Source of the DNA: an uncultured Serinicoccus sp. | Lineage (GTDB): Bacteria; Actinomycetota; Actinomycetes; Actinomycetales; Dermatophilaceae | Length of the DNA: 64,000 bases | Reading direction: 5' to 3' | NCBI RefSeq assembly: GCF_947500995.1 | Contig: NZ_CANMUA010000004.1 | Location: 186,001 to 250,000 of the forward strand | Notes under the pieces: generated by a model | The model's input: the letters and a program-made list of their open reading frames with translations, nothing else | Told to the model about the DNA's origin: nothing | Databases searched by the model: none | Shown: positions 1-64,000 of the stretch, piece by piece | How the letters are laid out: the number at the start of each line of letters is the position of its first letter | Numbering within the stretch: the first letter of the stretch is position 1 | Made by a program: the position numbers and the translations under genes

Positions 1-81
1 CACCCGGGCCGGGGATATCTCCGTGTCTGCCGGGTCTTTCCCCGCAGTGTGGGAGCCGTGGTGCTGATGTGGCGGGCGGGC

Positions 82-1320
82 CTACGACGGGTCGACCACG
101 AGCCGGGCGGCGTGGCGGCCGGCGGCCGCGGCGGTGAGGAACGCGGCGGGGTCGTCCCCGAGGCCGCGGCCCATCGTGGACAGGGGGACCGGTACCTGTG
201 CCAGAGCCTCCGGGAGGCCCTCGGTGGCCACCTTGACCAGCTCGAGGTGCGGCGCGGCCTGGACGAGGTCCCGCGCCTGCCGGTAGACGAGTGCCAGGCA
301 CTCGCGCAGCGCGACGCTGTCTCCCACGCGTCCGGTGTGCCCGGAGGGCGCGTCCGGTGCATGTCCAGTGCGGGGGGAGGGGGTGTGTGGCGTGCGCCCG
401 CTGCGGGACGAGGGCAGGTCGGCCCCGTCAGCAGGTGGGGTGTCGGACCCGAGCACGGGGACGGGGAGGTCGGCGGGGTGGGCGAGGACCCGGCCGAAGG
501 AGGTGGCGCTGTGGTGGGACAGGCCCCGGTGCCGCTCGCGGGCGTCGGCCTGGGACACCCGCAGGCACGCCACCGGGCGTCCGCCGAGCACGGCCGCCGC
601 GTTGAGCGCCTCGCCCGCGGCCACCCCGGAGAATCCCCACCGGGTGTCGGTGCCGAGGTTGCCCGGGCCCTGGATCACCACGGCCAGGTCGGCCCCGACC
701 ACGTGCCGGGCCGCCAGCAGCGCGGTGTGCACCGTCACCGCCTCCAGGTCGCCGCCGAACGCCTGCCCGGCGGTGATGGTGCTCTGCAGCCACCCCGCCT
801 CGCGCAGGCCGGCGACGGTCCGCGACCAGGCCAGGGGCAACGCCGCCCCGTCGGTCATGACGTAGGCGACCCGGGCCCGGGGCCGCTGCGCCCGGACCCC
901 GGCGAGCACCGCGGGGAGCGCCGAGTGCAGGTCGGTGGCGAGCACCGGCATACCCTCGAGGTCGTCCGCGTGCGCGAGCGTGGCGTGGTGCTCGCCCTCG
1001 GGGTCGTCCACCCCCAGCACCATCGGCTGCAGCGGGGCGTAGCGGCCCTTGACCAGGTGACCGGGCTCACCGGCCGCGCGGCCCGGCCAGGCGTCCGGGC
1101 GGTCGGGGAGGGCGACGACGAGGGCATACCCTCCCGTGCCGAGCCCGCGCTCCAGAGCGGTGACGTTGAGCAGGACCCGGTCGCCCACCACGGCGCTGCC
1201 GACGAGGTCGGGGTAGCCCAGCGCCCGCACCCGCTCGTCCCCGACGTCGACGCCGAGCACCTGCACGCCGGCCCACCCCGGCAGCAGCTCGCGCACCTCG
1301 CCCTCGCGCCACGTGATCAC
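82..1320 (-). CDS. DUF3866 family protein
   Basis: The 412-residue protein matches the actinobacterial DUF3866 family as I remember it. It has an N-terminal beta-rich part (ITWREGEVRELLPG onward) and a conserved core with GPGNLGTDTRWGFSG. The biochemical role of the family is unknown to me. A Pro/Ser/His/Gly-rich stretch (residues about 285-335) interrupts the C-terminal half and looks like a linker. The GTG at 1320 was chosen because the protein signal starts there and the open frame further upstream is only antisense to pafB. No clear Shine-Dalgarno precedes it; a TAGGCT lies 9 bases upstream. It is divergent from pafB across 57 bp, so the two promoters must lie back to back. Start certainty is moderate. 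Confidence 0.75.
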   Translation of the reverse strand: MITWREGEVRELLPGWAGVQVLGVDVGDERVRALGYPDLVGSAVVGDRVLLNVTALERGLGTGGYALVVALPDRPDAWPGRAAGEPGHLVKGRYAPLQPMVLGVDDPEGEHHATLAHADDLEGMPVLATDLHSALPAVLAGVRAQRPRARVAYVMTDGAALPLAWSRTVAGLREAGWLQSTITAGQAFGGDLEAVTVHTALLAARHVVGADLAVVIQGPGNLGTDTRWGFSGVAAGEALNAAAVLGGRPVACLRVSQADARERHRGLSHHSATSFGRVLAHPADLPVPVLGSDTPPADGADLPSSRSGRTPHTPSPRTGHAPDAPSGHTGRVGDSVALRECLALVYRQARDLVQAAPHLELVKVATEGLPEALAQVPVPLSTMGRGLGDDPAAFLTAAAAGRHAARLVVDPS

Positions 1321-1377
1321 GACAGCCGAGCCTATCGATGACCGGGTCGCGTGAGGTCGGACGGTAGCCTGCGAGGC

Positions 1378-2394
1378 ATGGCGAAGAGCACGAGCACCGG
1401 CCCCAGCCCGGCCGCGGCCAAGACCGAGCGGCTGCTCAACCTCGTCATCGCCCTGCTGCACACCCGGCAGCCGCTGTCCCGGGCCAAGCTGCGCCAGGCG
1501 GTGCCGGACTACGCGCGGAGCACCCCCGAGGCGTTCGAGCGGATGTTCGAGAGGGACAAGGACGAGCTGCGCGCCCTGGGCATCCCGCTGCGGACCGAGC
1601 CGATCGACGCGTTCTTCGACGACGAGCCGGGCTACCGCATCGACCAGCGCGAGTACGCCCTGCCCGAGATCGACTTCGCCCCCGACGAGCTCGCGGTGCT
1701 CGGGCTCGCGGCGCGCGCCTGGGGCCAGGCGAGCCTCGCCGGCCCGGCGGCGCAGGCGCTGCGCAAGCTGGACGCCGCCGGGGTGGTCCGCGACGAGTCC
1801 TCGGTCGCCGGGATCGAGCCGCTGCTGCACACCCCCGACCCCGCCTTCGAGCCGGTCCGCGACGCCGTGCTGGAGCGGTGCGCGATCAGCTTCGACTACC
1901 GCGGCGGCACCGGCGACCTCGCGCGCCGCCGGGTGCAGCCGTGGGGGCTGACGAGCTGGCACGGCCGCTGGTACCTCACCGCCCACGACCTCGACCGCGA
2001 CGCGCCCCGGGTGTTCCGCCTGGACCGCGTCGTCGGCATCCCCGAGCGCTCCGGCCGGCCCGGGGGGTATGCCGTGCCCGACGACCTCGACGCGCTCGCC
2101 ATGATCCGGCGCAGCGCGGGCGAGGACGGAGAGCGGTCGACGACGGTCCGCCTGCTGGTGCGCGACGGGGCGGCCGCCTCGCTGCGGCGCCGGGGGCGGG
2201 AGAGCACGGCAGGCGGTGACGTGCCCGAGGGGTGGTCGCGGCTGGAGCTGGACGTGAGGTCCCTGACGCCGCTGGCGCGCGAGGTCACCGCGGCCGGGCC
2301 GCACGTGCACGTGGAGGCACCGGCCGAGCTGGCCGAGCAGGTCGCCGGACGGCTGCGCGCGGTCCTCGCCGCGCACGGGGGAGGAGCGGCCTGA
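1378..2394 (+). CDS. pafB: WYL-domain transcriptional regulator PafB
   Basis: This 338-residue protein has an N-terminal winged-helix region (about 15-85) and a central WYL domain with the WYL signature at residues 198-200. PafB and PafC together activate the mycobacterial DNA-damage response that does not depend on LexA/RecA, and both are usually encoded near the Pup-proteasome genes. The ATG at 1378 was chosen over an upstream GTG because TAGCCT lies 7 bases before it, the leaderless pattern of this genome. It overlaps pafC by one base (TGATG), which implies translational coupling. pafA is not seen in the window; the upstream neighbour is a divergent DUF3866 gene. Confidence 0.9.
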   Translation: MAKSTSTGPSPAAAKTERLLNLVIALLHTRQPLSRAKLRQAVPDYARSTPEAFERMFERDKDELRALGIPLRTEPIDAFFDDEPGYRIDQREYALPEIDFAPDELAVLGLAARAWGQASLAGPAAQALRKLDAAGVVRDESSVAGIEPLLHTPDPAFEPVRDAVLERCAISFDYRGGTGDLARRRVQPWGLTSWHGRWYLTAHDLDRDAPRVFRLDRVVGIPERSGRPGGYAVPDDLDALAMIRRSAGEDGERSTTVRLLVRDGAAASLRRRGRESTAGGDVPEGWSRLELDVRSLTPLAREVTAAGPHVHVEAPAELAEQVAGRLRAVLAAHGGGAA

Positions 2395-3377
2395 TGGCGA
2401 CCTACGAGAGCGCCACCTCGCGGGTGGCCCGGATGCTGACGATGGTGCCGTGGCTGCTGCACCGGCAGGGCATCGACCTCGCGACGGCGGCGGCCGAGCT
2501 CGGGGTGAGCGAGAACCAGGTGGTCGAGGACCTGCAGATCCTCTTCCTGTGCGGGCTGCCCGGTCACTACCCCGACGACCTCATCGAGGCCTCCTGGGAG
2601 GGTGGGCGCGTCTTCGTCGGCAACGCCGACACCATCGCCCGCCCCCTGCGCCTCGGCCGGGACGAGGCCCTGGCGCTCATCGTGGCCCTGCGGGCGCTCG
2701 CCGACACCCCCGGCCTGGCCGAGCGGGACGCCATCGACCGGGCGCTGGCCAAGCTGGAGTCGGCTGCCGGGGAGACCGCGCGGGCGGCGGCCGCCGTGCG
2801 TGTCGACCTCGAGCAGCCGGCCGACGACGACATCGCCGCCGCCGTCCGCGCCGGGCTGACCGAGCGGCGCCGACTGCACCTGCGCTACACCTCCGGCAGC
2901 CGGGACGAGACCACCGAGCGCGACGTCGACCCGTTGCGCGCGCTGTCGGTGGACGGCCGGTGGTACCTCGAGGGCTGGTGCCACCGCGCCGGGGGTGTGC
3001 GCCTCTTCCGGCTCGACCGGATCGAGACGGCCGAGGTGCTGGACGTTCCGGCCACGCCGCCGGAGGACCTGCCCGAGCGGGCCGTCGGCAGCGGGGTCTA
3101 CCGCCCGGACCCCGAGGACCGCGTCGTCACCCTCGACCTGGCCCCCGGCTCGGCGTGGGTCGCCGAGCAGGTCCCGGCCGAGGAGGTCGAGCCGCGTGCT
3201 GACGGCTCGGTCCGCATGGTGCTGCGGGTCGCCGACCCCCGCTGGCTCATCCGGCTCGTGCTGCGCGAGGGCGGGGGAGTGCGGGTCGTCGAGCCGGCCG
3301 CGCTCGTGGACGCCGTGCAGGAGGCCGCGCGGACGGCCCTGTCGGGGAACCTGTCGTCGGGCCCGGCGTTAGACTGA
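2394..3377 (+). CDS. pafC: WYL-domain transcriptional regulator PafC
   Basis: This 327-residue WYL protein is paralogous to PafB. It has an N-terminal helix-turn-helix (about 10-55, including TAAAELGVSENQVVEDLQ) and a WYL motif at residues 190-192. PafC acts with PafB as a heteromeric activator of DNA-repair genes; single-stranded DNA has been proposed as the WYL ligand in mycobacteria. The ATG shares a base with the pafB stop, so pafB-pafC form one operon. tatA follows after 61 bp, the order known from mycobacteria (pafB-pafC-tatA-tatC). Nothing in the protein looks truncated. Confidence 0.9.
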   Translation: MATYESATSRVARMLTMVPWLLHRQGIDLATAAAELGVSENQVVEDLQILFLCGLPGHYPDDLIEASWEGGRVFVGNADTIARPLRLGRDEALALIVALRALADTPGLAERDAIDRALAKLESAAGETARAAAAVRVDLEQPADDDIAAAVRAGLTERRRLHLRYTSGSRDETTERDVDPLRALSVDGRWYLEGWCHRAGGVRLFRLDRIETAEVLDVPATPPEDLPERAVGSGVYRPDPEDRVVTLDLAPGSAWVAEQVPAEEVEPRADGSVRMVLRVADPRWLIRLVLREGGGVRVVEPAALVDAVQEAARTALSGNLSSGPALD

Positions 3378-3438
3378 CCACGCACCCCGGTGCGCCGCCA
3401 CGGCGGCGACACCTCTACCGAGAGCGAGTGAGCCCACC

Positions 3439-3726
3439 ATGCGTCTCCAGGCCTGGCACATCGTCGTCCTCGTCGTCGCCTTCCTCCTGCTCTTCGGGTG
3501 GAAGAACCTGCCCAACATGGCTCGGTCCATGGGCGAGTCCATGCGGGTCTTCAAGTCCGAGGTCGACCAGATGAAGGACGAGGGCGAGGCGCGCAAGACC
3601 GAGAAGGACGCCGAGCGCCCCGCGCTGGACGACCGCAAGGGCCACGACGTCGACACCGCCCGCGAGGAGTACGACGCGATGAAGCGGCGCGAGGGCGGGG
3701 CCGGCACCGGCACCACCGGCGCCTGA
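3439..3726 (+). CDS. tatA: Sec-independent protein translocase TatA
   Basis: This 95-residue protein begins with one transmembrane helix (about 6-21) followed by the typical FGWKNLPNMARSMGESMR hinge and amphipathic helix, then a charged, disordered tail. TatA oligomerises to make the pathway through which folded twin-arginine proteins cross the membrane. The Phe-Gly pair after the helix and the basic Lys/Arg residues in the amphipathic helix are family hallmarks. It sits between pafC and tatC. The 30-bp gap to tatC contains one copy of the GGCATACC octamer. No tatB is in the window, as in many Gram-positives. Confidence 0.92.
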   Translation: MRLQAWHIVVLVVAFLLLFGWKNLPNMARSMGESMRVFKSEVDQMKDEGEARKTEKDAERPALDDRKGHDVDTAREEYDAMKRREGGAGTGTTGA

Positions 3727-3756
3727 CCGACAACGCGCGACACGGCATACCCGACG

Positions 3757-4581
3757 GTGACCCGAGCGGCCCGCGCCCGGCGCGCGAAGGACCCCGAGGG
3801 ACGGATGTCCCTCGGGGACCACTTCCGTGAGCTGCGCAACCGGCTGACGATCAGTGTCCTCGCGATCGGGGTGCTCTCGGTCGTCGGGTGGTACTGGTAC
3901 GACGAGATCATCGCGGTCGTCACCGCCCCCATCGACGCCGTCGCCGCCGAGCGCGGGGACGAGGCCGTCTCGCTGCGGTTCCAGAACATCACCGAGCCGT
4001 TCGCGATGCAGCTGCGGGTGGCCATCTTCAGCGGCATCCTGCTCGCCAGCCCGATCTGGCTGTGGAACATCTGGGGCTTCCTGCTCCCCGGGCTCACCCG
4101 GTCGGAGAAGAAGATCGCGCTGTCCTACTTCTTCATCTCCATCCCGCTGTTCTTCGCCGGCGCGGCGCTCGCCGCCTTCACCTTCCCGCGCCTCGTCGCG
4201 ATCTTGCTGGGCTTCACCCCGGACGGCATCGCCAACCTGCCCGGGGCGAGTGAGTTCCTCACCCTGTGGCTCTACTTCATGCTCGCCTTCGGCCTGGCGT
4301 TCCTGCTGCCGGTGGTGCTCGTGGCGCTCAACCAGATCGGCATCCTCTCCGCGCGGCTCATGCTGCGCAGCTGGCGGGTCGTCCTCTTCGGCATCCTCGT
4401 CTTCTCCGCCTTCATGACGCCGGACCCCAGCGCCTGGACGATGCTGGCGATGGCTAGCCCGGTCTTCGCGCTCTACTGGTGCGCGGTCGGTGTCGCCTTC
4501 CTCATGGAGCGGCGCCGGGGGAAGAAGAACCCCGGCCGGTATGCCGGCCTGTCGCCGGACGAGGCGACCCCGCTGACATGA
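3757..4581 (+). CDS. tatC: Sec-independent protein translocase TatC
   Basis: This 274-residue membrane protein has six predicted helices and the conserved N-terminal motif SLGDHFRELRNRL, which helps bind the twin-arginine signal, followed by the FQNITEPF loop. TatC is the receptor of the Tat translocase. The GTG at 3757 gives a basic N-terminal extension; an internal ATG at 3805 would start directly at MSLGDHFREL and is a real alternative. The stop overlaps the next gene by four bases (ATGA), so the lipid-kinase-like gene is probably co-translated. Confidence 0.92.
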   Translation: MTRAARARRAKDPEGRMSLGDHFRELRNRLTISVLAIGVLSVVGWYWYDEIIAVVTAPIDAVAAERGDEAVSLRFQNITEPFAMQLRVAIFSGILLASPIWLWNIWGFLLPGLTRSEKKIALSYFFISIPLFFAGAALAAFTFPRLVAILLGFTPDGIANLPGASEFLTLWLYFMLAFGLAFLLPVVLVALNQIGILSARLMLRSWRVVLFGILVFSAFMTPDPSAWTMLAMASPVFALYWCAVGVAFLMERRRGKKNPGRYAGLSPDEATPLT

Positions 4582-5465
4582 GGTACGCCCTCGTGCACGG
4601 CCGCCGCTCCGGCCGTGGCGGGGCGGCCGCGGTGGGGGAGGCCGCGACCGGCGCGCTGCGCGCGGCCGGGCACGACGTCGTCCAGGTGACCGCGGGCACA
4701 ATGGAGCAGGCCCGCGCCGCGAGCGCCGCTCTGGTGGCCGACGGGGTCGACGTGCTGGTCGTCGCCGGAGGGGACGGGCTGGTCAGCCTGGGTGCCGACG
4801 TCTGCGCGGGGACGGGGACGACGCTCGGCATCCTGCCGGCCGGGACCGGCAACGACAACGCCCGCAGCCTGGGGCTGCCGACGGACCCGGCCCGGTGCGT
4901 CGAGGTGCTCCTCGAGGGGCGGACCCGCACCGTGGACACGCTGCTCCTGCCGGACCTGGAGCGGCGGGTGCTGGGCTCGGTGTGCACAGCCCTGGAGGCC
5001 CGGATCAACGCCCGCGCCAACCGGCTGCCGCGCCGGCTGGGGGCTGCCTCCTACACCCTCTCGGCGCTGGTGGAGATCGCGCTGCTGCGCCGCCAGCCGC
5101 CGCTGCGCTACCGGCTGACGGTCGACGGCCGGCCCCGTGAGCTGGAGGCGCTGGTCGTGGTGGCCGCGTCGATGCCGTTCTTCGGCGGGGGCCTGCCCAT
5201 CGCCCCGGAGGCGGACCCCGCCGACGGCGCGCTGGACCTCGTGCTCGTCCACCCCGTCATCCCGGGTGCCGCCCTGGGGGTGCTGCGGGCGCTGCGGGCG
5301 GGACGGCATACCGGGCACCCGGCGGTGGAGGTGCACCGGGCGCGCGAGGTGACGGTCGAGGGACCGGACGACGTCGTCGCCCACGGTGACGGCGAGCCGC
5401 TCGGGAGCCTGCCGCTCACCGTGCGGGTCGACGCCGCCAGCCTGCGGGTGGTCGTCCCGGGCTGA
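4578..5465 (+). CDS. Diacylglycerol kinase-family lipid kinase
   Basis: This 295-residue protein carries the DAGK catalytic signature: GGDG at residues 64-67 and PAGTGNDNAR at 87-96, with a C-terminal beta domain containing FFGGGLPIAPEADPADGALDLV. Such enzymes phosphorylate diacylglycerol, sphingoid bases or related lipids with ATP. The substrate cannot be read from sequence. Its ATG overlaps the tatC stop (ATGA), so it lies in the tatA-tatC operon, and helY follows after 15 bp. A link between the kinase and Tat export is not implied by function; the arrangement may simply be conserved operon structure. Confidence 0.85.
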   Translation: MRYALVHGRRSGRGGAAAVGEAATGALRAAGHDVVQVTAGTMEQARAASAALVADGVDVLVVAGGDGLVSLGADVCAGTGTTLGILPAGTGNDNARSLGLPTDPARCVEVLLEGRTRTVDTLLLPDLERRVLGSVCTALEARINARANRLPRRLGAASYTLSALVEIALLRRQPPLRYRLTVDGRPRELEALVVVAASMPFFGGGLPIAPEADPADGALDLVLVHPVIPGAALGVLRALRAGRHTGHPAVEVHRAREVTVEGPDDVVAHGDGEPLGSLPLTVRVDAASLRVVVPG

Positions 5466-5480
5466 CGTAGCCTGGGTGGC

Positions 5481-8417
5481 ATGCCCAGCCCCGCCGAACG
5501 CTACGCCGCCTCGCGCGCCCGGGCCGCGCGTGCCGCCACCCCCGCGGGGCGGTTCACGCAGACCCTCGGCCTGGAGCTCGACGACTTCCAGCGCGAGGCC
5601 ATCGACGCCGTCCAGGACGGCGCCGGGGTCCTCGTCGCGGCCCCGACCGGCGCCGGCAAGACCGTCGTCGGGGAGTTCGCGGTCGCCCTCGCCCTGGAGA
5701 CCGGCCGCAAGGCGTTCTACACGACCCCGATCAAGGCGCTGTCGAACCAGAAGTACCACGACCTCGTCGCGCGGCACGGGTCCGCCAACGTCGGGCTGCT
5801 CACCGGGGACGCCTCGATCAACGGCGAGGCACCGGTGGTCGTCATGACCACCGAGGTGCTGCGCAACATGATGTATGCCGCGTCCCCGACCCTGACCGGC
5901 CTCGGGTTCGTCATCATGGACGAGGTGCACTACCTCGCCGACCGGTGGCGCGGCGCGGTCTGGGAGGAGGTCATCATCCACCTGCCCGAGTCGGTGCAGG
6001 TCATCTCGCTGTCGGCGACGGTCAGCAACGCCGAGGAGTTCGGCGACTGGCTGCGCCAGGTGCGGGGGCGGGGTGACGCCGACTCGCTGCGGGTCATCGT
6101 CTCCGAGCACCGCCCGGTGCCGCTGTGGCAGCACATGATGGTCGGCCAGCGGCTCTACGACCTCTTCGTCACCGACGGGCTGCGGGCGGCGCCCGGGGTC
6201 GACGGGACCACCCGGGTCAACCCCGAGCTGCTGCAGGGCATCTCGGCGGCCGAGCGCTCGGCGCGGGCCGAGGGCGGCTGGCGGCGCGACGACGCCGGCG
6301 GCCCGCGGGGTCGACGGGGCGAGCCACGGGGCCGGGGTCGCTCGGGCGGCGGGCGCGGTGGCGACCGTCGGGACCAGCGGGGGTCACGGCATACCGGGCG
6401 GTCCCGTCGCTACGACGACGCCCGGGGCGTCGGCGGCGGGGGCACCGGCGCCGGGGGAGAGGCGGGCTTCTCCCGCGGGTCGCTGCCCGGGGGCGTGGCG
6501 AGCCGGGCGCAGGTCATCGACCGGCTCGACCGCGACGGGCTGCTGCCGGCCATCACCTTCATCTTCAGCCGGGCCGGGTGCGACGGCGCCGTCCAGCAGC
6601 TGCTGGGCCGCGGCACCCGGCTCATCCCCGAGGAGCAGGGCCAGACGATCCGGGCCCTGGTCGCCGAGCGGGTCGCCGAGGTCGACCCGGCCGACCTCGG
6701 GGTGCTGGGGTACCACGACTTCGTGGAGGGGCTCTCCCGCGGCTACGCCGCGCACCACGCCGGGATGCTGCCGCTCTTCCGCGAGATCGTCGAGGAGCTC
6801 TTCACCGCCGGGCAGGTGCGCTCGGTCTTCGCGACCGAGACGCTCGCGCTCGGCATCAACATGCCGGCCCGCACCGTGGTGCTGGAGAAGCTGGTGAAGT
6901 TCAACGGCGAGGAGCACGCGCCGGTCACCCCGGCGGAGTACACCCAGCTCACCGGCCGGGCCGGCCGCCGGGGCATCGACGTCGAGGGCCACGCCGTGGT
7001 GCTGTGGCGGCGCGGCACCGACCCGATGGACGTCGCCGGGCTCGCCTCGACCCGGACCTACCCGCTGCGCAGCTCCTTCCGGCCCAGCTCCAACATGGCC
7101 GTCAACCTCGTCGCGCAGTACGGCCGCGACCGCGCCCACGAGCTGCTCCAGGCGAGCTTCGCGCAGTTCCAGGCCGACCGGTCCGTCGTCGGGCTCACCA
7201 CCCAGATCCGCTACAACACCGAGGCGCTGGAGGGGTATGCCGAGTCCATGGCCTGCGACCGTGGCGACTTCCGGGAGTACGGCCGGCTGCGCCACCAGCT
7301 CTCCGAGGTCGAGAGGAAGGCCGCCCGGACGCGCCAGGCCCAGCGACGCAGCGACATCGGCCAGGCGCTGGAAGAGCTCGAGCGGGGCCAGGTCATCCAG
7401 CTCGACGGCGGGCGGCACGGCACGATGGCGGTGGTCGTCCGGGGCGCCCGCGGCGCCGGCCCGGAGCCGACGGTCGTCACGTCCAGCGGTCGGGTGCAGC
7501 GGCTGACCATCCCGGGCTTCCGGGACGTCCCCGAGGTCATCGGCACCCTCACGGTGCCCAAGCACTTCAACGAGCGCAGCCCCAAGGCGCGCAAGGACCT
7601 CGCCGCGGCGCTGCGCTCCACCGTCCACGAGCCGATGCCCGGACGGACGTCGTCAGGGCGCGGGCGGGACGGCATACCGGAGGGGGCGGCGGCACAGGTC
7701 GACGAGCTGCGCGCCGCGCTCGCCGCGCACCCCTGCCACAGCTGCCCCGAGCGCGAGGACCACGCGCGGTGGGCGGCGCGGTGGTGGACGCTGCGCAAGG
7801 AGACCGACGACCTGCAGCGGCGGGTGACGCACCGCACGAACACCCTGGCGGCGACCTTCGAGCGGATCTGCGACCTGCTGTCCGCCATGGGGTACCTCAG
7901 CGAGGACGGGCAGGAGGTGACCGCGGAGGGCCAGCGGCTGCGCCGGATCTACACCGAGCTCGACCTCGTCGCCGCCGAGGCGCTGCGGCGCGGGACGTGG
8001 CGACGGCTCACCCCGGCCGACCTCGCCTCGGTCGTCTCCGCGCTCGTGCACGAGTCGCGCGGCGACGAGCCTGGTGACCCGCCGACGCCGAGCGTGGAGG
8101 TGGCCGAGGCGCTGGGCGAGATGGGCTCGATCTGGACCGAGGTGCAGGCCGGCAAGCTGGCGCACAACCTCACCGGCGACCGCGAGCTCGATCCCGGGAT
8201 CACCTGGATGGTCCACCGGTGGGCCTCCGGCCGCGGCCTGGAGGAGGTGCTGCGCTCGGGCGACCTGTCGGCCGGTGACTTCGTCCGCCGGGCCAAGCAG
8301 GTCGTCGACCTGCTCGGCCAGATCACCCACGCGGCCGACGAGGACGTCGCCAGCACCGCCCGCCGTGCCTCCGCCGCGATGCTGCGCGGCGTCGTGGCCG
8401 CCGACCGCCTCGACTGA
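5481..8417 (+). CDS. helY: DEVH-box RNA/DNA helicase HelY (Ski2/Mtr4-like)
   Basis: This 978-residue helicase has Walker A APTGAGKT at 54-61, DEVH at 147-150, SAT at 178-180 and a motif VI-like QLTGRAGRRGID in the second RecA domain. A DSHCT-like C-terminal region follows (from about 790). It matches the actinobacterial HelY family, which resembles eukaryotic Ski2/Mtr4 exosome helicases. A long Arg/Gly-rich insert (about 265-340) separates the two RecA lobes and may be an RNA-binding linker. The start follows TAGCCT by 7 bases, indicating leaderless transcription. It is the last gene of the pafB-to-helY run. Confidence 0.88.
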   Translation: MPSPAERYAASRARAARAATPAGRFTQTLGLELDDFQREAIDAVQDGAGVLVAAPTGAGKTVVGEFAVALALETGRKAFYTTPIKALSNQKYHDLVARHGSANVGLLTGDASINGEAPVVVMTTEVLRNMMYAASPTLTGLGFVIMDEVHYLADRWRGAVWEEVIIHLPESVQVISLSATVSNAEEFGDWLRQVRGRGDADSLRVIVSEHRPVPLWQHMMVGQRLYDLFVTDGLRAAPGVDGTTRVNPELLQGISAAERSARAEGGWRRDDAGGPRGRRGEPRGRGRSGGGRGGDRRDQRGSRHTGRSRRYDDARGVGGGGTGAGGEAGFSRGSLPGGVASRAQVIDRLDRDGLLPAITFIFSRAGCDGAVQQLLGRGTRLIPEEQGQTIRALVAERVAEVDPADLGVLGYHDFVEGLSRGYAAHHAGMLPLFREIVEELFTAGQVRSVFATETLALGINMPARTVVLEKLVKFNGEEHAPVTPAEYTQLTGRAGRRGIDVEGHAVVLWRRGTDPMDVAGLASTRTYPLRSSFRPSSNMAVNLVAQYGRDRAHELLQASFAQFQADRSVVGLTTQIRYNTEALEGYAESMACDRGDFREYGRLRHQLSEVERKAARTRQAQRRSDIGQALEELERGQVIQLDGGRHGTMAVVVRGARGAGPEPTVVTSSGRVQRLTIPGFRDVPEVIGTLTVPKHFNERSPKARKDLAAALRSTVHEPMPGRTSSGRGRDGIPEGAAAQVDELRAALAAHPCHSCPEREDHARWAARWWTLRKETDDLQRRVTHRTNTLAATFERICDLLSAMGYLSEDGQEVTAEGQRLRRIYTELDLVAAEALRRGTWRRLTPADLASVVSALVHESRGDEPGDPPTPSVEVAEALGEMGSIWTEVQAGKLAHNLTGDRELDPGITWMVHRWASGRGLEEVLRSGDLSAGDFVRRAKQVVDLLGQITHAADEDVASTARRASAAMLRGVVAADRLD

Positions 8418-8445
8418 AGCGCGAGCCGACACCACCGCCCCCTCC

Positions 8446-8511
8446 CCGACCGCACCGGACGCGCCGTCCGACCGCATCGGACGCCCCGTCCGACCGCACC
8501 GGACGCGCGGT
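8446..8511. repeat. Three 22-bp tandem repeats with internal dyads upstream of the thiolase gene
   Basis: Three consecutive 22-bp units occupy 8446-8467, 8468-8489 and 8490-8511, differing at only a few bases. Each contains an inverted repeat of the form TCCGA-N5-TCGGA, perfect in the middle copy and with one mismatch in the outer copies. The array ends directly at the TAGAGT -10 box (8512-8517) of the thiolase gene. A 22-bp period is about two DNA helical turns, so the dyads lie on one face. An operator array is the simplest reading; the regulator is unknown. Confidence 0.7.
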
Positions 8512-8523
8512 TAGAGTGCGGCC

Positions 8524-9729
8524 ATGCCCGAGATCGTCATCTGCTCACCCCTGCGCACCCCCGTCGGGGGCTTCCTCGGCAGCCTCGCCCCGCTGTCCGC
8601 CGCCGACCTCGGCACCCAGCTCCTGACCGCCCTGCTCGAGCGGACCGGTCTGCAGGACGGCCAGGTCGACGACGTGATCGTCGGCAACGCCAACCCCTCC
8701 GGGGAGATCCCCGCGCTCGGGCGCATCCTCGCGCTCAACACCGGGCTCGACTCCGCACCGGGTATGCAGCTCGACCGGCGCTGCGGTTCCGGCCTGCAGG
8801 CGGTCCTCACCGCAGCGGCGCAGGTGGCCAGCGGCGGGAGCCGGCTCGTCATCGCCGGGGGAGCGGAGTCGATGAGCCAGGTGGAGCACTACGCGCTGCT
8901 GCGGCAGGGGGTGCGCGCGGACGTCCAGCTCGCCGACCGGCTGGCCCGGGCCCGGGCTACGGCCGGCGGGGAGCGCCACCCCATCCCTGGCGGGATGATC
9001 GAGACGGCCGAGAACCTGCGGCTCGAGCACGGCATCTCCCGGGAGGCCCAGGACGAGCTGGCGCAGCGCTCCCACCAGGTGGCCGCCACGGCGCAGCGCG
9101 AGGGCCGGTTCGCCGACGAGCTCGTGCCGGTGGAGGTCCCCGGCCGCAGGGGCAGCACGATCGTCGACACCGACGAGCACATCCGCCCCGACACCACGCT
9201 CGACGCCCTCGCCGGACTGCGCCCGATCATGGGCCGCCAGGACCCGGAGGCCACGGTGACCGCCGGGAACGCCAGCGGGCAGAACGACGCCGCCGCGCTG
9301 TGCGTCGTCACCACCCGCGAGCGGGCCGACGAGCTGGGGCTGGCCCCCATGCTGGCCCTGAGGTCGTGGGCCGTCGCCGGTGTCGCGCCCGAGACGATGG
9401 GCATCGGTCCGGTCCCGGCCAGCGCCGCGGCGCTCGAGCGGGCCGGCCTCACCCTGGCCGACCTGGACCTCATCGAGCTCAATGAGGCGTTCGCCGCGCA
9501 GGCGCTCGCCGTGCTGAAGGCCTGGGGCATGGAGAACCCGACCGGCTGGGACCGGCTCAATGTCAACGGGTCGGGCATCTCGCTGGGCCACCCGGTCGGC
9601 GCGACCGGCGCGCGGATCCTCGCCACCCTGGCGCACGAGCTGGGGCGCCGTGAGGGCCGCTACGCCCTGGAGACGATGTGCATCGGCGGTGGCCAGGGTC
9701 TGGCCGCCGTCGTCGAGCGGGTCGGCTGA
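8524..9729 (+). CDS. Acetyl-CoA C-acyltransferase (thiolase)
   Basis: This 401-residue thiolase has the nucleophilic cysteine at C87 in DRRCGSGLQAV, the NGSGISLGHPVGATG histidine loop and a C-terminal catalytic cysteine in CIGGGQG. It condenses two acyl-CoAs or cleaves 3-ketoacyl-CoA in fatty acid, acetoacetate or related metabolism. Its length is typical. It stands alone, with no beta-oxidation neighbours, so the chain length and direction are open. TAGAGT lies 6 bases before the ATG, and the 22-bp dyad array sits just upstream, which suggests tight regulation. Confidence 0.9.
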   Translation: MPEIVICSPLRTPVGGFLGSLAPLSAADLGTQLLTALLERTGLQDGQVDDVIVGNANPSGEIPALGRILALNTGLDSAPGMQLDRRCGSGLQAVLTAAAQVASGGSRLVIAGGAESMSQVEHYALLRQGVRADVQLADRLARARATAGGERHPIPGGMIETAENLRLEHGISREAQDELAQRSHQVAATAQREGRFADELVPVEVPGRRGSTIVDTDEHIRPDTTLDALAGLRPIMGRQDPEATVTAGNASGQNDAAALCVVTTRERADELGLAPMLALRSWAVAGVAPETMGIGPVPASAAALERAGLTLADLDLIELNEAFAAQALAVLKAWGMENPTGWDRLNVNGSGISLGHPVGATGARILATLAHELGRREGRYALETMCIGGGQGLAAVVERVG

Positions 9730-9769
9730 GCGGACGCGTCGTCCGCTGACCCGGTCGCGCCCGGTCAGC
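9729..9769. terminator. Paired hairpins between convergent thiolase and PAP2 genes
   Basis: Two hairpins abut. AGCGGAC/GTCCGCT (9729-9735 with 9741-9747) is a perfect 7-bp stem, and GCTGACC/GGTCAGC (9745-9751 with 9763-9769) is another. They share bases, so only one can form at a time. Neither has a T-run, as is usual in high-GC actinobacteria. The position between convergent stops supports bidirectional termination. Confidence 0.5.
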
Positions 9770-10403
9770 GCACCGGGCGCACGCCCCGGACCAGCAGGCC
9801 CAGCCCGCCCGCGCCCACCGCGAGGAGCGCCGAGGCCAGCACGTCGCTGGGCCGGTGGTAGCCCAGGAGCACGACCAGCGCACCCATCCAGAGGCTGAGT
9901 CCCGCGCCGACCAGCGCCGCCGCGGGCAGCAGGCGGCGCGGGCTGAGGAGCAGCAGCGCGAGCGCCAGCGCGAGGGCCGCACCGGTGTGGCCGCTGGGCA
10001 GGGAGTTGGCCATGACCCACGGGTCGGCGAGCTGCGGCCGCGGCAGCACGTCCTTGAGCACCTGGGTGGAGGCCACCAGCAGCGGCACCGTCACGAGCAC
10101 GGCGAGACCGGTCCGCAGGTGGCGCAGCAGTGCGAGCGCACCGAGCCCGAGCGCGAGGCCGAGCAGCAGGTAGGGGTTGGGCAGGAGGCCGCTGAGCAGG
10201 TCGTGCCGCGAGCCGGTCACCGTCACGGCGTCCATGACCCCGGTGTCGATGCTCTGACCCCGGGTGCTGAGCACCGCCAGGACGTAGACGGACACGAAGC
10301 CGAGACCGCCGAGCAGCATGAGCCCTGCCGGCCACCCGACCGGGCTGGGGTCGTCGGCCAGGCGGGGCAGGGGCGCCGGGTCGGGCCTCGTGCTGGTCGT
10401 CAC
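9765..10403 (-). CDS. PAP2-family membrane phosphatase
   Basis: This 212-residue integral membrane protein has PAP2 superfamily motifs: K117 with R122-P123 (KDVLPRP), PSGH at 136-139, and H183 with D187 in GYHRPSDVL. About six hydrophobic segments are visible. Family members dephosphorylate lipid phosphates such as undecaprenyl pyrophosphate or phosphatidate outside the membrane. The first motif is shorter than the usual K-x6-RP spacing. The GTG at 10403 follows TACCGT by 6 bases, the leaderless pattern. It is convergent with the thiolase and lies downstream of the exonuclease on the same strand, with its own promoter. Confidence 0.83.
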   Translation of the reverse strand: MTTSTRPDPAPLPRLADDPSPVGWPAGLMLLGGLGFVSVYVLAVLSTRGQSIDTGVMDAVTVTGSRHDLLSGLLPNPYLLLGLALGLGALALLRHLRTGLAVLVTVPLLVASTQVLKDVLPRPQLADPWVMANSLPSGHTGAALALALALLLLSPRRLLPAAALVGAGLSLWMGALVVLLGYHRPSDVLASALLAVGAGGLGLLVRGVRPVR

Positions 10404-10464
10404 CCGACCACGGTAGGGCGCGTCCCTGGGCGGCTCCTGGGGTCCGGGCGGGGTCCGGCGGGGT

Positions 10465-10492
10465 TCAGGGGGCGATGCTCAGGGGGCGATGC
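10465..10492. repeat. 14-bp tandem duplication across the exonuclease stop codon
   Basis: The 14-mer TCAGGGGGCGATGC occurs twice back to back at 10465-10478 and 10479-10492. On the - strand the first copy read supplies the last codons and the stop codon of the exonuclease; the second copy repeats the same bases just downstream. It looks like a recent slippage event that leaves the protein unchanged. Confidence 0.8.
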
Positions 10493-11447
10493 TCAGCGCG
10501 GCCAGCAGGCGCGCCACCGGGTTGCCCAGGTCGTAGGTCTCGACGAGCTGGTGCAACGTCCCGGGGTCGGCCAGCTCCCGCGGCAGGGTGAGCGGCACGT
10601 CGGCCACGGGGGCGTCGTGGGCGACGAGGACCACCCGGGGAGCGGCGTCGAGGTAGGCCGCGCCCGCCTCGAGGTTGGTCCGTCGCGCCCCCTTGATGGC
10701 CGGGTCGCCGGAGTCGACCGCCTCGCGCAGCGCGGCGAGGGTGCCGTACTGCTCGATGAGCGCAGCCGCGGTCTTCTCGCCGATCCCCTTGACGCCGGGG
10801 AGCCCGTCGGAGGTGTCCCCGCGCAGCATCGACATCTCGGCGTACGCGCGCCCGGTCGGCACGGCATACCGGCGCTGCAGGTCGGCCTGGTGGATCTCCT
10901 CGGCGTCCCGCACGCCCTGCTTGGCGGTGTAGACCACCGTGACGCCGGCCCCGTCGTCGACGAGCTGGAAGAGGTCGCGGTCCCCGGTGACGACGCCCAC
11001 CGGTAGGCGGCCGTGGTGCCGGGCGGTGAGCGTGCCGATGACGTCGTCCGCCTCGTAGCCCGGCGCCCCGAGGACCGGGATGCCGACCGCCTCGAGGACC
11101 CGTCGCAGGACGGGCACCTGTACCTCGAGCTCAGGTGGAGCCTCCTCCTTGTCACCCGAACCCTCGACCAGACGATGAGACTTGTAGGAGGGGATGGCCT
11201 GGACGCGGAAGTCCGGACGCCAGTCGTCGTCCCAGCAGCAGGCCAGGTGGGTGGGGGAGAAGCGACCCACCAGGGTGGCGACCATGTCGAGCAGCCCGCG
11301 CACCGCGTTGGTCGGGGTCCCGTCGGGCGCCTCGCGCAGGTCCTTCATCCCGTAGAACGCCCGGAAGTAGAGCGAGGCGGTGTCGAGGAGCAGCAGCTGC
11401 GGCGGTGCGACATCGACGTCCGCGGTCGCCTCGGAGGAGGTCGTCAT
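10479..11447 (-). CDS. 5'-3' exonuclease (FEN/PIN domain)
   Basis: This 322-residue protein matches the stand-alone 5'-3' exonuclease domain of PolA. It has LLLLDTAS near the N-terminus, GYEADDVIGTL and VTGDRDLFQLV acidic metal-binding motifs, and the helix-hairpin-helix GDTSDGLPGVKGIGEKTAA. Such proteins remove flaps and RNA primers. The ATG at 11447 is preferred over a GTG at 11456 because TAGGGT lies 7 bases before the ATG. It is divergent from a small membrane-protein gene across 35 bp. In mycobacteria a homologue (Rv2090) lies close to helY, so the neighbourhood is conserved. Confidence 0.87.
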   Translation of the reverse strand: MTTSSEATADVDVAPPQLLLLDTASLYFRAFYGMKDLREAPDGTPTNAVRGLLDMVATLVGRFSPTHLACCWDDDWRPDFRVQAIPSYKSHRLVEGSGDKEEAPPELEVQVPVLRRVLEAVGIPVLGAPGYEADDVIGTLTARHHGRLPVGVVTGDRDLFQLVDDGAGVTVVYTAKQGVRDAEEIHQADLQRRYAVPTGRAYAEMSMLRGDTSDGLPGVKGIGEKTAAALIEQYGTLAALREAVDSGDPAIKGARRTNLEAGAAYLDAAPRVVLVAHDAPVADVPLTLPRELADPGTLHQLVETYDLGNPVARLLAALSIAP

Positions 11448-11482
11448 GGGCCTCACCCTAGTGGGGTGGGTTAGCGTGAGGT

Positions 11483-11728
11483 ATGCCTCGCCGCCGCCCG
11501 CTGCTGCTCCTCGCCGGGATGCTGCTGGCCTCGGCGCTCCTGCTCTTCGGGCCGTGGTGGGAGACGGCGTCCGGCGACAACCCGCTCACGCGCCCGCCCG
11601 GGCCTGACTACGCGGTGGTCCTACGGCTCAGCCTGCCCACCCTGGTGCTCGCCGCGGCGGTGCTGGCCCTGCTCGTGACCTCGCGCGGCGAGGGCGGCGA
11701 CAGCCGGGGGCGGGGCGCCCGGCACTAG
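11483..11728 (+). CDS. Small two-helix membrane protein
   Basis: This 81-residue protein is not a family I recognise. It begins with basic residues (MPRRRP), then a hydrophobic helix (about 7-23), a short exposed segment with WWETASGDNPLTRPPGPDY, a second helix (about 46-65) and a charged tail. Two Trp residues lie just after the first helix. TAGCGT lies 5 bases before the ATG, and the start codon falls inside a GGTATGCC octamer. It is divergent from the exonuclease and 10 bp before the Lrp gene. Function unknown. Confidence 0.6.
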   Translation: MPRRRPLLLLAGMLLASALLLFGPWWETASGDNPLTRPPGPDYAVVLRLSLPTLVLAAAVLALLVTSRGEGGDSRGRGARH

Positions 11729-11738
11729 GGTTGCCCCC

Positions 11739-12203
11739 ATGGAGCCGCTGGATCGCCACATCGTCACCGTCCTGGCCCAGGACGGTCGTATCAGCTTCGC
11801 CGACCTCGGTCGGCAGGTGGGTCTGTCCACGTCGGCCGTGCACCAGCGCGTCAAGCGGCTCGAGGAGCGCGGCATCATCACCGGCTACCGCGCCGTCGTC
11901 GACTACGCCTCGGTCGGGCTGCCCCTCACGGCCCTCATGTCGGTCACCCCCTTCGACCCCTCCGACGACGACGACATCCCCGAGCGGCTGGCCCACATCG
12001 AGGAGATCGTGGCGTGCTGGTCGGTCGCCGGCGACGAGAACTACGTCCTGCTCATCCGGGTGCCCCGCCCCCAGGACCTCGAGGAGCTGCTCGGCCGGAT
12101 CCGTCAGGAGGGCTCCTGCTCGACCAACACCACGATCGTGCTCTCCACCCCGTGGGAGGACCGCCTCGGCGCCCTCCCGCACGAGCTGCCCACGACCCCC
12201 TGA
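11739..12203 (+). CDS. Lrp/AsnC-family transcriptional regulator
   Basis: This 154-residue regulator has an N-terminal helix-turn-helix (about 15-45, RISFADLGRQVGLSTSAVHQ) and a C-terminal RAM ligand-binding domain (about 65-145). Lrp/AsnC proteins bind amino acids and assemble as dimers or octamers. TAGGGT lies 7 bases upstream of the ATG, so the transcript is probably leaderless. It reads toward the convergent YbaK gene. The radical SAM aminomutase gene nearby is a possible target by proximity only; nothing in the sequence proves it. Confidence 0.88.
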   Translation: MEPLDRHIVTVLAQDGRISFADLGRQVGLSTSAVHQRVKRLEERGIITGYRAVVDYASVGLPLTALMSVTPFDPSDDDDIPERLAHIEEIVACWSVAGDENYVLLIRVPRPQDLEELLGRIRQEGSCSTNTTIVLSTPWEDRLGALPHELPTTP

Positions 12204-12248
12204 CACCGGTCGGGCCGGGCTCCGCTCCCGTCCAGCGGTGCGCCCGCG

Positions 12249-12746
12249 TCAGCGCTGCGCCCGCGCGATCGCCGCGACCCGGGCGTCGGTCGCCGCGACG
12301 AGGTCCTCCGGCGAGAGCTCCAGGTCCAGGCCGCGCTTGCCGCCGCTCACCAGCACCGCGGCATACCCCAGCGCCGACACGTCGAGGACCGTCGGCAGCC
12401 GCTTCTTCTGACCCAGCGGGCTGATCCCGCCGACGACGTAGCCGGTCGTGCGCTCGGCGACCCGGGGGTCGGCCATCGACACCTTCTTCATCGCGAGCGC
12501 GGCGGCCACGGCCTTGAGGTCGAGCTGGGCCACCACGGGGACGATGCCGACGCCCAGCCCGGACTCGCCCTCGACCAGCAGCGTCTTGAGCACGCGCTCC
12601 GGCTCCACGCCCAGCGCCTGGGCCGCCTCCAACCCGTACGACTCCGCCGCGGGGTCGTGCTCGTAGGTCCGCACCGCGTAGGCCACCCCGGACCGGTCGA
12701 GCACGAGGGTCGCGGGGGTGCCGCCACCCGCCTTCTTCCTGGCCAC
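12249..12746 (-). CDS. ybaK: YbaK/EbsC-family aminoacyl-tRNA deacylase
   Basis: This 165-residue protein matches YbaK, the Cys-tRNA(Pro)/Cys-tRNA(Cys) deacylase that clears mischarged tRNA. Visible family features are the N-terminal KKAGGGTPATLVLDRSGV, the lysine-containing core LDLKAVAAALAMKKVSMADP and the glycine loop YVVGGISPLGQKK. Its length is normal. The GTG at 12746 is the only start consistent with the conserved N-terminus. It follows kamA on the same strand at a distance of 90 bp. Confidence 0.88.
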   Translation of the reverse strand: MARKKAGGGTPATLVLDRSGVAYAVRTYEHDPAAESYGLEAAQALGVEPERVLKTLLVEGESGLGVGIVPVVAQLDLKAVAAALAMKKVSMADPRVAERTTGYVVGGISPLGQKKRLPTVLDVSALGYAAVLVSGGKRGLDLELSPEDLVAATDARVAAIARAQR

Positions 12747-12836
12747 GGGTCGAGGGTATGCCGTCGCGCCGGCCGGGGGACGACCAGCGCGACGTCCGGT
12801 CGCCCAGGGGACACCCGTCCGCGGTGCCCGGTCGGA

Positions 12837-14309
12837 TCAGGCGAGCTGGTCCACCGAGGCCCGGCGGGAGGCCGCGGCGGCCTCCTGCGCCTTCTCCTGC
12901 TGGCCGGCCTCGTCGGTGCCGTGCACCTCGGCGGCCTCACGCCGCCACCAGTCCTGGCCGCTGGCGGGCAGGGTGTCGATGGGGTCGTAGTAGACGTACT
13001 CGGCGCTGGTGACGTCGACGTCCTCGCCCTCGATGGAGGTGCGGTAGTTCTTGCGCCAGTAGGAGATGCCGCGCTCGGTGTCGTAGGTGTCGACCTGGTG
13101 GACCCAGCGCTTCCCGACGAACGGCACGTCGCAGACGATGCGCGGGGTGGCGAAGCCGGGGAGGTAGCCCAGCATCGAGTGCTGCAGGTGCTGGGCGTGT
13201 GCGAGGGAGACCCGCCAGTGCTCGCTGAACGGGATCATGTCGCACATGTAGAAGTAGTACGGCGTGATCATCGCCTCGTCGGACATGGCGAAGCACAGGT
13301 CCAGCAGCTGCGCGGACGTGTCGTTGACCCCGCGCATGAGCACGCCCTGGTTGCGGACGTCGCGGATCCCCGCCTCCAGCATCGCCTTGCTCGCCTCGGC
13401 CACCAGGGGCGTCACCGACTGGGCGGAGTTGATGTGGGTGTGGATCGCGAGTCCCACGCCCCGCTCGCGGGCCTTGCGGGCGACCCGGCCGACGCCCTCG
13501 ACGGTGTCCGGGGCCAGCCAGTGCTGCGGCATACCCATGAGCGCCTTGGTCGCGAGCCGGACGTCGCGGATGGAGTCGATGTCGAGCAGCTGGTCGAGCC
13601 AGGACTCGAGGTTCTTCCACGGCATGTTCGCGACGTCACCGCCGGAGACGACCACGTCGCGCACCCCCGGGGTGGCGCGCAGGTAGTCCAGGATCGCGGT
13701 ATGCCGGTCCACCGGCTTCCCGGCCAGCTTGAGCTTGGTGACCGTCGGGGTCGAGTTGCCCACCAGGTCCATCCGGGTGCAGTGCCCGCAGTACTGCGGG
13801 CAGGTGGGGAGCATCTCCGCGAGCACCTTGGTGGGGTAGCGGTGGGTCAGGCCCTCGGCGACCCACATGTCGTGCTCGTGCAGGCTGTCCCGGGTGGCGT
13901 AGGGGTGGCTGGACCACTCGGTGCGGCGGTCGGAGAAGACCGGCATCATGTAGCGGCGCACCGGGTCGGCCAGGAACGCGGCGGTGAAGTCGGCCCCCGC
14001 GGCCGGCATGCGCCCGTCGGCCCAGGTCTGCTCGCTCACCATGGTGTTGAGCATCTGCGGGGGCAGCAGCATGGACATCGTCGCGCGCTGCTCCTGGTCG
14101 CGCTGAAGGTCGGCGTAGAACTCCTCGGAGAGCAGCGGTCCCATGACCGTGCGCAGCTGCCCGATGTTCTTGACGCAGTTGACCCGTTGCCACTGCACGT
14201 CGGCCCACTGCTGCGGCGTGACGTCCGACCATCCGGGGAAGCGGGTCCAGTCCGGCTCCACCAGCTCGCGGCGACGGTAGACGTACGGCTGCTCGATCTG
14301 TGCGCTCAT
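12837..14309 (-). CDS. kamA: KamA-family radical SAM aminomutase (lysine 2,3-aminomutase-like)
   Basis: This 490-residue protein has the radical SAM cysteine triad C170, C174 and C177 in CPQYCGHC and the KamA-type N-terminus with WADVQWQRVNCVKNIGQL. Lysine 2,3-aminomutase uses SAM, a 4Fe-4S cluster and PLP to make beta-lysine, used in fermentation, antibiotic synthesis or osmolyte formation. Here no beta-lysine acetyltransferase or lysine degradation genes adjoin it, so the product could be another beta-amino acid. TAGCAT lies 6 bases before the ATG (leaderless). A 442-bp intergenic region separates it from lnt. Confidence 0.8.
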   Translation of the reverse strand: MSAQIEQPYVYRRRELVEPDWTRFPGWSDVTPQQWADVQWQRVNCVKNIGQLRTVMGPLLSEEFYADLQRDQEQRATMSMLLPPQMLNTMVSEQTWADGRMPAAGADFTAAFLADPVRRYMMPVFSDRRTEWSSHPYATRDSLHEHDMWVAEGLTHRYPTKVLAEMLPTCPQYCGHCTRMDLVGNSTPTVTKLKLAGKPVDRHTAILDYLRATPGVRDVVVSGGDVANMPWKNLESWLDQLLDIDSIRDVRLATKALMGMPQHWLAPDTVEGVGRVARKARERGVGLAIHTHINSAQSVTPLVAEASKAMLEAGIRDVRNQGVLMRGVNDTSAQLLDLCFAMSDEAMITPYYFYMCDMIPFSEHWRVSLAHAQHLQHSMLGYLPGFATPRIVCDVPFVGKRWVHQVDTYDTERGISYWRKNYRTSIEGEDVDVTSAEYVYYDPIDTLPASGQDWWRREAAEVHGTDEAGQQEKAQEAAAASRRASVDQLA

Positions 14310-14453
14310 GACGCCATGCTACGGATGATGTCCGGCATATGCGAGGACCCACAGGAGGATTTCTTGCCAAATCGCCGATCGACCGGATGATGTGATGGTC
14401 TTCACCCGGACGCGCCGACCGGGGTCGACCGCGCCGTCGAGAACACGTTCGCG

Positions 14454-14479
14454 GCGGCGTGTCGTCGGCGACACGCCGC
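14454..14479. other. Perfect 11-bp stem hairpin with TCGG loop
   Basis: Bases 14454-14464 and 14469-14479 are exact reverse complements (GCGGCGTGTCG and CGACACGCCGC), enclosing the loop TCGG. No T-run follows on either strand. It may be a protein-binding dyad, an RNA structure or a terminator. Confidence 0.65.
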
Positions 14480-14565
14480 GATGGGGTAAAGATCTCCCCA
14501 AACCCGTCCTCGGACCCCGGCCGACTGACCTGCGAACTCTCGTATCGTCGCAGGTCACAGCGATG

Positions 14566-14594
14566 TTGACACTTGTCGCGCGGCCACCTACGTT
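14566..14594 (+). promoter_or_regulatory. Consensus-like sigma70 promoter in the kamA-lnt gap
   Basis: A perfect -35 hexamer TTGACA (14566-14571) is followed after exactly 17 bases by TACGTT (14589-14594). Transcription would start near 14601, about 150 bases before the chosen lnt start. lnt also has its own TACGCT box 6 bases before its GTG, so this promoter may serve a separate small transcript or a longer lnt mRNA. Confidence 0.6.
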
Positions 14595-14751
14595 CTAGTG
14601 CTGTCCCTCGGGCGTCGACGCGCCCGTCGGGGGAGCCAGGGCCCCGAGCACCGAGTAGACAACGGGACCGTGCCGGCCGCCAGCCGCGTACGGACCGGCC
14701 CCAAAGGTGCCGGGGTCCGGCTATGTCCGGAGGGGTCCGTACGCTGGAGGC

Positions 14752-16272
14752 GTGCCCTGGCCGCTCCGACTCCTGCTCGCGCTCCTGGGCGGCGTCGCCC
14801 TGTGGCTCGCCTTCCCCGACCACGACCTCTGGCCGCTGGCCATGGTGGGCGTCGGGGCCCTGGCGGCCGCCACGGCCGGAGCCCGGGTGCGGACCGGTCT
14901 GGTGGCGGGGTTCCTGCTCGGCATGACGTGGTACACCCCGATGTTCGTCTGGGCCAGCACCTACGCGGGCATCATGCCCTGGGTGGCCATGAGCGTCGCC
15001 TCCGCGCTCTACCCGGCCGCGCTGGGCGGTCTGCTCGCGCTGCTGCAGCGCTCCGGAGGCGTCCGGCCGGTCGTGGGGGCGGCGGCCTGGGTGCTCATGG
15101 AGTATGCCCGCTCGGTCACGCCGTTCGGCGGGTTCCCCTGGGCACGGCTCGGGTTCAGCCAGGCGGACAGCCCCCTGCTGGGGGCCGCGAGCCTGGTCGC
15201 CGTCACCGGCCTCGGCTTCCTCGTGGCCCTCGTCGGCGCCCTGCTGGCCCGCGCGGTCCAGCTGGCGGTCGGCTCGGGAGCACCCCGGCGCCTGGCACGC
15301 GCGGGGCTGCTCGCGGTCGCCGCGGTGGCGCTGGCCGTGGCCCCGGCCGCGCTGCCGCGGCCCACCGCCGGGGAGCCGCTGGACGTGGCGGCCGTGCAAG
15401 GGGACCTGCCGCCCGACTTCACCCGGACGTTGAGCGCCGAGCGCGGCACGATGCTCGAGCGCTACACGTCGATGACCGAGGACCTGGCCGCCGAGGTCTC
15501 CACCGGGGCGGGTGGCCCACCCGACCTCGTGCTGTGGCCCGAGGGCGCGAGCGACCTCGACCCCTTCTCCCCGAGCGAGGGGGACGTCGCGGTGGAGCGG
15601 ATGATGACCGGCGTCGACGCCCTGGGAGCCCCGGTGGTGCTCGGGGCGGTGTCCTACGGCACGGGGGAGGCGCCGCGGAACATGGTCCTCGAGCTGCAGC
15701 CGGGCGAGGGCGTGGATGACACCTACCAGAAGGTCTACCTCGCGCCGTTCGGCGAGCGGATGCCGCTGCGCCCGCTCGTGCGGTACCTCTCCGAGTGGGT
15801 CGACCGCATCCCGGACTGGGAGGCGGGCACCGAGCCGGGGCTCATGGACGTCGAGCTCGCCGACGGCCGGACCGTCCGGCTGGGGCTGGGCATCTGCTTC
15901 GAGGTGGTCGTGGACCCCGCGGTGCGCGACGTGGTCGCCGGGGGGGCCGAGCTGCTCGTGGTCCCCACGAGCAACGCGTGGTTCGGGGAGGGTGACCAGT
16001 CCGCCCAGCACATCGCGACCTCCCGCGTCCGCGCGGTCGAGTACGGCCGCTCCGTGGTCCACATCAGCAACGTCGGGATATCCGGGCTCATCAGCCCGGA
16101 CGGGGTGGTCCACGAGCCGACCGAGCTCTTCACCCAGGCGGTGCTCCGCGACGAGCTCCCGCTGCGCTCCGCACGCACCCCGGCGTTCACCACCGGCCCC
16201 TGGGTGGTGCCCGCCGCCGCCGTCATCGTGGCGCTCGGACTGCTGGTCGGGCGCCGTCACCGCGCCGATTAG
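14752..16272 (+). CDS. lnt: Apolipoprotein N-acyltransferase
   Basis: This 506-residue protein has about six N-terminal transmembrane helices (1-195) and a C-terminal nitrilase-type domain with the catalytic triad E264 (WPEGA), K327 (YQKVYLAPFGE) and C382 (GICFEVV). Lnt adds the third acyl chain to lipoproteins. The GTG at 14752 was chosen over a GTG at 14707 because TACGCT precedes it by 6 bases. ppm1 follows after 9 bp. In mycobacteria these two functions are fused in one polypeptide; here they are separate, as in Streptomyces. Confidence 0.92.
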   Translation: MPWPLRLLLALLGGVALWLAFPDHDLWPLAMVGVGALAAATAGARVRTGLVAGFLLGMTWYTPMFVWASTYAGIMPWVAMSVASALYPAALGGLLALLQRSGGVRPVVGAAAWVLMEYARSVTPFGGFPWARLGFSQADSPLLGAASLVAVTGLGFLVALVGALLARAVQLAVGSGAPRRLARAGLLAVAAVALAVAPAALPRPTAGEPLDVAAVQGDLPPDFTRTLSAERGTMLERYTSMTEDLAAEVSTGAGGPPDLVLWPEGASDLDPFSPSEGDVAVERMMTGVDALGAPVVLGAVSYGTGEAPRNMVLELQPGEGVDDTYQKVYLAPFGERMPLRPLVRYLSEWVDRIPDWEAGTEPGLMDVELADGRTVRLGLGICFEVVVDPAVRDVVAGGAELLVVPTSNAWFGEGDQSAQHIATSRVRAVEYGRSVVHISNVGISGLISPDGVVHEPTELFTQAVLRDELPLRSARTPAFTTGPWVVPAAAVIVALGLLVGRRHRAD

Positions 16273-16281
16273 GCTGGTCGG

Positions 16282-17082
16282 ATGACCTCCCGTGGCCCGC
16301 TGCACCGCGTCTGCGTGTGCATCCCGACCTACCAGGAGCGCGCGTCTCTCCCCGAGGTGCTGCGCCGGGTCCGTCAGGCCGTCCCCGACGCCGAGGTCCT
16401 GGTCGTGGACGACGCGAGCCCGGACGGCACCGGGGAGCTGGCCGACCGGATCGCCGCCGCCGACCCCCGGGTCCACGTCCTGCACCGACCCGGCAAGGAG
16501 GGCCTGGGGCCGGCCTACCTGGCCGCCTTCGACTGGGCCGCACGGCGAGGCGTCGACGCCGTGGTGGAGATGGACGCGGACGGCTCGCACCAGCCGGAGG
16601 AGCTCCCCGCCCTGCTCGCCGCGGCCGAGCACGGACCGGGCGCCGACGTGGTCATCGGCTCGCGATGGGTCGAGGGAGGCTCGGTGCACCGCTGGCCCTG
16701 GCACCGCCGGCTGCTCTCGGTCGGCGCCAACACCTACACCCGTCTCGCGCTGGGTCTGCACGTCCACGACGCCACGGCCGGCTTCCGGGTCTACCGGTTG
16801 CCGCAGCTGACCGAGCTGGTCGCCGGACCCGTGGCCTCCCAGGGCTACTGCTTCCAGGTGGACCTCACCCGACGCGCCGTGGAGGCGGGTCTGCGGGTCG
16901 TGGAGGTGCCGATCGCCTTCGTCGAGCGCGTCGAGGGGTCCTCCAAGATGACCGGCGACATCGTCCGGGAGGCCGTGGTCCTGGTGGGCGTGTGGGCGTG
17001 GCAGCGCCGGACGCGTCAGCTCAGGGAACACCTCGCCGGGCGCGACCGTTCTCGTTGGCACCACCTCGAGGAGGTCACGTGA
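16282..17082 (+). CDS. ppm1: Polyprenol monophosphomannose synthase (GT2)
   Basis: This 266-residue GT2 glycosyltransferase has DDASPDGT at 43-50 and the DAD metal motif at 98-100, and resembles dolichyl-phosphate mannose synthases. It transfers mannose from GDP-mannose to polyprenyl phosphate, the donor for extracytoplasmic lipoglycan and protein mannosylation. There is no membrane anchor of its own, so it may rely on Lnt for membrane contact, as the two-domain mycobacterial Ppm1 suggests (inference). TAGGCT lies 6 bases before the ATG although lnt is just upstream, so it has its own promoter as well. Its stop overlaps the fxsA GTG. Confidence 0.9.
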   Translation: MTSRGPLHRVCVCIPTYQERASLPEVLRRVRQAVPDAEVLVVDDASPDGTGELADRIAAADPRVHVLHRPGKEGLGPAYLAAFDWAARRGVDAVVEMDADGSHQPEELPALLAAAEHGPGADVVIGSRWVEGGSVHRWPWHRRLLSVGANTYTRLALGLHVHDATAGFRVYRLPQLTELVAGPVASQGYCFQVDLTRRAVEAGLRVVEVPIAFVERVEGSSKMTGDIVREAVVLVGVWAWQRRTRQLREHLAGRDRSRWHHLEEVT

Positions 17083-17627
17083 GCACGACCGCACCATCCG
17101 GCAGCAGCGCCCGGCGCCGTCCGGTGCTGAGGTGGGTCCTGCTCGCCCTGGTCCTGCTGCCGCTCGTGGAGATCGCCGTCCTCGTGGCGGTCGGACGCAG
17201 CATCGGCCTGTGGTGGACCCTCTTCCTCGTCGTGGCGGTGGCCGTCCTCGGGACCTGGCTGGCCCGGCGCGAGAGCAGCCGCACCTACCGTGCGCTGCAG
17301 CAGGCGCTGAGCTCGGGCCGGATGCCGGCCGACGAGGTGACCGACGCGATCCTGCTCACGGTCGGCGGGCTCCTGCTGCTCCTGCCGGGGTTCGTCAGCG
17401 ACGTCCTGGCGCTCATCCTCGTGCTGCCCTTCACCCGACCCGCGGCACGACGCCTGCTGCAGGCCCTGGTGGCCAGCCGGGCCCTGACGGTGGTCGGGGG
17501 TCCTGTCGGACCCGGAGGTCGCCGCCCCGGCCGCCCACCCGGGGCCGGCACGGTCATCGACGGCGAGATCGTGGACGAGCACCCGCCACCGTGGGAGGAC
17601 GACACGCGTCCGCCCCTCGGTCGGTGA
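17079..17627 (+). CDS. fxsA: FxsA family membrane protein
   Basis: This 182-residue protein has the FxsA pattern: two N-terminal helices (about 20-68), the RRESSRTYRALQQALSSGRMPADEV segment, another hydrophobic helix pair (LLLLLPGFVSDVLALILVLP) and a Gly/Pro/Arg-rich tail. In E. coli FxsA (SuzA) excess relieves phage T7 exclusion by F plasmid; the cellular role is unclear. The GTG overlaps the ppm1 stop by four bases (GTGA), so it is translated with ppm1. A hairpin just after the stop probably ends the operon. Confidence 0.85.
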   Translation: MSTTAPSGSSARRRPVLRWVLLALVLLPLVEIAVLVAVGRSIGLWWTLFLVVAVAVLGTWLARRESSRTYRALQQALSSGRMPADEVTDAILLTVGGLLLLLPGFVSDVLALILVLPFTRPAARRLLQALVASRALTVVGGPVGPGGRRPGRPPGAGTVIDGEIVDEHPPPWEDDTRPPLGR

Positions 17628-17629
17628 CC

Positions 17630-17645
17630 CGCTGACTGGTCAGCG
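17630..17645 (+). terminator. Hairpin after fxsA
   Basis: CGCTGAC (17630-17636) pairs perfectly with GTCAGCG (17639-17645) around a 2-base centre, starting just after the fxsA stop. There is no T-run. It is likely a terminator or, given the tight centre, a dyad protein site. Confidence 0.45.
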
Positions 17646-17727
17646 CCGCACCGGGAGCGCTATCATGAGATGTTCCCCCCGCACACCGACCGCCGCACCA
17701 CGCTGCGTCCGGGACGGCGGACGGAAG

Positions 17728-17754
17728 GGGAACACGGGGCGGTCGGTCGACGTT
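17728..17754 (+). promoter_or_regulatory. SigR/SigH-type (disulfide-stress) promoter for rbpA
   Basis: GGGAAC (17728-17733) and CGTT (17751-17754) are separated by 17 bases, equal to the GGAAY-N18-GTT consensus of the actinobacterial oxidative-stress sigma factors SigR and SigH. Transcription would begin near 17761, leaving about 98 bases of leader before rbpA. rbpA is a known SigR target in Streptomyces, which fits. Confidence 0.7.
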
Positions 17755-17858
17755 GACACCAGTCAGCAGGGCGGTCACAGGTCCAGGTCTGGCGGCCGTC
17801 CACCGAACGCGACAGCGAACGATCACGCGTGTCCGATGACACGATGGGAGTGGAACAC

Positions 17859-18218
17859 ATGGCAGAGAGGTCCCTGCGCGGCACCAACCTCAGCTGGCTC
17901 TCCTTCGAGAGCGACGAGGGCGTCACCTTCAGCGACCGAGAGATCAGCCGCTACGTCTGCCCGGACGGGCACGTCAGCGAGCTGCCGTTCTCGGTGGAGG
18001 CGGAGATCCCGCCGATCTGGGAGTGCCGTTGCGGTCTCGACGCCAAGCTGGAGAACGGCCCCGAGCCCGAGCTGAAGGCGACCAAGCCGCAGCGCACCCA
18101 CTGGGACATGCTGCTCGAGCGGCGCTCGGTCCCTGAGCTCGAGGAGCTCCTGGAGGAGCGGCTGGCCCTGCTGCGCGAGATGCGCGGCGAGAAGCCCCGG
18201 CGCAAGCGCAGCGCCTGA
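17859..18218 (+). CDS. rbpA: RNA polymerase-binding protein RbpA
   Basis: This 119-residue protein matches RbpA over its length: N-terminal MAERSLRGTNLSW, a core with cysteines C34, C56 and C58, then the basic linker and sigma-interacting helix TKPQRTHWDMLLERRS. RbpA binds the housekeeping sigma factor and stabilises open complexes. The ATG at 17859 was chosen over a GTG at 17829 because it matches the family N-terminus and has a GGGAGTGG ribosome site. A SigR-type promoter lies upstream. A strong terminator follows at 18240-18273. Confidence 0.95.
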   Translation: MAERSLRGTNLSWLSFESDEGVTFSDREISRYVCPDGHVSELPFSVEAEIPPIWECRCGLDAKLENGPEPELKATKPQRTHWDMLLERRSVPELEELLEERLALLREMRGEKPRRKRSA

Positions 18219-18239
18219 GGCACGACATACCCGTCCGGT

Positions 18240-18273
18240 GAGGGCGTGGCCCGCGGTCGCGGGTCACGCCCTC
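18240..18273. terminator. Bidirectional terminator between rbpA and MFS gene
   Basis: GAGGGCGTG (18240-18248) pairs with CACGCCCTC (18265-18273), with further G+C pairing inside the loop (CCGCG with CGCGG). It lies between convergent genes. No T-run is present. Confidence 0.7.
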
Positions 18274-18289
18274 GTCGCGTCTCCCGGCC

Positions 18290-19678
18290 TCAGACCTTGC
18301 GCGGCTGCTCGTTGCCGGCCATGGCGATGCCCTTGCGCATGTCGACACGGGTGAGGATGAGACCCCCCACGACGAAGAAGGCGATGGTGACCAGGATCGC
18401 CGGGCGGTAGGACCCGGTGAGCTGGTAGGTCAGGCCGAAGGCGAGGGTCCCGAACCAGCTCGTCCCCCGCTCCATGGCCTGGTAGAAGCTGAAGTACTCC
18501 GACTCCTTGCCCGCGGGGACGAGCTGGGAGTAGAGCGATCGGGACAACGCCTGGGTCCCTCCCATGACGGTGCCGATGAAGACCGCGCAGACGAGCCAGA
18601 TCGTGAACGCGCCGGTGGGGACGAAGTAGGCGAAGGCCACCACCAGCGTCCACATGACCAGGCCGGCCAGCACCGTGCGCTTGGCTCCGACCCGGCCGGC
18701 GATCACCCCGAAGACCAGGGCCCCGCCGAAGGCGACGAACTGGACGAGCAGGATCGTGATGATGAGCTGGCTGGTGTCGAAGCCGAGGGCCTCGCTGCCG
18801 TAGAGGCTGGCCGAGGAGATGACCGTCTGGATGCCGTCGTTGAAGAAGAGATAGGCCAGCAGGAAGAGCAGGGTGTGCGGGTAGCCGCGCAGGTCGCCGA
18901 AGGTGTCGCGCAGCTGGGTGACCGTGCCGCCGAGCACCCCGGCCGAGCGCTCCACGGGGGTGGCCGTGGTGCCCCGGATGCGGCGCAGCCCGATGACCGG
19001 GATGAGCGTGAAGACCGCCCACCACAGGCCGGCCGACAGCAGGTTGAGGCGCACGGCCATCGTGTAGGAGATGCCGAGGGACTCGTGGACGGTCATGAGG
19101 CCGAGGTTGAGGGCCAGCAGGATGCCGCCGCCCAGGTAGCCCAACGCCCAGGCTCTCGACGACACCCGGTCGCGGTCGTCGGGGGAGGCCACCCGCACGA
19201 GCAGGGCGTCGTAGACGACGGTCGAGGCCCCCAGGCACAGGTTGGCCACGACGATCAGCAGCACCCCCAGCTCCCAGTTGCTGCCGTCGAGGAAGAACAT
19301 CGAGGCGGCCGCGGCGGCGCCGACCCAGGCCAGGCCGCCGAGGAGCCACGTCGGGCGGGGGTGGCGGTCCGCGACGGCACCGACGAAGAGCAGCACCACC
19401 GCCGACACCAGCGTCGCCACGGTGATGGTGTAGGGCGCGACCGACCCGACGGCCACCGGGACCCCGAGCACGGACAGCATCTGCTCACAGGTCTGGCCCT
19501 CGGCCAGGTCCGGGCAGGCGTCGGCCCGGGCCAGGGCGGTGAGGTAGGGCGCGATGAGGACCGTGCCGGTGGTCGTGACATAGGCCGAGTTGGCCCAGTC
19601 GTACCACCCGAAGGCCCGCTGGTGGGCGCGGGTGCGCTCGGACGCGGGATCGGCCCGGGGCACGGGGGGAGCTGTCAT
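18290..19678 (-). CDS. MFS transporter, UMF1/Atg22-like
   Basis: This 462-residue protein has twelve hydrophobic segments and the N-terminal FGWYDWANSAYVTTTGTVLIAP motif region typical of the UMF1 (unknown major facilitator 1) family, which includes vacuolar effluxer Atg22. Substrate unknown, possibly amino acids or a small solute. The ATG at 19678 was chosen rather than the ATG at 19687 because TACGAT lies 7 bases before the former and overlaps the latter. It is convergent with rbpA and divergent from the csbD gene. Confidence 0.83.
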   Translation of the reverse strand: MTAPPVPRADPASERTRAHQRAFGWYDWANSAYVTTTGTVLIAPYLTALARADACPDLAEGQTCEQMLSVLGVPVAVGSVAPYTITVATLVSAVVLLFVGAVADRHPRPTWLLGGLAWVGAAAAASMFFLDGSNWELGVLLIVVANLCLGASTVVYDALLVRVASPDDRDRVSSRAWALGYLGGGILLALNLGLMTVHESLGISYTMAVRLNLLSAGLWWAVFTLIPVIGLRRIRGTTATPVERSAGVLGGTVTQLRDTFGDLRGYPHTLLFLLAYLFFNDGIQTVISSASLYGSEALGFDTSQLIITILLVQFVAFGGALVFGVIAGRVGAKRTVLAGLVMWTLVVAFAYFVPTGAFTIWLVCAVFIGTVMGGTQALSRSLYSQLVPAGKESEYFSFYQAMERGTSWFGTLAFGLTYQLTGSYRPAILVTIAFFVVGGLILTRVDMRKGIAMAGNEQPRKV

Positions 19679-19795
19679 GGCGCCCATCGTAGGGACACCA
19701 CGGCCCGGAGCGAGGAGGCTCGAGGGGGCGGTTCGGCTTGCGCCGCCCCCGTCACGGGGTGAGGCTGAGGGGGTTGCCGAGGAAAGGAGCAGACC

Positions 19796-19978
19796 ATGGG
19801 TCTCGGAGACAAGATCTCGAACAAGGCCGAAGAGCTGAAGGGCAAGGCCAAGGAGGGCGTCGGCGACGCCACCGACAACGAGCAGATGCAGGCGGAGGGC
19901 CAGGCCGACCAGACCGGCGCCAACGTCAAGCAGGCCGGCGAGAACGCCAAGGACGCCTGGAAGGACGCCACCCGGTAG
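19796..19978 (+). CDS. CsbD-family stress protein
   Basis: This 60-residue, highly charged, Lys/Glu/Ala/Gly-rich protein fits the CsbD family: GDKISNKAEELKGKAKEGVG, then NEQMQAEGQADQ and NVKQAGENAKDAWKDATR. CsbD-like proteins are abundant, partly disordered and induced by general stress; function unknown. An excellent ribosome site (AAAGGAG) lies 9 bases before the ATG, unlike most genes here, which suggests high expression. A perfect 13-bp stem terminator follows. Confidence 0.88.
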   Translation: MGLGDKISNKAEELKGKAKEGVGDATDNEQMQAEGQADQTGANVKQAGENAKDAWKDATR

Positions 19979-20011
19979 TCATCCGTGTCCGGCGCGCAGC
20001 GCCGACCTGAC

Positions 20012-20041
20012 GACGCCCCCGGCCCGATGGCCGGGGGCGTC
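20012..20041. terminator. Perfect 13-bp stem terminator after csbD
   Basis: Bases 20012-20024 and 20029-20041 are exact reverse complements around the loop CGAT (GACGCCCCCGGCC / GGCCGGGGGCGTC). It lies between the csbD stop and the convergent AI-2E-type gene, three bases from the latter's stop codon. Confidence 0.8.
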
Positions 20042-20043
20042 CG

Positions 20044-21528
20044 TCATGCCCGGGGCGGGTGGTCCTGGTCCCCGTCATCCCGGTCCCGACGCAGGATCGG
20101 CGGCAGCAGCCGGTCGCGCAGGGAGGCGGCGATCTCGCTGGTCCGGTCCAGCAGGGCGACGCGGGCCGCCCCCTGCTCCCCCTGCGCCTGGAGGTAGGCC
20201 CGGCGAGCCCGCAGCTGGAAGATGGGGGCGGCGCTCTCGGCCCGCTGCGCGGCCCGGCGCCCCTCGTCGGTGATGTTGCGCAGGTCGTCGGTGTGCAGCT
20301 CGCCGGTGCGCAGGTCCAGGTGCTCGCTGCCGAACCTGATGAGGGTGAGCGCCGAGGCGAGCACAGGGACGGCGAGGAAGGCGCCGAGCACGCCCCACAG
20401 GGTGCCGCCGGCCGCGACCCCCAGGATCACCACGACCGGGTGCATCGACATGACGCGGCTGTGCATGAGGGGAGCCACGAAGGTGCTCTCCGCCTGCTGG
20501 ACCACCACGACGATGACGAGCACCCACAGCGCGGTGACCCAGCCCTGCGACACCAGCGCGACGAGCACCGCGAGGCCACCGGCGACGAAGGCACCGACGA
20601 TGGGGATGAAGGCCAGGAAGAAGGTGATGACGGCGAGGGCGAAGGCCAGCGGCACCTGCAGCAGGACCAGCCCGAGGCCGATGAAGACCGAGTCGACGGC
20701 GGCGACGACGGCCTGCGCCCGCAGGAAGCCGCCGAGCGTCACCCACACCCGCGCCAGCGCCTCGGTGAGGTACAGACCGGCGGTACGCCCGACGGACGTG
20801 CGCAGCCAGGGCAGGAAGCGGTGCCCGTCCTTGAGGAAGAAGAAGGTCAGCACGAGCACGAGGACGGTGGTCACCAGGATGGAGCCGACGGTGGACAGCG
20901 TCGACAGTGCCCCCTCGGCCAGGACGCTGGCCCGCGACTCCAGCCACTCGGTGGCCCGGTCGACGTAGTCGTCGAGCTGCTCGCTCTGGAGGTTCACCGG
21001 GGGACCGGAGAGCCACTCCAGGACGATGTCGGCCCCCTCGGTGACGTTGTCGGCGACCTGGCGCAGCTGGCTGCCCACCCCCGGGGCGATGGCGGCGACG
21101 ATGCCGCCGAAGATGGCGAGCGCCGTCACCATCACGGTGGCGGCGGCGAGCCCGGCCGGCCAGCGGTGCCGACGGAGCCAGCGCACGACGGGCCACAGCA
21201 CGGAGCTGACGATGAGGGCGAGGATGATCGGCAGCACCCCGACCCAGACCCGCCCGAGCAGGTAGAGCACGACGGCGACCGCGGCGACGACGAGCAGGAA
21301 GCGCCACGACCAGGCGGCCGCGCTGCGCAGCCCCTGCAGGATGAGGTCGCCGCGGTCGACGGTCGGCGGCACCGCGCGCGCGTCCTCGGCGGGCCCCTCG
21401 GCCGGCTGGTCCTGCGGGGACGGTGCGCCGGGCTCGGCCTGGTGCGGCTGCAGGTCGGGGTCGGGGTCCGGGTCGAGGGAGGGCGCGTCCTCGTCCTGGT
21501 CCGGCCCGGGCTGGTCCTGGGCGCTCAT
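20044..21528 (-). CDS. AI-2E family transporter (PerM-like)
   Basis: This 494-residue protein has the AI-2E exporter topology: a hydrophobic N-terminal block (about 80-150), a soluble middle (about 155-225), then helices including LVLTFFFLKDGHRFLPWL, FIPIVGAFVAGGLAVL and HPVVVILGVAAGGTLWGVLGAFLAVPV. The substrate of this subgroup is not known; some members are Na+/H+ antiporters. The N-terminal 60 residues are an Asp/Pro/Gln-rich disordered region. The ATG at 21528 has a GGAGGA ribosome site and overlaps the mutarotase stop (ATGA). Confidence 0.83.
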   Translation of the reverse strand: MSAQDQPGPDQDEDAPSLDPDPDPDLQPHQAEPGAPSPQDQPAEGPAEDARAVPPTVDRGDLILQGLRSAAAWSWRFLLVVAAVAVVLYLLGRVWVGVLPIILALIVSSVLWPVVRWLRRHRWPAGLAAATVMVTALAIFGGIVAAIAPGVGSQLRQVADNVTEGADIVLEWLSGPPVNLQSEQLDDYVDRATEWLESRASVLAEGALSTLSTVGSILVTTVLVLVLTFFFLKDGHRFLPWLRTSVGRTAGLYLTEALARVWVTLGGFLRAQAVVAAVDSVFIGLGLVLLQVPLAFALAVITFFLAFIPIVGAFVAGGLAVLVALVSQGWVTALWVLVIVVVVQQAESTFVAPLMHSRVMSMHPVVVILGVAAGGTLWGVLGAFLAVPVLASALTLIRFGSEHLDLRTGELHTDDLRNITDEGRRAAQRAESAAPIFQLRARRAYLQAQGEQGAARVALLDRTSEIAASLRDRLLPPILRRDRDDGDQDHPPRA

Positions 21529-22400
21529 CGTCTCCTCCGGTCCGCGCTCCGGTCGTGGACGGTGATCGTGCACCCCAGGGTGTGCGTCCCGCCGGGCGGG
21601 ACCAGCAGGCCGTGGTCACCGGTGGCCGCGGTCTCCACGCAGAGGAACCCGCGCCAGGCGTCGTCCTGCAGGTCGCTCATCTCGGCGGCCTGCTCGGCCC
21701 CGGGGTTCCACACGACCGTCTGCGTGCTGCCGTGGGTCTCCAGGACGAGCCGACGGTCCCGGTCGACCACCTCGACGTGGGGGAGGCCGGGGGAGTCGAC
21801 CACGGCGTCGGTCGGGCCCTCGATGCGCAGCGGTCCCGACAGGTGGCCGCGCCGGCCGGTGGTCTTGTCGAGGTAGCCGGCTCCCCTCAGGCCGAGGACC
21901 TCGGTCCGCCGCACGTCGTGCACCGCCAGGTAGGTGTGCAGCGCGGCCTCGACCGGCAGCACCGCGGCACCCGGGTTCGTGACCTCCAGGTCCAGTCGCA
22001 GGGACGGGTGCTCGGCCGGGGTCGGCACCGAGACGGCGTACCGCAGCCGGAACGGGCCGGGCAGATGCTCCACGCCGGCCGAGCCGGCGACGTCCTCGTC
22101 GGTGAGCGTCCAGGCCCATAGCTCCGGGTCCCGGGCCTCGGCACGGTGCCAGCTCGCCGTGCGGGCCACGCCGTGGCTGGGGGAGAGGTCGCCGTCGGGG
22201 CCGGCCGCGAACCAGGGGAAGCAGACGGGCACCCCGCCCCGGATGGCCTTGCTGCCGTCCAGGACGGCCGCCTCGCTGCACCAGACCACGGGACGGCCGT
22301 CCAGCTCCCAGGTGCTCAGGTGGGCCCCGAAGTCGTAGGCGACGAGACGTGAGGAGCCGCGCACGGCGGTGCGCGGGGTCGGCGGCGTGGCGGAAGGCAT
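21525..22400 (-). CDS. D-hexose-6-phosphate mutarotase / aldose 1-epimerase-like
   Basis: This 291-residue protein matches the YeaD-type galactose mutarotase-like fold: GGVPVCFPWF at 55-64, SHGVAR near 75-80 and ALHTYLAVHD in the middle, which carry the substrate-binding arginine and catalytic histidines. Family members interconvert anomers of hexose-6-phosphates. The ATG at 22400 was chosen because TAGCCT lies 7 bases upstream. The stop overlaps the start of the AI-2E transporter gene, so the two are co-translated. It is divergent from the acyltransferase gene. Confidence 0.85.
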   Translation of the reverse strand: MPSATPPTPRTAVRGSSRLVAYDFGAHLSTWELDGRPVVWCSEAAVLDGSKAIRGGVPVCFPWFAAGPDGDLSPSHGVARTASWHRAEARDPELWAWTLTDEDVAGSAGVEHLPGPFRLRYAVSVPTPAEHPSLRLDLEVTNPGAAVLPVEAALHTYLAVHDVRRTEVLGLRGAGYLDKTTGRRGHLSGPLRIEGPTDAVVDSPGLPHVEVVDRDRRLVLETHGSTQTVVWNPGAEQAAEMSDLQDDAWRGFLCVETAATGDHGLLVPPGGTHTLGCTITVHDRSADRRRR

Positions 22401-22479
22401 ACGGCACAGGCTACGGCGCGTCGGCGCAGCCCTGCCCGAGGATCCGTCGGGGCCGCCGGACCGGTGAGAGGCTGACCCC

Positions 22480-23538
22480 ATGCGAGGCACCGCGTGGATC
22501 AGCTGGCTGCGCTGCCTCGCTGTCTACGGCGTGGTCCTCATCCACACGGTCGGGGCGACCGCGACCGCGGGGGCGCAGGGGGAGACGGACCCAGTGGACG
22601 GGTGGGTGGCCCGGGCGCTGGACCTCCCGCTGCTGTGGGTCGTCCCGGTCTTCGTCATGGTCTCGGGCGCGTTGGCCCTCGACCCGGCGCGCTACCCCGG
22701 GGCGGGGGAGTTCCTGCGGCGACGCGTCTGGCGGCTGGTGCCCGCCGTGGTGGTCTGGAACCTCGTCTACGTGGTCTACCTCTCGCTGACCCGTCCCGGG
22801 TGGTGGGCAGGACCGGCCGAGGCCGTGCAGCGCGTCCTGGTCGGTGAGGTCGCCCCGCACCTGTACTTCCTGTGGATCGTCCTGGGGCTGTCCCTGCTGA
22901 CCCCGCTGCTCCTGCCGTGGCTGGCCCGGACCGGACGCCGCGCCTGGCTGGTGGCCGCCGCGGGGGCGTATGCCGTCCCGGTCCTGTCCCTGTGGCCGCT
23001 GGGGCCGGGCGGGGAGCCCGTCGGCGTGACGCACGCCGCATGGACGTGGTGGCTGCCCTACCTCGGCGCGTACCTGACCGGCTGGGCGCTGCGCGGGGTG
23101 CGGGTGCCCGACCGCCTGCTCCCCGTCCTGGTGCTCGTCGTCGTCGCGCTGTCGGTCCTGCTGACCTGGCAGTGGTCCAACCCGGCCGCGCCCACCTGGC
23201 TGCAGGACTGGGCAGGTGCCCACTACTACTCGCCCACGGTCGCGGTGCTGTCCGTCGCGGTCTACCTGCTGGCCCAGGCCCTGCTCGAGCCCGGAGGCGC
23301 CCAGTCGGTCATGACGTCGGACCGGGTGATGGCCGTGGTGGACCCGGTGGGGCGGGCCACCCTGGGCATCTTCGCCATGCACTTCCTCGTCCTGCTGGTC
23401 GGGACGGACACCGGTGTGCTCGGCGCCCCGGTGGCGCCGTGGCCCGTCCTGCTGGCCCGCTTCGTCCTGGTCGCGGCGGTGACGACGGGCCTGGTCCTCC
23501 TGGGACGGCGGGTCCCGGGGGTGCGGCGGGTGCTGTGA
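22480..23538 (+). CDS. Acyltransferase 3 family membrane protein
   Basis: This 352-residue protein has about ten transmembrane helices and the N-terminal WISWLRCLAVYGVVLIHTVG motif with the conserved Arg and His of OafA/WecH-type acyltransferases. Such enzymes O-acetylate surface polysaccharides or other extracytoplasmic acceptors. The acceptor cannot be deduced and no polysaccharide genes adjoin it. It is convergent with the SSB-like gene with only one base between stops. Confidence 0.8.
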   Translation: MRGTAWISWLRCLAVYGVVLIHTVGATATAGAQGETDPVDGWVARALDLPLLWVVPVFVMVSGALALDPARYPGAGEFLRRRVWRLVPAVVVWNLVYVVYLSLTRPGWWAGPAEAVQRVLVGEVAPHLYFLWIVLGLSLLTPLLLPWLARTGRRAWLVAAAGAYAVPVLSLWPLGPGGEPVGVTHAAWTWWLPYLGAYLTGWALRGVRVPDRLLPVLVLVVVALSVLLTWQWSNPAAPTWLQDWAGAHYYSPTVAVLSVAVYLLAQALLEPGGAQSVMTSDRVMAVVDPVGRATLGIFAMHFLVLLVGTDTGVLGAPVAPWPVLLARFVLVAAVTTGLVLLGRRVPGVRRVL

Positions 23539-23539
23539 G

Positions 23540-23896
23540 TCACGGCACCGGCAGCGGCACCGCGCGCAGCGAGGTCGCCTCGACGTCGTAGCGCGAGGCA
23601 GCCCCGGCGCCGGTCCGGAAGAAGCGTCGACGCAGGGCGCCGGTCACCTCCACGCCGCCGCCGTCCTCCAGCCGCAGCGCGGCCGCCCTCGCCCGGGCGG
23701 TCCAGCACGACACGTCGATGGTGTCCACGCGCTGGGCCGACCCGGACGCCGCGCGGCCCCGGCGCTGCGGCCGGGGCACGACGACCCGCAGCTGGACGAG
23801 GACGTCGCCGCTGGGCAGCTCCCGCTGCGTCGGGGCGCCGCTGACCCGGCCGCGCAGGTGCACCTCGTTGGCCGGTGCCGCCGCTGTGGTCGTCAT
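23540..23896 (-). CDS. Single-stranded DNA-binding protein-like OB-fold protein
   Basis: This 118-residue protein has an SSB-type OB fold: NEVHLRGRVSGAPTQRELPSGD at the start, a VDTIDVSCWTARARAAAL strand-helix and GVEVTGALRRRFFRT. It lacks the acidic C-terminal tip that recruits partner proteins in housekeeping SSB, so it is probably a secondary SSB. The ATG at 23896 is the only sensible start; frames further upstream are shadows. A role in competence or recombination is possible but unproved. Confidence 0.75.
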   Translation of the reverse strand: MTTTAAAPANEVHLRGRVSGAPTQRELPSGDVLVQLRVVVPRPQRRGRAASGSAQRVDTIDVSCWTARARAAALRLEDGGGVEVTGALRRRFFRTGAGAASRYDVEATSLRAVPLPVP

Positions 23897-24003
23897 GGGT
23901 CCACGATGGCCGGTGGGCGGGGCCGTGGGGGAGGGCTGCGGCCGATCTGTGGACGGACGGCCACCTGGTGGTGAGGGTGTGGATGGGCCACGGGGCCCGC
24001 GGC

Positions 24004-24828
24004 TCACATCTCCTCGTGGGTCTCCGGGTCCCCGCCGAAGAGCCGACCGTCCGGCCGGCCGAGGGCGGTGATGGCCGCGACCTCCTGGTCGGTGAGCTCC
24101 AGGTCGAGCACGTCGAGGTTGGCGCGCTGGCGTTCCGGCGTCGCCGACTTCGGCAGCGGCATCACCCCGCGCTGGAGGTGCCAGCGCAGGATGACCTGGG
24201 CGGGGGAGACGCCGAGGCGCTCGGCGGGGCCGGCCACCGCCTCGGCGTCGTACTGCGCCTGCCGCTTGCCCAGCGGGCTCCACGCCTGGGTGAGGACGCC
24301 GAGCCCCTGGTGCGCCTCCAGCAGGTCCGCCTGCGGGAAGAGGGGGTGGCACTCCACCTGGTTGAGGACCGGCGCCTCACCGGTCGCGTCGACGACCTCC
24401 TGCAGGTGGGTGCGGGTGTAGTTGCTCGTGCCGACCCAGCGCACCAGCCCCCGGTCCCGGCACTCCAGCAGGGCCTGGACGGCCTCGACGTAGCGGCCCT
24501 GCGAAGGGTTGGGCCAGTGCACCAGGGCGACGTCCACCTGCTCCAGCCCGAGCCGCTCCACCGACTGCTCCAGGGTCTCGATGGCGGCCCCGCGCGCGTG
24601 CGCGCGCCCGGGGATCTTGGTGGCCACCAGCACCTCGGCGCGGGGCACCCCGCTGCGGCGCAGCGCCTCACCGACCTCGCGCTCGTTCTCGTAGTTGACC
24701 GCCGTGTCGAGGTAGCGGTAACCAGCCTCGAGGGCGGACACGATCGCCTGCACCCCCTCCTCGCCGCGCAGGGGGTAGGTGCCGAAGCCGACGTGGGGGA
24801 GCGTGGTGCCGTCAGGAAGGGTATGCAT
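24004..24828 (-). CDS. Aldo/keto reductase
   Basis: This 274-residue AKR has the full catalytic tetrad D41, Y46, K71 and H104 and the C-terminal KSATPERQRANLDV NADPH-binding region. It resembles 2,5-diketo-D-gluconate reductase-type enzymes that reduce aldehydes and ketones with NADPH. The physiological substrate is unknown. TAGCGT lies 6 bases before the ATG. It lies downstream of the cardiolipin synthase gene on the same strand, with its own promoter. Confidence 0.88.
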   Translation of the reverse strand: MHTLPDGTTLPHVGFGTYPLRGEEGVQAIVSALEAGYRYLDTAVNYENEREVGEALRRSGVPRAEVLVATKIPGRAHARGAAIETLEQSVERLGLEQVDVALVHWPNPSQGRYVEAVQALLECRDRGLVRWVGTSNYTRTHLQEVVDATGEAPVLNQVECHPLFPQADLLEAHQGLGVLTQAWSPLGKRQAQYDAEAVAGPAERLGVSPAQVILRWHLQRGVMPLPKSATPERQRANLDVLDLELTDQEVAAITALGRPDGRLFGGDPETHEEM

Positions 24829-24890
24829 GTCCTCACGCTAGGACGCGGGCCGCCGGACCGCAGCCGCTGGGCCCACCTCGGGCCGGCAGG

Positions 24891-26360
24891 TCACATGAGG
24901 GCAGCGGTGAGCCGGCAGACGTTGTCGACGTAGCGCTGGCGCCAGGGCCGGCCCTGCCACTCCTGCAGCGTCAGCACCCGGGACGCCTGCCGGTAGGCCT
25001 CGTCGTTCTCCTGCAGCCGGGCGACCAGGTCGCCACCGAAGGCGAGCAGCATGATCTCGTAGGTCAGCGCGAAGGAGCGGGAGTCCATGTTGCTGGAGCC
25101 GATGAGCGCGACCCGGTCGTCGATCGTGAGGTACTTGCCGTGCAGGACCGTGGGGGCCGGGTAGAGGTGGATGACGACACCGGCCTCGAGCAGCACCTGG
25201 TAGTAGGAGCGCTGGGCGTGGCCCACGAGGAACTGGTCGGCCTGCTCGCCCACGAAGAGCTCCACCCGCACCCCGCGGTAGACCGCACTGGTGATCGCCG
25301 CCAGCAGGGCCTCGTCCGGCACGAAGTACGGGCTGGTGATGGCGATGCGCTCACGGGCCAGGTGGACCAGGGCCACGAACTGCCGCCAGTTGGGCTCGGT
25401 GGGGAAGCCCGGCCCGGAGGGCACCAGCTGCATGGCGTGGGCCGCGCCGCCCGGCACGACGTCCGGCTGGCCCGGCAGGTAGCGCTCCCGGTCGAGGGTG
25501 AGGTTCTCCGAGGTCTCGGTGAACCAGTCGGTCGCGAAGACCGCCATCACCTGCGCCACGATGTCCCCGCTGACCTGGACCGACACGTCGCTCCAGGCGC
25601 GGCCCATCCGGGCGTTCTTCTCGCTGCCGTACGCCGGGTCGATGAGGTTGTGCGAGCCGACGAACGCGACCCGGCCGTCGACCACCAGCAGCTTGCGGTG
25701 GTTGCGCAGGTCCGGTCGCTGCCACTGCCCCTGCAGCGGCCGCAGGGGCATCATGAGGTGCCAGACGATGCCGGCGGCGCTCATCCGCGGACCCAGCTCC
25801 TTGCGGCCGGGGTACTTGCGCGAGCCCAGGTGGTCCAGCAGCAACCGGACCTCGACCCCGCGACCCGCAGCGCGCTCCAGGGCGGAGAAGAAGATGTCGG
25901 TGCTCTCGTCCCACGCGACGATGTAGAACTCGACGACGACGAAGTCCTCGGCCTCGTCGACCGCGGCCGCCATCGCCGCGAAGAAGTCGGCGGTGTCCGG
26001 GTAGACGCCCTCGCACGAACCGCTCACGCAGGAGAGGCCGGTGAGCCGCCGGTTCATCCGCAGGACGGAGGCGAGGTCGTCATCGGGCTGGATCTGCGGC
26101 AGGTCGGGCAGGGTGTCGGCGTGCGCGGCGAGCAGCTCGTTGGCCCGGCTCTGGATCTCGTGCCGGCGCCCGGAGACGAACTTGCTGCCGATGAGGAAGT
26201 AGAGCGGGAAGCCCAGCACCGGGATGAAGAGGATGAGCAGCAGCCACGCCGAGGACGAACCGGGTCGCCGGTTCTCCGGCACCGTGCCGATGGCCCAGAT
26301 CTTCAGCCCGTACTCGACGACGAGCAGCAGGGCGTAGATCGTCGCGGTCCGCCCGTCCAT
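24891..26360 (-). CDS. cls: Cardiolipin synthase (phospholipase D family)
   Basis: This 489-residue protein has two N-terminal transmembrane helices (about 8-25 and 38-57) and two HKD motifs: H221/K223/D228 in HRKLLVVDG and H407/K409/D414 in HGKYLTIDD. It fits bacterial Cls, which condenses two phosphatidylglycerols to cardiolipin in the membrane. Its length is typical. TAGACT lies 6 bases before the ATG. It is nine bases downstream of the YihY gene's stop codon. Confidence 0.9.
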   Translation of the reverse strand: MDGRTATIYALLLVVEYGLKIWAIGTVPENRRPGSSSAWLLLILFIPVLGFPLYFLIGSKFVSGRRHEIQSRANELLAAHADTLPDLPQIQPDDDLASVLRMNRRLTGLSCVSGSCEGVYPDTADFFAAMAAAVDEAEDFVVVEFYIVAWDESTDIFFSALERAAGRGVEVRLLLDHLGSRKYPGRKELGPRMSAAGIVWHLMMPLRPLQGQWQRPDLRNHRKLLVVDGRVAFVGSHNLIDPAYGSEKNARMGRAWSDVSVQVSGDIVAQVMAVFATDWFTETSENLTLDRERYLPGQPDVVPGGAAHAMQLVPSGPGFPTEPNWRQFVALVHLARERIAITSPYFVPDEALLAAITSAVYRGVRVELFVGEQADQFLVGHAQRSYYQVLLEAGVVIHLYPAPTVLHGKYLTIDDRVALIGSSNMDSRSFALTYEIMLLAFGGDLVARLQENDEAYRQASRVLTLQEWQGRPWRQRYVDNVCRLTAALM

Positions 26361-26369
26361 GGCCGGAGT

Positions 26370-27461
26370 CTAGGGTGCGGCGGGGTCCTCGCGCTGCTGC
26401 GTGCTCGGCGGGTCCGCGGGGGCTCCCACCTCGGCCGCGTCGCCGGCGACGCCGTTGTGGGGGATGAGCGTGCCGGTGACCTCGTGGTGCGGCCAGTCCA
26501 GGGTGTACGGCACCGTCTGGGTCACGTAGTTCGGGGTCTCCCGCGCATGCACCTCGGTGGGGACGACCGGCAGGTTGGTGTGCGGGGGGTTGGCGGTCCA
26601 GGCCGCGGTGAACATCACCCACCGCAGGCCCAGGTTGATCCACACGATGAGCGTGACCAGGACCGCGAAGGAGGCGAAGACCGGGTTGTCCCAGGCACCG
26701 ATGACCTGCGTGCCGGCCAGCCGCAGCAGCCCCCACCCGGCGGCCCCGAGCAGCGCGCCCTTCCACCAGTCGGGGGAGGGCATCCGCACCTTGGCCGTGA
26801 CCCGGAAGAGCAGGTAGAAGACGACCGCGTCCACGATGAAGGCGGCGACGACGGCCGCCAGCCGGATGAGCAGGCCGCTGGTGCCCCGGCTCACCTCGAG
26901 CTCGCCGAGCACCGCCCGGGCCAGCACGTTGGACCCGCTGAGCAGCGCCGAGGAGAGCAGCACCGCGAGGCTGAGCAGCAGGATGCCGACGGCGTCCCAG
27001 CCCTTGCCCCGGAAGGGGCGCATCGGCGCCCCGGTGAGCCCGAACATCGACCGGATGCTGTTGCGCAGCCCGGTCATGACGTTCGTGGCCGTCCACAGCA
27101 GGACCGGGATCGACACGAGCGTGGCCAGGGTGAGCGAGCGCTCGAGGACGAGTAGGTCGGGGTCGACGATGCCGCCGTTGCTGCCGTCGTCCACCAGCCC
27201 CGGGAAGGCGGTGTTGATCGCGCGGACCACCCGGTCGAAGAGCTCGGGTTGGCGGCCCAGGACCGCGCGGAACCCGTTGACCCCGATCGTCATGAGCGCG
27301 ACGAGGGAGACCAGGGCCGAGATGGTGACACCCCCGGCCGACAGGTTGCCGCGCACCAGCAGGTAGCGCACGAAGGCCCGCACCGGTCGCGAGGTGTCCA
27401 CCCGGTGGATGGCGCGCCAGAAGAGGTTGCGCTCGACCCCGTCCTCCTGGACCTCCGCCAC
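26370..27461 (-). CDS. YihY/UPF0761 family inner membrane protein
   Basis: This 363-residue protein has six hydrophobic helices and the YihY features NLFWRAIHRVDTSR-like N-terminus, GLRNSIRSMFGL and the DWWKGALLGAAGWGLLR segment. These proteins were once misnamed RNase BN; their role is unknown. The GTG at 27461 was chosen because a strong AAGGAGG ribosome site lies 7 bases upstream. The C-terminal 90 residues after the last helix are a polar extension. A perfect CGGTATACCG palindrome lies upstream at 27505-27514. Confidence 0.82.
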   Translation of the reverse strand: MAEVQEDGVERNLFWRAIHRVDTSRPVRAFVRYLLVRGNLSAGGVTISALVSLVALMTIGVNGFRAVLGRQPELFDRVVRAINTAFPGLVDDGSNGGIVDPDLLVLERSLTLATLVSIPVLLWTATNVMTGLRNSIRSMFGLTGAPMRPFRGKGWDAVGILLLSLAVLLSSALLSGSNVLARAVLGELEVSRGTSGLLIRLAAVVAAFIVDAVVFYLLFRVTAKVRMPSPDWWKGALLGAAGWGLLRLAGTQVIGAWDNPVFASFAVLVTLIVWINLGLRWVMFTAAWTANPPHTNLPVVPTEVHARETPNYVTQTVPYTLDWPHHEVTGTLIPHNGVAGDAAEVGAPADPPSTQQREDPAAP

Positions 27462-27608
27462 CCGTCGTCCTCCTTCGCTGAGCGACCGCACCTGCGGCAC
27501 CACACGGTATACCGCACCGCGGGCGGCGCCGCGCCCGTTCCGGTCCGCGTCGGGCACCGCGGGCGCGTCGTGGTGGACAGCGCGTGACGCCGGGGGTCGA
27601 ATGGGGGC

Positions 27609-28019
27609 ATGGACGCAGCGGCACCTGACCAGCGGGCGGCCGAGCCGTGCCGGCGCATCGAGGACGGCTCGCTGCAGGCGGCCGACCCCACGCCCGGGAT
27701 GAGCCGGCGGGTGGCCGAGCACGCGGGCGGCATGTGGACCGGGACCGTCGACACCGAGCCGGGGGCGGTGACCGGCTGGCACCACCACGGCGAGCACGAG
27801 ACGACCCTCTACATCGTCTCCGGCAGGTTCCGGCTGGAGTCCGGGCCTGGTGGCGGCGACGTCGTCGAGGCCGGTCCCGGAGACTTCGTGCGGGTGCCGG
27901 CCGGCGCCGTGCACCGGGAGTCCAACCCCGGGGACGAGAGCTCCCGGGCGGTGATCGTGCGCTGCGGCAGCGGTGCGCCCACGGTCAACGTGGACGGCCC
28001 GGCCACCGCCGCGGACTGA
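27609..28019 (+). CDS. Cupin domain protein
   Basis: This 136-residue single-domain cupin has motif 1 GWHHHGEHETTLYIVSGRF and motif 2 PGDFVRVPAGAVHRESNP, supplying the three His and one Glu of a metal site. Its reaction is unknown; small cupins of this type include dioxygenases, isomerases and sensors. The N-terminal 30 residues (DAAAPDQRAAEPCRRIEDGS) are polar and may be flexible. It is divergent from the YihY gene and is followed at 101 bp by the unknown gene near dif. Confidence 0.8.
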   Translation: MDAAAPDQRAAEPCRRIEDGSLQAADPTPGMSRRVAEHAGGMWTGTVDTEPGAVTGWHHHGEHETTLYIVSGRFRLESGPGGGDVVEAGPGDFVRVPAGAVHRESNPGDESSRAVIVRCGSGAPTVNVDGPATAAD

Positions 28020-28120
28020 GACCGAGAACCCGATCCGACTGGACCTGCGACCCGAGGACGGTCTCGTTAGGATCAGGTGAAGGCGCGAGCGAGCACAGCG
28101 CAGAGAGCGAGCGTGAGCTG

Positions 28121-28576
28121 ATGATCTTTGGACGACGTTCGAACGAGGAGTCCGGGCCGACACCGGCGGAGCTGGAGCTGGCCCGCACCCAGTACCTGCT
28201 GCGGACGGCCAAGGAACCCTTGCTCAGCCAAGTCGTCGTGGATGTACTCGGCACCCTCAGGCCCGAGGTCCGCGAGGAGTGGCGTGCCGGTCTGTACGAG
28301 CAGGGGCTGGCCGTCGAGCCGCTGACCGCGGAGGCCCTGGTGGAGATGGTCACGGGTCGGGACGAGGCGCGGAAGGCGCTGGGGCGCTCCGCCACGGCAG
28401 CGGTGGCCGATGTGGTCGCGGGTCTGATCTCGGCGTCACCCGGATTCCGAGGGTTCGCGAGCTCGCCGGAGGCCCGAGAGATCGGTGTGCCGGACCCGGA
28501 CAGGCAGATCGCCCGGCAACGTCCACGAGCGGAGCCGCCCTACCTGCCAGGGACGACGGCCGGCACCCGACGTTGA
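28121..28576 (+). CDS. Hypothetical protein beside the dif site
   Basis: I do not recognise this 151-residue protein. It starts MIFGRRSNEESG, has a helical, Leu/Val/Glu-rich middle (TPAELELARTQYLLRTAKEP onward) that may be a small helical bundle, and a Pro/Arg-rich tail. No membrane segment or signal peptide is seen. A TAGGAT box lies about 50 bases upstream. It ends 31 bases before dif and is less G+C-rich than its neighbours, so recent acquisition near the terminus is possible but not shown. Confidence 0.55.
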   Translation: MIFGRRSNEESGPTPAELELARTQYLLRTAKEPLLSQVVVDVLGTLRPEVREEWRAGLYEQGLAVEPLTAEALVEMVTGRDEARKALGRSATAAVADVVAGLISASPGFRGFASSPEAREIGVPDPDRQIARQRPRAEPPYLPGTTAGTRR

Positions 28577-28606
28577 ATCGCGAGCGGGGCGCTGACGGGA
28601 TCGGAT

Positions 28607-28634
28607 CACGCCGATAAGGCACATTATGTCAAGT
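28607..28634 (+). other. dif: Chromosome dimer resolution site dif (XerC/XerD)
   Basis: The 28 bases consist of a left arm CACGCCGATAA (28607-28617), a 6-bp centre GGCACA (28618-28623) and a right arm TTATGTCAAGT (28624-28634). From memory, the actinobacterial dif consensus is TTSRCCGATAA, TVNACA, TTATGTCAAGT. The right arm matches 11 of 11 and the left arm 9 of 11; the centre differs only at its first base. The site lies between genes in a locally A+T-rich spot. The GGGGGAG strand switch falls between 26778 and 29546 and so brackets it. Confidence 0.88.
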
Positions 28635-28665
28635 AACAGTCACGGCCCGTCGCCCGACAGGGCCC

Positions 28666-29589
28666 TCACCCCTCCCGGCGGTGCCGGTCGACGAGCTCGG
28701 CGGCGTCGACCTCGCCCATCCCCCGGACGACGCGCAGCGCCGCGTCCTCGGTCCAGGGCTCGTGGACCGGCCGGGTCTGGTCGCTGACCCGCAGGTGACT
28801 GTCACCCAGGTCACGCACCACGACCCAGTGGTCGCCGTCCGGCTGCCGGTAGACGCCGATGCCGTCCCCGAGGTCGACGCACGGCCGCAGGTCGAGGGCT
28901 GCGCACGCGCCGCCCCCGGGACGGATGCCGACGTCGAGGCACCCGGCCCCGTCCGGCTCGACCCGGGCCAGCGTGTAGCGCACCGTCCCGCCGGAGGCCG
29001 TCAGCGTGGCCAGGCGCACGTCCTCGGTGTCCGGTGGCGCGACGAGGGTCACGCCCACCGCCTCCAGCCCGGCGATCTCCTGGGCGCGCTCGCGTCCCTC
29101 GAGCGACCACCAGGAGCCGGCCAGCAGGGCGAGCGCCAGCCCCAGGACCACCACGCCCCGCACCCAGGACCAACCCCCGGCGGTGAGGGCCGCGGCCGCC
29201 GGCGGCCCGGGACGGACCGCCGTCAGACCGGCCAGGACCGGCGCCAGGACGGCCAGCGCGAGGCCGAGCGGCTGCGCGAGCGTCCCGGCCAGCGCCGCGA
29301 CCCCGACGAGGACCAGCGTCGTGGGCAGCCACCACCAGCGCATGGTGCGCCGGCACAGCACGGCCGCCGCCAGGGCCCCGACGAGCCCGCCCAGCAGGGC
29401 CCCGCCCAGAGGGGGGCCCAGGCACTCCAGCCCGCCCTCGCACGGAAGCGCCGCACCGACCGCCAGCCCGGCCGTGCCCAGGAGCAGGACGAGCAGGAAC
29501 CACGCGGCGAGGGCCCGCAGCAGAGCCGCCGGGCGGACCCGGCCGCTCCCCCGACCCCGGCGCCCGGCGTGGCCCCCGCGCCGGGTCAC
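28666..29589 (-). CDS. Multi-pass membrane protein with C-terminal extracytoplasmic domain
   Basis: I do not recognise this 307-residue protein. It has an N-terminal Arg/Gly-rich cytoplasmic segment, about five transmembrane helices (27-185) and a C-terminal soluble part (about 190-305) with three cysteines (CLDVGI, CAALDL, CVDLGD) and an IGVYRQPDGDHWVVVRDLGDSH strand region. The GTG at 29589 overlaps the stop of the hydrolase gene (GTGA), so they are co-translated. dif lies 31 bases beyond its stop codon. Function unknown. Confidence 0.55.
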   Translation of the reverse strand: MTRRGGHAGRRGRGSGRVRPAALLRALAAWFLLVLLLGTAGLAVGAALPCEGGLECLGPPLGGALLGGLVGALAAAVLCRRTMRWWWLPTTLVLVGVAALAGTLAQPLGLALAVLAPVLAGLTAVRPGPPAAAALTAGGWSWVRGVVVLGLALALLAGSWWSLEGRERAQEIAGLEAVGVTLVAPPDTEDVRLATLTASGGTVRYTLARVEPDGAGCLDVGIRPGGGACAALDLRPCVDLGDGIGVYRQPDGDHWVVVRDLGDSHLRVSDQTRPVHEPWTEDAALRVVRGMGEVDAAELVDRHRREG

Positions 29590-30296
29590 CGGTCGGCGCG
29601 AGCGGCCTCGTCCAGCAGGTCCGCGAGCTCGGCCGGCCGTGACCACATGGGCCAGTGGCCGGTGGGCAGGTCGACGTAGGTCAGCGCACGGTAGTCCGGC
29701 AGCGCCTTGAGGAAGCTCACGCCCTGCTCGGCGTAGGACCGGAAGTCGCTGGCCGGGAAGGACGTGCAGACGACCGTCCCGGGGACGTCGTGGCGGGCGT
29801 CGTCGGTCAGCCGCACCGGCGTGCTCACCACGAGGCCGGGCTCGGGCACGGCCCGCTCCCGGAAGGTCGCGAGCTGCTCGTCGGTGAGGTCTCGCATCGA
29901 CCCGCCGGCGAGCTCGTCCTCCCAGCGGTCGTCCAGGAGGAGCACGTCGGCGGAGAAGTCGGCGTCCATGGCCGTGCCGTCCGCAGACGGTGCCGTGTCC
30001 ACCCAGACCATGTGGTCGACGAGGTCGGGCCGCTGGTCCAGGACCAGCGTGCCGGGGATGGCCGCGCCGCTGTGCACGGCGAGCACCCGCCGGTCCGCCG
30101 ACGGGTCGAGCGCCGCGACGACGGCGTCGGCCTGGTCCTGCGGGGTCACCACCGCGCGGTTCGGGTCGTCGGGTCCCTGCCCGGGCAGGGTGAGCGCGTC
30201 CACGGCATACCCCCGCGGCGCGAGCGAGCGGGCGACCTCCTCCCACGCCCACTCCCCCAACCAGAACCCCGGCACCAGCACGATCTGTGTCCTCAT
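29586..30296 (-). CDS. Alpha/beta-hydrolase
   Basis: This 236-residue protein has the alpha/beta-hydrolase start IVLVPGFWLGEWAW, a nucleophile elbow LAVHSGAAIPG with the candidate serine, and a C-terminal GHWPMWSRP carrying the histidine. The elbow is A-V-H-S-G rather than the standard G-x-S-x-G. It resembles esterases of the EstA/salicylate esterase-like type; substrate unknown. The ATG at 30296 was preferred over the GTG at 30326. It is divergent from the HIT gene and translationally coupled to the membrane protein downstream. Confidence 0.78.
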   Translation of the reverse strand: MRTQIVLVPGFWLGEWAWEEVARSLAPRGYAVDALTLPGQGPDDPNRAVVTPQDQADAVVAALDPSADRRVLAVHSGAAIPGTLVLDQRPDLVDHMVWVDTAPSADGTAMDADFSADVLLLDDRWEDELAGGSMRDLTDEQLATFRERAVPEPGLVVSTPVRLTDDARHDVPGTVVCTSFPASDFRSYAEQGVSFLKALPDYRALTYVDLPTGHWPMWSRPAELADLLDEAARADR

Positions 30297-30354
30297 GGCA
30301 CCGAGTATGCCGCGCCCCCCGGACATCGGCCGTCCGCGACCCTAGGGTGGTGCC

Positions 30355-30753
30355 ATGAGCACGATCTTCACCAGGATCATCGAGGGCGAGATCCCCGGGC
30401 ACGTCGTGTGGACCGACGAGGTCTGCGCCGTCTTCCTCGACATCGAGCCGCTCACGCCCGGGCACGCGCTCGTCGTGCCCCGGGCGGAGGTCGACCACTG
30501 GGTCGACCTGCCGGAGGACACCACCGCCCACCTCATGCAGGTCGCGGCCCGGGTCGGCCGCGCCCAGCTCACGGTCTTCCGGGCCGCCCGGGTGGGGGTC
30601 ATCGTCCAGGGTTTCGAGGTCCCGCACGCCCACGTGCACGTCTTCCCCACCTCCGACCCCGCCGACTTCGACCTGGGCCGCAAGGGCCCACGGGACCAGG
30701 ACGACCTGGCCGCCGACGCGGCGGCGCTCCGCGAGGCGCTGGCCCGCCGGTGA
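30355..30753 (+). CDS. HIT family hydrolase
   Basis: This 132-residue protein has the histidine triad H91-A-H93-V-H95-V and the N-terminal TIFTRIIEGEIPGHVVW of the HINT/Fhit branch. Such proteins hydrolyse nucleoside phosphoramidates or dinucleotides. TAGGGT lies 6 bases before the ATG. Its stop overlaps the GTG of the DoxX-like gene, so the two are co-translated. Confidence 0.9.
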   Translation: MSTIFTRIIEGEIPGHVVWTDEVCAVFLDIEPLTPGHALVVPRAEVDHWVDLPEDTTAHLMQVAARVGRAQLTVFRAARVGVIVQGFEVPHAHVHVFPTSDPADFDLGRKGPRDQDDLAADAAALREALARR

Positions 30754-31259
30754 CACAGCCCGAGGACGGCGGGGACTTCCACCGTGAGGTGGACGACCCC
30801 TGGGACGAGGAGTATGCCTTCACCGGTCCGGTGGAGGCGCACGGGCGGGGACTGGACTTCGGTCTGCTGCTGCTGCGGCTGGCGGTCCTGCCCCTCGTCG
30901 TCCAGGGTGCCCGAGCGGCGACCGACATGTCGGCCTTCACCGCCCAGGTGTCGGGGACGACGCTCGGCTCGGCGGCACCCGACGTCGTCGCCTGGGGGGT
31001 CATGGTCGGCCTCGTCGCGCTGCCGGTCCTCGTCGCGGTCGGCCTGTTCACCCGCCCGGCCGGCTTCCTGCTGGCGGCGCTCATGGCCTCCGTCTGGTCG
31101 GTGGCCGTCTTCCTCGGTGAGGGCGACACGCTGCTCGTCGGCGCCGGCGGGCTCACCACCCAGAGCGCCCTGCTGCTGCTGGGGATCACCCTTCCGCTGG
31201 CCTTCACGGGGGCAGGTCGGCTGTCGGTGGACAGCCTGCGCACCGCGGGACGTCCCTGA
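30750..31259 (+). CDS. DoxX-like four-helix membrane protein
   Basis: This 169-residue protein starts with an acidic segment (about 1-35), then four transmembrane helices from LLLLRLAVLPLVVQGARA, with VGLFTRPAGFLLAALMASVW and GLTTQSALLLLGITLPLAF typical of DoxX. In actinobacteria DoxX can act with a thioredoxin-like protein and superoxide dismutase in membrane redox defence; no such partner is seen here. The GTG overlaps the HIT stop (GTGA). Confidence 0.75.
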   Translation: MTQPEDGGDFHREVDDPWDEEYAFTGPVEAHGRGLDFGLLLLRLAVLPLVVQGARAATDMSAFTAQVSGTTLGSAAPDVVAWGVMVGLVALPVLVAVGLFTRPAGFLLAALMASVWSVAVFLGEGDTLLVGAGGLTTQSALLLLGITLPLAFTGAGRLSVDSLRTAGRP

Positions 31260-31301
31260 GCGGGCCTCCCCCGTCCAGCGGCCGCCCGTAGGCTGACGCC
31301 C

Positions 31302-32462
31302 GTGCAGTGCGACTACTTCGACGCGGGGGTCTGCCGCTCCTGCACGCTCATGGGCGAGCCCTACCCGGCCCAGCTGGCCGCGAAGCAGTCCTCGGTGGCC
31401 ACCACCCTGGTGCCCTGGGTCTCCCCCGGCGCGTGGTCCGCGCCGGCCCCGAGCCCCGAGTCCGGGTTCCGCAACAAGGCCAAGCTGGTCGTCGCGGGCC
31501 GCAGGGGCACCCCCACCGTCGGCATCCTGGACCGGGCGGGTCGGGGCGTGGACCTGCGCGGGTGCGGCCTCTACGAGCCGGGCCTGCGCACCGCCGTCCT
31601 GGACCTGGCCGAGCGGCTGCCGGCCTCCGGCCTGACCCCCTACGACGTGCCCACCCGCCAGGGCGAGCTCAAGCACGTCCTGCTGACCCACTCCCCCGCC
31701 GGCGAGCTCATGGCCCGCTTCGTGCTGCGCTCCCCCGGTCAGCGCCGCCGGGTCGTCGAGCTCGTCGACGACCTGCGCGCCGGCGCCGGCGGGGCGGGTC
31801 CGCAGGTCCGGGTGGCGAGCCTCAACCTGCAGCCGGAGCACAAGGCCGTGCTCGAGGGCGAGGCGGAGGAGGTGCTGACACCCCAGCGGACGCTCCCGGT
31901 GCAGGTCGCCGGTCTCACCCTGCACCTCGGCACCCGCAGCTTCTTCCAGACCAACACGAGCGTCGCCGCCGAGCTCTACCGGCAGGTAGCCGCCTGGGTC
32001 GACGAGCTCGACCCAGGGCGTCTGTGGGACCTCTACTGCGGCGTCGGCGGGTTCGCGCTGCACACCTCGGCGCCGGGCCGCGAGGTCGTCGGGGTCGAGC
32101 GCTCCGCGGAGGCCGTCCGCAGCGCGCTCCGCAGCCGGGAGGACCCTGCCCTGCGGGGTCGCACCGCCGGCACCACCTTCGTGGCCGGTGACGCGACCGC
32201 CTACGCCCGCAGCGCCCGCCCGGCCGACCGGCCCGACGTGCTCGTGGTCAACCCGCCGCGGCGGGGCGTCGGCGCCGAGCTGGCCGACTGGGTGGAGACC
32301 TCCGGCGTGCCGCACGTGGTGTACTCCAGCTGCGCCGCGAGCAGCCTGGCACGCGACCTCGCCCGGATGCCGTCCTATGCGGTCCGGCACGCGCGACTGT
32401 TCGACATGTTCCCGCAGACGGGTCATCACGAGGTCGCGCTGCTGCTCGACCGGCGCGCCTGA
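31302..32462 (+). CDS. rlmC: 23S rRNA (uracil(747)-C(5))-methyltransferase RlmC-type
   Basis: This 386-residue SAM enzyme has four cysteines C3, C11, C14 and C88 at the spacing that binds the 4Fe-4S cluster in RlmC/RumB. It also has DLYCGVGG at 243-250, NPPRRG at 317-322 and the catalytic C344 in YSSC. It methylates U747-equivalent uridine in 23S rRNA; the exact target in actinobacteria is less certain. There is no N-terminal TRAM domain, as in RlmC. The GTG follows TAGGCT by 7 bases. Confidence 0.88.
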   Translation: MQCDYFDAGVCRSCTLMGEPYPAQLAAKQSSVATTLVPWVSPGAWSAPAPSPESGFRNKAKLVVAGRRGTPTVGILDRAGRGVDLRGCGLYEPGLRTAVLDLAERLPASGLTPYDVPTRQGELKHVLLTHSPAGELMARFVLRSPGQRRRVVELVDDLRAGAGGAGPQVRVASLNLQPEHKAVLEGEAEEVLTPQRTLPVQVAGLTLHLGTRSFFQTNTSVAAELYRQVAAWVDELDPGRLWDLYCGVGGFALHTSAPGREVVGVERSAEAVRSALRSREDPALRGRTAGTTFVAGDATAYARSARPADRPDVLVVNPPRRGVGAELADWVETSGVPHVVYSSCAASSLARDLARMPSYAVRHARLFDMFPQTGHHEVALLLDRRA

Positions 32463-32547
32463 GGGCGCCGCGGTCGCGGTCGCCGCGCCGGGCTCTGCCA
32501 TGATGGAGGCCCCGCGACATCCCCGACGACGAGGAAGTGCCAGACCG

Positions 32548-32874
32548 ATGCCGAACACCTTTGAGGCCGTCCCCTCCGCCGGCCACGAGCGCAGCACGGC
32601 CTTCCTGGCGGTGGAGCAGCCCGAGCAGCGGCTCGAGGACTACATGGAGCGCTCGCAGATGCACCGCGGCTCGCTGCGGGAGCAGGACGGCTACACCGTC
32701 CCCTTCCGTGACGGCGGGCAGGTCCGCATCACGGTGCGCGAGGAGGAGGCGGAGTCGGCCGGGCTGCTGTTCGAGGTCGACGCCCCCACCGAGGAGCGGC
32801 GGACCTACATCGAGGGCGAGGTCGAGAACGAGCTCGGCGACGGGGCCGACAGCCTCACCTGGGAACGCGACTGA
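32548..32874 (+). CDS. Hypothetical small acidic protein
   Basis: I do not recognise this 108-residue acidic protein. It has no membrane segment. Visible parts are STAFLAVEQPEQRLEDYMER, a beta-rich GYTVPFRDGGQVRITVREEE and an acidic ending ENELGDGADSLTWERD. The ATG at 32548 is supported by the codon pattern and a weak GAGGAAG site upstream. A large hairpin follows 44 bases after the stop. Confidence 0.55.
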   Translation: MPNTFEAVPSAGHERSTAFLAVEQPEQRLEDYMERSQMHRGSLREQDGYTVPFRDGGQVRITVREEEAESAGLLFEVDAPTEERRTYIEGEVENELGDGADSLTWERD

Positions 32875-32918
32875 GCCTCAGGCGCCACCTCGACGGCGTG
32901 GCGCGTTACCAGGACCGA

Positions 32919-32985
32919 CCCTGAGCTTCTGGACAGACGTTTCTGGGGAGCGGGCCCCAGAAGGCGATGTCCAGAAGCCTCAGGG
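32919..32985. terminator. 67-nt two-tier hairpin between convergent genes
   Basis: Outer arms 32919-32935 and 32968-32985 pair over 17 bases with a single bulged base (centre CTTCTGGACA/TGTCCAGAAG). Inner arms TTCTGGGG (32941-32948) and CCCCAGAA (32955-32962) are perfect around a 6-base loop. A symmetric 5x5 internal loop separates the tiers. The site lies between the acidic-protein gene and the convergent rhodanese gene, so termination is plausible, but its size is unusual. Confidence 0.6.
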
Positions 32986-33110
32986 GCGGTCGAACCCGTC
33001 CTCGGCGTGCCCCTGCAGGTAGAGCGCGGCGGTGAGGTCCCCGTGGTCGACCCGGCCCGGCACCCTGCCGGGCCACGGCGGGGCTTCCCCGTCCGCCGGC
33101 CCCGGCCCGC

Positions 33111-33713
33111 TCACCGCTGGGGACGACCCGCCAGTCCGCTGAGCGCGTCCTGCAGCTGACGTCGGCCACCGCGGTTCCAGGGCATCCGCATGAGGGCCTG
33201 CCCCATGGCGCAGGTGTTGCTGAGCGCCGCGAAGGTCAGCCCGCCGCCGATCCCGGCGGCCACCCACTTGGCGCCCGGCACCACGGTGCTCGCCAGGACC
33301 GACGTGAGGACGATGCCTCCGGCGACCAGGCGGACCTGTCGTTCCAGCTCCCAGGGCCCCGCGGTCTCGCGGACCTCGCCGCCGGTGCCGGACCAGGCCT
33401 GGATCCCCCCGGAGAGCACGTGCATCCCGGTGCCGCCGGTGCCCGCCAATGCCTGGGCGGCAGCGGCGGCCCGGGCCCCGGACCGGCACACGAGCACGAC
33501 GTCCTGATCGAGGTGGTCGGCGACCGAGCGCGCGTGCTCGGTCAGCGTGGCCAGGGGGATGTTGTAGGACCCGGGCACGTGCCCGGCGGCGAACTCGCCG
33601 GGCGTGCGCACGTCGAGGACGCGGGGGGCGGCATCGCCGGCCAGCCACGTGCGCAGCTCGCCGGCGCTGACCTCGACGGGGTGGGCGGTGGTACGCGTGG
33701 GGGCAGTGCTCAT
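33111..33713 (-). CDS. Rhodanese domain fused to DUF2892 membrane anchor (YgaP-like)
   Basis: This 200-residue protein has a rhodanese domain (about 10-105) with the active-site cysteine in VLVCRSGARAAAA, then a DUF2892 double helix (about 130-180, VRLVAGGIVLTSVLAS and GIGGGLTFAALSNTCAMG). YgaP-type proteins move sulfane sulfur at the membrane. It follows the MBL-rhodanese dioxygenase gene across a 135-bp G-rich spacer and should share its operators. The ATG at 33713 is preceded by an AGGAG site. Confidence 0.88.
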   Translation of the reverse strand: MSTAPTRTTAHPVEVSAGELRTWLAGDAAPRVLDVRTPGEFAAGHVPGSYNIPLATLTEHARSVADHLDQDVVLVCRSGARAAAAAQALAGTGGTGMHVLSGGIQAWSGTGGEVRETAGPWELERQVRLVAGGIVLTSVLASTVVPGAKWVAAGIGGGLTFAALSNTCAMGQALMRMPWNRGGRRQLQDALSGLAGRPQR

Positions 33714-33848
33714 GCTGGAGGGACTCCTCGTGAGGGTGGGGCGGGTTCCGGACCGGCGCACGGTGCGACGGCAGGGACGGACGGGGACAGGTGGGGACGG
33801 GACCCGGACGGGTGGGGAGGGATCAGGGATGTGGGGCCGGTGGAGGGC

Positions 33849-35572
<1,724 letters not shown>

Positions 35573-35624
35573 GGCCCGTCGCCCCCGGCCGCTCCCCTGG
35601 CCCGGCGCCACGGCACCGGACCCG

Positions 35625-36245
35625 TCACTGGAAGGGCGAGGGATCGCCCGAGCCCACCCGCAGCACCTCGGCGTACCCCTGCGAGAGGTCGACCACGGTC
35701 GTGGGCTCGCAGCCCGTCTGGTCCCCGTCGACGACGACGTCCACGAGGTGGTCCAGGCGCTCCTTGACCTCCCAGCCGTAGCCCAGCGGCTCGTCCTCGC
35801 CGGGCATGAGCAGCGTGCTGGTCAGCAGCGGCTCGCCCATCTCCGAGAGCAGCTGGCGGCAGATCGGTGCCTGGGGGATGCGGACCCCCACCGTCTTCTT
35901 CTTCGGGTGCAGGAGGCGCCGGGGCACCTCCTTGGTCGCCGGGAGGATGAAGGTGTAGCAGCCGGGGGTGGCCGCCTTGACCGTCCGGAAGACCGCGGTG
36001 TCGAGCTGCACGAACTGGCCGAGCTGGGAGAAGTCGGCGCACATGAGGGTGAAGTGGTGCCGTTCGTCGAGCTGGCGGATGGAAAGGATCCGCGCCTTGG
36101 CGTCCGGGTCGTCCAGCCGCGCACCCAGGCTGTAGCAGGCGTCGGTGGGGAAGGCCACCAGCCCGCCCTCGCCGAGGACCTGCGCCACCTGCCGGACGAG
36201 CCGGGGCTGGGGGTCGACCGGGTGGATGTCGAGGAAGCGTGCCAT
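35625..36245 (-). CDS. Sua5/YciO/YrdC family protein (threonylcarbamoyl-AMP synthase-like)
   Basis: This 206-residue protein has the YrdC fold with LVAFPTDACYSLGARLDDP, the KARILSIRQLDERHHFTLM segment and YTFILPATKEVPRRLLHPKKKTVGVR. The family makes L-threonylcarbamoyl-AMP for tRNA t6A37. The sequence is nearer the YciO branch, whose in vivo role is less clear, so the t6A assignment is likely but not secure. TAGAGT lies 6 bases before the ATG. Confidence 0.8.
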   Translation of the reverse strand: MARFLDIHPVDPQPRLVRQVAQVLGEGGLVAFPTDACYSLGARLDDPDAKARILSIRQLDERHHFTLMCADFSQLGQFVQLDTAVFRTVKAATPGCYTFILPATKEVPRRLLHPKKKTVGVRIPQAPICRQLLSEMGEPLLTSTLLMPGEDEPLGYGWEVKERLDHLVDVVVDGDQTGCEPTTVVDLSQGYAEVLRVGSGDPSPFQ

Positions 36246-36310
36246 CGTCCGACTCTAGCCATCCGGCGAGGCCCGGAACAGGGGCAGGACGGTCGGCCGC
36301 CGGGCTGCGG

Positions 36311-37123
36311 TCAGCCGGCCGGCAGGAAGTGGCGCAGCGTCGCCGTGAACGCCTCCGGCTGCTCGGAGTGCACCCAGTGCCCGGCACCCTTGATGGTGAC
36401 CTGGACGGTGCGGGGGAAGAGCGCCCGCATCGGGCCCTCCTGCTCGGGCGTGATGTAGTCCGACTCGCTCCCACCGACCCACAGGACCGGCCCCTCGAAG
36501 GTCCGGCCGCCGTGCGGGACGTCCCCGGTGATGGTGCCGAGGTCGCGCAGCAGCACCTCGAGGTTCGGCTGCCAGCCGAAGGTGTGCGTCTCGGGGTCGC
36601 GACGCAGGTTCTGCAGCAGGAAGCCGCGCAGCATGCGCGAGTCCACGGCAGCGGCCAGCTCGGCGTCGGCCTGGCCGTGCGAGCTGATCGCCTCGAGGTC
36701 GATCGCGAGCATCGCGGAGATGAGGTGCTCGAACTCCCCCACCTGCCCAGCCCCCGTGGGGCTGACGTCGACCACGACCAGCCGGTCGACGAGCTCCGGT
36801 GCCGTGAGGGCGGCGGTCATGGCGGTCTTGCCGCCCATCGAGTGTCCGACGAGGTGCACGGGTCCGTCGGCCGCGAGGACCCGCAGCTGCTCGACGAGCA
36901 GCCCTGCGGCGGTCGAGTAGTCGATGCGCTCGGTCCACGGGGACCCGCCGTGGTCGGGCATGTCGAGCAGGACGCACCGCAGGTCCGGCTGCAGGGCCTT
37001 GGCGATGCCGGTGAAGTTGCGGCCCCGGCCCAGCAGGCCGTGGCAGAAGACCACCGTGGGTCCGTCGTCACCGATGACGGTCTGGGCGAGCGGGCCGGTC
37101 GGGGCGTCGGGTGCGGAGGTCAC
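36311..37123 (-). CDS. Alpha/beta-hydrolase (YbfF-like esterase)
   Basis: This 270-residue hydrolase has CHGLLGRGRNFTGIAKAL at the oxyanion region, GHSMGG with the nucleophile S95, and the catalytic histidine in GAGHWVHSEQP. The layout is that of the YbfF/ABHD11-type acyl-ester hydrolases. Substrate unknown. The GTG at 37123 follows TAGGCT by 6 bases, and that box overlaps the stop codon of the upstream GNAT gene. Confidence 0.83.
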   Translation of the reverse strand: MTSAPDAPTGPLAQTVIGDDGPTVVFCHGLLGRGRNFTGIAKALQPDLRCVLLDMPDHGGSPWTERIDYSTAAGLLVEQLRVLAADGPVHLVGHSMGGKTAMTAALTAPELVDRLVVVDVSPTGAGQVGEFEHLISAMLAIDLEAISSHGQADAELAAAVDSRMLRGFLLQNLRRDPETHTFGWQPNLEVLLRDLGTITGDVPHGGRTFEGPVLWVGGSESDYITPEQEGPMRALFPRTVQVTIKGAGHWVHSEQPEAFTATLRHFLPAG

Positions 37124-37132
37124 CCGACCAGC

Positions 37133-38122
37133 CTAGGACGACGGAGGGAGCGGCCGACGCATGGCCGACGTGGCGTGCTTGTGCGCGAACCCGAGGCGCT
37201 CGTAGAGCCGGGTCGCCCCGGTGAGGCTGGCGGAGTCCACGTCCAGCTCGATGACGTCGACGTCGCCGCTGCGCCCGGCCTCCTCGATGGTCCGGGCCAG
37301 GGCGGCCGCCGCGATCCCGCGCCCCCGCGCCTCCGGGATCGTGCCGAGGATGGTGACGTAGGCCTCCCGGTCGACCCACTGGCCGACCATGACGTAGGCC
37401 AGGACCTGTCCGGCCAGCTCCCCGTCGAGCCCGCAGGCCAGGGTGGACAGCCCGGGCCGGGAGCTGCGCGAGGCCCAGTGCTCGTGCCAGTGCTCGGGTG
37501 ACTGCTGCCCGGATCCCCAGTGGTCGCGGAAGGCGGCGTTGTGGGCCAGACGCACGGCCTCCTCGTCCTCCTCCCGGGGCGCGCGCAGCTCCACACCCTC
37601 GACCGGCCCGACCACCGGGGCGTCGGTCACCGGACGGGTCAGCAGGTTGAACCAGCGCGCCACGGCATACCCGCGCTCGGTGAGCAGCTGCTGCGCCGAG
37701 GAGTCCTGCCTCCCGCCACCGGCGGACAGGTAGCCCGGGACCCCGGGGTGGCGCTGCGCCACGAGCTGGGTGGCCCGCGGCTCGAGCCGGTCCAGCAGCT
37801 CGGTGCCCAGGCCGCGCCCCCGGTGGTCGGCGTGCACGCCGCCGCCGAGGTAACCCCGGGCCTGACCCTCGTGGTCCGTCGACGGCGGGGCGAAGGCGAG
37901 GCCGTAGCCGACCATGGCGTCGCCCGCCCAGACCGCCCAGGAGTCCTGGCTCGGGTCGTGCCCGGGGGTGCGCAGCTCCTCCGCGAGGTCCTCGGCGGAC
38001 AGGAACTCCTCCGTCCCGTCGACGACCGCCAGGTGGTTGACCAGCTCGGCCCACGCCGAGACGTGCTCGTCCCCCAGCCTGCTCCAACGGTATGCCGTGC
38101 CCGGCGCCATGTCCTCGTCCAT
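37133..38122 (-). CDS. Tandem GNAT acetyltransferase
   Basis: This 329-residue protein has two GNAT domains: the first with HADHRGRGLGTELLDRLE (about 95-115), the second with IPEARGRGIAAAALARTIEE (about 260-280). The tandem layout recalls mycothiol synthase MshD, expected in a mycothiol-producing actinobacterium, but I cannot confirm that from residues alone. A TAGGAG lies just before the ATG. Downstream is the hydrolase gene with its own promoter. Confidence 0.8.
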   Translation of the reverse strand: MDEDMAPGTAYRWSRLGDEHVSAWAELVNHLAVVDGTEEFLSAEDLAEELRTPGHDPSQDSWAVWAGDAMVGYGLAFAPPSTDHEGQARGYLGGGVHADHRGRGLGTELLDRLEPRATQLVAQRHPGVPGYLSAGGGRQDSSAQQLLTERGYAVARWFNLLTRPVTDAPVVGPVEGVELRAPREEDEEAVRLAHNAAFRDHWGSGQQSPEHWHEHWASRSSRPGLSTLACGLDGELAGQVLAYVMVGQWVDREAYVTILGTIPEARGRGIAAAALARTIEEAGRSGDVDVIELDVDSASLTGATRLYERLGFAHKHATSAMRRPLPPSS

Positions 38123-38193
38123 GCTCCTAGCCTGCCCGACGGCACCGACGGACCTCCACCGGTTTGTCGGGGGCCGTCTGCCACCATGGGGCC

Positions 38194-38913
38194 ATGCGTG
38201 ACCTGTGGCACTACATCGGGATCACCCCGGCCGGGGCGATCGCCGTGGTGCTCAGCACGGTCACCATCTACTTCGTCTTCGGCGCGGTGCTGCGGCTGTG
38301 GGGCCAGCGCCTCTACTCCAGCCCGCGCAGCCTCGACCTCGCCATCGTCACCGTGCTGGGCGCCATCGTCGGCCGGTCCACGATGGGCCACGTGCCGACC
38401 CTGACCGGGGGGCTCATCGCGCTGGGCACCCTGGCCACCCTGGAGGTGCTCTTCCGCAACCTGCGCCGGCTGCCGCTGCCCCAGCTGGACGAGCAGTCGC
38501 GCGCCCGCGCCGCCGTGCTCGTGGTGGCGGGCAAGGTGCAGACCGACACCATGCGGACCTACGGGCTGACGACGCCCATGCTGTGGAGCGCCCTGCGTCA
38601 GGCGGGCGTCAGCCACCTCGCCCAGGTGGCCCTGGTGGTCCTGGAGCCGAACGGCCAGATCTCGGTGGTCCGGGCGGGGCAGCCGATCCACCCACGGGCC
38701 CTGCTCGGGGTCAAGGGGGCGCACCGGGTGCAGGAGCACCTGCGCGGCGCGGGCCACCTGCACACCGGCCACGCCGAGCAGCCCCGGGCCGCCCACCCCT
38801 CGGAGCCGACGTCCGGCTCCTCACCGCGCAGCGTCCCGGCCCCGGGTCAGGGCGTAGCCGACCAGCCCCAGGGCGAGGACGGCCAGACCTCCGGCGACGG
38901 CGGACCCCGGTAG
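38194..38913 (+). CDS. DUF421 family membrane protein
   Basis: This 239-residue protein has three N-terminal helices (about 10-90) followed by the DUF421 (YetF-like) cytoplasmic beta/alpha domain with LRQAGVSHLAQVALVVLEPNGQ. The last 60 residues (HTGHAEQPRAAHPSEPTSGS onward) are low-complexity and overlap the 3' end of the convergent APC gene by 93 bases, so the tail may be a recent stop-codon loss. Function of the family is unclear. The GTG/ATG choice is certain only to within the first ten codons. Confidence 0.78.
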   Translation: MRDLWHYIGITPAGAIAVVLSTVTIYFVFGAVLRLWGQRLYSSPRSLDLAIVTVLGAIVGRSTMGHVPTLTGGLIALGTLATLEVLFRNLRRLPLPQLDEQSRARAAVLVVAGKVQTDTMRTYGLTTPMLWSALRQAGVSHLAQVALVVLEPNGQISVVRAGQPIHPRALLGVKGAHRVQEHLRGAGHLHTGHAEQPRAAHPSEPTSGSSPRSVPAPGQGVADQPQGEDGQTSGDGGPR

Positions 38914-40101
38914 GGCGAGGGCCAGCGTCAGGCACCCGGCCAGGCCGAGCCCGGGCACCCAGGGAGCCCCGCGCCACTGCCCCCGCAGCGTGAGGGCGCT
39001 GGCGTTGGCGACCGCGTAGTAGAGCAGCACCCCGAAGCTGGAGAAGGCGATGGCCCCGCGCAGGTCCGCGAGGAGGACCACCACGAGCAGCACCGCGCCG
39101 ACCACCAGCTCGGCCGTCCGGGGCACCCGGCGCGGCCCGGAGAGGGTGGCCCACGCCCGCGGCAGGTGCCCGTCCCGGGCCATGGCGACGGTCGTCCGCG
39201 AGATGCCGAGCAGCAGGTTGAGCAGGGCACCGAGGGCCGCGAGCCCGGCCACCACCCGGACCACCCCCTCCCCCGGTCCGGGGAGGGCCACCGCCGCCAG
39301 GGCGGCCACGGGGGCCGAGGAGCCCGCGAGGGCCTCCACCCCCAGACCGCGCAGCAGGCCCACCGCGAGGAGCAGGTAGACCACGAGGACCACCGTCAGC
39401 GAGATGCCCACCGCGCGGGGGATCGTCCGCCGCGGGTCCCGGACCTCCTCGCCGAGGGTGGCGATGCGGGCGTAGCCGGCGAAGGCGAAGAAGAACAGGC
39501 CCGCACCCTGCAGCAGGCCGAGGACGTCGTCGCCGAGCGTCACCGGGACGGTCCCGGGCGCCGGGGTGCCAGGCAGGCCGGCCGCGACGAGGACCCCCAG
39601 GAGGGTGGCGAGGACGACCCCGACGACCACCCGGGTGACGCCGGCGGAGCGCTGCACCCCCGCGAGGTTGAGCGCCGTCACCGCGACCACGGTGACGACG
39701 GCCGCGGTCCTCTCCCGGCCCGGTGCCAGGTAGGCGGCGGCCGTCATGGCCATGGCGGCGCACGAGGCCGTCTTGCCGACGACGAAGGTCCACCCGGCGA
39801 GGTATCCCCAGAGCGGGCCGAGCCGCTCGCGGCCGTAGACGTAGGCACCGCCGGCGGCGGGGTGGCGTGCCGCGAGCGCCGCGGAGGACAGCGCGTTGCA
39901 CGTGGCGACCGCCCCGGCGAGGAGCACCGCGACGAGGACCGACACGCCGGCGGCCTGCGTGGCCGGTCCCCAGACCGCGAACACCCCGGCCCCCAGCATG
40001 GCCCCCAGCCCGACCCCCACGGCGTCGCGCAGGGTGAGGGTGCGCAGCAGACCCTCCCCCACGCCACCCGCGCCACCCGGGGAGGGACCGGGCGACGGCA
40101 T
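38821..40101 (-). CDS. APC-superfamily amino acid permease
   Basis: This 426-residue transporter has twelve hydrophobic segments and the APC start LRDAVGVGLGAMLGAGVFAVWG, with FFFAFAGYARIATLGEEVRDPRRTIPRA in helix 6. It should exchange or import amino acids or amines; substrate unknown. The ATG at 40101 lies inside a GGTATGCC octamer (on its strand). Its last 31 codons overlap the DUF421 gene tail on the other strand. It is 18 bp downstream of the OsmC gene on the same strand. Confidence 0.85.
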   Translation of the reverse strand: MPSPGPSPGGAGGVGEGLLRTLTLRDAVGVGLGAMLGAGVFAVWGPATQAAGVSVLVAVLLAGAVATCNALSSAALAARHPAAGGAYVYGRERLGPLWGYLAGWTFVVGKTASCAAMAMTAAAYLAPGRERTAAVVTVVAVTALNLAGVQRSAGVTRVVVGVVLATLLGVLVAAGLPGTPAPGTVPVTLGDDVLGLLQGAGLFFFAFAGYARIATLGEEVRDPRRTIPRAVGISLTVVLVVYLLLAVGLLRGLGVEALAGSSAPVAALAAVALPGPGEGVVRVVAGLAALGALLNLLLGISRTTVAMARDGHLPRAWATLSGPRRVPRTAELVVGAVLLVVVLLADLRGAIAFSSFGVLLYYAVANASALTLRGQWRGAPWVPGLGLAGCLTLALALPGSAVAGGLAVLALGLVGYALTRGRDAAR

Positions 40102-40118
40102 ACCGCGACCGGCTCGGC

Positions 40119-40550
40119 TCAGCGGATCTCGAAGTCGACCGGCGTCGGCAGGGCGACCGTCCGGGAGACGGTGCACAGCCGGTCGCGGGACTTGGCGACG
40201 GCGTCGGGCAGCCGGTCGCGCGCCTTCTGACCGCCCGGTCCCTCCGGGAAGTTCACCTGCACGGTGACCGTGACCGGCCCGAGGTGGTTGCCGTCGGCGT
40301 CCCGCAGCTTCTCGGCCCCGGCCGAGATCTCGAAGGACGACGGCTCGGCCTTGCGCGAGGTGAGCAGGTCGATGTCGATGCCGGAGCAGCCGGCCACCGC
40401 CACGAGCAGGAGCTCGACCGGCGAGAACGCCGTCCCGTCCTCCCCGGCGCCCATACCCACCGGGATCGACCCGCCACGCGCGTTGACCGCCTCGAACTGG
40501 CCGGGCCCGGTGCGGGTCAGGGACACGGAGCGGTAGCTGTCATCAGGCAT
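40119..40550 (-). CDS. OsmC family peroxiredoxin-like protein
   Basis: This 143-residue protein has the OsmC fold with its two cysteines, one in VAGCSGIDIDLL and one in RDRLCTVSRT. OsmC/Ohr proteins reduce organic or fatty acid hydroperoxides. The redox partner is unknown; in actinobacteria it may be lipoylated proteins or mycothiol. It is divergent from the histidine phosphatase gene across only 18 bp, and both strands carry a TANNNT box there. Confidence 0.86.
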   Translation of the reverse strand: MPDDSYRSVSLTRTGPGQFEAVNARGGSIPVGMGAGEDGTAFSPVELLLVAVAGCSGIDIDLLTSRKAEPSSFEISAGAEKLRDADGNHLGPVTVTVQVNFPEGPGGQKARDRLPDAVAKSRDRLCTVSRTVALPTPVDFEIR

Positions 40551-40568
40551 GTGGGTAGTGTGCCAGGA

Positions 40569-41192
40569 ATGGACGACCCCACCAGCGAGATCCCCGGCCC
40601 TGCCATCCCCCCGCACCGCCTCGTGCTGATCCGGCACGGCGAGACCGAGTGGTCGCGCTCCGGCCAGCACACCGGCCTCACCGACCTGCCGCTGCTGCCC
40701 GAGGGCGAGGAGGCGGCCAGCGGGCTGCAGAAGGTGCTCGAGGGGCGGACCTTCGCCCACGTCCGCTGCTCGCCGCTGCAGCGCGCCCGGCACACCGCGC
40801 AGCTCGCGGGCCTGCGGGTCGACGAGATCGACGAGGACCTCAAGGAGTGGGACTACGGCGGCTACGAGGGGCGCAGCACCCCGGACATCCGCCGGGAGCT
40901 GGGCTACCGGTGGAACGTCTTCCACCACGGGGTCGTCCCCGGCGACACCCCGGGCGAGACCGTGGAGCAGGTCTCCGGGCGCGCCAGCGTCGTGCTCGAG
41001 CGGGTGTGGCCCCATCTCTTCGAGGGGGACGTGGCCCTCGTCGGCCACGGGCACGCGCTGCGCATCCTCACCAGCGTCTACCTGAGGCAGGCCCCGCGGT
41101 TCGGCCAGCACCTGACCTTCGAGGTCGGCTCCGTGGCCATCCTGGGCCACCACCGCGAGCAGCCCACGGTGGAGGCCTGGAACCACCGCTAG
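40569..41192 (+). CDS. Histidine phosphatase family protein
   Basis: This 207-residue protein begins with the RHGETEW phosphohistidine motif (about 22-28), has GYEGRSTPDIRREL in the middle and a second catalytic histidine in LVGHGHALRI. It resembles acid phosphatases or phosphoglycerate mutase-like enzymes; substrate unknown. TAGTGT lies 7 bases before the ATG. The stop codon overlaps the stop of the convergent GCS2 gene within CTAG. Confidence 0.86.
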   Translation: MDDPTSEIPGPAIPPHRLVLIRHGETEWSRSGQHTGLTDLPLLPEGEEAASGLQKVLEGRTFAHVRCSPLQRARHTAQLAGLRVDEIDEDLKEWDYGGYEGRSTPDIRRELGYRWNVFHHGVVPGDTPGETVEQVSGRASVVLERVWPHLFEGDVALVGHGHALRILTSVYLRQAPRFGQHLTFEVGSVAILGHHREQPTVEAWNHR

Positions 41193-42733
41193 GCCGAGCG
41201 CTCCGCGACGTCCTGCCGGTCCCCGGTCACAGGGTGCTCGGCCTGGACGTCCGGCACGTCCCACAGGTGCACCGGGGTGTTCTCCTCGGAGTGGTCGAGG
41301 TAGTGCCCGAACATGGCGCGCAGCGCCTCCGGTCGGGACCAGCCGGCGGCCTCGTAGGCCTCGGTGACCGCCACCTGCCAGCTCGCCCCGTTGGTCCGCG
41401 CCCGGCAGCGGCCCTCGATGACGGACAGGTAGTGGCTGCGGACCTCACGCCGCAGCCCCAGGGCAGCCAGGCCGTCGTCGGCGACCGACAGCAGGTGGTC
41501 GGCCACCAGGTCGACGGCCGGCAGGGTGCCGACACCGGGCCAGACCTGGGTCGCCGCGATGCCGTGCTTGGCCGCCTCCCGGAAGTTGCGGTCGGCGTCC
41601 GCGAAGGACATCTTGGTCCAGATGGGGCGACCGCTGGTCGTGAAGGACTCCAGCAGCCCGTAGTAGAAGCAGGCGTTGGCGACCGTGTCGACGGCGGTGG
41701 GACCCGCGGGCAGCACGCGGTTCTCCACCCGCAGGTGCGGGACGCCCTGGGTCGTGTCGTAGATCGGACGGTTCCAGCGCCATACCGTGCCGTTGTGCAG
41801 CTTGAGGTCGAGCAGGTGGGGCACCCCGCCGGCCGCGAGCACCGCCTTGGCGTCCTCGTCCGAGCTCTCCGGCAGCAGCGCCGGGAAGGACCGGACGTTC
41901 TCCTCGAAGAGGTCGAAGATCGAGGTGATCCACGTGCGCCCGAAGTAGGCGCGGGGGCGGACGCCCTGGTGCTTGAGCTCGATCGAGCGGGTGTCCGTCA
42001 TCTGCGTGAACAGCGGGATGCGGGTCTCGGCCCACAGCCGCTTGCCGAAGAGGTAGGGCGAGTTGGCGCCGACGGCGATCTGCAGGCTGGAGATGACCGT
42101 CGCGGCGTTCCAGTAGACCGGGAAGTCCAGCGGCGTGACCTGCTGGTGCAGCTGGACCGAGGTGCACCCCGACAGCGGCCCGATGGTGTCGTGGTAGCTC
42201 TCGACCCGCTCCCCCGTCGGCCCCTCGATCTCCAGCTCCAGCCCCTCGCCGCGCTCCCGGATGAGGGAGTCGTTGAGCGCGGTGTAGCGCACCCCGTCGG
42301 ACAGCCACGGCTGGTCGAAGAGCTCGGCCTGCAGGGTGGGGACGACCCCCACCGAGGCGACCCGGCAGTCGTGGCCGCGGGCCGCGTCACCGGCGCGCCG
42401 CAGCGACTGGGACAGCCAGCGCTCCAGCCGTACGGCCTGGTCGCCGGCCATCGGCCGCGGGGGCACGTTGAGCTCGATGTTGTAGCGCCCGACCTCGGTC
42501 TGGAAGTCGCCGTCGCCGATGTCGGCCAGCACCTCGCGGTTGCGCAGCGCCGGGTCCAGCGTCTCCTCGTCCACGAGGTTGAGCTCGATCTCCAGGCCCA
42601 TCTGCGGTCGGGTGAAGTCGAACCGGCTCCCCTCGAGCATCTGCTCGAAGCAGTCGAGGTCGTCGCGGACCTTGGCGCGGAACGCCATCCGCTGCTCCCG
42701 CGTGAACTCGCTGTGACTCACCTCTTGGCCCAT
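41189..42733 (-). CDS. Glutamate-cysteine ligase family (GCS2) protein
   Basis: This 514-residue protein has the GCS2 fold: GLEIELNLVDE near residue 46, GDFQTEVGRYNIELNVPP, HQQVTPLDFPVYWNAA and TMKLHNGTVWRWNRP-like substrate regions (LKLHNGTVWRWNRPIY). Family members make gamma-glutamylcysteine. Actinobacteria mostly use mycothiol, so an ergothioneine route (EgtA) or another glutamyl ligase is equally possible. Its stop overlaps that of the histidine phosphatase (CTAG). Confidence 0.8.
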   Translation of the reverse strand: MGQEVSHSEFTREQRMAFRAKVRDDLDCFEQMLEGSRFDFTRPQMGLEIELNLVDEETLDPALRNREVLADIGDGDFQTEVGRYNIELNVPPRPMAGDQAVRLERWLSQSLRRAGDAARGHDCRVASVGVVPTLQAELFDQPWLSDGVRYTALNDSLIRERGEGLELEIEGPTGERVESYHDTIGPLSGCTSVQLHQQVTPLDFPVYWNAATVISSLQIAVGANSPYLFGKRLWAETRIPLFTQMTDTRSIELKHQGVRPRAYFGRTWITSIFDLFEENVRSFPALLPESSDEDAKAVLAAGGVPHLLDLKLHNGTVWRWNRPIYDTTQGVPHLRVENRVLPAGPTAVDTVANACFYYGLLESFTTSGRPIWTKMSFADADRNFREAAKHGIAATQVWPGVGTLPAVDLVADHLLSVADDGLAALGLRREVRSHYLSVIEGRCRARTNGASWQVAVTEAYEAAGWSRPEALRAMFGHYLDHSEENTPVHLWDVPDVQAEHPVTGDRQDVAERSA

Positions 42734-42791
42734 GCGCTGAATCCTCACACACTGGGGGCTGCATGACCACCACCACCGACGAGCGGCGCGC

Positions 42792-45698
<2,907 letters not shown>

Positions 45699-45751
45699 GG
45701 ACGGAGGGCTCCTTCGGGCTCGGGCCTGCGCTGGCACCTCCCCCTCTGCCG

Positions 45752-45767
45752 GTCCCGCGCACGGGAC
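45752..45767 (-). promoter_or_regulatory. Hairpin in the gcvP leader after the riboswitch
   Basis: GTCCCG and CGGGAC (45752-45757 with 45762-45767) enclose a 4-base loop directly after the aptamer and before the gcvP start. It may be the expression platform that couples glycine binding to transcription or translation. Confidence 0.5.
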
Positions 45768-45770
45768 GTT

Positions 45771-45872
45771 CCAGAGTTGCCTGCTTCGCGTGGTCCCGGG
45801 CGCCTGAGAGCTTGGTGGGGAGTATGCCCCTTCGGCGCCTCACCGCTGCAGGGTGAGGACTCTCCCACGCGA
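45771..45872 (-). promoter_or_regulatory. Glycine riboswitch (single aptamer) upstream of gcvP
   Basis: Read on the - strand the leader has the ordered glycine-aptamer motifs GGGAGAGTCCTC, GCGCCGAAGGGGCAT, CTCTCAGGCGCC and a closing GCAACTCTGGAA. These match the GCVT element consensus, with one aptamer rather than the tandem pair. A promoter with -10 TAGATT (45889-45894) and -35-like TCGACC lies 16 bases apart just upstream. It should activate gcvP when glycine is high. Confidence 0.88.
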
Positions 45873-45934
45873 CGTCGTCGGCGTGACCAATCTAGCACCG
45901 GTCTGGCCCAGGTCGACCCCGGCGGGCCTGCCGG

Positions 45935-46528
45935 TCAGGAGGTCTTGCGGGCCCGTCGGCGAGCGGACAGCTCGTCGCCCGGGTGCTCGCCGACCGGGGC
46001 GTCGGCGCGCTCGCTGGGCAGCTGGGCGAGCTGGCCCTCGACCTCGCGCCAGACGCTGCCGACCGCGATGCCGAAGACGCCCTGGCCCCCGCGCACCAGG
46101 TCGATGACCTCGTCGTCGCTGGTGCACTCGTAGACGCTCGCCCCGTCGCTCATGAGGGTGATGTGCGCCAGGTCCTGGACGCCGCGCTCGCGCAGGGCCG
46201 TCACCGCCACCCGGATCTGCTGCAGCGAGACCCCGGTGTCGAGCAGCCGCTTGATGATCTTGAGCACGAGGATGTCGCGGAAGCTGTAGAGCCGCTGCGT
46301 GCCCGAGCCGGAGGGGTTGCGCACCGAGGGCTCCAGCAGGCCGGTGCGGGCCCAGTAGTCGAGCTGGCGGTAGGTGACGCCGGCGGCGCCGCAGACCGTG
46401 GGGCCGCGGTAGCCGATCCCGTCGTCCAGCGCAGCGGTGTCCTCGGTGAACAGCAGCCCCTGCGAGGCGGCCGGCTGGTCCACCGGGCGTTCGCTCGACC
46501 CGCCCGGCGCGTCTGCTCCAGCGTTCAC
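45935..46528 (-). CDS. MerR-family regulator (Rv1830-like)
   Basis: This 197-residue regulator has a MerR winged helix (about 42-110) with VTYRQLDYWARTGLLEPSVR and the RLYSFRDILVLKIIKRLLDTGVSL recognition arm. The C-terminal half lacks metal-binding cysteines. Its place next to DUF151, FtsR and GarA equals Mtb Rv1830. The GTG at 46528 has a GAGGAGG site 6 bases upstream. Target unknown; cell division or glycine metabolism are possible by neighbourhood only. Confidence 0.85.
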   Translation of the reverse strand: MNAGADAPGGSSERPVDQPAASQGLLFTEDTAALDDGIGYRGPTVCGAAGVTYRQLDYWARTGLLEPSVRNPSGSGTQRLYSFRDILVLKIIKRLLDTGVSLQQIRVAVTALRERGVQDLAHITLMSDGASVYECTSDDEVIDLVRGGQGVFGIAVGSVWREVEGQLAQLPSERADAPVGEHPGDELSARRRARKTS

Positions 46529-46631
46529 CGGTCCTCCTCGCAGTTGTGACTCGTGTGGCTGAGGTGCCGCATGGGCACGGGTCGACGGTATGCGCAGCGG
46601 CACCCCTGGTCAACGACGCCACGCCGGGACA

Positions 46632-47129
46632 TCAGCCCCGGTCCTCGTCGGTGCCGGGCTCCCCGGGCGACTCGAAGTCCTCCGCCGACACCTCGTCGAG
46701 GAACTCCCGGAAGCGCTCGACCTCGTCCTCCTCCTCGACCGCCATCGTCACGCCGACGTCGTCGAGCAGCTCCTCCGTGGTGCGGATCGGGGTGGCCGAG
46801 CGCAGCGCGAGCGCGATGGCGTCGGAGGGCCGGGCCGACAGGACGGTCTCGCCGTCGAAGTGCAGCTCGGCGTGGAAGATGCCGTCCTGGAGACCGGTGA
46901 TGCGCACCTCCTCCAGCGTCCGCCCGAGCGCCCCGATCATCGTGACCATGAGGTCGTGGGTGAGGGGCCGCGGTGGCTCGACGCCCTGCTGGGCGTAGGC
47001 GATCGCGGTGGCCTCCGGGGCGCCGATCCAGATGGGGACGTACCGCTGCCCGTCGCGTTCGCGCAGCAGGACGATCGGGCTGTTGTTCGGCATCTCGACC
47101 CGGACACCGAGCACGTCGAGCTCTCTCAC
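46632..47129 (-). CDS. DUF151 bifunctional nuclease family protein
   Basis: This 165-residue protein has the bifunctional nuclease domain (about 1-135) with MPNNSPIVLLRERDGQRYVPI, IGAPEATAIAYAQQG and LSARPSDAIALALR. The C-terminal 30 residues are strongly acidic. Plant and Thermotoga homologues have nuclease activity; the actinobacterial role is unclear. It sits between two MerR genes, the order known from Mtb Rv1828-Rv1829-Rv1830. Confidence 0.87.
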   Translation of the reverse strand: MRELDVLGVRVEMPNNSPIVLLRERDGQRYVPIWIGAPEATAIAYAQQGVEPPRPLTHDLMVTMIGALGRTLEEVRITGLQDGIFHAELHFDGETVLSARPSDAIALALRSATPIRTTEELLDDVGVTMAVEEEDEVERFREFLDEVSAEDFESPGEPGTDEDRG

Positions 47130-47193
47130 CCTGCCACGGTACCGCTCCCGGCCGCCGAGCGCGGGGCCGGAGGTGACCGGCGGGTCCGAGCGC

Positions 47194-47973
47194 TCAGCGC
47201 TGGGCGAGCCCGGAGCGCACGAGGGCGACGTGCAGGGACAGCGTGTGCGCCAGCAGCTCGGCTTCGCGGTCGGCCGGGTCCGGGCCGGAGGCGCCCCGGG
47301 CGCGCCGGCGACGCAGCGGCTCGAGCAGCTGCTGGGTCAGCCCGATCTCGCGGTCCGCCGCCACCCGGAAGAGCCGCAGGTGCCGGGCCTCCAGCCCGTA
47401 ACGGGACAGCGCCACCGCGGCCTCGGCCACATCGACGTCGTCGGCCTGGTGCTTGCCCCCCGCGTCGGTGCGCAGCAGACCGAAGGCCTTGAGCTGGGCG
47501 TAGGCCGCGGAGTCGAGGCCGGTGCGCTCGCGCAGCTCCGGCGGGGACAGGCGGACCGCCCGGCGTCGCCGCAGCGCGCCGGGGCTCAGGTCGGCCACCG
47601 GCACGCCGGTCGAGACCTCGGCGGGCGGGGCCGGCGCCGGGGTGGCCGGGGTCGCGGCGGGTGCGGGGGTGGTCAGGCCCGGCACGTCCAGTCCGCGGTC
47701 CAGCCGGTCGAGCGCGTCCTTGATGACCTTGAGCGGCCAGAACCGGTCGCGCTGGGCGGTGAGGACGAAGCGGAGCCGGGCGATGTCGGCCTCGGTGAAG
47801 TGGCGGTAGCCGGAGGCGCGGCGCTCGGGGCTGATGAGCCCCTCCTGCTCGAGGTAGCGGATCTTGGAGTCGGTGAGATCCGGGAAGTCGCCGTGCAGCT
47901 GCTTGAGCACAGCACCGATCGAGACCCCCCTCGCCGGTCCGGCGGGAACGTCGTCGTGGGCCGCCGAGCTCAC
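47194..47973 (-). CDS. ftsR: MerR-family regulator FtsR (Rv1828-like)
   Basis: This 259-residue protein has a MerR DNA-binding domain (about 17-85) with LTDSKIRYLEQEGLISPERR and YRHFTEADIARLRFVL, a Pro/Ala linker and a second helical effector domain (about 140-250). In Corynebacterium the FtsR homologue activates ftsZ. Here it overlaps the garA stop (GTGA), so the FHA protein and regulator are co-translated. Its position matches Mtb Rv1828. Confidence 0.85.
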   Translation of the reverse strand: MSSAAHDDVPAGPARGVSIGAVLKQLHGDFPDLTDSKIRYLEQEGLISPERRASGYRHFTEADIARLRFVLTAQRDRFWPLKVIKDALDRLDRGLDVPGLTTPAPAATPATPAPAPPAEVSTGVPVADLSPGALRRRRAVRLSPPELRERTGLDSAAYAQLKAFGLLRTDAGGKHQADDVDVAEAAVALSRYGLEARHLRLFRVAADREIGLTQQLLEPLRRRRARGASGPDPADREAELLAHTLSLHVALVRSGLAQR

Positions 47974-48431
47974 GACCGACCGAGGTAGTAGACCAGCCGG
48001 AACTTGCCGATCTGCACCTCGTCGCCCTGGCTGAGCGGCATCTCCTCGATCCGCTGCCGGTTGACGTAGGTGCCGTTGAGCGACCCGACGTCGCGCACGG
48101 CATACCCGTCCTGCTCCTTGACGAACAGGGCGTGCCGGCGGGAGACGGTGACGTCGTCGAGGAAGATGTCGCTGTGCGGGTGGCGCCCGGAGCTCACCTC
48201 GTCGGCGTCGAGCAGGAACCGGGCCCCGGAGTTGGGCCCGCGCAGCACGATGAGCAGGGCCGTGCCCGGCCGCAGCGCGTCCACCGTGCGCTGGTCGTCG
48301 GCGGAGAGCCGGGGGGCCTCGTCGTCGAAGGAGTACTCGGCCGCGGGGAGGTCCACGCCGCCGGGCAGGCGGGCCGTCGTCGGGTCGGCACCCAGGTCGT
48401 GGTGCTCGCGGTCACGATCGTCGCCACTCAT
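47970..48431 (-). CDS. garA: FHA-domain protein GarA
   Basis: This 153-residue protein has an N-terminal tail with adjacent threonines T18-T19 (DPTTARLP), matching the kinase-phosphorylated ETTS motif of GarA. Its FHA domain has GRH at 82-84, SRRH at 97-100 and SLNGTYVN at 117-124. GarA controls 2-oxoglutarate metabolism by binding glutamate dehydrogenase and ketoglutarate dehydrogenase until PknB/PknG phosphorylate it. The ATG at 48431 has a GAGGAGG site. gcvH lies 92 bp upstream. Confidence 0.92.
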   Translation of the reverse strand: MSGDDRDREHHDLGADPTTARLPGGVDLPAAEYSFDDEAPRLSADDQRTVDALRPGTALLIVLRGPNSGARFLLDADEVSSGRHPHSDIFLDDVTVSRRHALFVKEQDGYAVRDVGSLNGTYVNRQRIEEMPLSQGDEVQIGKFRLVYYLGRS

Positions 48432-48523
48432 GGTGCGGACCTCCTCGTCGGTGGGGTGGGCGTGCTGACCGTCGACCGGCGGTCGACGGTGGTGACCCAA
48501 CTCTACGTCAGGCCCCGGACACC

Positions 48524-48913
48524 TCAGTCGAGCTGGCTCTCGTAGGCCTCGGCGTCCATGAGCCCGTCCAGGACGGAGGGGTCGGCGAGCTTGAGCTCGT
48601 ACATCCAGCCCTCGCCGTAGCTGTCGGTGTTGACCAGCTCGGGGGTGGCGTCCAGGAGGTCGTTGACCGCCGTGATCTCGCCCGCGAGGGGGGCGTAGAT
48701 GTCGCTGACCGACTTGGTCGACTCCACCTCCCCGCAGGAGTCCCCGGGAGCCACGTCGTCACCCACGGAGGGCAGCGAGACGTAGACGACGTCGCCGAGC
48801 GCGTCCTGGGCGTAGGCGGTGATGCCGACCCGCACCACCCCGTCCCCCACGTCGCGGACCCACTCGTGGTCGGTCGTGTAACGCAGGTCATCGGGGTACT
48901 GCAAGGTGCTCAT
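48524..48913 (-). CDS. gcvH: Glycine cleavage system H protein
   Basis: This 129-residue protein has the lipoylation lysine K67 in VESTKSVSDIYAP and the flanking LGDVVYVSLPSVGDDV and GWMYELKLADPS strands. It carries the aminomethyl group between GcvP and GcvT. It lies in the conserved gcvH-garA-ftsR order rather than beside gcvP or gcvT. A GAGGAGAG ribosome site precedes the ATG. Confidence 0.94.
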   Translation of the reverse strand: MSTLQYPDDLRYTTDHEWVRDVGDGVVRVGITAYAQDALGDVVYVSLPSVGDDVAPGDSCGEVESTKSVSDIYAPLAGEITAVNDLLDATPELVNTDSYGEGWMYELKLADPSVLDGLMDAEAYESQLD

Positions 48914-48977
48914 CGCTCTCCTCGGACGGACGTACCGGTCGCCGTGCGTGTCTCGGACGGCAGTGGCCTGCCGCGAC

Positions 48978-49805
48978 CTAGGGGGCCTGGGTCGGCGGCA
49001 CAGGCTGAGCGTAACGAGGCTCGCTCGGCTCGTGCAACGCATCGATGAGCACCGTGTCCGCCTCCACCACGGTCACGCCCGCGCCGGCCCCGCGCAGGGA
49101 GTCGGAGAAGCCTCCGGGGATGGCCATGGCTCCGGCGAGGGTATGCGCGTCCCCCACCGCGGTGATGGTGTAGGGGGTGCTGAGCGCCTGGCCGTCCAGC
49201 AGCACCTCGCCCTGGTCGCCGGTCCCGACGTAGGAGGAGGCGACCACCCGCACCGTGCCGACCTGGATGGCCTCGGCGCCCGCGTCGCGCAGCTCCTGGA
49301 TGCCGTCCAGCAGCATCGTCTGCGTGATGACGCCGCCCTCGTCCTCGACGAGCACGGTGATCCCCGGTCCCTCGACCGGGACGGTGCCGGCCAGGATCTG
49401 GTAGGACTGCAACCGCTGCCGGGCCGCCTCGCGGGCCGCCTCGTCGCCCTCCGAGCCCAGCAGCCGGGATCGGTCGTCCTCCAGCTGGGCCACCTCCACG
49501 CCCAGCTCCTGCGCCCGCGTGGTGACGTCGTCGAGCAGCGCCACCAGCTCGGTCTCCCGCAGCTGCTGCAGGCCCGCCTCCTCGGTGACCCGGGCCTGGG
49601 CGACGAGCGCGACGCCGAGCGAGGCGGTGAGCAGGGCCGCGACGAGCTGGCCGCGCGTGGGGTGGAACCGGCTGAAGGCGCGCAGCCGTCGTCGCGCCTC
49701 CTCGCGGCTGGGCAGCGGTCGTCGGCGCAGCCGGGGGGTCCGGCGCCCCGGCCGGTCCGCCGGAGGGCTCTGGTCCGGGGGCGGGGGGTCGGTTCCGTCG
49801 GCCAC
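48978..49805 (-). CDS. DUF881 family membrane-anchored protein
   Basis: This 275-residue protein has a basic N-terminal segment, one transmembrane helix (about 53-70, QLVAALLTASLGVALVAQAR), a coiled coil with ELVALLDDVTTRAQELGVEVAQLEDDR, and the DUF881 domain with GPGITVLVEDEGGV. It is one of two DUF881 genes that flank a small basic membrane protein gene, as in Mtb Rv1823-Rv1825. Function unknown, probably cell envelope or division. It starts right at the stop of the small gene. Confidence 0.85.
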   Translation of the reverse strand: MADGTDPPPPDQSPPADRPGRRTPRLRRRPLPSREEARRRLRAFSRFHPTRGQLVAALLTASLGVALVAQARVTEEAGLQQLRETELVALLDDVTTRAQELGVEVAQLEDDRSRLLGSEGDEAAREAARQRLQSYQILAGTVPVEGPGITVLVEDEGGVITQTMLLDGIQELRDAGAEAIQVGTVRVVASSYVGTGDQGEVLLDGQALSTPYTITAVGDAHTLAGAMAIPGGFSDSLRGAGAGVTVVEADTVLIDALHEPSEPRYAQPVPPTQAP

Positions 49806-50138
49806 TCAGGCCCCCAGGAGGTGCCGACGGATGGCGGCGACGTTGGAGAAGATCCGCAGGCCCAGCACCACCACCACACCGGTGGACAGCTGTGCCCCCA
49901 CCCCCAGCTGGTTGCCGAGGAAGACGATGAGCGCCGCCACGACGACGTTGGAGAGGAAGGAGATGACGAAGATGCGGTCGTTGAAGATGCCCTCCAGCGA
50001 GGCCCGGGCCGCGCCGAAGACCGCGTCGAGCGCGGCGATGACGGCGATGGGGAGGTAGGGCTGCAGCCAGCCCGGGACCTCAGGGCTGACGACCAGCCCC
50101 AGGACGATGCCGACCATCAGGCCGAGGACGGGGATCAC
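49806..50138 (-). CDS. sbp: Small basic protein (DUF1290) membrane protein
   Basis: This 110-residue protein has three transmembrane helices (about 1-18, 28-45 and 60-95) and the DUF1290 core AALDAVFGAARASLEGIFNDRIFVISF. It is conserved between two DUF881 genes in many Gram-positives, and functions are unclear. The GTG start overlaps the stop of the upstream DUF881 gene. A membrane complex with the DUF881 proteins is inferred from invariable linkage. Confidence 0.87.
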   Translation of the reverse strand: MIPVLGLMVGIVLGLVVSPEVPGWLQPYLPIAVIAALDAVFGAARASLEGIFNDRIFVISFLSNVVVAALIVFLGNQLGVGAQLSTGVVVVLGLRIFSNVAAIRRHLLGA

Positions 50139-51064
50139 CGGGGCTCCTCACGGGTCGGGGTCGAGCTCGGCAGGTCGTCCTGCTCCGGGGTCTGGGGCGC
50201 CAGCTCGGTCGGGATGCGGCCCTCGCGGGTGCTGAGCCGCGCTCCGGCCCCGACGACGAACTGCTCCTGGGGCACGACCTCGGAGCGGAGCCCGAACTGC
50301 CGGTCCAGCTCGGTGAGGTAGGCACCGGTCATCCCGGACGTCAGCTCCTCCTGCAGGGCCGCCGGGTCGCCGATCGCCCGGACGACGTAGGGAGGCGTGA
50401 GGCCACGGAAGTCGACGATGATGGCCTGCCCGGCGAAGCGGATCGCGGACGTGCTGGTCAGCCGGTGCTCGTTGATGGCGATGGCCTCGGCGCCCGCGCC
50501 CCACAGACCGTTGACCACGAGCTGCAGGTCGCGCGAGGTGACCCGCTCCAGCTCGCCCTCGTCCCCCGGTGCGGCGTCGGTCGCCCGCTCGGCGTCCCGC
50601 AGGGTGACCTCGACCCCCGGCCCCTGGAGGGCGACTCCTCCGGCGCGCAGCTCCGCGGCGGCCAGCCGGGCACCGCTGCCGGTGGTCTGCAGCTGCGCCT
50701 GCTCGATGCCCCGTATGTCGGCCCGCAGGTCCGCGACCTGCTCGCTGCGCTCGTCGCCCAGGGCCTGCGCCGCGTCGATCCGCTCGATGAGCTGGTCGCG
50801 GCCGGCCGCCTCGGCCGGGTCCGGCGTGCGGAGGGTGGCAGCCGTCACGGTGAAGAGCAGACCCAGCGCCACGGCCGTCCCGAACATCAGCCACGTCCGC
50901 GTGCCCGAGGAGGGGGTCAGCCCCTGGGCGAGCCGGTCCTGCGCCGCCGAGGAGTAGCCAGGGCCGACCGGCGGGTCGAGGACCTGCTCCAGGAGCGCCA
51001 TCGAGGCCGCGGGGTCGCGCTCGGTCGGCGGGTCTCCCGGGGCTCCGGGCTCGGGCCGGCGCAT
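50135..51064 (-). CDS. DUF881 family membrane-anchored protein (second copy)
   Basis: This 309-residue protein has a long polar N-terminus (about 1-58), a transmembrane helix (about 58-80), a coiled-coil segment rich in Asp/Glu/Gln and the DUF881 domain with GVALQGPGVEVTLRDA and WGAGAEAIAINEHRL. It pairs with the DUF881 gene at 48978. The ATG at 51064 overlaps the pgsA stop (ATGA), and its own stop overlaps the small basic protein start, so four genes form one coupled operon. Confidence 0.85.
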   Translation of the reverse strand: MRRPEPGAPGDPPTERDPAASMALLEQVLDPPVGPGYSSAAQDRLAQGLTPSSGTRTWLMFGTAVALGLLFTVTAATLRTPDPAEAAGRDQLIERIDAAQALGDERSEQVADLRADIRGIEQAQLQTTGSGARLAAAELRAGGVALQGPGVEVTLRDAERATDAAPGDEGELERVTSRDLQLVVNGLWGAGAEAIAINEHRLTSTSAIRFAGQAIIVDFRGLTPPYVVRAIGDPAALQEELTSGMTGAYLTELDRQFGLRSEVVPQEQFVVGAGARLSTREGRIPTELAPQTPEQDDLPSSTPTREEPR

Positions 51065-51696
51065 CAGCCGGCCACCCGGGCCCGGCGGCGCTCGCGCACC
51101 ATCACCGCGACCTGCCAGCCGTAGACCAGCCCGGTCACCCAGTAGAGCACGGTGCCCCACCACACGAGGGCCCACCCGGAGGCCAGGCTCAGCACGCTCC
51201 ACCAGCCCGGCACGTGACCCAGCAGCACGAGGGGGAAGCCCCCGAGGAGGTTGAAGGTGGCGGCCTTGCCGATGAAGGTCACCTCGGGGATCGGGAGCTG
51301 GTGGTGACGGACCACGGGATACATGAGCACGATGAACAGCTCGCGGGCGAAGAGCACCGCGACGAGCCACCAGGGGATGACCGCGACGGCGGCGAGCCCG
51401 AGCAGCGTCGCCGCGATGTAGAGCCGGTCGGCGATCGGGTCGAGGACCTGCCCCAGCCGGCTCGTCAGCCCGTAGTGCCGGGCGATCTTGCCGTCGGCGA
51501 AGTCGGACACGCCGGCCACCACGAGCACCAGCGCCGCCCACCCCAGCTCGCGCTCGGCCAGCGCCCAGATGAAGACGGGGACCAGCGCCAGCCGGACCAT
51601 GGAGAGGAGGTTGGGCACCGTCCACAGCCGGTCGGTGACCGGCAGCACGCGCTGCCGGTCGGCCCCTCCGGAGCTGTCCCCCTGGACGTCGGTCAT
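51064..51696 (-). CDS. pgsA: CDP-diacylglycerol-glycerol-3-phosphate phosphatidyltransferase-like protein
   Basis: This 210-residue membrane protein has the CDP-alcohol phosphatidyltransferase motif DG-x2-AR-x8-G-x3-D-x3-D in DGKIARHYGLTSRLGQVLDP onward (about 76-98). It may make phosphatidylglycerol phosphate or phosphatidylinositol phosphate; in Mtb the homologue beside DUF881 genes is PgsA2, whose substrate is unsettled. TACACT lies 7 bases before the ATG. Confidence 0.87.
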   Translation of the reverse strand: MTDVQGDSSGGADRQRVLPVTDRLWTVPNLLSMVRLALVPVFIWALAERELGWAALVLVVAGVSDFADGKIARHYGLTSRLGQVLDPIADRLYIAATLLGLAAVAVIPWWLVAVLFARELFIVLMYPVVRHHQLPIPEVTFIGKAATFNLLGGFPLVLLGHVPGWWSVLSLASGWALVWWGTVLYWVTGLVYGWQVAVMVRERRRARVAG

Positions 51697-51748
51697 GGCG
51701 TCGAGTGTAGGCGCTGGGGGACCGCCCACCCGAGGCGCGACCCGCCCG

Positions 51749-52213
51749 TCAGCGGGGGTGTGACTGGTCTGACACCAGCGGCGGCGCGTCCCGTGACGGC
51801 GGCGCCAGAGTGCCGAGGAGCCAGACCCCGATCAGCGCGACACCGACACCGTGGAGCACGCCGGCGACGCTGACCACGACCATCATCGGCAGGCCGAGCT
51901 GGCCGACGTACCCCTGGAGCACCTGCAGGGCGATGGCCGCCACGAGCAGCACGGCGCCGATGCCCGCCGCGCGGCCCGCCGGTGGACCCGTCGGCAGCCG
52001 GAGCAGGTCCCAGCGCACGGCGAGAGCCAGAGCCGCCAGGACGGCGCCCAGCCCCAGCAGCAGCGAGGAGAGCAGGAAGGTGAACCCGGCCACGGCGAAC
52101 GCGCCCTGCCGCAGCGGGGTGGACGGCGTGGGCCGCCAGAGAGCCACCGAGGGCAGGCTCAGCAGGAACCCCAGCACCAGGATAACGCCGACCCACACCC
52201 ATACCCTTCGCAT
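51749..52213 (-). CDS. Four-helix membrane protein of unknown function
   Basis: I do not recognise this 154-residue protein. It has four hydrophobic helices (about 5-22, 38-62, 82-100 and 110-135), with LPTGPPAGRAAG between the second and third. The pattern could be a cytochrome-like or unknown bundle, but no histidine ligands stand out. The ATG at 52213 follows TAGGGT by 6 bases and was chosen over the GTG three bases upstream. It is divergent from the VOC gene. Confidence 0.55.
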   Translation of the reverse strand: MRRVWVWVGVILVLGFLLSLPSVALWRPTPSTPLRQGAFAVAGFTFLLSSLLLGLGAVLAALALAVRWDLLRLPTGPPAGRAAGIGAVLLVAAIALQVLQGYVGQLGLPMMVVVSVAGVLHGVGVALIGVWLLGTLAPPSRDAPPLVSDQSHPR

Positions 52214-52328
52214 CACCCCACCCTAGGACTCCCCCGGCCCCCACGCGCGGCGATGAGTCCGCGCGACGGCCACGGTCCTACCACCACCAGCGTGTCGCAC
52301 CGGCGCGCCAGAGCGGAGGGAGACCCCC

Positions 52329-52811
52329 ATGATCCACCTCGGGCACTGCCTGTGGTTCGACGACCAGGCGCAGGAGGCGGCCGAGTTCTACTGCTCCGTC
52401 GTGCCGGGCTCGCGCGTCCTGGAGGTGAGCCGATACACCGCGGAGACACCCTCGGACAAGCCGGTCGGCTCGGTGCTGACGGTCGAGTTCGAGCTCGCCG
52501 GCGTGCGCTACACCGGCCTCAACGGCGGGCCGCACTTCACCCCTGACGAGGCCTTCTCCATCGTGCTCCGGACGGACACCCAGGAGGAGACCGACCACTA
52601 CTGGGCGGCCCTGCTGGAGGGCGGCGGGCAGGAGAGCCAGTGCGGCTGGCTCAGGGACCGCTACGGCGTCTCCTGGCAGGTCTACCCGACCGAGCTGGAC
52701 GAGCTCACCACCCACGAGGACCCCGAGGTCGCCCGCCGGGCGACCGAGGTCATGCTCACCCAGCGCAAGATCGAGATGGGCCCGATCCGGGATGCCGCGC
52801 TCGGCGGGTGA
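52329..52811 (+). CDS. VOC/PhnB-like (3-demethylubiquinone methyltransferase-fold) protein
   Basis: This 160-residue protein matches the PhnB-type VOC family: IHLGHCLWFDDQAQEAAEFY at the start, then a GLNGGPHFTPDEAFSIVL centre and CGWLRDRYGVSWQVYPTEL. Members bind small molecules or metals; the reaction is unknown. It has no enzyme neighbours and is convergent with the DUF3830 gene. Confidence 0.82.
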   Translation: MIHLGHCLWFDDQAQEAAEFYCSVVPGSRVLEVSRYTAETPSDKPVGSVLTVEFELAGVRYTGLNGGPHFTPDEAFSIVLRTDTQEETDHYWAALLEGGGQESQCGWLRDRYGVSWQVYPTELDELTTHEDPEVARRATEVMLTQRKIEMGPIRDAALGG

Positions 52812-52857
52812 GGACCGGCCGGCGCCGCGTCGATGCCCGGCGCCTGACCGGCGCGGC

Positions 52858-53364
52858 TCAGCCCTCGGCGCGGGCCAGCGTCAAGGTCTCGCCCCGGGCG
52901 CCGCCCATCCAGACGTCCTGGCAGGCGCGCGCCATCTCCGGCAGGCCCTCGACGATCTCGCCGAACACGTTGCCGGGCACCCACCCCTGGTCGCCGTTGA
53001 TGAGCAGGTTGTTGCGCCCGTAGAACACGGCGAGGTCGACGATGCCGCCCTCCCCCGCCGCGCGGTGCTCGCGCTCGGTCTCGTAGCCGTAGGCGGGGTT
53101 GCCGAGGTCGGCGCCGTCGAAGGTGAACCAGCACACGTCACCGGGGATGGGGGTGATCGTGGTGTTCTCCTTGCCGGGGTCGTCTCCGAGGCGCGGCACG
53201 AGGGTGTAGATCTCGTTGCGGGCGTACTTGCCGTGGAACACCGGGGCGGTGAGGGGCAGGGCGTCCCAGACCGCGGCGCAGGTCCGGGGCGCCTCGTCCT
53301 CCAGCAGCCGCGCCCGGCAGGTGACGCCGCGGGTGTCCAGCGTGATGGTGATGAAGCGGCTCAT
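52858..53364 (-). CDS. DUF3830 family protein (cyclophilin-like)
   Basis: This 168-residue protein matches DUF3830: RFITITLDTRGVTCRARLLEDEAPRT at the start, then ENTTITPIPGDVCWF, VDLAVFYGRNNL and GWVPGNVFGEIVEGL. The predicted fold is a cyclophilin-like barrel. I recall DUF3830 genes lying beside amidases, racemases and M20/M24 enzymes in catabolic operons, as here; function is unknown. Its ATG overlaps the amidase stop (ATGA). Confidence 0.75.
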   Translation of the reverse strand: MSRFITITLDTRGVTCRARLLEDEAPRTCAAVWDALPLTAPVFHGKYARNEIYTLVPRLGDDPGKENTTITPIPGDVCWFTFDGADLGNPAYGYETEREHRAAGEGGIVDLAVFYGRNNLLINGDQGWVPGNVFGEIVEGLPEMARACQDVWMGGARGETLTLARAEG

Positions 53365-54833
53365 GGGTGCTCCTCGGTCCGGTCCAGCAGCGGGGGTATG
53401 ACGTCGCGCCAGCGGATGCGCTCCTCCAGCGTGCGCCCCACCCGGAGGGCGAGGGCGTCGGCGTGCCGGGCGGTCACCAGCTGCACCCCGACGGGCCGGC
53501 CGTCGTCGGTCAGCCCGGCGGGCACCGACAGCGCCGGCTGCTGGGTCATGTTGAAGGGGTAGGTGTAGGGCGTCCACGACGTCCACAGCTGGTCAGGGGC
53601 GTCGGGCCCCTGGCGGGTGAGGTCGAAGGCGGGGCCGGGCACGGTCGGCGTGAGGAGCACGTCGTGCTGCTCGTGGAACCGGCCCATCCGTCGCCCCAGC
53701 TCCATCCGCACGGCGGTGGCGTCGAGGTACTCCGCGGCGCTCACCCCCTGGCCGTAGCGGCGGATCGCCCGCCGGAGGCCCGGGTCGACCTGCTCGAGAG
53801 CGCCCTCGCCGTAGGCCTGCACGACCTTGTCGGCGCCGGCGAACCACAGTGTGTGGAAGGCCTCCAGGCACCCGGTGCCCGCCAGCTCCGGGTCGACCTC
53901 CTCGACCCTGGCCCCGGCTGCCGCCAGCACCTCCGCGGCCTCGCGCACGGCCTGGTCGACCGCCGGGTGGTTGACGACGTCCCCCCCGAGCCCCAGCTGC
54001 GGCGACACCGCGACCCGCAGCCCCTCGACCCCGTCCTCGAGACCGTCGAGGAAGGAGCGCGGCGGCTCCGGTAGCGCGGACCAGTCCCGGGGGTCCGGCA
54101 CGCCGATGAGATCGAGCATGAGGGCGGCGTCGGCCACCGAGGTGGTCATCGGACCGGCGTGGGCGAGGGTGCCGTAGGGGCTGGCCGGGTGCAGCGGCAC
54201 GCGGCCGTAGGTGGGCTTGATCGCCACGGTCCCGGTGAAGGCGGCCGGGATCCGCACCGACCCCCCACCGTCCGTGCCGACCGACCAGGCGCCCATCCCC
54301 AGGCCGACCGCCGCGGCGGCTCCCCCGCTGGACCCGCCGGCGGTCAGCGCCGGGTCCCACGGGTTGCCCGTCGCGCCGTGGCGCAGCGAGTCGGTGGTGC
54401 CCTTCCAGGCGAACTCGGGCGTGGCGTTCTTGCCGAGCAGCACGCAGCCGGCCGCGCGCAGCCGGGCGACCGCGGGGGCGTCCTCGGGCCAGTCCGCGGC
54501 GGACCCGGGGTGGATGAGCCGGCTCCCCCGCAGCGTCGGCCACCCCCGGGTGAGCAGGATGTCCTTGATGGTCGTGGGTATGCCGTCCGCCGGACCGAGG
54601 GGGCGGCCGCTCTCCCAGCGGCGGGTCGACTCCCTCGCGGCGCGCCTCGCCCCCTCGGCGTCGACCAGCACCATCGCCCGCACGAGCGGGTCGAGGGCCT
54701 CGATCGCCGCCAGCGCCGCCTCGGTGGCCCGCTCCGGCGTGGTGGTGCCGGCCGCGTAGCCGGCCGACAGCTCCAGGGCGGTCGGGCGGGACGGGTGGCG
54801 GGGACCGGACGCGTCCCAGGAGGTGGACGTCAT
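53361..54833 (-). CDS. Amidase signature family enzyme
   Basis: This 490-residue amidase has the Ser-cisSer-Lys triad: K90 in TTIKD, S168 in GGSSGG and the nucleophile S192 in GTDGGGSVRIPA. It hydrolyses an amide to acid and ammonia, or an N-acyl bond. No gatB or gatC is nearby, so it is not the tRNA amidotransferase. It overlaps both the DUF3830 start and the upstream dehydrogenase stop, so the three genes are one operon behind the GntR-type operator. Confidence 0.9.
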   Translation of the reverse strand: MTSTSWDASGPRHPSRPTALELSAGYAAGTTTPERATEAALAAIEALDPLVRAMVLVDAEGARRAARESTRRWESGRPLGPADGIPTTIKDILLTRGWPTLRGSRLIHPGSAADWPEDAPAVARLRAAGCVLLGKNATPEFAWKGTTDSLRHGATGNPWDPALTAGGSSGGAAAAVGLGMGAWSVGTDGGGSVRIPAAFTGTVAIKPTYGRVPLHPASPYGTLAHAGPMTTSVADAALMLDLIGVPDPRDWSALPEPPRSFLDGLEDGVEGLRVAVSPQLGLGGDVVNHPAVDQAVREAAEVLAAAGARVEEVDPELAGTGCLEAFHTLWFAGADKVVQAYGEGALEQVDPGLRRAIRRYGQGVSAAEYLDATAVRMELGRRMGRFHEQHDVLLTPTVPGPAFDLTRQGPDAPDQLWTSWTPYTYPFNMTQQPALSVPAGLTDDGRPVGVQLVTARHADALALRVGRTLEERIRWRDVIPPLLDRTEEHP

Positions 54834-55828
54834 CCCGTCCCCCGCCCGGCCCGGGGGCGGGGCACGTAGCCCAGCTCCTTGTCGACGACCCCGGTCAGCG
54901 GCTCGCCGGCCAGGAAGCGCCGCGCGTTGGCGACGAACTGCTCGGCGAGGGTGTCCCGCCAGCCGACGACGTCCCCGGACAGGTGGGCCGACAGCACCAG
55001 ACCGGGCGTGTCCCAGACCGGGGACCCGGGCGGCGGGGGCTCCTCCTCCAGCACGTCCAGGGAGGCGCCACCCAGGTGCCCCTCACGCAGCGCGGCGAGG
55101 AGGTCCTCCTGCACGACGCTCGCCCCGCGGCCGATGTTGACGACGTGCGCGCCCGGGCGCATCGCCGCGAACACCGCGGCGTCGAGGAGACCGGTCGTGG
55201 CGGGGGTGAGGGGTGCGGCGTTGACGACGTGGTCGGCCCAGCCGACGTGCTCGGCCAGCTCGCTGCTCGCCACGACCTCCCCCAGCTCGGGGTCGTCCGC
55301 GACGGCCCGTCGGCCCACCGCCCGGACCTCGCACCCCACCGCGCGCAGCAGGTGGACGGTCGCCCGACCGATGCCGCCGGTGCCGATGACCATCACCCGC
55401 TGGCCCTGGAGCAGCGTCGTCTCCCGGTGCTGCCACCGGTGCTGGCGCTGCAGGTCCCGGCTCTCGTGGAGCCGCTTGGCGTGCGCGAGCACGCTGGCCA
55501 GGACGAACTCGGCGATGGGCCGGTCGAAGACTCCCTGCGCGTTGGTGACCGTGACCGGCGAGCGCACGAGCGCGGGGAAGAGCAGGCTGTCGACGCCGGC
55601 CGCCGCGACGTGGATCCACTCCAGGGCGTCGGCGGCGTCCCAGGCCTGCGCGACGGCCGGCGAGAAGAAGTCCCAGAGGAAGAGGACCCTCGCCCCGCCG
55701 AGCGCCGGCGCGAGGCCCTCAGCGTCCACGACGTCGAGCTCGAGGTCGTCCTCCAGGTCGGCGAGCTGGGGCGGCGGGTCCAGACCCGGCGCCGTCAGCA
55801 CCACGGCTCGTGCGCGAGATCCCGTCAC
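54830..55828 (-). CDS. D-isomer specific 2-hydroxyacid dehydrogenase
   Basis: This 332-residue dehydrogenase has the NAD motif GTGGIG at 149-154 and the catalytic R234, E263 and H282. It interconverts a 2-oxoacid and a D-2-hydroxyacid, probably reducing a deaminated product of the cluster's amino acid. The GTG at 55828 is followed at once by amidase translation (overlap at the stop). Two dyads lie between it and the divergent racemase gene: GTCAC-ACC-GTGAC (55824-55836) and GATTGT-CA-ACAATC (55855-55868). Confidence 0.87.
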   Translation of the reverse strand: MTGSRARAVVLTAPGLDPPPQLADLEDDLELDVVDAEGLAPALGGARVLFLWDFFSPAVAQAWDAADALEWIHVAAAGVDSLLFPALVRSPVTVTNAQGVFDRPIAEFVLASVLAHAKRLHESRDLQRQHRWQHRETTLLQGQRVMVIGTGGIGRATVHLLRAVGCEVRAVGRRAVADDPELGEVVASSELAEHVGWADHVVNAAPLTPATTGLLDAAVFAAMRPGAHVVNIGRGASVVQEDLLAALREGHLGGASLDVLEEEPPPPGSPVWDTPGLVLSAHLSGDVVGWRDTLAEQFVANARRFLAGEPLTGVVDKELGYVPRPRAGRGTG

Positions 55829-55854
55829 ACCGTGACCGTAGGAAGGCCGTGTCG

Positions 55855-55868
55855 GATTGTCAACAATC
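55855..55868. promoter_or_regulatory. GntR-type operator, copy 1
   Basis: GATTGT-CA-ACAATC is perfectly palindromic apart from its 2-base centre, and the arms extend by one more G/C pair (55854 and 55869). It lies in the divergent promoter region between the hydroxyacid dehydrogenase operon and the racemase operon. The same 14-bp form recurs at 63438-63451. The TTGT-N2-ACAA core is typical of FadR-subfamily GntR regulators. Confidence 0.75.
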
Positions 55869-55893
55869 CTCGTCGTCAGGCAGGGTGGGGCAG

Positions 55894-56667
55894 GTGCGTG
55901 AGATCCGCGAGGACGGGATCGGCGTGATCGTGCCCTACGACTTCGCCCTGGACCGTGAGCTGTGGCGGTGGTGCCCGGTGGGCGCCACCCTCCACCTGAC
56001 CCGCACGCCCCACCTGCCGCTGCCGGTGAGCATGGCCCAGGCGCGGGCGGTCCGGGCGCCCGGGGCGGTCCACCAGGCGACGCACGACCTGTCGGCCGTG
56101 CTGCCGGGCGTCGTGGCGTATGCCTGCACGTCGGGCAGCTTCGTCGCCGGGGCCCAGGGCGAGCGGGCGCTGCGCGAGACCGTCCTCGAGGCCGGTGTCC
56201 CCGCGGCCGTGACGACCAGCGGCGCCGCGGTCGGGGCCCTGCGCGCGCTCGGCGTCGACCGGGTCAGCGTCGTCACTCCCTACGACGAGGCGGTCACCGA
56301 CAGCCTGGGACGCTTCCTCACCGCCGCCGGCACCGAGGTGGTCTCCACCGGGCACCTGGGGCTGTCCGGGGAGATCTGGACGGTCCCCGAGGAGGTCACC
56401 GCCGACCTCGTGCGGCGCACGGTGACCCCGGACGCCGGGGCCGTCTTCGTCTCCTGCACCAACCTGCGGACCTACGACCTGCTCGCCGACCTCGAGGCCG
56501 AGCTCGGCATACCCGTCCTCAGCGCCAACCAGGTCACCCTGTGGCTCGCCCTCGCGGTGCTGGGCCGCGCGGCCGTCGGCCCCGGGCAGGCGCTGCTCGA
56601 CCACCGCCCCGACCTCGGGGACGGCAGCATCCTCAGCACCACCGAGACCTGGCAGGGAGCATCGTGA
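55894..56667 (+). CDS. Asp/Glu racemase superfamily protein (EutA/maleate isomerase-like)
   Basis: This 257-residue protein has the two-cysteine signature of the Asp/Glu racemase fold: C78 in YACTSGSFVAG and C188 in FVSCTNLRTYD. It resembles EutA of ectoine utilisation operons and maleate isomerases. It may racemise or isomerise an acid intermediate. Two GTG starts are possible, 55885 and 55894; the second was chosen because GGGTGGGG lies just before it. It overlaps the next gene's GTG by four bases. Confidence 0.78.
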   Translation: MREIREDGIGVIVPYDFALDRELWRWCPVGATLHLTRTPHLPLPVSMAQARAVRAPGAVHQATHDLSAVLPGVVAYACTSGSFVAGAQGERALRETVLEAGVPAAVTTSGAAVGALRALGVDRVSVVTPYDEAVTDSLGRFLTAAGTEVVSTGHLGLSGEIWTVPEEVTADLVRRTVTPDAGAVFVSCTNLRTYDLLADLEAELGIPVLSANQVTLWLALAVLGRAAVGPGQALLDHRPDLGDGSILSTTETWQGAS

Positions 56668-57884
56668 GCGAGCTGACCGAGATCACGACGGCCGAGCAGA
56701 CGGCCCACCCGCACACGTTGCGGGCCGAGCACGGGCAGCGGCTGGCCCGGGTGCAGGAGGTGCTGGCCGGCCGCGGCCAGGACGCGCTCGTCGTGACCGA
56801 CCCGGCGAACCTCTACTACCTCACCGGCTACAACGCCTGGTCGTTCTACATGCCCCAGGCCCTGCTGGTCCCGGTGCGCGGCGAGGCCCACCTCGTGCTC
56901 CGGGCCATGGACGCCAAGGGCGGGCACCACACCGCCACCCTGCCGCCCGAGCGGATCCACGGCTACCCCGAGCACTACGTCCACCGGCACGACATCCACC
57001 CCTGGGAGTGGATCGCCCGATGTGGGCGCGAGGTCGGCGCGCTGCCCAGCGGACCGGCCGTCGTGGCCCTGGAGCTGGACGCCCACTTCTTCAGCCCGCG
57101 CGCCTACCTCGCCCTCGGTGCGTGCCTGCCGCAGGCGCAGCTGGTCGACAGCCTCGAGCTCGTCAACTGGCTCCGGGTGGTCAAGTCGGACACCGAGATC
57201 GCGCTGATGCGGGCGGCCGGGGAGGTGACGGTGCGGGCCATGACCGTCGCCGTCGACAGCCTGCGCGCGGGCGCCCGCCAGTGCGACGTGGTCGCGCAGA
57301 TCCAGCAGGCGCAGGCCCACGGCACCGAGGCGCTCGGCGGCGACTACCCCGCCATCGTCCCGATGCTGCCCAGCGGCGAGACCGCCGGCACCCCGCACCT
57401 GACCTGGGTGGAGGAACCGCTGCGCCACGGCGAAGCCACGACGGTCGAGCTGGCCGGCGTGCACCGCCGCTACCACGTGCCGCTGGCACGCACGGTGAGC
57501 CTGGGGCCTCCCCCGGCCCGGCTGGCGGAGACCGCGGAGGCCACCGGCCTCGGGCTGGAGCAGGCGCTCGCGGCGATGCGGCCCGGGAGCACCACCGCCG
57601 ACGTGCACGCCGCGTTCACCCGCACGATCTCCCGGTACGGCCTGTCCAAGGAGTCGCGCATCGGCTACTCCATCGGGATCGGCTACCCGCCCGACTGGGG
57701 CGAGCGCACGGTCAGCCTGCGCGCCGAGGACCACACCGTGCTGACCCCCGGCATGTGCTTCCACGTCATCCTCGGGATGTGGATGGACAGCTGGGGATAT
57801 GAGACCTCCGAGTCGGTGCTCGTCACCGACGGCCCGCCCGAACTGCTCGCCCCCCTCGACCAAGGACTGGTGACCCACCCATGA
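56664..57884 (+). CDS. M24 creatinase/prolidase-fold hydrolase, ectoine hydrolase (DoeA/EutD)-like
   Basis: This 406-residue protein has the prolidase N-domain (NLYYLTGYNAWSFYMPQ) and a pita-bread C-domain with RIGYSIGIGYPPDWGERTVS. The metal-binding Asp of prolidases is replaced by VELAG, and the second site by RYHVPLART, so it is a creatinase-like non-metal enzyme. That and the PPDWGERT motif recall DoeA/EutD, which opens the ectoine ring. The true substrate may be another cyclic amidine or N-acyl compound. It is coupled at both ends (GTGA, ATGA) to its neighbours. Confidence 0.72.
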   Translation: MSELTEITTAEQTAHPHTLRAEHGQRLARVQEVLAGRGQDALVVTDPANLYYLTGYNAWSFYMPQALLVPVRGEAHLVLRAMDAKGGHHTATLPPERIHGYPEHYVHRHDIHPWEWIARCGREVGALPSGPAVVALELDAHFFSPRAYLALGACLPQAQLVDSLELVNWLRVVKSDTEIALMRAAGEVTVRAMTVAVDSLRAGARQCDVVAQIQQAQAHGTEALGGDYPAIVPMLPSGETAGTPHLTWVEEPLRHGEATTVELAGVHRRYHVPLARTVSLGPPPARLAETAEATGLGLEQALAAMRPGSTTADVHAAFTRTISRYGLSKESRIGYSIGIGYPPDWGERTVSLRAEDHTVLTPGMCFHVILGMWMDSWGYETSESVLVTDGPPELLAPLDQGLVTHP

Positions 57885-59092
57885 CCTCCGCCGCCACGAC
57901 CCGCCTCCCGCTGGCTGCCCGGACCGACCTGCTGGTCGGCTCGGTCATCGACTCCAGCACCTCGCTGCTGGCCCGGCAGACCCACGACATCGTCCGCTTC
58001 GCCATGGGCAGCCCGGCCGCCGAGGCGATCCCCACCGAGGCGCTCGCCGAGGCGGCCCGGACCGAGCTCGGCACGCCGGCGTCCTTCGACTACGCCGCCA
58101 CCGAGGGCGACCCGGGGCTGCGCGCGGCCCTCCTGGAGATGCTGGCGGGCACCACCGACGCCACCACGGACGACCGCCTCACCATCACCGCCGGCGGCAT
58201 GCAGGGGCTCGACCTGGCCGCCAAGCTCTTCATCGACCCGGGCGACCTCGTCACCGTGGAGTCGCCGACCTACACCAACGGCAGCGCGACGGCCCTGGCC
58301 TACCAGGCCGAGCTCGCCGAGATCGAGGTCGACGAGGACGGGATGTCCATCGACGCCCTGCGCGCCGCCGTGGACCGCGCCGGCCGGTCGCCCAAGGTCA
58401 TCTACACCGTGCCGACCTTCCAGAACCCGTCCGGCACCTCGATGTCGCTGGACCGTCGCCGCGAGCTGCTGGAGCTGGCCCGGTCCTGGGGCAGCGTCGT
58501 CCTCGACGACGACCCCTACGGCATGCTGCGCTTCGCCGGGGACCCGGTGCCGAGCCTGCACGAGCTCGCCGACGGCGACCCCCTGGTCTTCTCGGTGCGC
58601 ACCTTCTCCAAGATCATCGCCCCGGGGCTGCGGGTGGGCTGGGTGGACGCCGATCCCTCGCTGTCCCAGCTCCTCATCCACGCCAAGCAGTCCATGGACA
58701 CCTGCACCAACCTGCCCGCGCAGCGGCTGGTCGCCGCGTTCCTGCGCTCGGGGCGGCTGGAGGAGCACCTGGCCGTGCAGCGGGAGGAGTACCGACGGCG
58801 CAAGGACGCCATGCAGAAGGCGCTCACCGAGCACTTCTCCGGTCGGGCGACGTGGACCGACCCCGAGGGCGGCTTCTTCCTCTGGGTGTCCTTCGACGGG
58901 GAGGTGGACACCGAGGCGCTCTTCGAGACCGCCTTGGCGGAGGGGGTCGCCTACATCCCGGGCAACGCCTTCTCGCCCGCCCGCCGCTTCCCGCACGACC
59001 TGCGGCTGTGCTTCGCCTCGACCCCGACGGACCGCATCCACGAGGGGGTGGCGAGGCTGGCGCGGGCGGTGGACGTCGCCGCCGGCCGATGA
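57881..59092 (+). CDS. PLP-dependent aminotransferase class I/II
   Basis: This 403-residue enzyme has the PLP lysine K244 in RTFSKIIAPGLRVGW and the family Tyr/Asp positions in VVLDDDPYGMLRF. It resembles LysN/2-aminoadipate-type aminotransferases. In the operon it would move the amino group from the acid freed upstream, giving an aldehyde or keto acid for the dehydrogenases. It overlaps both the M24 gene and the M20 gene. Confidence 0.87.
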   Translation: MTSAATTRLPLAARTDLLVGSVIDSSTSLLARQTHDIVRFAMGSPAAEAIPTEALAEAARTELGTPASFDYAATEGDPGLRAALLEMLAGTTDATTDDRLTITAGGMQGLDLAAKLFIDPGDLVTVESPTYTNGSATALAYQAELAEIEVDEDGMSIDALRAAVDRAGRSPKVIYTVPTFQNPSGTSMSLDRRRELLELARSWGSVVLDDDPYGMLRFAGDPVPSLHELADGDPLVFSVRTFSKIIAPGLRVGWVDADPSLSQLLIHAKQSMDTCTNLPAQRLVAAFLRSGRLEEHLAVQREEYRRRKDAMQKALTEHFSGRATWTDPEGGFFLWVSFDGEVDTEALFETALAEGVAYIPGNAFSPARRFPHDLRLCFASTPTDRIHEGVARLARAVDVAAGR

Positions 59093-60300
59093 CGGGCGCC
59101 CCGCCCGCCGGCCGCGAGCAGGAGGTGCTCGACCGCATCACCGCCGACCGCCTGGTGCCGCTGGCGCAGCAGCTCGTCATGGCCCCCGGCGCCAACCCTC
59201 CGGGTGAGGAGGCCGCGACGGCGCAGACGCTGGCCCGGCTCGCCGACGGGCTGGGGCTGGAGGCCGTGCTGGAGGAGGTCGAGCCGGGCCGGCCGAACGT
59301 CGGCGTGCGCCTCGACGGCGCCGACGGTCCCGGGCTGCTCTTCCTCGGGCACACCGACGTGGTCCCGCCCGGGCCCGTGGAGGACTGGGGCGTCGACCCC
59401 TACGCCGCGACCCTCGCCGACGGCCGGATCGTCGGCCGCGGCAGCGCGGACATGAAGGGCGGGCTGGCGGCGGTCCTGGTCGCGATGGCGGCCGTCCGCG
59501 AGAGCGGGGTTGAGCTGACCGGCCCGGTCCGGCTGGACGCGGTGTGCGACGAGGAGCAGAACGGCATCGGCATCCACCGCTACGTGCAGCAGCCGGCGCC
59601 GCCGCTGCTGGGGTGCGTCGTGGCCGAGCCCACGGACCTGGCGACGGTCGTGGCCGCGCGCGGTGCGTCATACCTGCACATCGAGGTGCGCGGGGTCGCC
59701 GCCCACGCGGGGCGGCCCGCGGACGGGCGCAACGCCATCAGCGGCGCGGCGCTGGTCGTCGCGGACCTGGACCGGTGGCACGAGGAGCTGGCGGCGACCG
59801 CGCACGCCCTGGTCGGTCCGGCCACCGTCAACGTCGGCGTCATCCAGGGGGGCACGTCGGGGTCGGCGGTGCCCGACCTGTGCCGGGTCGAGGTGGACCG
59901 CCGCCTGCTGCCCGGGGAGTCGATGGAGGCGGTGGTCGAGACCGTCCGCGGACGGCTCCGCGCCCTCGACCTGGAGGCGCGCGGGCTGACCTGGTCGCTG
60001 AGCTCGCCCATGGACATGCCCGGTTTCGAGACGGCACCGTCGGAGGAGGTCGTGCGGGTGGTCGACGCCGCGATGGAGGGTGCCGGGCGCGGCCCGGTGC
60101 CGCTGCAGGGGTGGACGGCTGCCTGCGACGGCGGCTTCGTGGCGCGCGAGTGGGGCATCCCCGTCGTGGTGCAGGGTCCCGGCTCGGTCAACGAGCAGGC
60201 CCACCGGCCCGACGAGTCGGTCGCGGTCGAGGAGCTCCTCGTCGCCGCCCGCGGCTACGCCCGCATCATCCTGCACCTGCTCTCACCTGCTCGCACCTGA
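59089..60300 (+). CDS. M20 family metallopeptidase (ArgE/DapE/acylase-like)
   Basis: This 403-residue enzyme has the two-zinc ligands H88 and D90 (GHTDVV), D121 (GRGSADMKGG), E155-E156 (DEEQNGIG) and a dimerisation domain with ARGASYLHIEVRGVAAHAGRPADG. It cleaves an N-acyl amino acid or a small peptide bond. In ectoine operons the deacylase is normally an AstE-type protein, so this would be a non-homologous replacement if the pathway is related. It overlaps the aminotransferase stop. Confidence 0.87.
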   Translation: MTGAPPAGREQEVLDRITADRLVPLAQQLVMAPGANPPGEEAATAQTLARLADGLGLEAVLEEVEPGRPNVGVRLDGADGPGLLFLGHTDVVPPGPVEDWGVDPYAATLADGRIVGRGSADMKGGLAAVLVAMAAVRESGVELTGPVRLDAVCDEEQNGIGIHRYVQQPAPPLLGCVVAEPTDLATVVAARGASYLHIEVRGVAAHAGRPADGRNAISGAALVVADLDRWHEELAATAHALVGPATVNVGVIQGGTSGSAVPDLCRVEVDRRLLPGESMEAVVETVRGRLRALDLEARGLTWSLSSPMDMPGFETAPSEEVVRVVDAAMEGAGRGPVPLQGWTAACDGGFVAREWGIPVVVQGPGSVNEQAHRPDESVAVEELLVAARGYARIILHLLSPART

Positions 60301-60318
60301 CGCGCGTGAGCCACCCAC

Positions 60319-60508
60319 AGAACACGTCACCAGCGCACACAGAACACGTCACCAGCGCACACCGAACACGTCGTCGGCACCCTCAGGACGTGCGCCGGGC
60401 ACAGACACGACTCGTCTGTCGGAAGACGCGTCCTTTGAATCGCGAACATGCGTCCTGTGTATCGCGAGCGCCCGTCCGGAGCGCGCCTACGGCGCGTCCT
60501 GTGTATGC
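60319..60508. repeat. 22-bp periodic intergenic repeat array
   Basis: Between the M20 gene and the convergent FAD/Fe-S oxidase lie two exact 22-bp copies (60319-60340, 60341-60362) and a partial third (from 60363). A second unit family, GCGTCCT-x-TG-x-ATCGCGA, starts at 60428 and 60450, with a shortened copy at 60494. A small dyad ACAGAC/GTCTGT sits at 60401-60419. Spacings are 22 or 44 bases throughout. It is not coding, since 22 is not a multiple of three. Confidence 0.7.
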
Positions 60509-63421
60509 CTACCGCGGGCCCGGCGCGGACCCGGCGCCCGCCGCCTGGGTGCGGGGTATGCCGTCGGCCAGCAGCTCGGCCAGGTGACGGCCACGGCGTG
60601 GCGTGAGGTCGGCGATCTGGGTGCGGCAGGAGAAGCCGTCGGCGAGGACCTCGGTGGAGGCGTCCGCCGCCCGGACCTCGGGCGCCAGCACCCGCTCCCC
60701 GATCTGCCGGGAGAGGTCCGCGTGCCCGTCCTCGAAGCCGAAGTTCCCGGCGAGCCCGCAGCACCCCGAGTCGGGCACCCGCGCCCGGATCCCGGCACGC
60801 TCCATGAGCGCCCGGTCGGCGTCGAAGCCCAGCACGGCGTGCTGGTGGCAGTGGACCTGGACGAGCGCCTCCCGGTCGACCCGGGGCGGTTCCCACGCGG
60901 GGGCCACCTCGGCGAGCGTCTCGGCCAGCGTGCGCACCTGGCCCCTCGCGAGCCGCGCCAGCTCGTCGTCGGGCAGCAGGTCGACCGCCTCGTGCCGGAA
61001 GAGCGCCGTGCAGCTGGGCTCGAGCCCGACGACCACGGCCCCCGCCCGCAGGGCCGGGCCGATGGTCGCCAGGGACCGCCGCAGGACCCGCTGGGCCACC
61101 CCGAGCTGGCCGGTCGAGACCCAGGTGAGGCCGCAGCACACCGGCCCGCGCGGCAGGTGCACCTCCATCCCGGCGTCCTCGAGGACGGCCACCGCGGCCC
61201 GGCCCACCTCCGGGGCGAGGTAGGTGGTGAAGGTGTCCGGCCAGAGCAGGACCGGGGTGCGACCCTCCCCCCGCGCCGGCGTGTGCTCCCTGGCGAACCA
61301 GGACGTGAAGCTGCGGGCGGCGAAGGTCGGCAGCTCCCGGTCGGCGGCGACGCCACCGGCGCGCCGCACCAGACCGGCCAGGCGGGAGCCGGTCAGCGCG
61401 TTCGTCGCCGCAGGGGCCAGCGCCGCACCTCGCGCGAGCGCCGGCAGCCACCCCATCGACCAGTGCGAGCGCGGCCGTGCCCAGGGCCGTCCCCGGTAGA
61501 ACTGGTGGGTGAACTCGGCCTTGTAGGTCGCCATGTCGACGTTGACCGGGCAGTCGCCCACGCACCCCTTGCACGACAGGCACAGGTCGAGCGCGTCGTG
61601 GACCTCCTGGGCCCGCCACCCGTCGGTGATGACGTCGCCCTCCATCATCTCGAAGAGCACGCGCGCCCGGCCCCGCGTGGAGTCCTTCTCCTCCCGCGTC
61701 ACCTGGTAGCTCGGGCACATCACCCCGCCGGAGGTCTGCACGCACTTGCCCACCCCGACGCAGCGTCGCTGCGCCTGGGCGAAGCTCCCGCCGTCGTCCG
61801 CGAAGGCCAGGGTGGTGCGCTGCGGGAAGCCCTGGGCGTGGCCGTGCTGGCGCAGCGCCGCGTCGACCGGTGGCGGGTCCACGATGACGCCGGGGTTGAG
61901 CCGGCCCAGCGGGTCCCACGCGCGCTTGACCTGCGCGAACAGCGCGGTCGCGTCCGAGCCGTACATCCGCTCCAGCAGGCCGCCGCGCGCCCGCCCGTCG
62001 CCGTGCTCCCCCGACACCGACCCGCCCAGGGAGACCACCAGGTCGGTGGCCTGCTCCACGAAGGCGCGGTAGTCGCGCACCCCGGCATCCGTCACGAGGT
62101 CGAAGTCGATGCGCATGTGCATGCAGCCCTCGCCGAAGTGGCCGTAGGACGCCCCCGAGTAGCCGTAGCGCGCCATGAGGTCGTCCAGCGCGGTGAGGTA
62201 GTCACCGAGCCGCTGCGGCGGGACGGCCGCGTCCTCCCACCCCGCCCACGCCTCGGCGCCGTCGGCGCGCCGCGTCGCCAGCCCGGTGCCGTCGCGCCGG
62301 CAGCGCCACAGCACCGCCTGCGCGCCGGGGTCGGTCACGACCGCCGCGGTGCTCCCCGGTATGCCGTCGCGCACCGCCTCGGCCACGTCACCCGCCCGGG
62401 CACGCGCCTCGGCCTGGTCCGCGCCGCCGATCTCGACGAGCAGCCACATGCGCCCCTCCGGCAGGCCGGCGCGCCGGGCGGCCCGGCGGGTGTCGTCGGG
62501 CAGCCGCTCGACGAGGGTGGCGTTGATCGACTCCATCGTCAGCGGGTCGTGCGGCAGGACGGTGGGCACGCTGCGCGCGGCCGAGACCGCGTCCGGGAAG
62601 CCCAGCGTGAGCAGGACCACCGCCGGGGGTGGCTCGGCGAGTGCGACCGTCGCCTCCAGCGTGGTGGCCAGGGTGCCCTCGCTGCCGCACAGGAGCCGCG
62701 CCAGGTCGACGCCGTGGTCGGGGTGCAGGTGCTGGAGGGCGTACCCCGAGATCTGCCGGGAGAAGGTCCCGAAGCGGCGCCCGATGAGCGTCGCGTGGTC
62801 CTGCCCGAGGCGGACGAGCTCGGCGTGGGCACCGGCGAGGGCCGGGTCGGGCGGGCTGCCGGACCCGGCACCGCCCGGGCCGAGGGAGTCCACGCGGGCC
62901 TGCTCCCCCGCCGCGGTGAGCACCCGCAGGCTCCGCACGTTGTCGGCCGTCGTGCCCCAGGCGACCGAGTGGGCACCGCAGGCGTTGTTGGCGATCATCC
63001 CGCCGAGCGTGCACCGGCTCGCCGACGACGGGTCGGCGCCGAAGGTCAGGCCGTGGCGCCTCGTCGCCGCGGTGAGGTGGCCGAGCACGACCCCGGGCTG
63101 GACGGTGGCCGTCCGGGCTCCGGGGTCGATGTCGAGCACGCGGTTCAGGTGGCGCGAGACGTCGACGACCACACCTCCGAGCGCGTTGCCGGCCATCGAC
63201 GTGCCGCCCCCGCGCAGCGCGCACGGCGCCCCCGCCTCCCGGGCCAGGGCCAGCGCCGTCACGAGGTCCTCCTCGTCCCGCGGCACGACCACGACGTCGG
63301 GCACGACGCGGTAGTTGGAGGCGTCGGTGGCGTAGAGCGCCCGGGAGAGCGCGTCCGCGCCGACCGACCCCCGCACCTGGGCGTCGAGGACCCGGGTGAG
63401 CCGGGCGACGTCATACTCCAT
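60509..63421 (-). CDS. FAD-linked oxidase with C-terminal Fe-S domain (D-2-hydroxyacid dehydrogenase type)
   Basis: This 970-residue protein fuses an FAD-binding PCMH domain (about 35-260, with GGGTSMAGNALGG and GCHS-like NNACGAHS), a GlcD-type C-domain and two Fe-S modules, one with CVGVGKC and one with CLSCKGCVGDCP, then two CCG domains (VCCGL and SGCCGLAG). It resembles YdiJ/D-2-hydroxyglutarate-type dehydrogenases that oxidise a D-2-hydroxyacid and pass electrons to the membrane chain. It could act in the opposite direction to the NAD-linked dehydrogenase. Its promoter region holds operator copy 2. Confidence 0.88.
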   Translation of the reverse strand: MEYDVARLTRVLDAQVRGSVGADALSRALYATDASNYRVVPDVVVVPRDEEDLVTALALAREAGAPCALRGGGTSMAGNALGGVVVDVSRHLNRVLDIDPGARTATVQPGVVLGHLTAATRRHGLTFGADPSSASRCTLGGMIANNACGAHSVAWGTTADNVRSLRVLTAAGEQARVDSLGPGGAGSGSPPDPALAGAHAELVRLGQDHATLIGRRFGTFSRQISGYALQHLHPDHGVDLARLLCGSEGTLATTLEATVALAEPPPAVVLLTLGFPDAVSAARSVPTVLPHDPLTMESINATLVERLPDDTRRAARRAGLPEGRMWLLVEIGGADQAEARARAGDVAEAVRDGIPGSTAAVVTDPGAQAVLWRCRRDGTGLATRRADGAEAWAGWEDAAVPPQRLGDYLTALDDLMARYGYSGASYGHFGEGCMHMRIDFDLVTDAGVRDYRAFVEQATDLVVSLGGSVSGEHGDGRARGGLLERMYGSDATALFAQVKRAWDPLGRLNPGVIVDPPPVDAALRQHGHAQGFPQRTTLAFADDGGSFAQAQRRCVGVGKCVQTSGGVMCPSYQVTREEKDSTRGRARVLFEMMEGDVITDGWRAQEVHDALDLCLSCKGCVGDCPVNVDMATYKAEFTHQFYRGRPWARPRSHWSMGWLPALARGAALAPAATNALTGSRLAGLVRRAGGVAADRELPTFAARSFTSWFAREHTPARGEGRTPVLLWPDTFTTYLAPEVGRAAVAVLEDAGMEVHLPRGPVCCGLTWVSTGQLGVAQRVLRRSLATIGPALRAGAVVVGLEPSCTALFRHEAVDLLPDDELARLARGQVRTLAETLAEVAPAWEPPRVDREALVQVHCHQHAVLGFDADRALMERAGIRARVPDSGCCGLAGNFGFEDGHADLSRQIGERVLAPEVRAADASTEVLADGFSCRTQIADLTPRRGRHLAELLADGIPRTQAAGAGSAPGPR

Positions 63422-63437
63422 CTGTCCTCCTGGGGAT

Positions 63438-63451
63438 GATTGTCTACAATC
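63438..63451. promoter_or_regulatory. GntR-type operator, copy 2
   Basis: GATTGT-CT-ACAATC has the same arms as the operator at 55855 and lies between the FAD/Fe-S oxidase start (63421) and the second racemase GTG (63499). The two copies differ only in one centre base. A single regulator for both promoter regions follows as an inference. Confidence 0.75.
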
Positions 63452-63498
63452 TACGCACCAGCCGGCCGAGGACGACGGCCGCCGTCGAAGGGGTCAGC

Positions 63499-64000
63499 GT
63501 GAGCACGATCGGGATCCTCTACCCGGGGCACAGCGCCGAGGACGACTACCCGTGGGTGGAGGGGGTCCTGCACGAGGCGGGGTATGCCGTGCGCCTGCCG
63601 GTGGTGCACACCAGCGTGGGCGAGGACGCGCACCGCGTCGACGCGCTCCTCGACCTGGGCGGCGCGGCACGCCTGGCGGAGGGGGCCGACCGGGTGACGG
63701 CCGGCGCTCCCTGCGACGCGCTGGTGTGGGCGTGCACGTCGGGCAGCTTCGTCTTCGGGTGGGAGGGGGCGCACGAGCAGGTGGCGGGGCTGGCGGAGCG
63801 CACGGGCCTGCCGACCACCTCGACGTCGCTGGCGTTCGTCCGGGCCGCGCAGCGGCTGGGCCTGAGGCGGGTGGCGGTGGCGGCGTCCTACCCGCACGAC
63901 GTCGCCGCGGCCTTCGTGACCTTCCTCGGGCGGGCCGGCATCGAGGTGACCGCCCTGGGCAGCCACGACATCCTCACGGCCGCCGAGGTCGGCACCCTGG
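63499..64000 (+). CDS. Asp/Glu racemase superfamily protein, partial at window end
   Basis: Only the first 167 codons lie in the window; no stop is reached. The N-terminus VSTIGILYPGHSAEDDYPWV and the cysteine loop with C79 in WACTSGSFVFG match the Asp/Glu racemase fold and resemble the racemase at 55894. A GAAGGGG ribosome site lies about 6 bases before the GTG. It is divergent from the oxidase across operator copy 2 and is likely the first gene of a second operon that continues beyond the window. Confidence 0.75.
   Translation, partial: MSTIGILYPGHSAEDDYPWVEGVLHEAGYAVRLPVVHTSVGEDAHRVDALLDLGGAARLAEGADRVTAGAPCDALVWACTSGSFVFGWEGAHEQVAGLAERTGLPTTSTSLAFVRAAQRLGLRRVAVAASYPHDVAAAFVTFLGRAGIEVTALGSHDILTAAEVGTL

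Follow-up and report, generated by a model that had tools for sequence, protein, structure and literature searches.

The AIMS octamers of Corynebacterium are reportedly credited to Hendrickson and Lawrence (2006). As far as the excerpted texts of PMC2830990 and PMC3350403 go, they read (T/C)GGGGGAG and G(A/T/C)GGGGGA and served to locate dif in C. aurimucosum and C. resistens. The locus described here shares with them the core word, its bias toward the leading strand (856/61 in C. aurimucosum) and its role in pointing to a 28-bp dif of the actinobacterial type; it differs from these excerpts in genus and in that its consensus was tested base by base. The KOPS GGGNAGGG of E. coli and V. cholerae are, in the portions of PMC2533119 and PMC2680272 available, likewise polar, G-rich and convergent on dif, and a homologue of the FtsK-gamma domain, which recognises KOPS through N1296, R1300 and E1303 (PMC2533119, in part), is present here. 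The motif is already in print and this kind of finding is ordinary; the local word differs from the textbook KOPS.

The window, by which we mean the whole analysed stretch of 64,000 nucleotides from an uncultured Serinicoccus sp., contains the following features in window coordinates:

373 to 26778, plus strand: left array, 20 copies of GGGGGAG pointing right to dif, with one counter-oriented copy inside
20176 to 20182, minus strand: the lone window copy of GGGGGAG facing away from dif
26779 to 29545, no strand: motif-free switch interval containing dif, the best split on the 324-kb contig (contig 212772-215546)
28607 to 28634, plus strand: predicted dif, the XerC/XerD chromosome-dimer resolution site, with 27 of 28 letters as in the predicted Frankia alni dif (excerpted source)
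28607 to 28617, plus strand: putative XerC-binding arm CACGCCGATAA, placed by homology to the known 11+6+11 dif layout
28618 to 28623, plus strand: central region GGCACA, between both arms
28624 to 28634, plus strand: putative XerD-binding arm TTATGTCAAGT, matching letter for letter the right arm of the dif predicted for F. alni (same source) and single-copy in the window
29546 to 62909, minus strand: right array, 25 copies of GGGGGAG pointing left to dif

The predicted dif, CACGCCGATAAGGCACATTATGTCAAGT, occurs once in the window, on the plus strand. With its 28 bp in an 11+6+11 arrangement, it lies close to the sequence known from the phylum: compared with the F. alni dif predicted in the excerpted text of PMC3025954, the single difference is the first base of the central region, G here and T there. 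The initial annotation, which had placed a 28-bp dif with a consensus right arm at this position, is thereby confirmed. The search that it had proposed for a second match returned none, as a looser pattern (up to one mismatch) matched once in the entire 3.8-Mb genome and its reversed control not at all; among same-genus genomes, 28 of 30 contain exactly one match and two contain zero. That dif lies opposite the origin is seen indirectly, in a relative with a complete chromosome (G012; dnaA at 588, dif at 1,659,346 of 3,463,442), the genome under study consisting of 45 contigs. A XerD gene is located on the same contig as dif (332.5 bits versus a curated cut-off of 329.6), and for this predicted site we propose that XerCD recombination at 28607-28634 would be under FtsK control. 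A conserved gene adjoining dif was considered and rejected: the neighbouring 151-aa frame (28121-28576) gave no tblastn match at 1e-5 in the 3-kb dif loci of 30 relatives and no match in Pfam.

The flanks of dif are polarised with respect to GGGGGAG, with 20 plus-strand copies and one minus-strand copy to its left and none and 25, respectively, to its right. Of the counts initially annotated, the left one (20:1) stood and the right one (0:24) was corrected to 0:25, and the copies bounding the switch, the last forward one at 26772 and the first reverse one at 29546, were recovered as described. Altogether, 45 of 46 window copies face dif (one-sided binomial 6.7e-13, the lowest value among all 7-mers in the window). 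The signal is this polarity; copy number is within chance (46 versus 36.5 ± 5.9 in dinucleotide shuffles, 7 of 100 of which reach 46). Across the whole 324-kb contig, on which GGGGGAG is the top-ranked polarised 7-mer, the distribution is 102:6 left of dif and 0:58 right of it, with zero plus-strand copies up to the contig end 110 kb away. The best split leaves 160 of the 166 contig copies consistent, and its 2.8-kb switch interval holds dif.

The same pattern recurs in relatives. In twenty 20-kb samples of the same-genus complete chromosome (G012, 3.46 Mb; 12% of the chromosome), 119 copies face dif and 25 face the other way, a leading-strand bias as in AIMS that parallels the 160/6 on the contig. 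The sign change on a complete chromosome, set beforehand as a test, is thus seen in these 20 samples: it falls between those at 1.62-1.64 and 1.80-1.82 Mb, and dif lies in that interval. By distance quartile from dif outward, the counts are 40/3, 33/3, 23/8 and 23/11, so that the word becomes both more frequent and more biased on nearing the terminus, as in AIMS (20 samples; no significance test). Ten relatives from the family and order yielded 307 copies toward and 9 away, and five further genomes 117/4. As with KOPS, polarity reverses at dif, since the best split contains dif on our contig and in all 15 further genomes (two with wide intervals); in 9 of the 15 the switch interval extends at most 2 kb to each side of dif. 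GGGGGAG is the top-ranked 7-mer in 11 of these 15; weaker genomes are G090 (8/1, 7-mer rank 111), G040 (13/1, rank 5) and G036 (23/3, rank 6). Extending the comparison to at least 120 dif-carrying loci of up to 8 kb each (nearly all actinobacterial among the 80 of 120 whose titles were seen), we counted 327 copies toward dif and 5 away, against 45/18 for the reversed control word. The 76 loci below 60% GC gave 190/1, with 191 copies versus 38 expected from dinucleotides.

On the origin side, the switch is not sharp: the 25 kb right of dnaA contain one plus and seven minus copies in the own genome, and the 20 kb right of dnaA contain 0/4 in G012. For parS near dnaA, considered as a cause of this anomaly, there were two 3-mismatch matches only. 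A polarity switch inside contig C1 was dropped, because its strand runs came from the first-listed places only (of 493 forward and 1010 reverse overall) and are untrustworthy.

One genome, G078, lacks a dif match as well as any XerD-family match above the cut-off, and its GGGGGAG copies are polarised outward from dnaA (89:23; reversed control 53:33). This polarity is weaker. Since polarity is kept in G078, dif cannot be its sole reason. From its central dnaA (4.50 of 9.17 Mb) and its SsgA genes, we suspect a linear chromosome; an ungapped comparison of 4 kb per end revealed no terminal inverted repeats (1076 of 4000 positions equal).

Tested base by base, the word has G, partly A, at position 1, needs GGGGA at positions 2-6, has G, weakly C, at position 7, and is preferably preceded by C or T. 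The refined consensus is approximately YRGGGGAG, new here and sharper than the printed word. No polarity is seen on the contig for the E. coli KOPS words GGGCAGGG, GGGAAGGG and GGGTAGGG (20/24, 3/5 and 6/6), whereas GGGGAGGG shows 33/9, with 21/0 when preceded by G and 9/7 when preceded by C. GGGNAGGG itself is not polarised as such: N = A, C or T shows no polarity, and N = G shows it mainly after G or A. The local motif is hence a separate word, whose overlap with GGGNAGGG is limited to GGGGAGGG. Two further candidates for the local word were rejected: GAAGAAG, presumably the Lactococcus-type guide word, is unpolarised (38/41 on the contig, 100/116 in 12 order relatives), and GAGAAGGG, presumably the SpoIIIE-type word, gave 3/4 on the contig, though 36/10 in the 12 order relatives. 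Literature searches for GGGGGAG together with FtsK returned nothing relevant among the matches listed, and those for the genus names with FtsK, KOPS or AIMS nothing on topic among the titles listed. The initial proposal of an AIMS/KOPS-type motif with GGGGGAG as its local form is supported, given that the same octamers are printed as AIMS in the excerpted Corynebacterium sources.

The genome under study encodes FtsK-gamma, as do 28 of 28 others. The domain is homologous to that of the known structures 2j5p and 2ve8/2ve9 (phmmer E ~1e-6), which we take to be FtsK of E. coli and P. aeruginosa, with R1300 and E1306 kept. Compared with E. coli, all 29 domains analysed here carry A instead of N1296, G instead of A1299 and D instead of E1303. 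By analogy, FtsK-gamma would bind YRGGGGAG and the word would orient FtsK, in which case CGGGGGAG and CAGGGGAG should be favoured over GGGCAGGG and the reversed word.

We therefore read the window, with a probability of roughly 0.87, as the region around the replication terminus in a circular chromosome that belongs to the Serinicoccus/Ornithinimicrobium group, comprising dif and converging fields of guide words that are most likely bound by FtsK-gamma. Established here are the sequence of dif, the polarity with its reversal at that site, the recurrence of this polarity in relatives from family to phylum, and the FtsK-gamma and XerD genes. Modelled on E. coli and Vibrio, from which binding, the direction of loading and XerD activation by FtsK are taken, FtsK-gamma, part of the septal DNA pump FtsK, would bind the guide word (~YRGGGGAG), and the motor would therefore load facing dif and reel DNA toward it; on reaching XerC/XerD at dif, FtsK would switch on recombination, and chromosome dimers would be resolved.

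Another reader of leading strands, such as a recombination nuclease responding to a Chi-like signal, might also account for the polarity, its reversal at dif then merely reflecting the end of replication. The polarity kept in G078 would suit such a reader, but the stronger bias near the terminus in the 20 G012 samples (no significance test), a switch within 2 kb of dif in 9 of 15 genomes, tighter than expected for fork meeting points, and a departure from E. coli in the word and likewise in the KOPS-reading residues of FtsK-gamma make this quite unlikely. We regard as very unlikely that replication-strand mutation bias, or G-richness of the leading strand, renders G-rich words polar with no protein reader. 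GGGGGAG is indeed G-rich and leading-strand biased, the polarity of G078 fits, and the reversed word GAGGGGG is mildly biased with the same sign (66/43 on the contig, dif-straddling bin left out; 78/38 in 10 relatives; 62/36 in G012, two end samples left out). However, this control bias is far below that of GGGGGAG, and words with one base exchanged at positions 2-6 have 41-68% of their contig copies pointing toward dif, versus 160/166 for GGGGGAG itself. GC skew, moreover, is noisy in the window and flat along the 324-kb contig and the sampled G012 chromosome; it gives no terminus mark here and was rejected as a second marker. Finally, a coding bias, with most genes running toward dif (170 of 246, called with a simple GC-frame method) and the word common on coding strands, is hardly tenable: synonymous-codon shuffles of the contig (n = 200) do keep 99 ± 8 copies toward and 40 ± 5 away, but the observed 160 and 6 lie outside all of them (largest toward 123, smallest away 28), template-strand copies number 39 toward versus 3 away, and intergenic or uncalled copies 23/0. 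The original statement that genes on both strands carry the motif holds on the whole contig (98 coding-strand and 39 template-strand copies toward dif).

Beyond the terminus reading, we tentatively consider, as a possibility still open to considerable doubt, that YRGGGGAG may be an Actinomycetota-wide FtsK word, fixed together with Ala1296/Gly1299/Asp1303 in FtsK-gamma, and that polarity may be selected for septal DNA pumping itself and not only for dimer resolution, because it is kept in G078, a sporulation-type genome with SsgA genes. The weaker polarity of this genome, which has no recognisable dif or XerD, raises the question of what keeps guide words polar without dimers to resolve at dif. 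In a high-GC draft genome for which GC skew fails, the pair of dif and GGGGGAG switch locates the terminus, and the consensus, together with the altered FtsK-gamma residues, reduces the question of which word actinobacterial FtsK reads to a simple binding experiment.

Five features, four in the window and one beyond it, are listed here with their coordinates.

Window 27609-28019, + strand: cupin-domain protein, immediately left of dif
Window 28121-28576, + strand: 151-aa frame, with its ATG at 28121 and its end at 28576, adjoining dif on the left
Window 28607-28634, + strand: dif, the 28-mer CACGCCGATAAGGCACATTATGTCAAGT, a sequence match
Window 45781-45877, - strand: aptamer of a glycine riboswitch, scoring 55.2 bits (gathering score 32)
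G000:C4:269420 (own genome, contig of the window) and G012:C1:1605290 (complete chromosome of the same genus): xerD

The 28-bp dif proposed in the initial annotation is present as CACGCCGATAAGGCACATTATGTCAAGT. It equals what we take to be the E. coli dif at 18 of 28 positions. From the predicted F. alni dif, as printed in PMC3025954, it differs by one base. Searched with a dif pattern allowing ≤1 mismatch, the own genome (3.8 Mb, 45 contigs) gave this one match and no second. The same pattern is present in 46 of 58 genomes (own counted) and occurs once in 28 of 30 same-genus relatives and not at all in the other two. The same-family genome G033 carries four dif-like sites on three contigs (C1:1757713, C5:56679, C2:391976, C2:627413), which may reflect several replicons or mobile elements that use Xer. 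The distance between dif and xerD is ~53–55 kb in two species of the genus, and with dif taken in the same orientation the gene falls on the same side in both. The 151-aa frame matched no known Pfam family, and a search of the 3 kb surrounding dif in 30 relatives did not find it.

GGGGGAG occurs 46 times in the window, which is within chance (36.5 ± 5.9), while its direction is beyond chance: no other 7-mer of the window is as strongly polarised around dif (p = 6.7e-13; CGGGGGA next, 3e-8). A recount confirmed the original observation of 20 forward copies and one reverse copy to the left and none forward to the right, where the reverse copies number 25 rather than 24. Across the whole contig (C4; 324,280 bp), of which the window is 186001-250000, the left 214 kb hold 102 + and 6 - copies and the right 110 kb 0 + and 58 -; the best split falls between 212772 and 215546, with dif at contig position 214607. 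GC skew on C4 is flat, and the reversed control GAGGGGG is mildly biased (66 toward, 43 away, leaving out the 20-kb bin straddling dif).

Of the 246 C4 genes called by a GC-frame method made for this analysis (82% of the contig covered), 170 are oriented toward dif. When synonymous codons were shuffled within each gene (200 rounds), 99 ± 8 copies pointed toward dif and 40 ± 5 away, so gene direction accounts for part of the bias. The unshuffled counts on C4 are 160 and 6; both the right-way surplus and the wrong-way shortage exceed this effect, bearing out the claim that coding bias alone is insufficient.

We changed one base of GGGGGAG at a time, counting copies toward/away from dif on the own contig and then in 12 relatives of the order. 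An A is partly tolerated at position 1 (11/4, 75/6), and any substitution at positions 2–6 (GGGGA) mostly abolishes polarity, the largest residues being GGAGGAG (131/61, 221/122) and, in relatives, GGGAGAG (84/34). At position 7, C leaves part of the polarity (74/27, 102/29), as does T in relatives (52/20). The best 5' base is C or T (CGGGGGAG: 80/1, 236/0). The E. coli KOPS words GGGCAGGG, GGGAAGGG and GGGTAGGG show no polarity, and GGGGAGGG (33/9, 67/9) is polarised chiefly after G (21/0, 34/0) or A (2/0, 9/0), and little after C (9/7, 18/8). Because of these substitution, 5'-base and KOPS-word counts, we describe the local guide word as about YRGGGGAG.

The polarity recurs among relatives. 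In 80 kb around dif of ten genomes (two of the family, eight of the order), taken because their dif match lay within a long contig, GGGGGAG counts were 37/5, 26/0, 28/1, 27/0, 52/0, 31/1, 29/1, 16/0, 13/1 and 48/0 (summed control 78/38). Five further genomes (one family, one order, two class, one phylum) gave 48/0, 23/3, 8/1, 13/0 and 25/0 (control 26/16). The best split encloses dif in all 15, reaching ≤2 kb from it on either side in nine and being wide in G090 and G120; GGGGGAG ranks first among 7-mers in 11 and 2nd, 5th, 6th and 111th in the others. One of these regions (G044, GGGGGAG 31/1) has a second strongly polar word, GGGCAA (29/0; GGGCAAG 17/0). In the more distant G068, GGGGGAG stands at 11/1 in 40 kb and the top hexamer is GGGGAG (26/4). 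Around at least 120 dif matches in the genome collection, the counts among the matches listed were 327/5 (control 45/18); the 80 of 120 loci listed with titles are nearly all actinobacterial, one being labelled Candidatus Fonsibacter. Among the matches listed, 76 loci with GC <60% gave 190/1, five times the dinucleotide-predicted number of copies.

A sign change near dif on a complete chromosome was found in same-genus G012 (3,463,442 bp; dnaA at 588, dif at 1,659,346), sampled as 20 evenly spaced 20-kb segments (12% of the chromosome): 119 copies point toward dif and 25 away (control 62/36, two end samples left out), and the sign flips in the sampled interval containing dif. Raw counts per quartile outward from dif are 40/3, 33/3, 23/8 and 23/11, right-way copies falling from 40 to 23 and their share from 93% to 68%. 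PMC5993296 defines AIMS by such a rise toward the terminus. On the origin side the switch is not sharp at dnaA. Just to its right, polarity is absent or reversed in the own genome (G000:C10:134344-159866; 1 + / 7 -), G012 (C1:1-20000; 0 + / 4 -) and G011 (dnaA at 654, first forward copy at 52,705 among matches listed); in G026, forward copies run from 6,374 onward among matches listed.

FtsK-gamma is a candidate reader. The own genome encodes one strong domain (E = 2e-23) plus a sub-threshold match, and all 28 other genomes searched exceed the cut-off. The own domain was aligned with FtsK domains of known structure, presumably those of E. coli (2j5p) and P. aeruginosa (2ve8), and E. coli numbering was transferred via the alignment. 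The commonest recognition helix is QRKLRVGFAKAGRLMDLM (12 of 29 domains). With sub-threshold matches left out, all 29 domains carry A, G, R, D and E at positions 1296, 1299, 1300, 1303 and 1306, whereas E. coli has N, A, R, E, E, differing at 1296, 1299 and 1303. KOPS-recognition residues are given as N1296, R1300 and E1303 in PMC2533119 and as R1300, E1303 and E1306 in PMC2680272. An altered reading helix thus accompanies an altered word. This agrees with FtsK as the putative reader but is no proof of it. Nolivos reportedly addressed KOPS co-evolution in 2012.

Octamers of C. aurimucosum, G(A/T/C)GGGGGA and (T/C)GGGGGAG, point to its dif (PMC2830990) and are also employed in PMC3350403. As these are already in print, the dif and GGGGGAG switch belongs to a published kind. 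The initial reading as an AIMS/KOPS-type guide sequence is supported: the same word is published for Corynebacterium, and in the genomes analysed here its polarity reverses at dif.

One chromosome, G078, is a single contig of 9.17 Mb with dnaA at 4.50 Mb and six SsgA matches. It yielded zero dif-pattern matches, and the best of its eight XerD-family matches reached 72 bits, where the cut-off is 330. We suspect a linear, Streptomyces-type chromosome, although no terminal repeats were found in 4 kb at each end. In 20 samples, GGGGGAG still faces outward from dnaA in 89 copies and inward in 23, with no gradient (control 53/33). If this pattern holds more widely, the polarity would serve DNA pumping as such.
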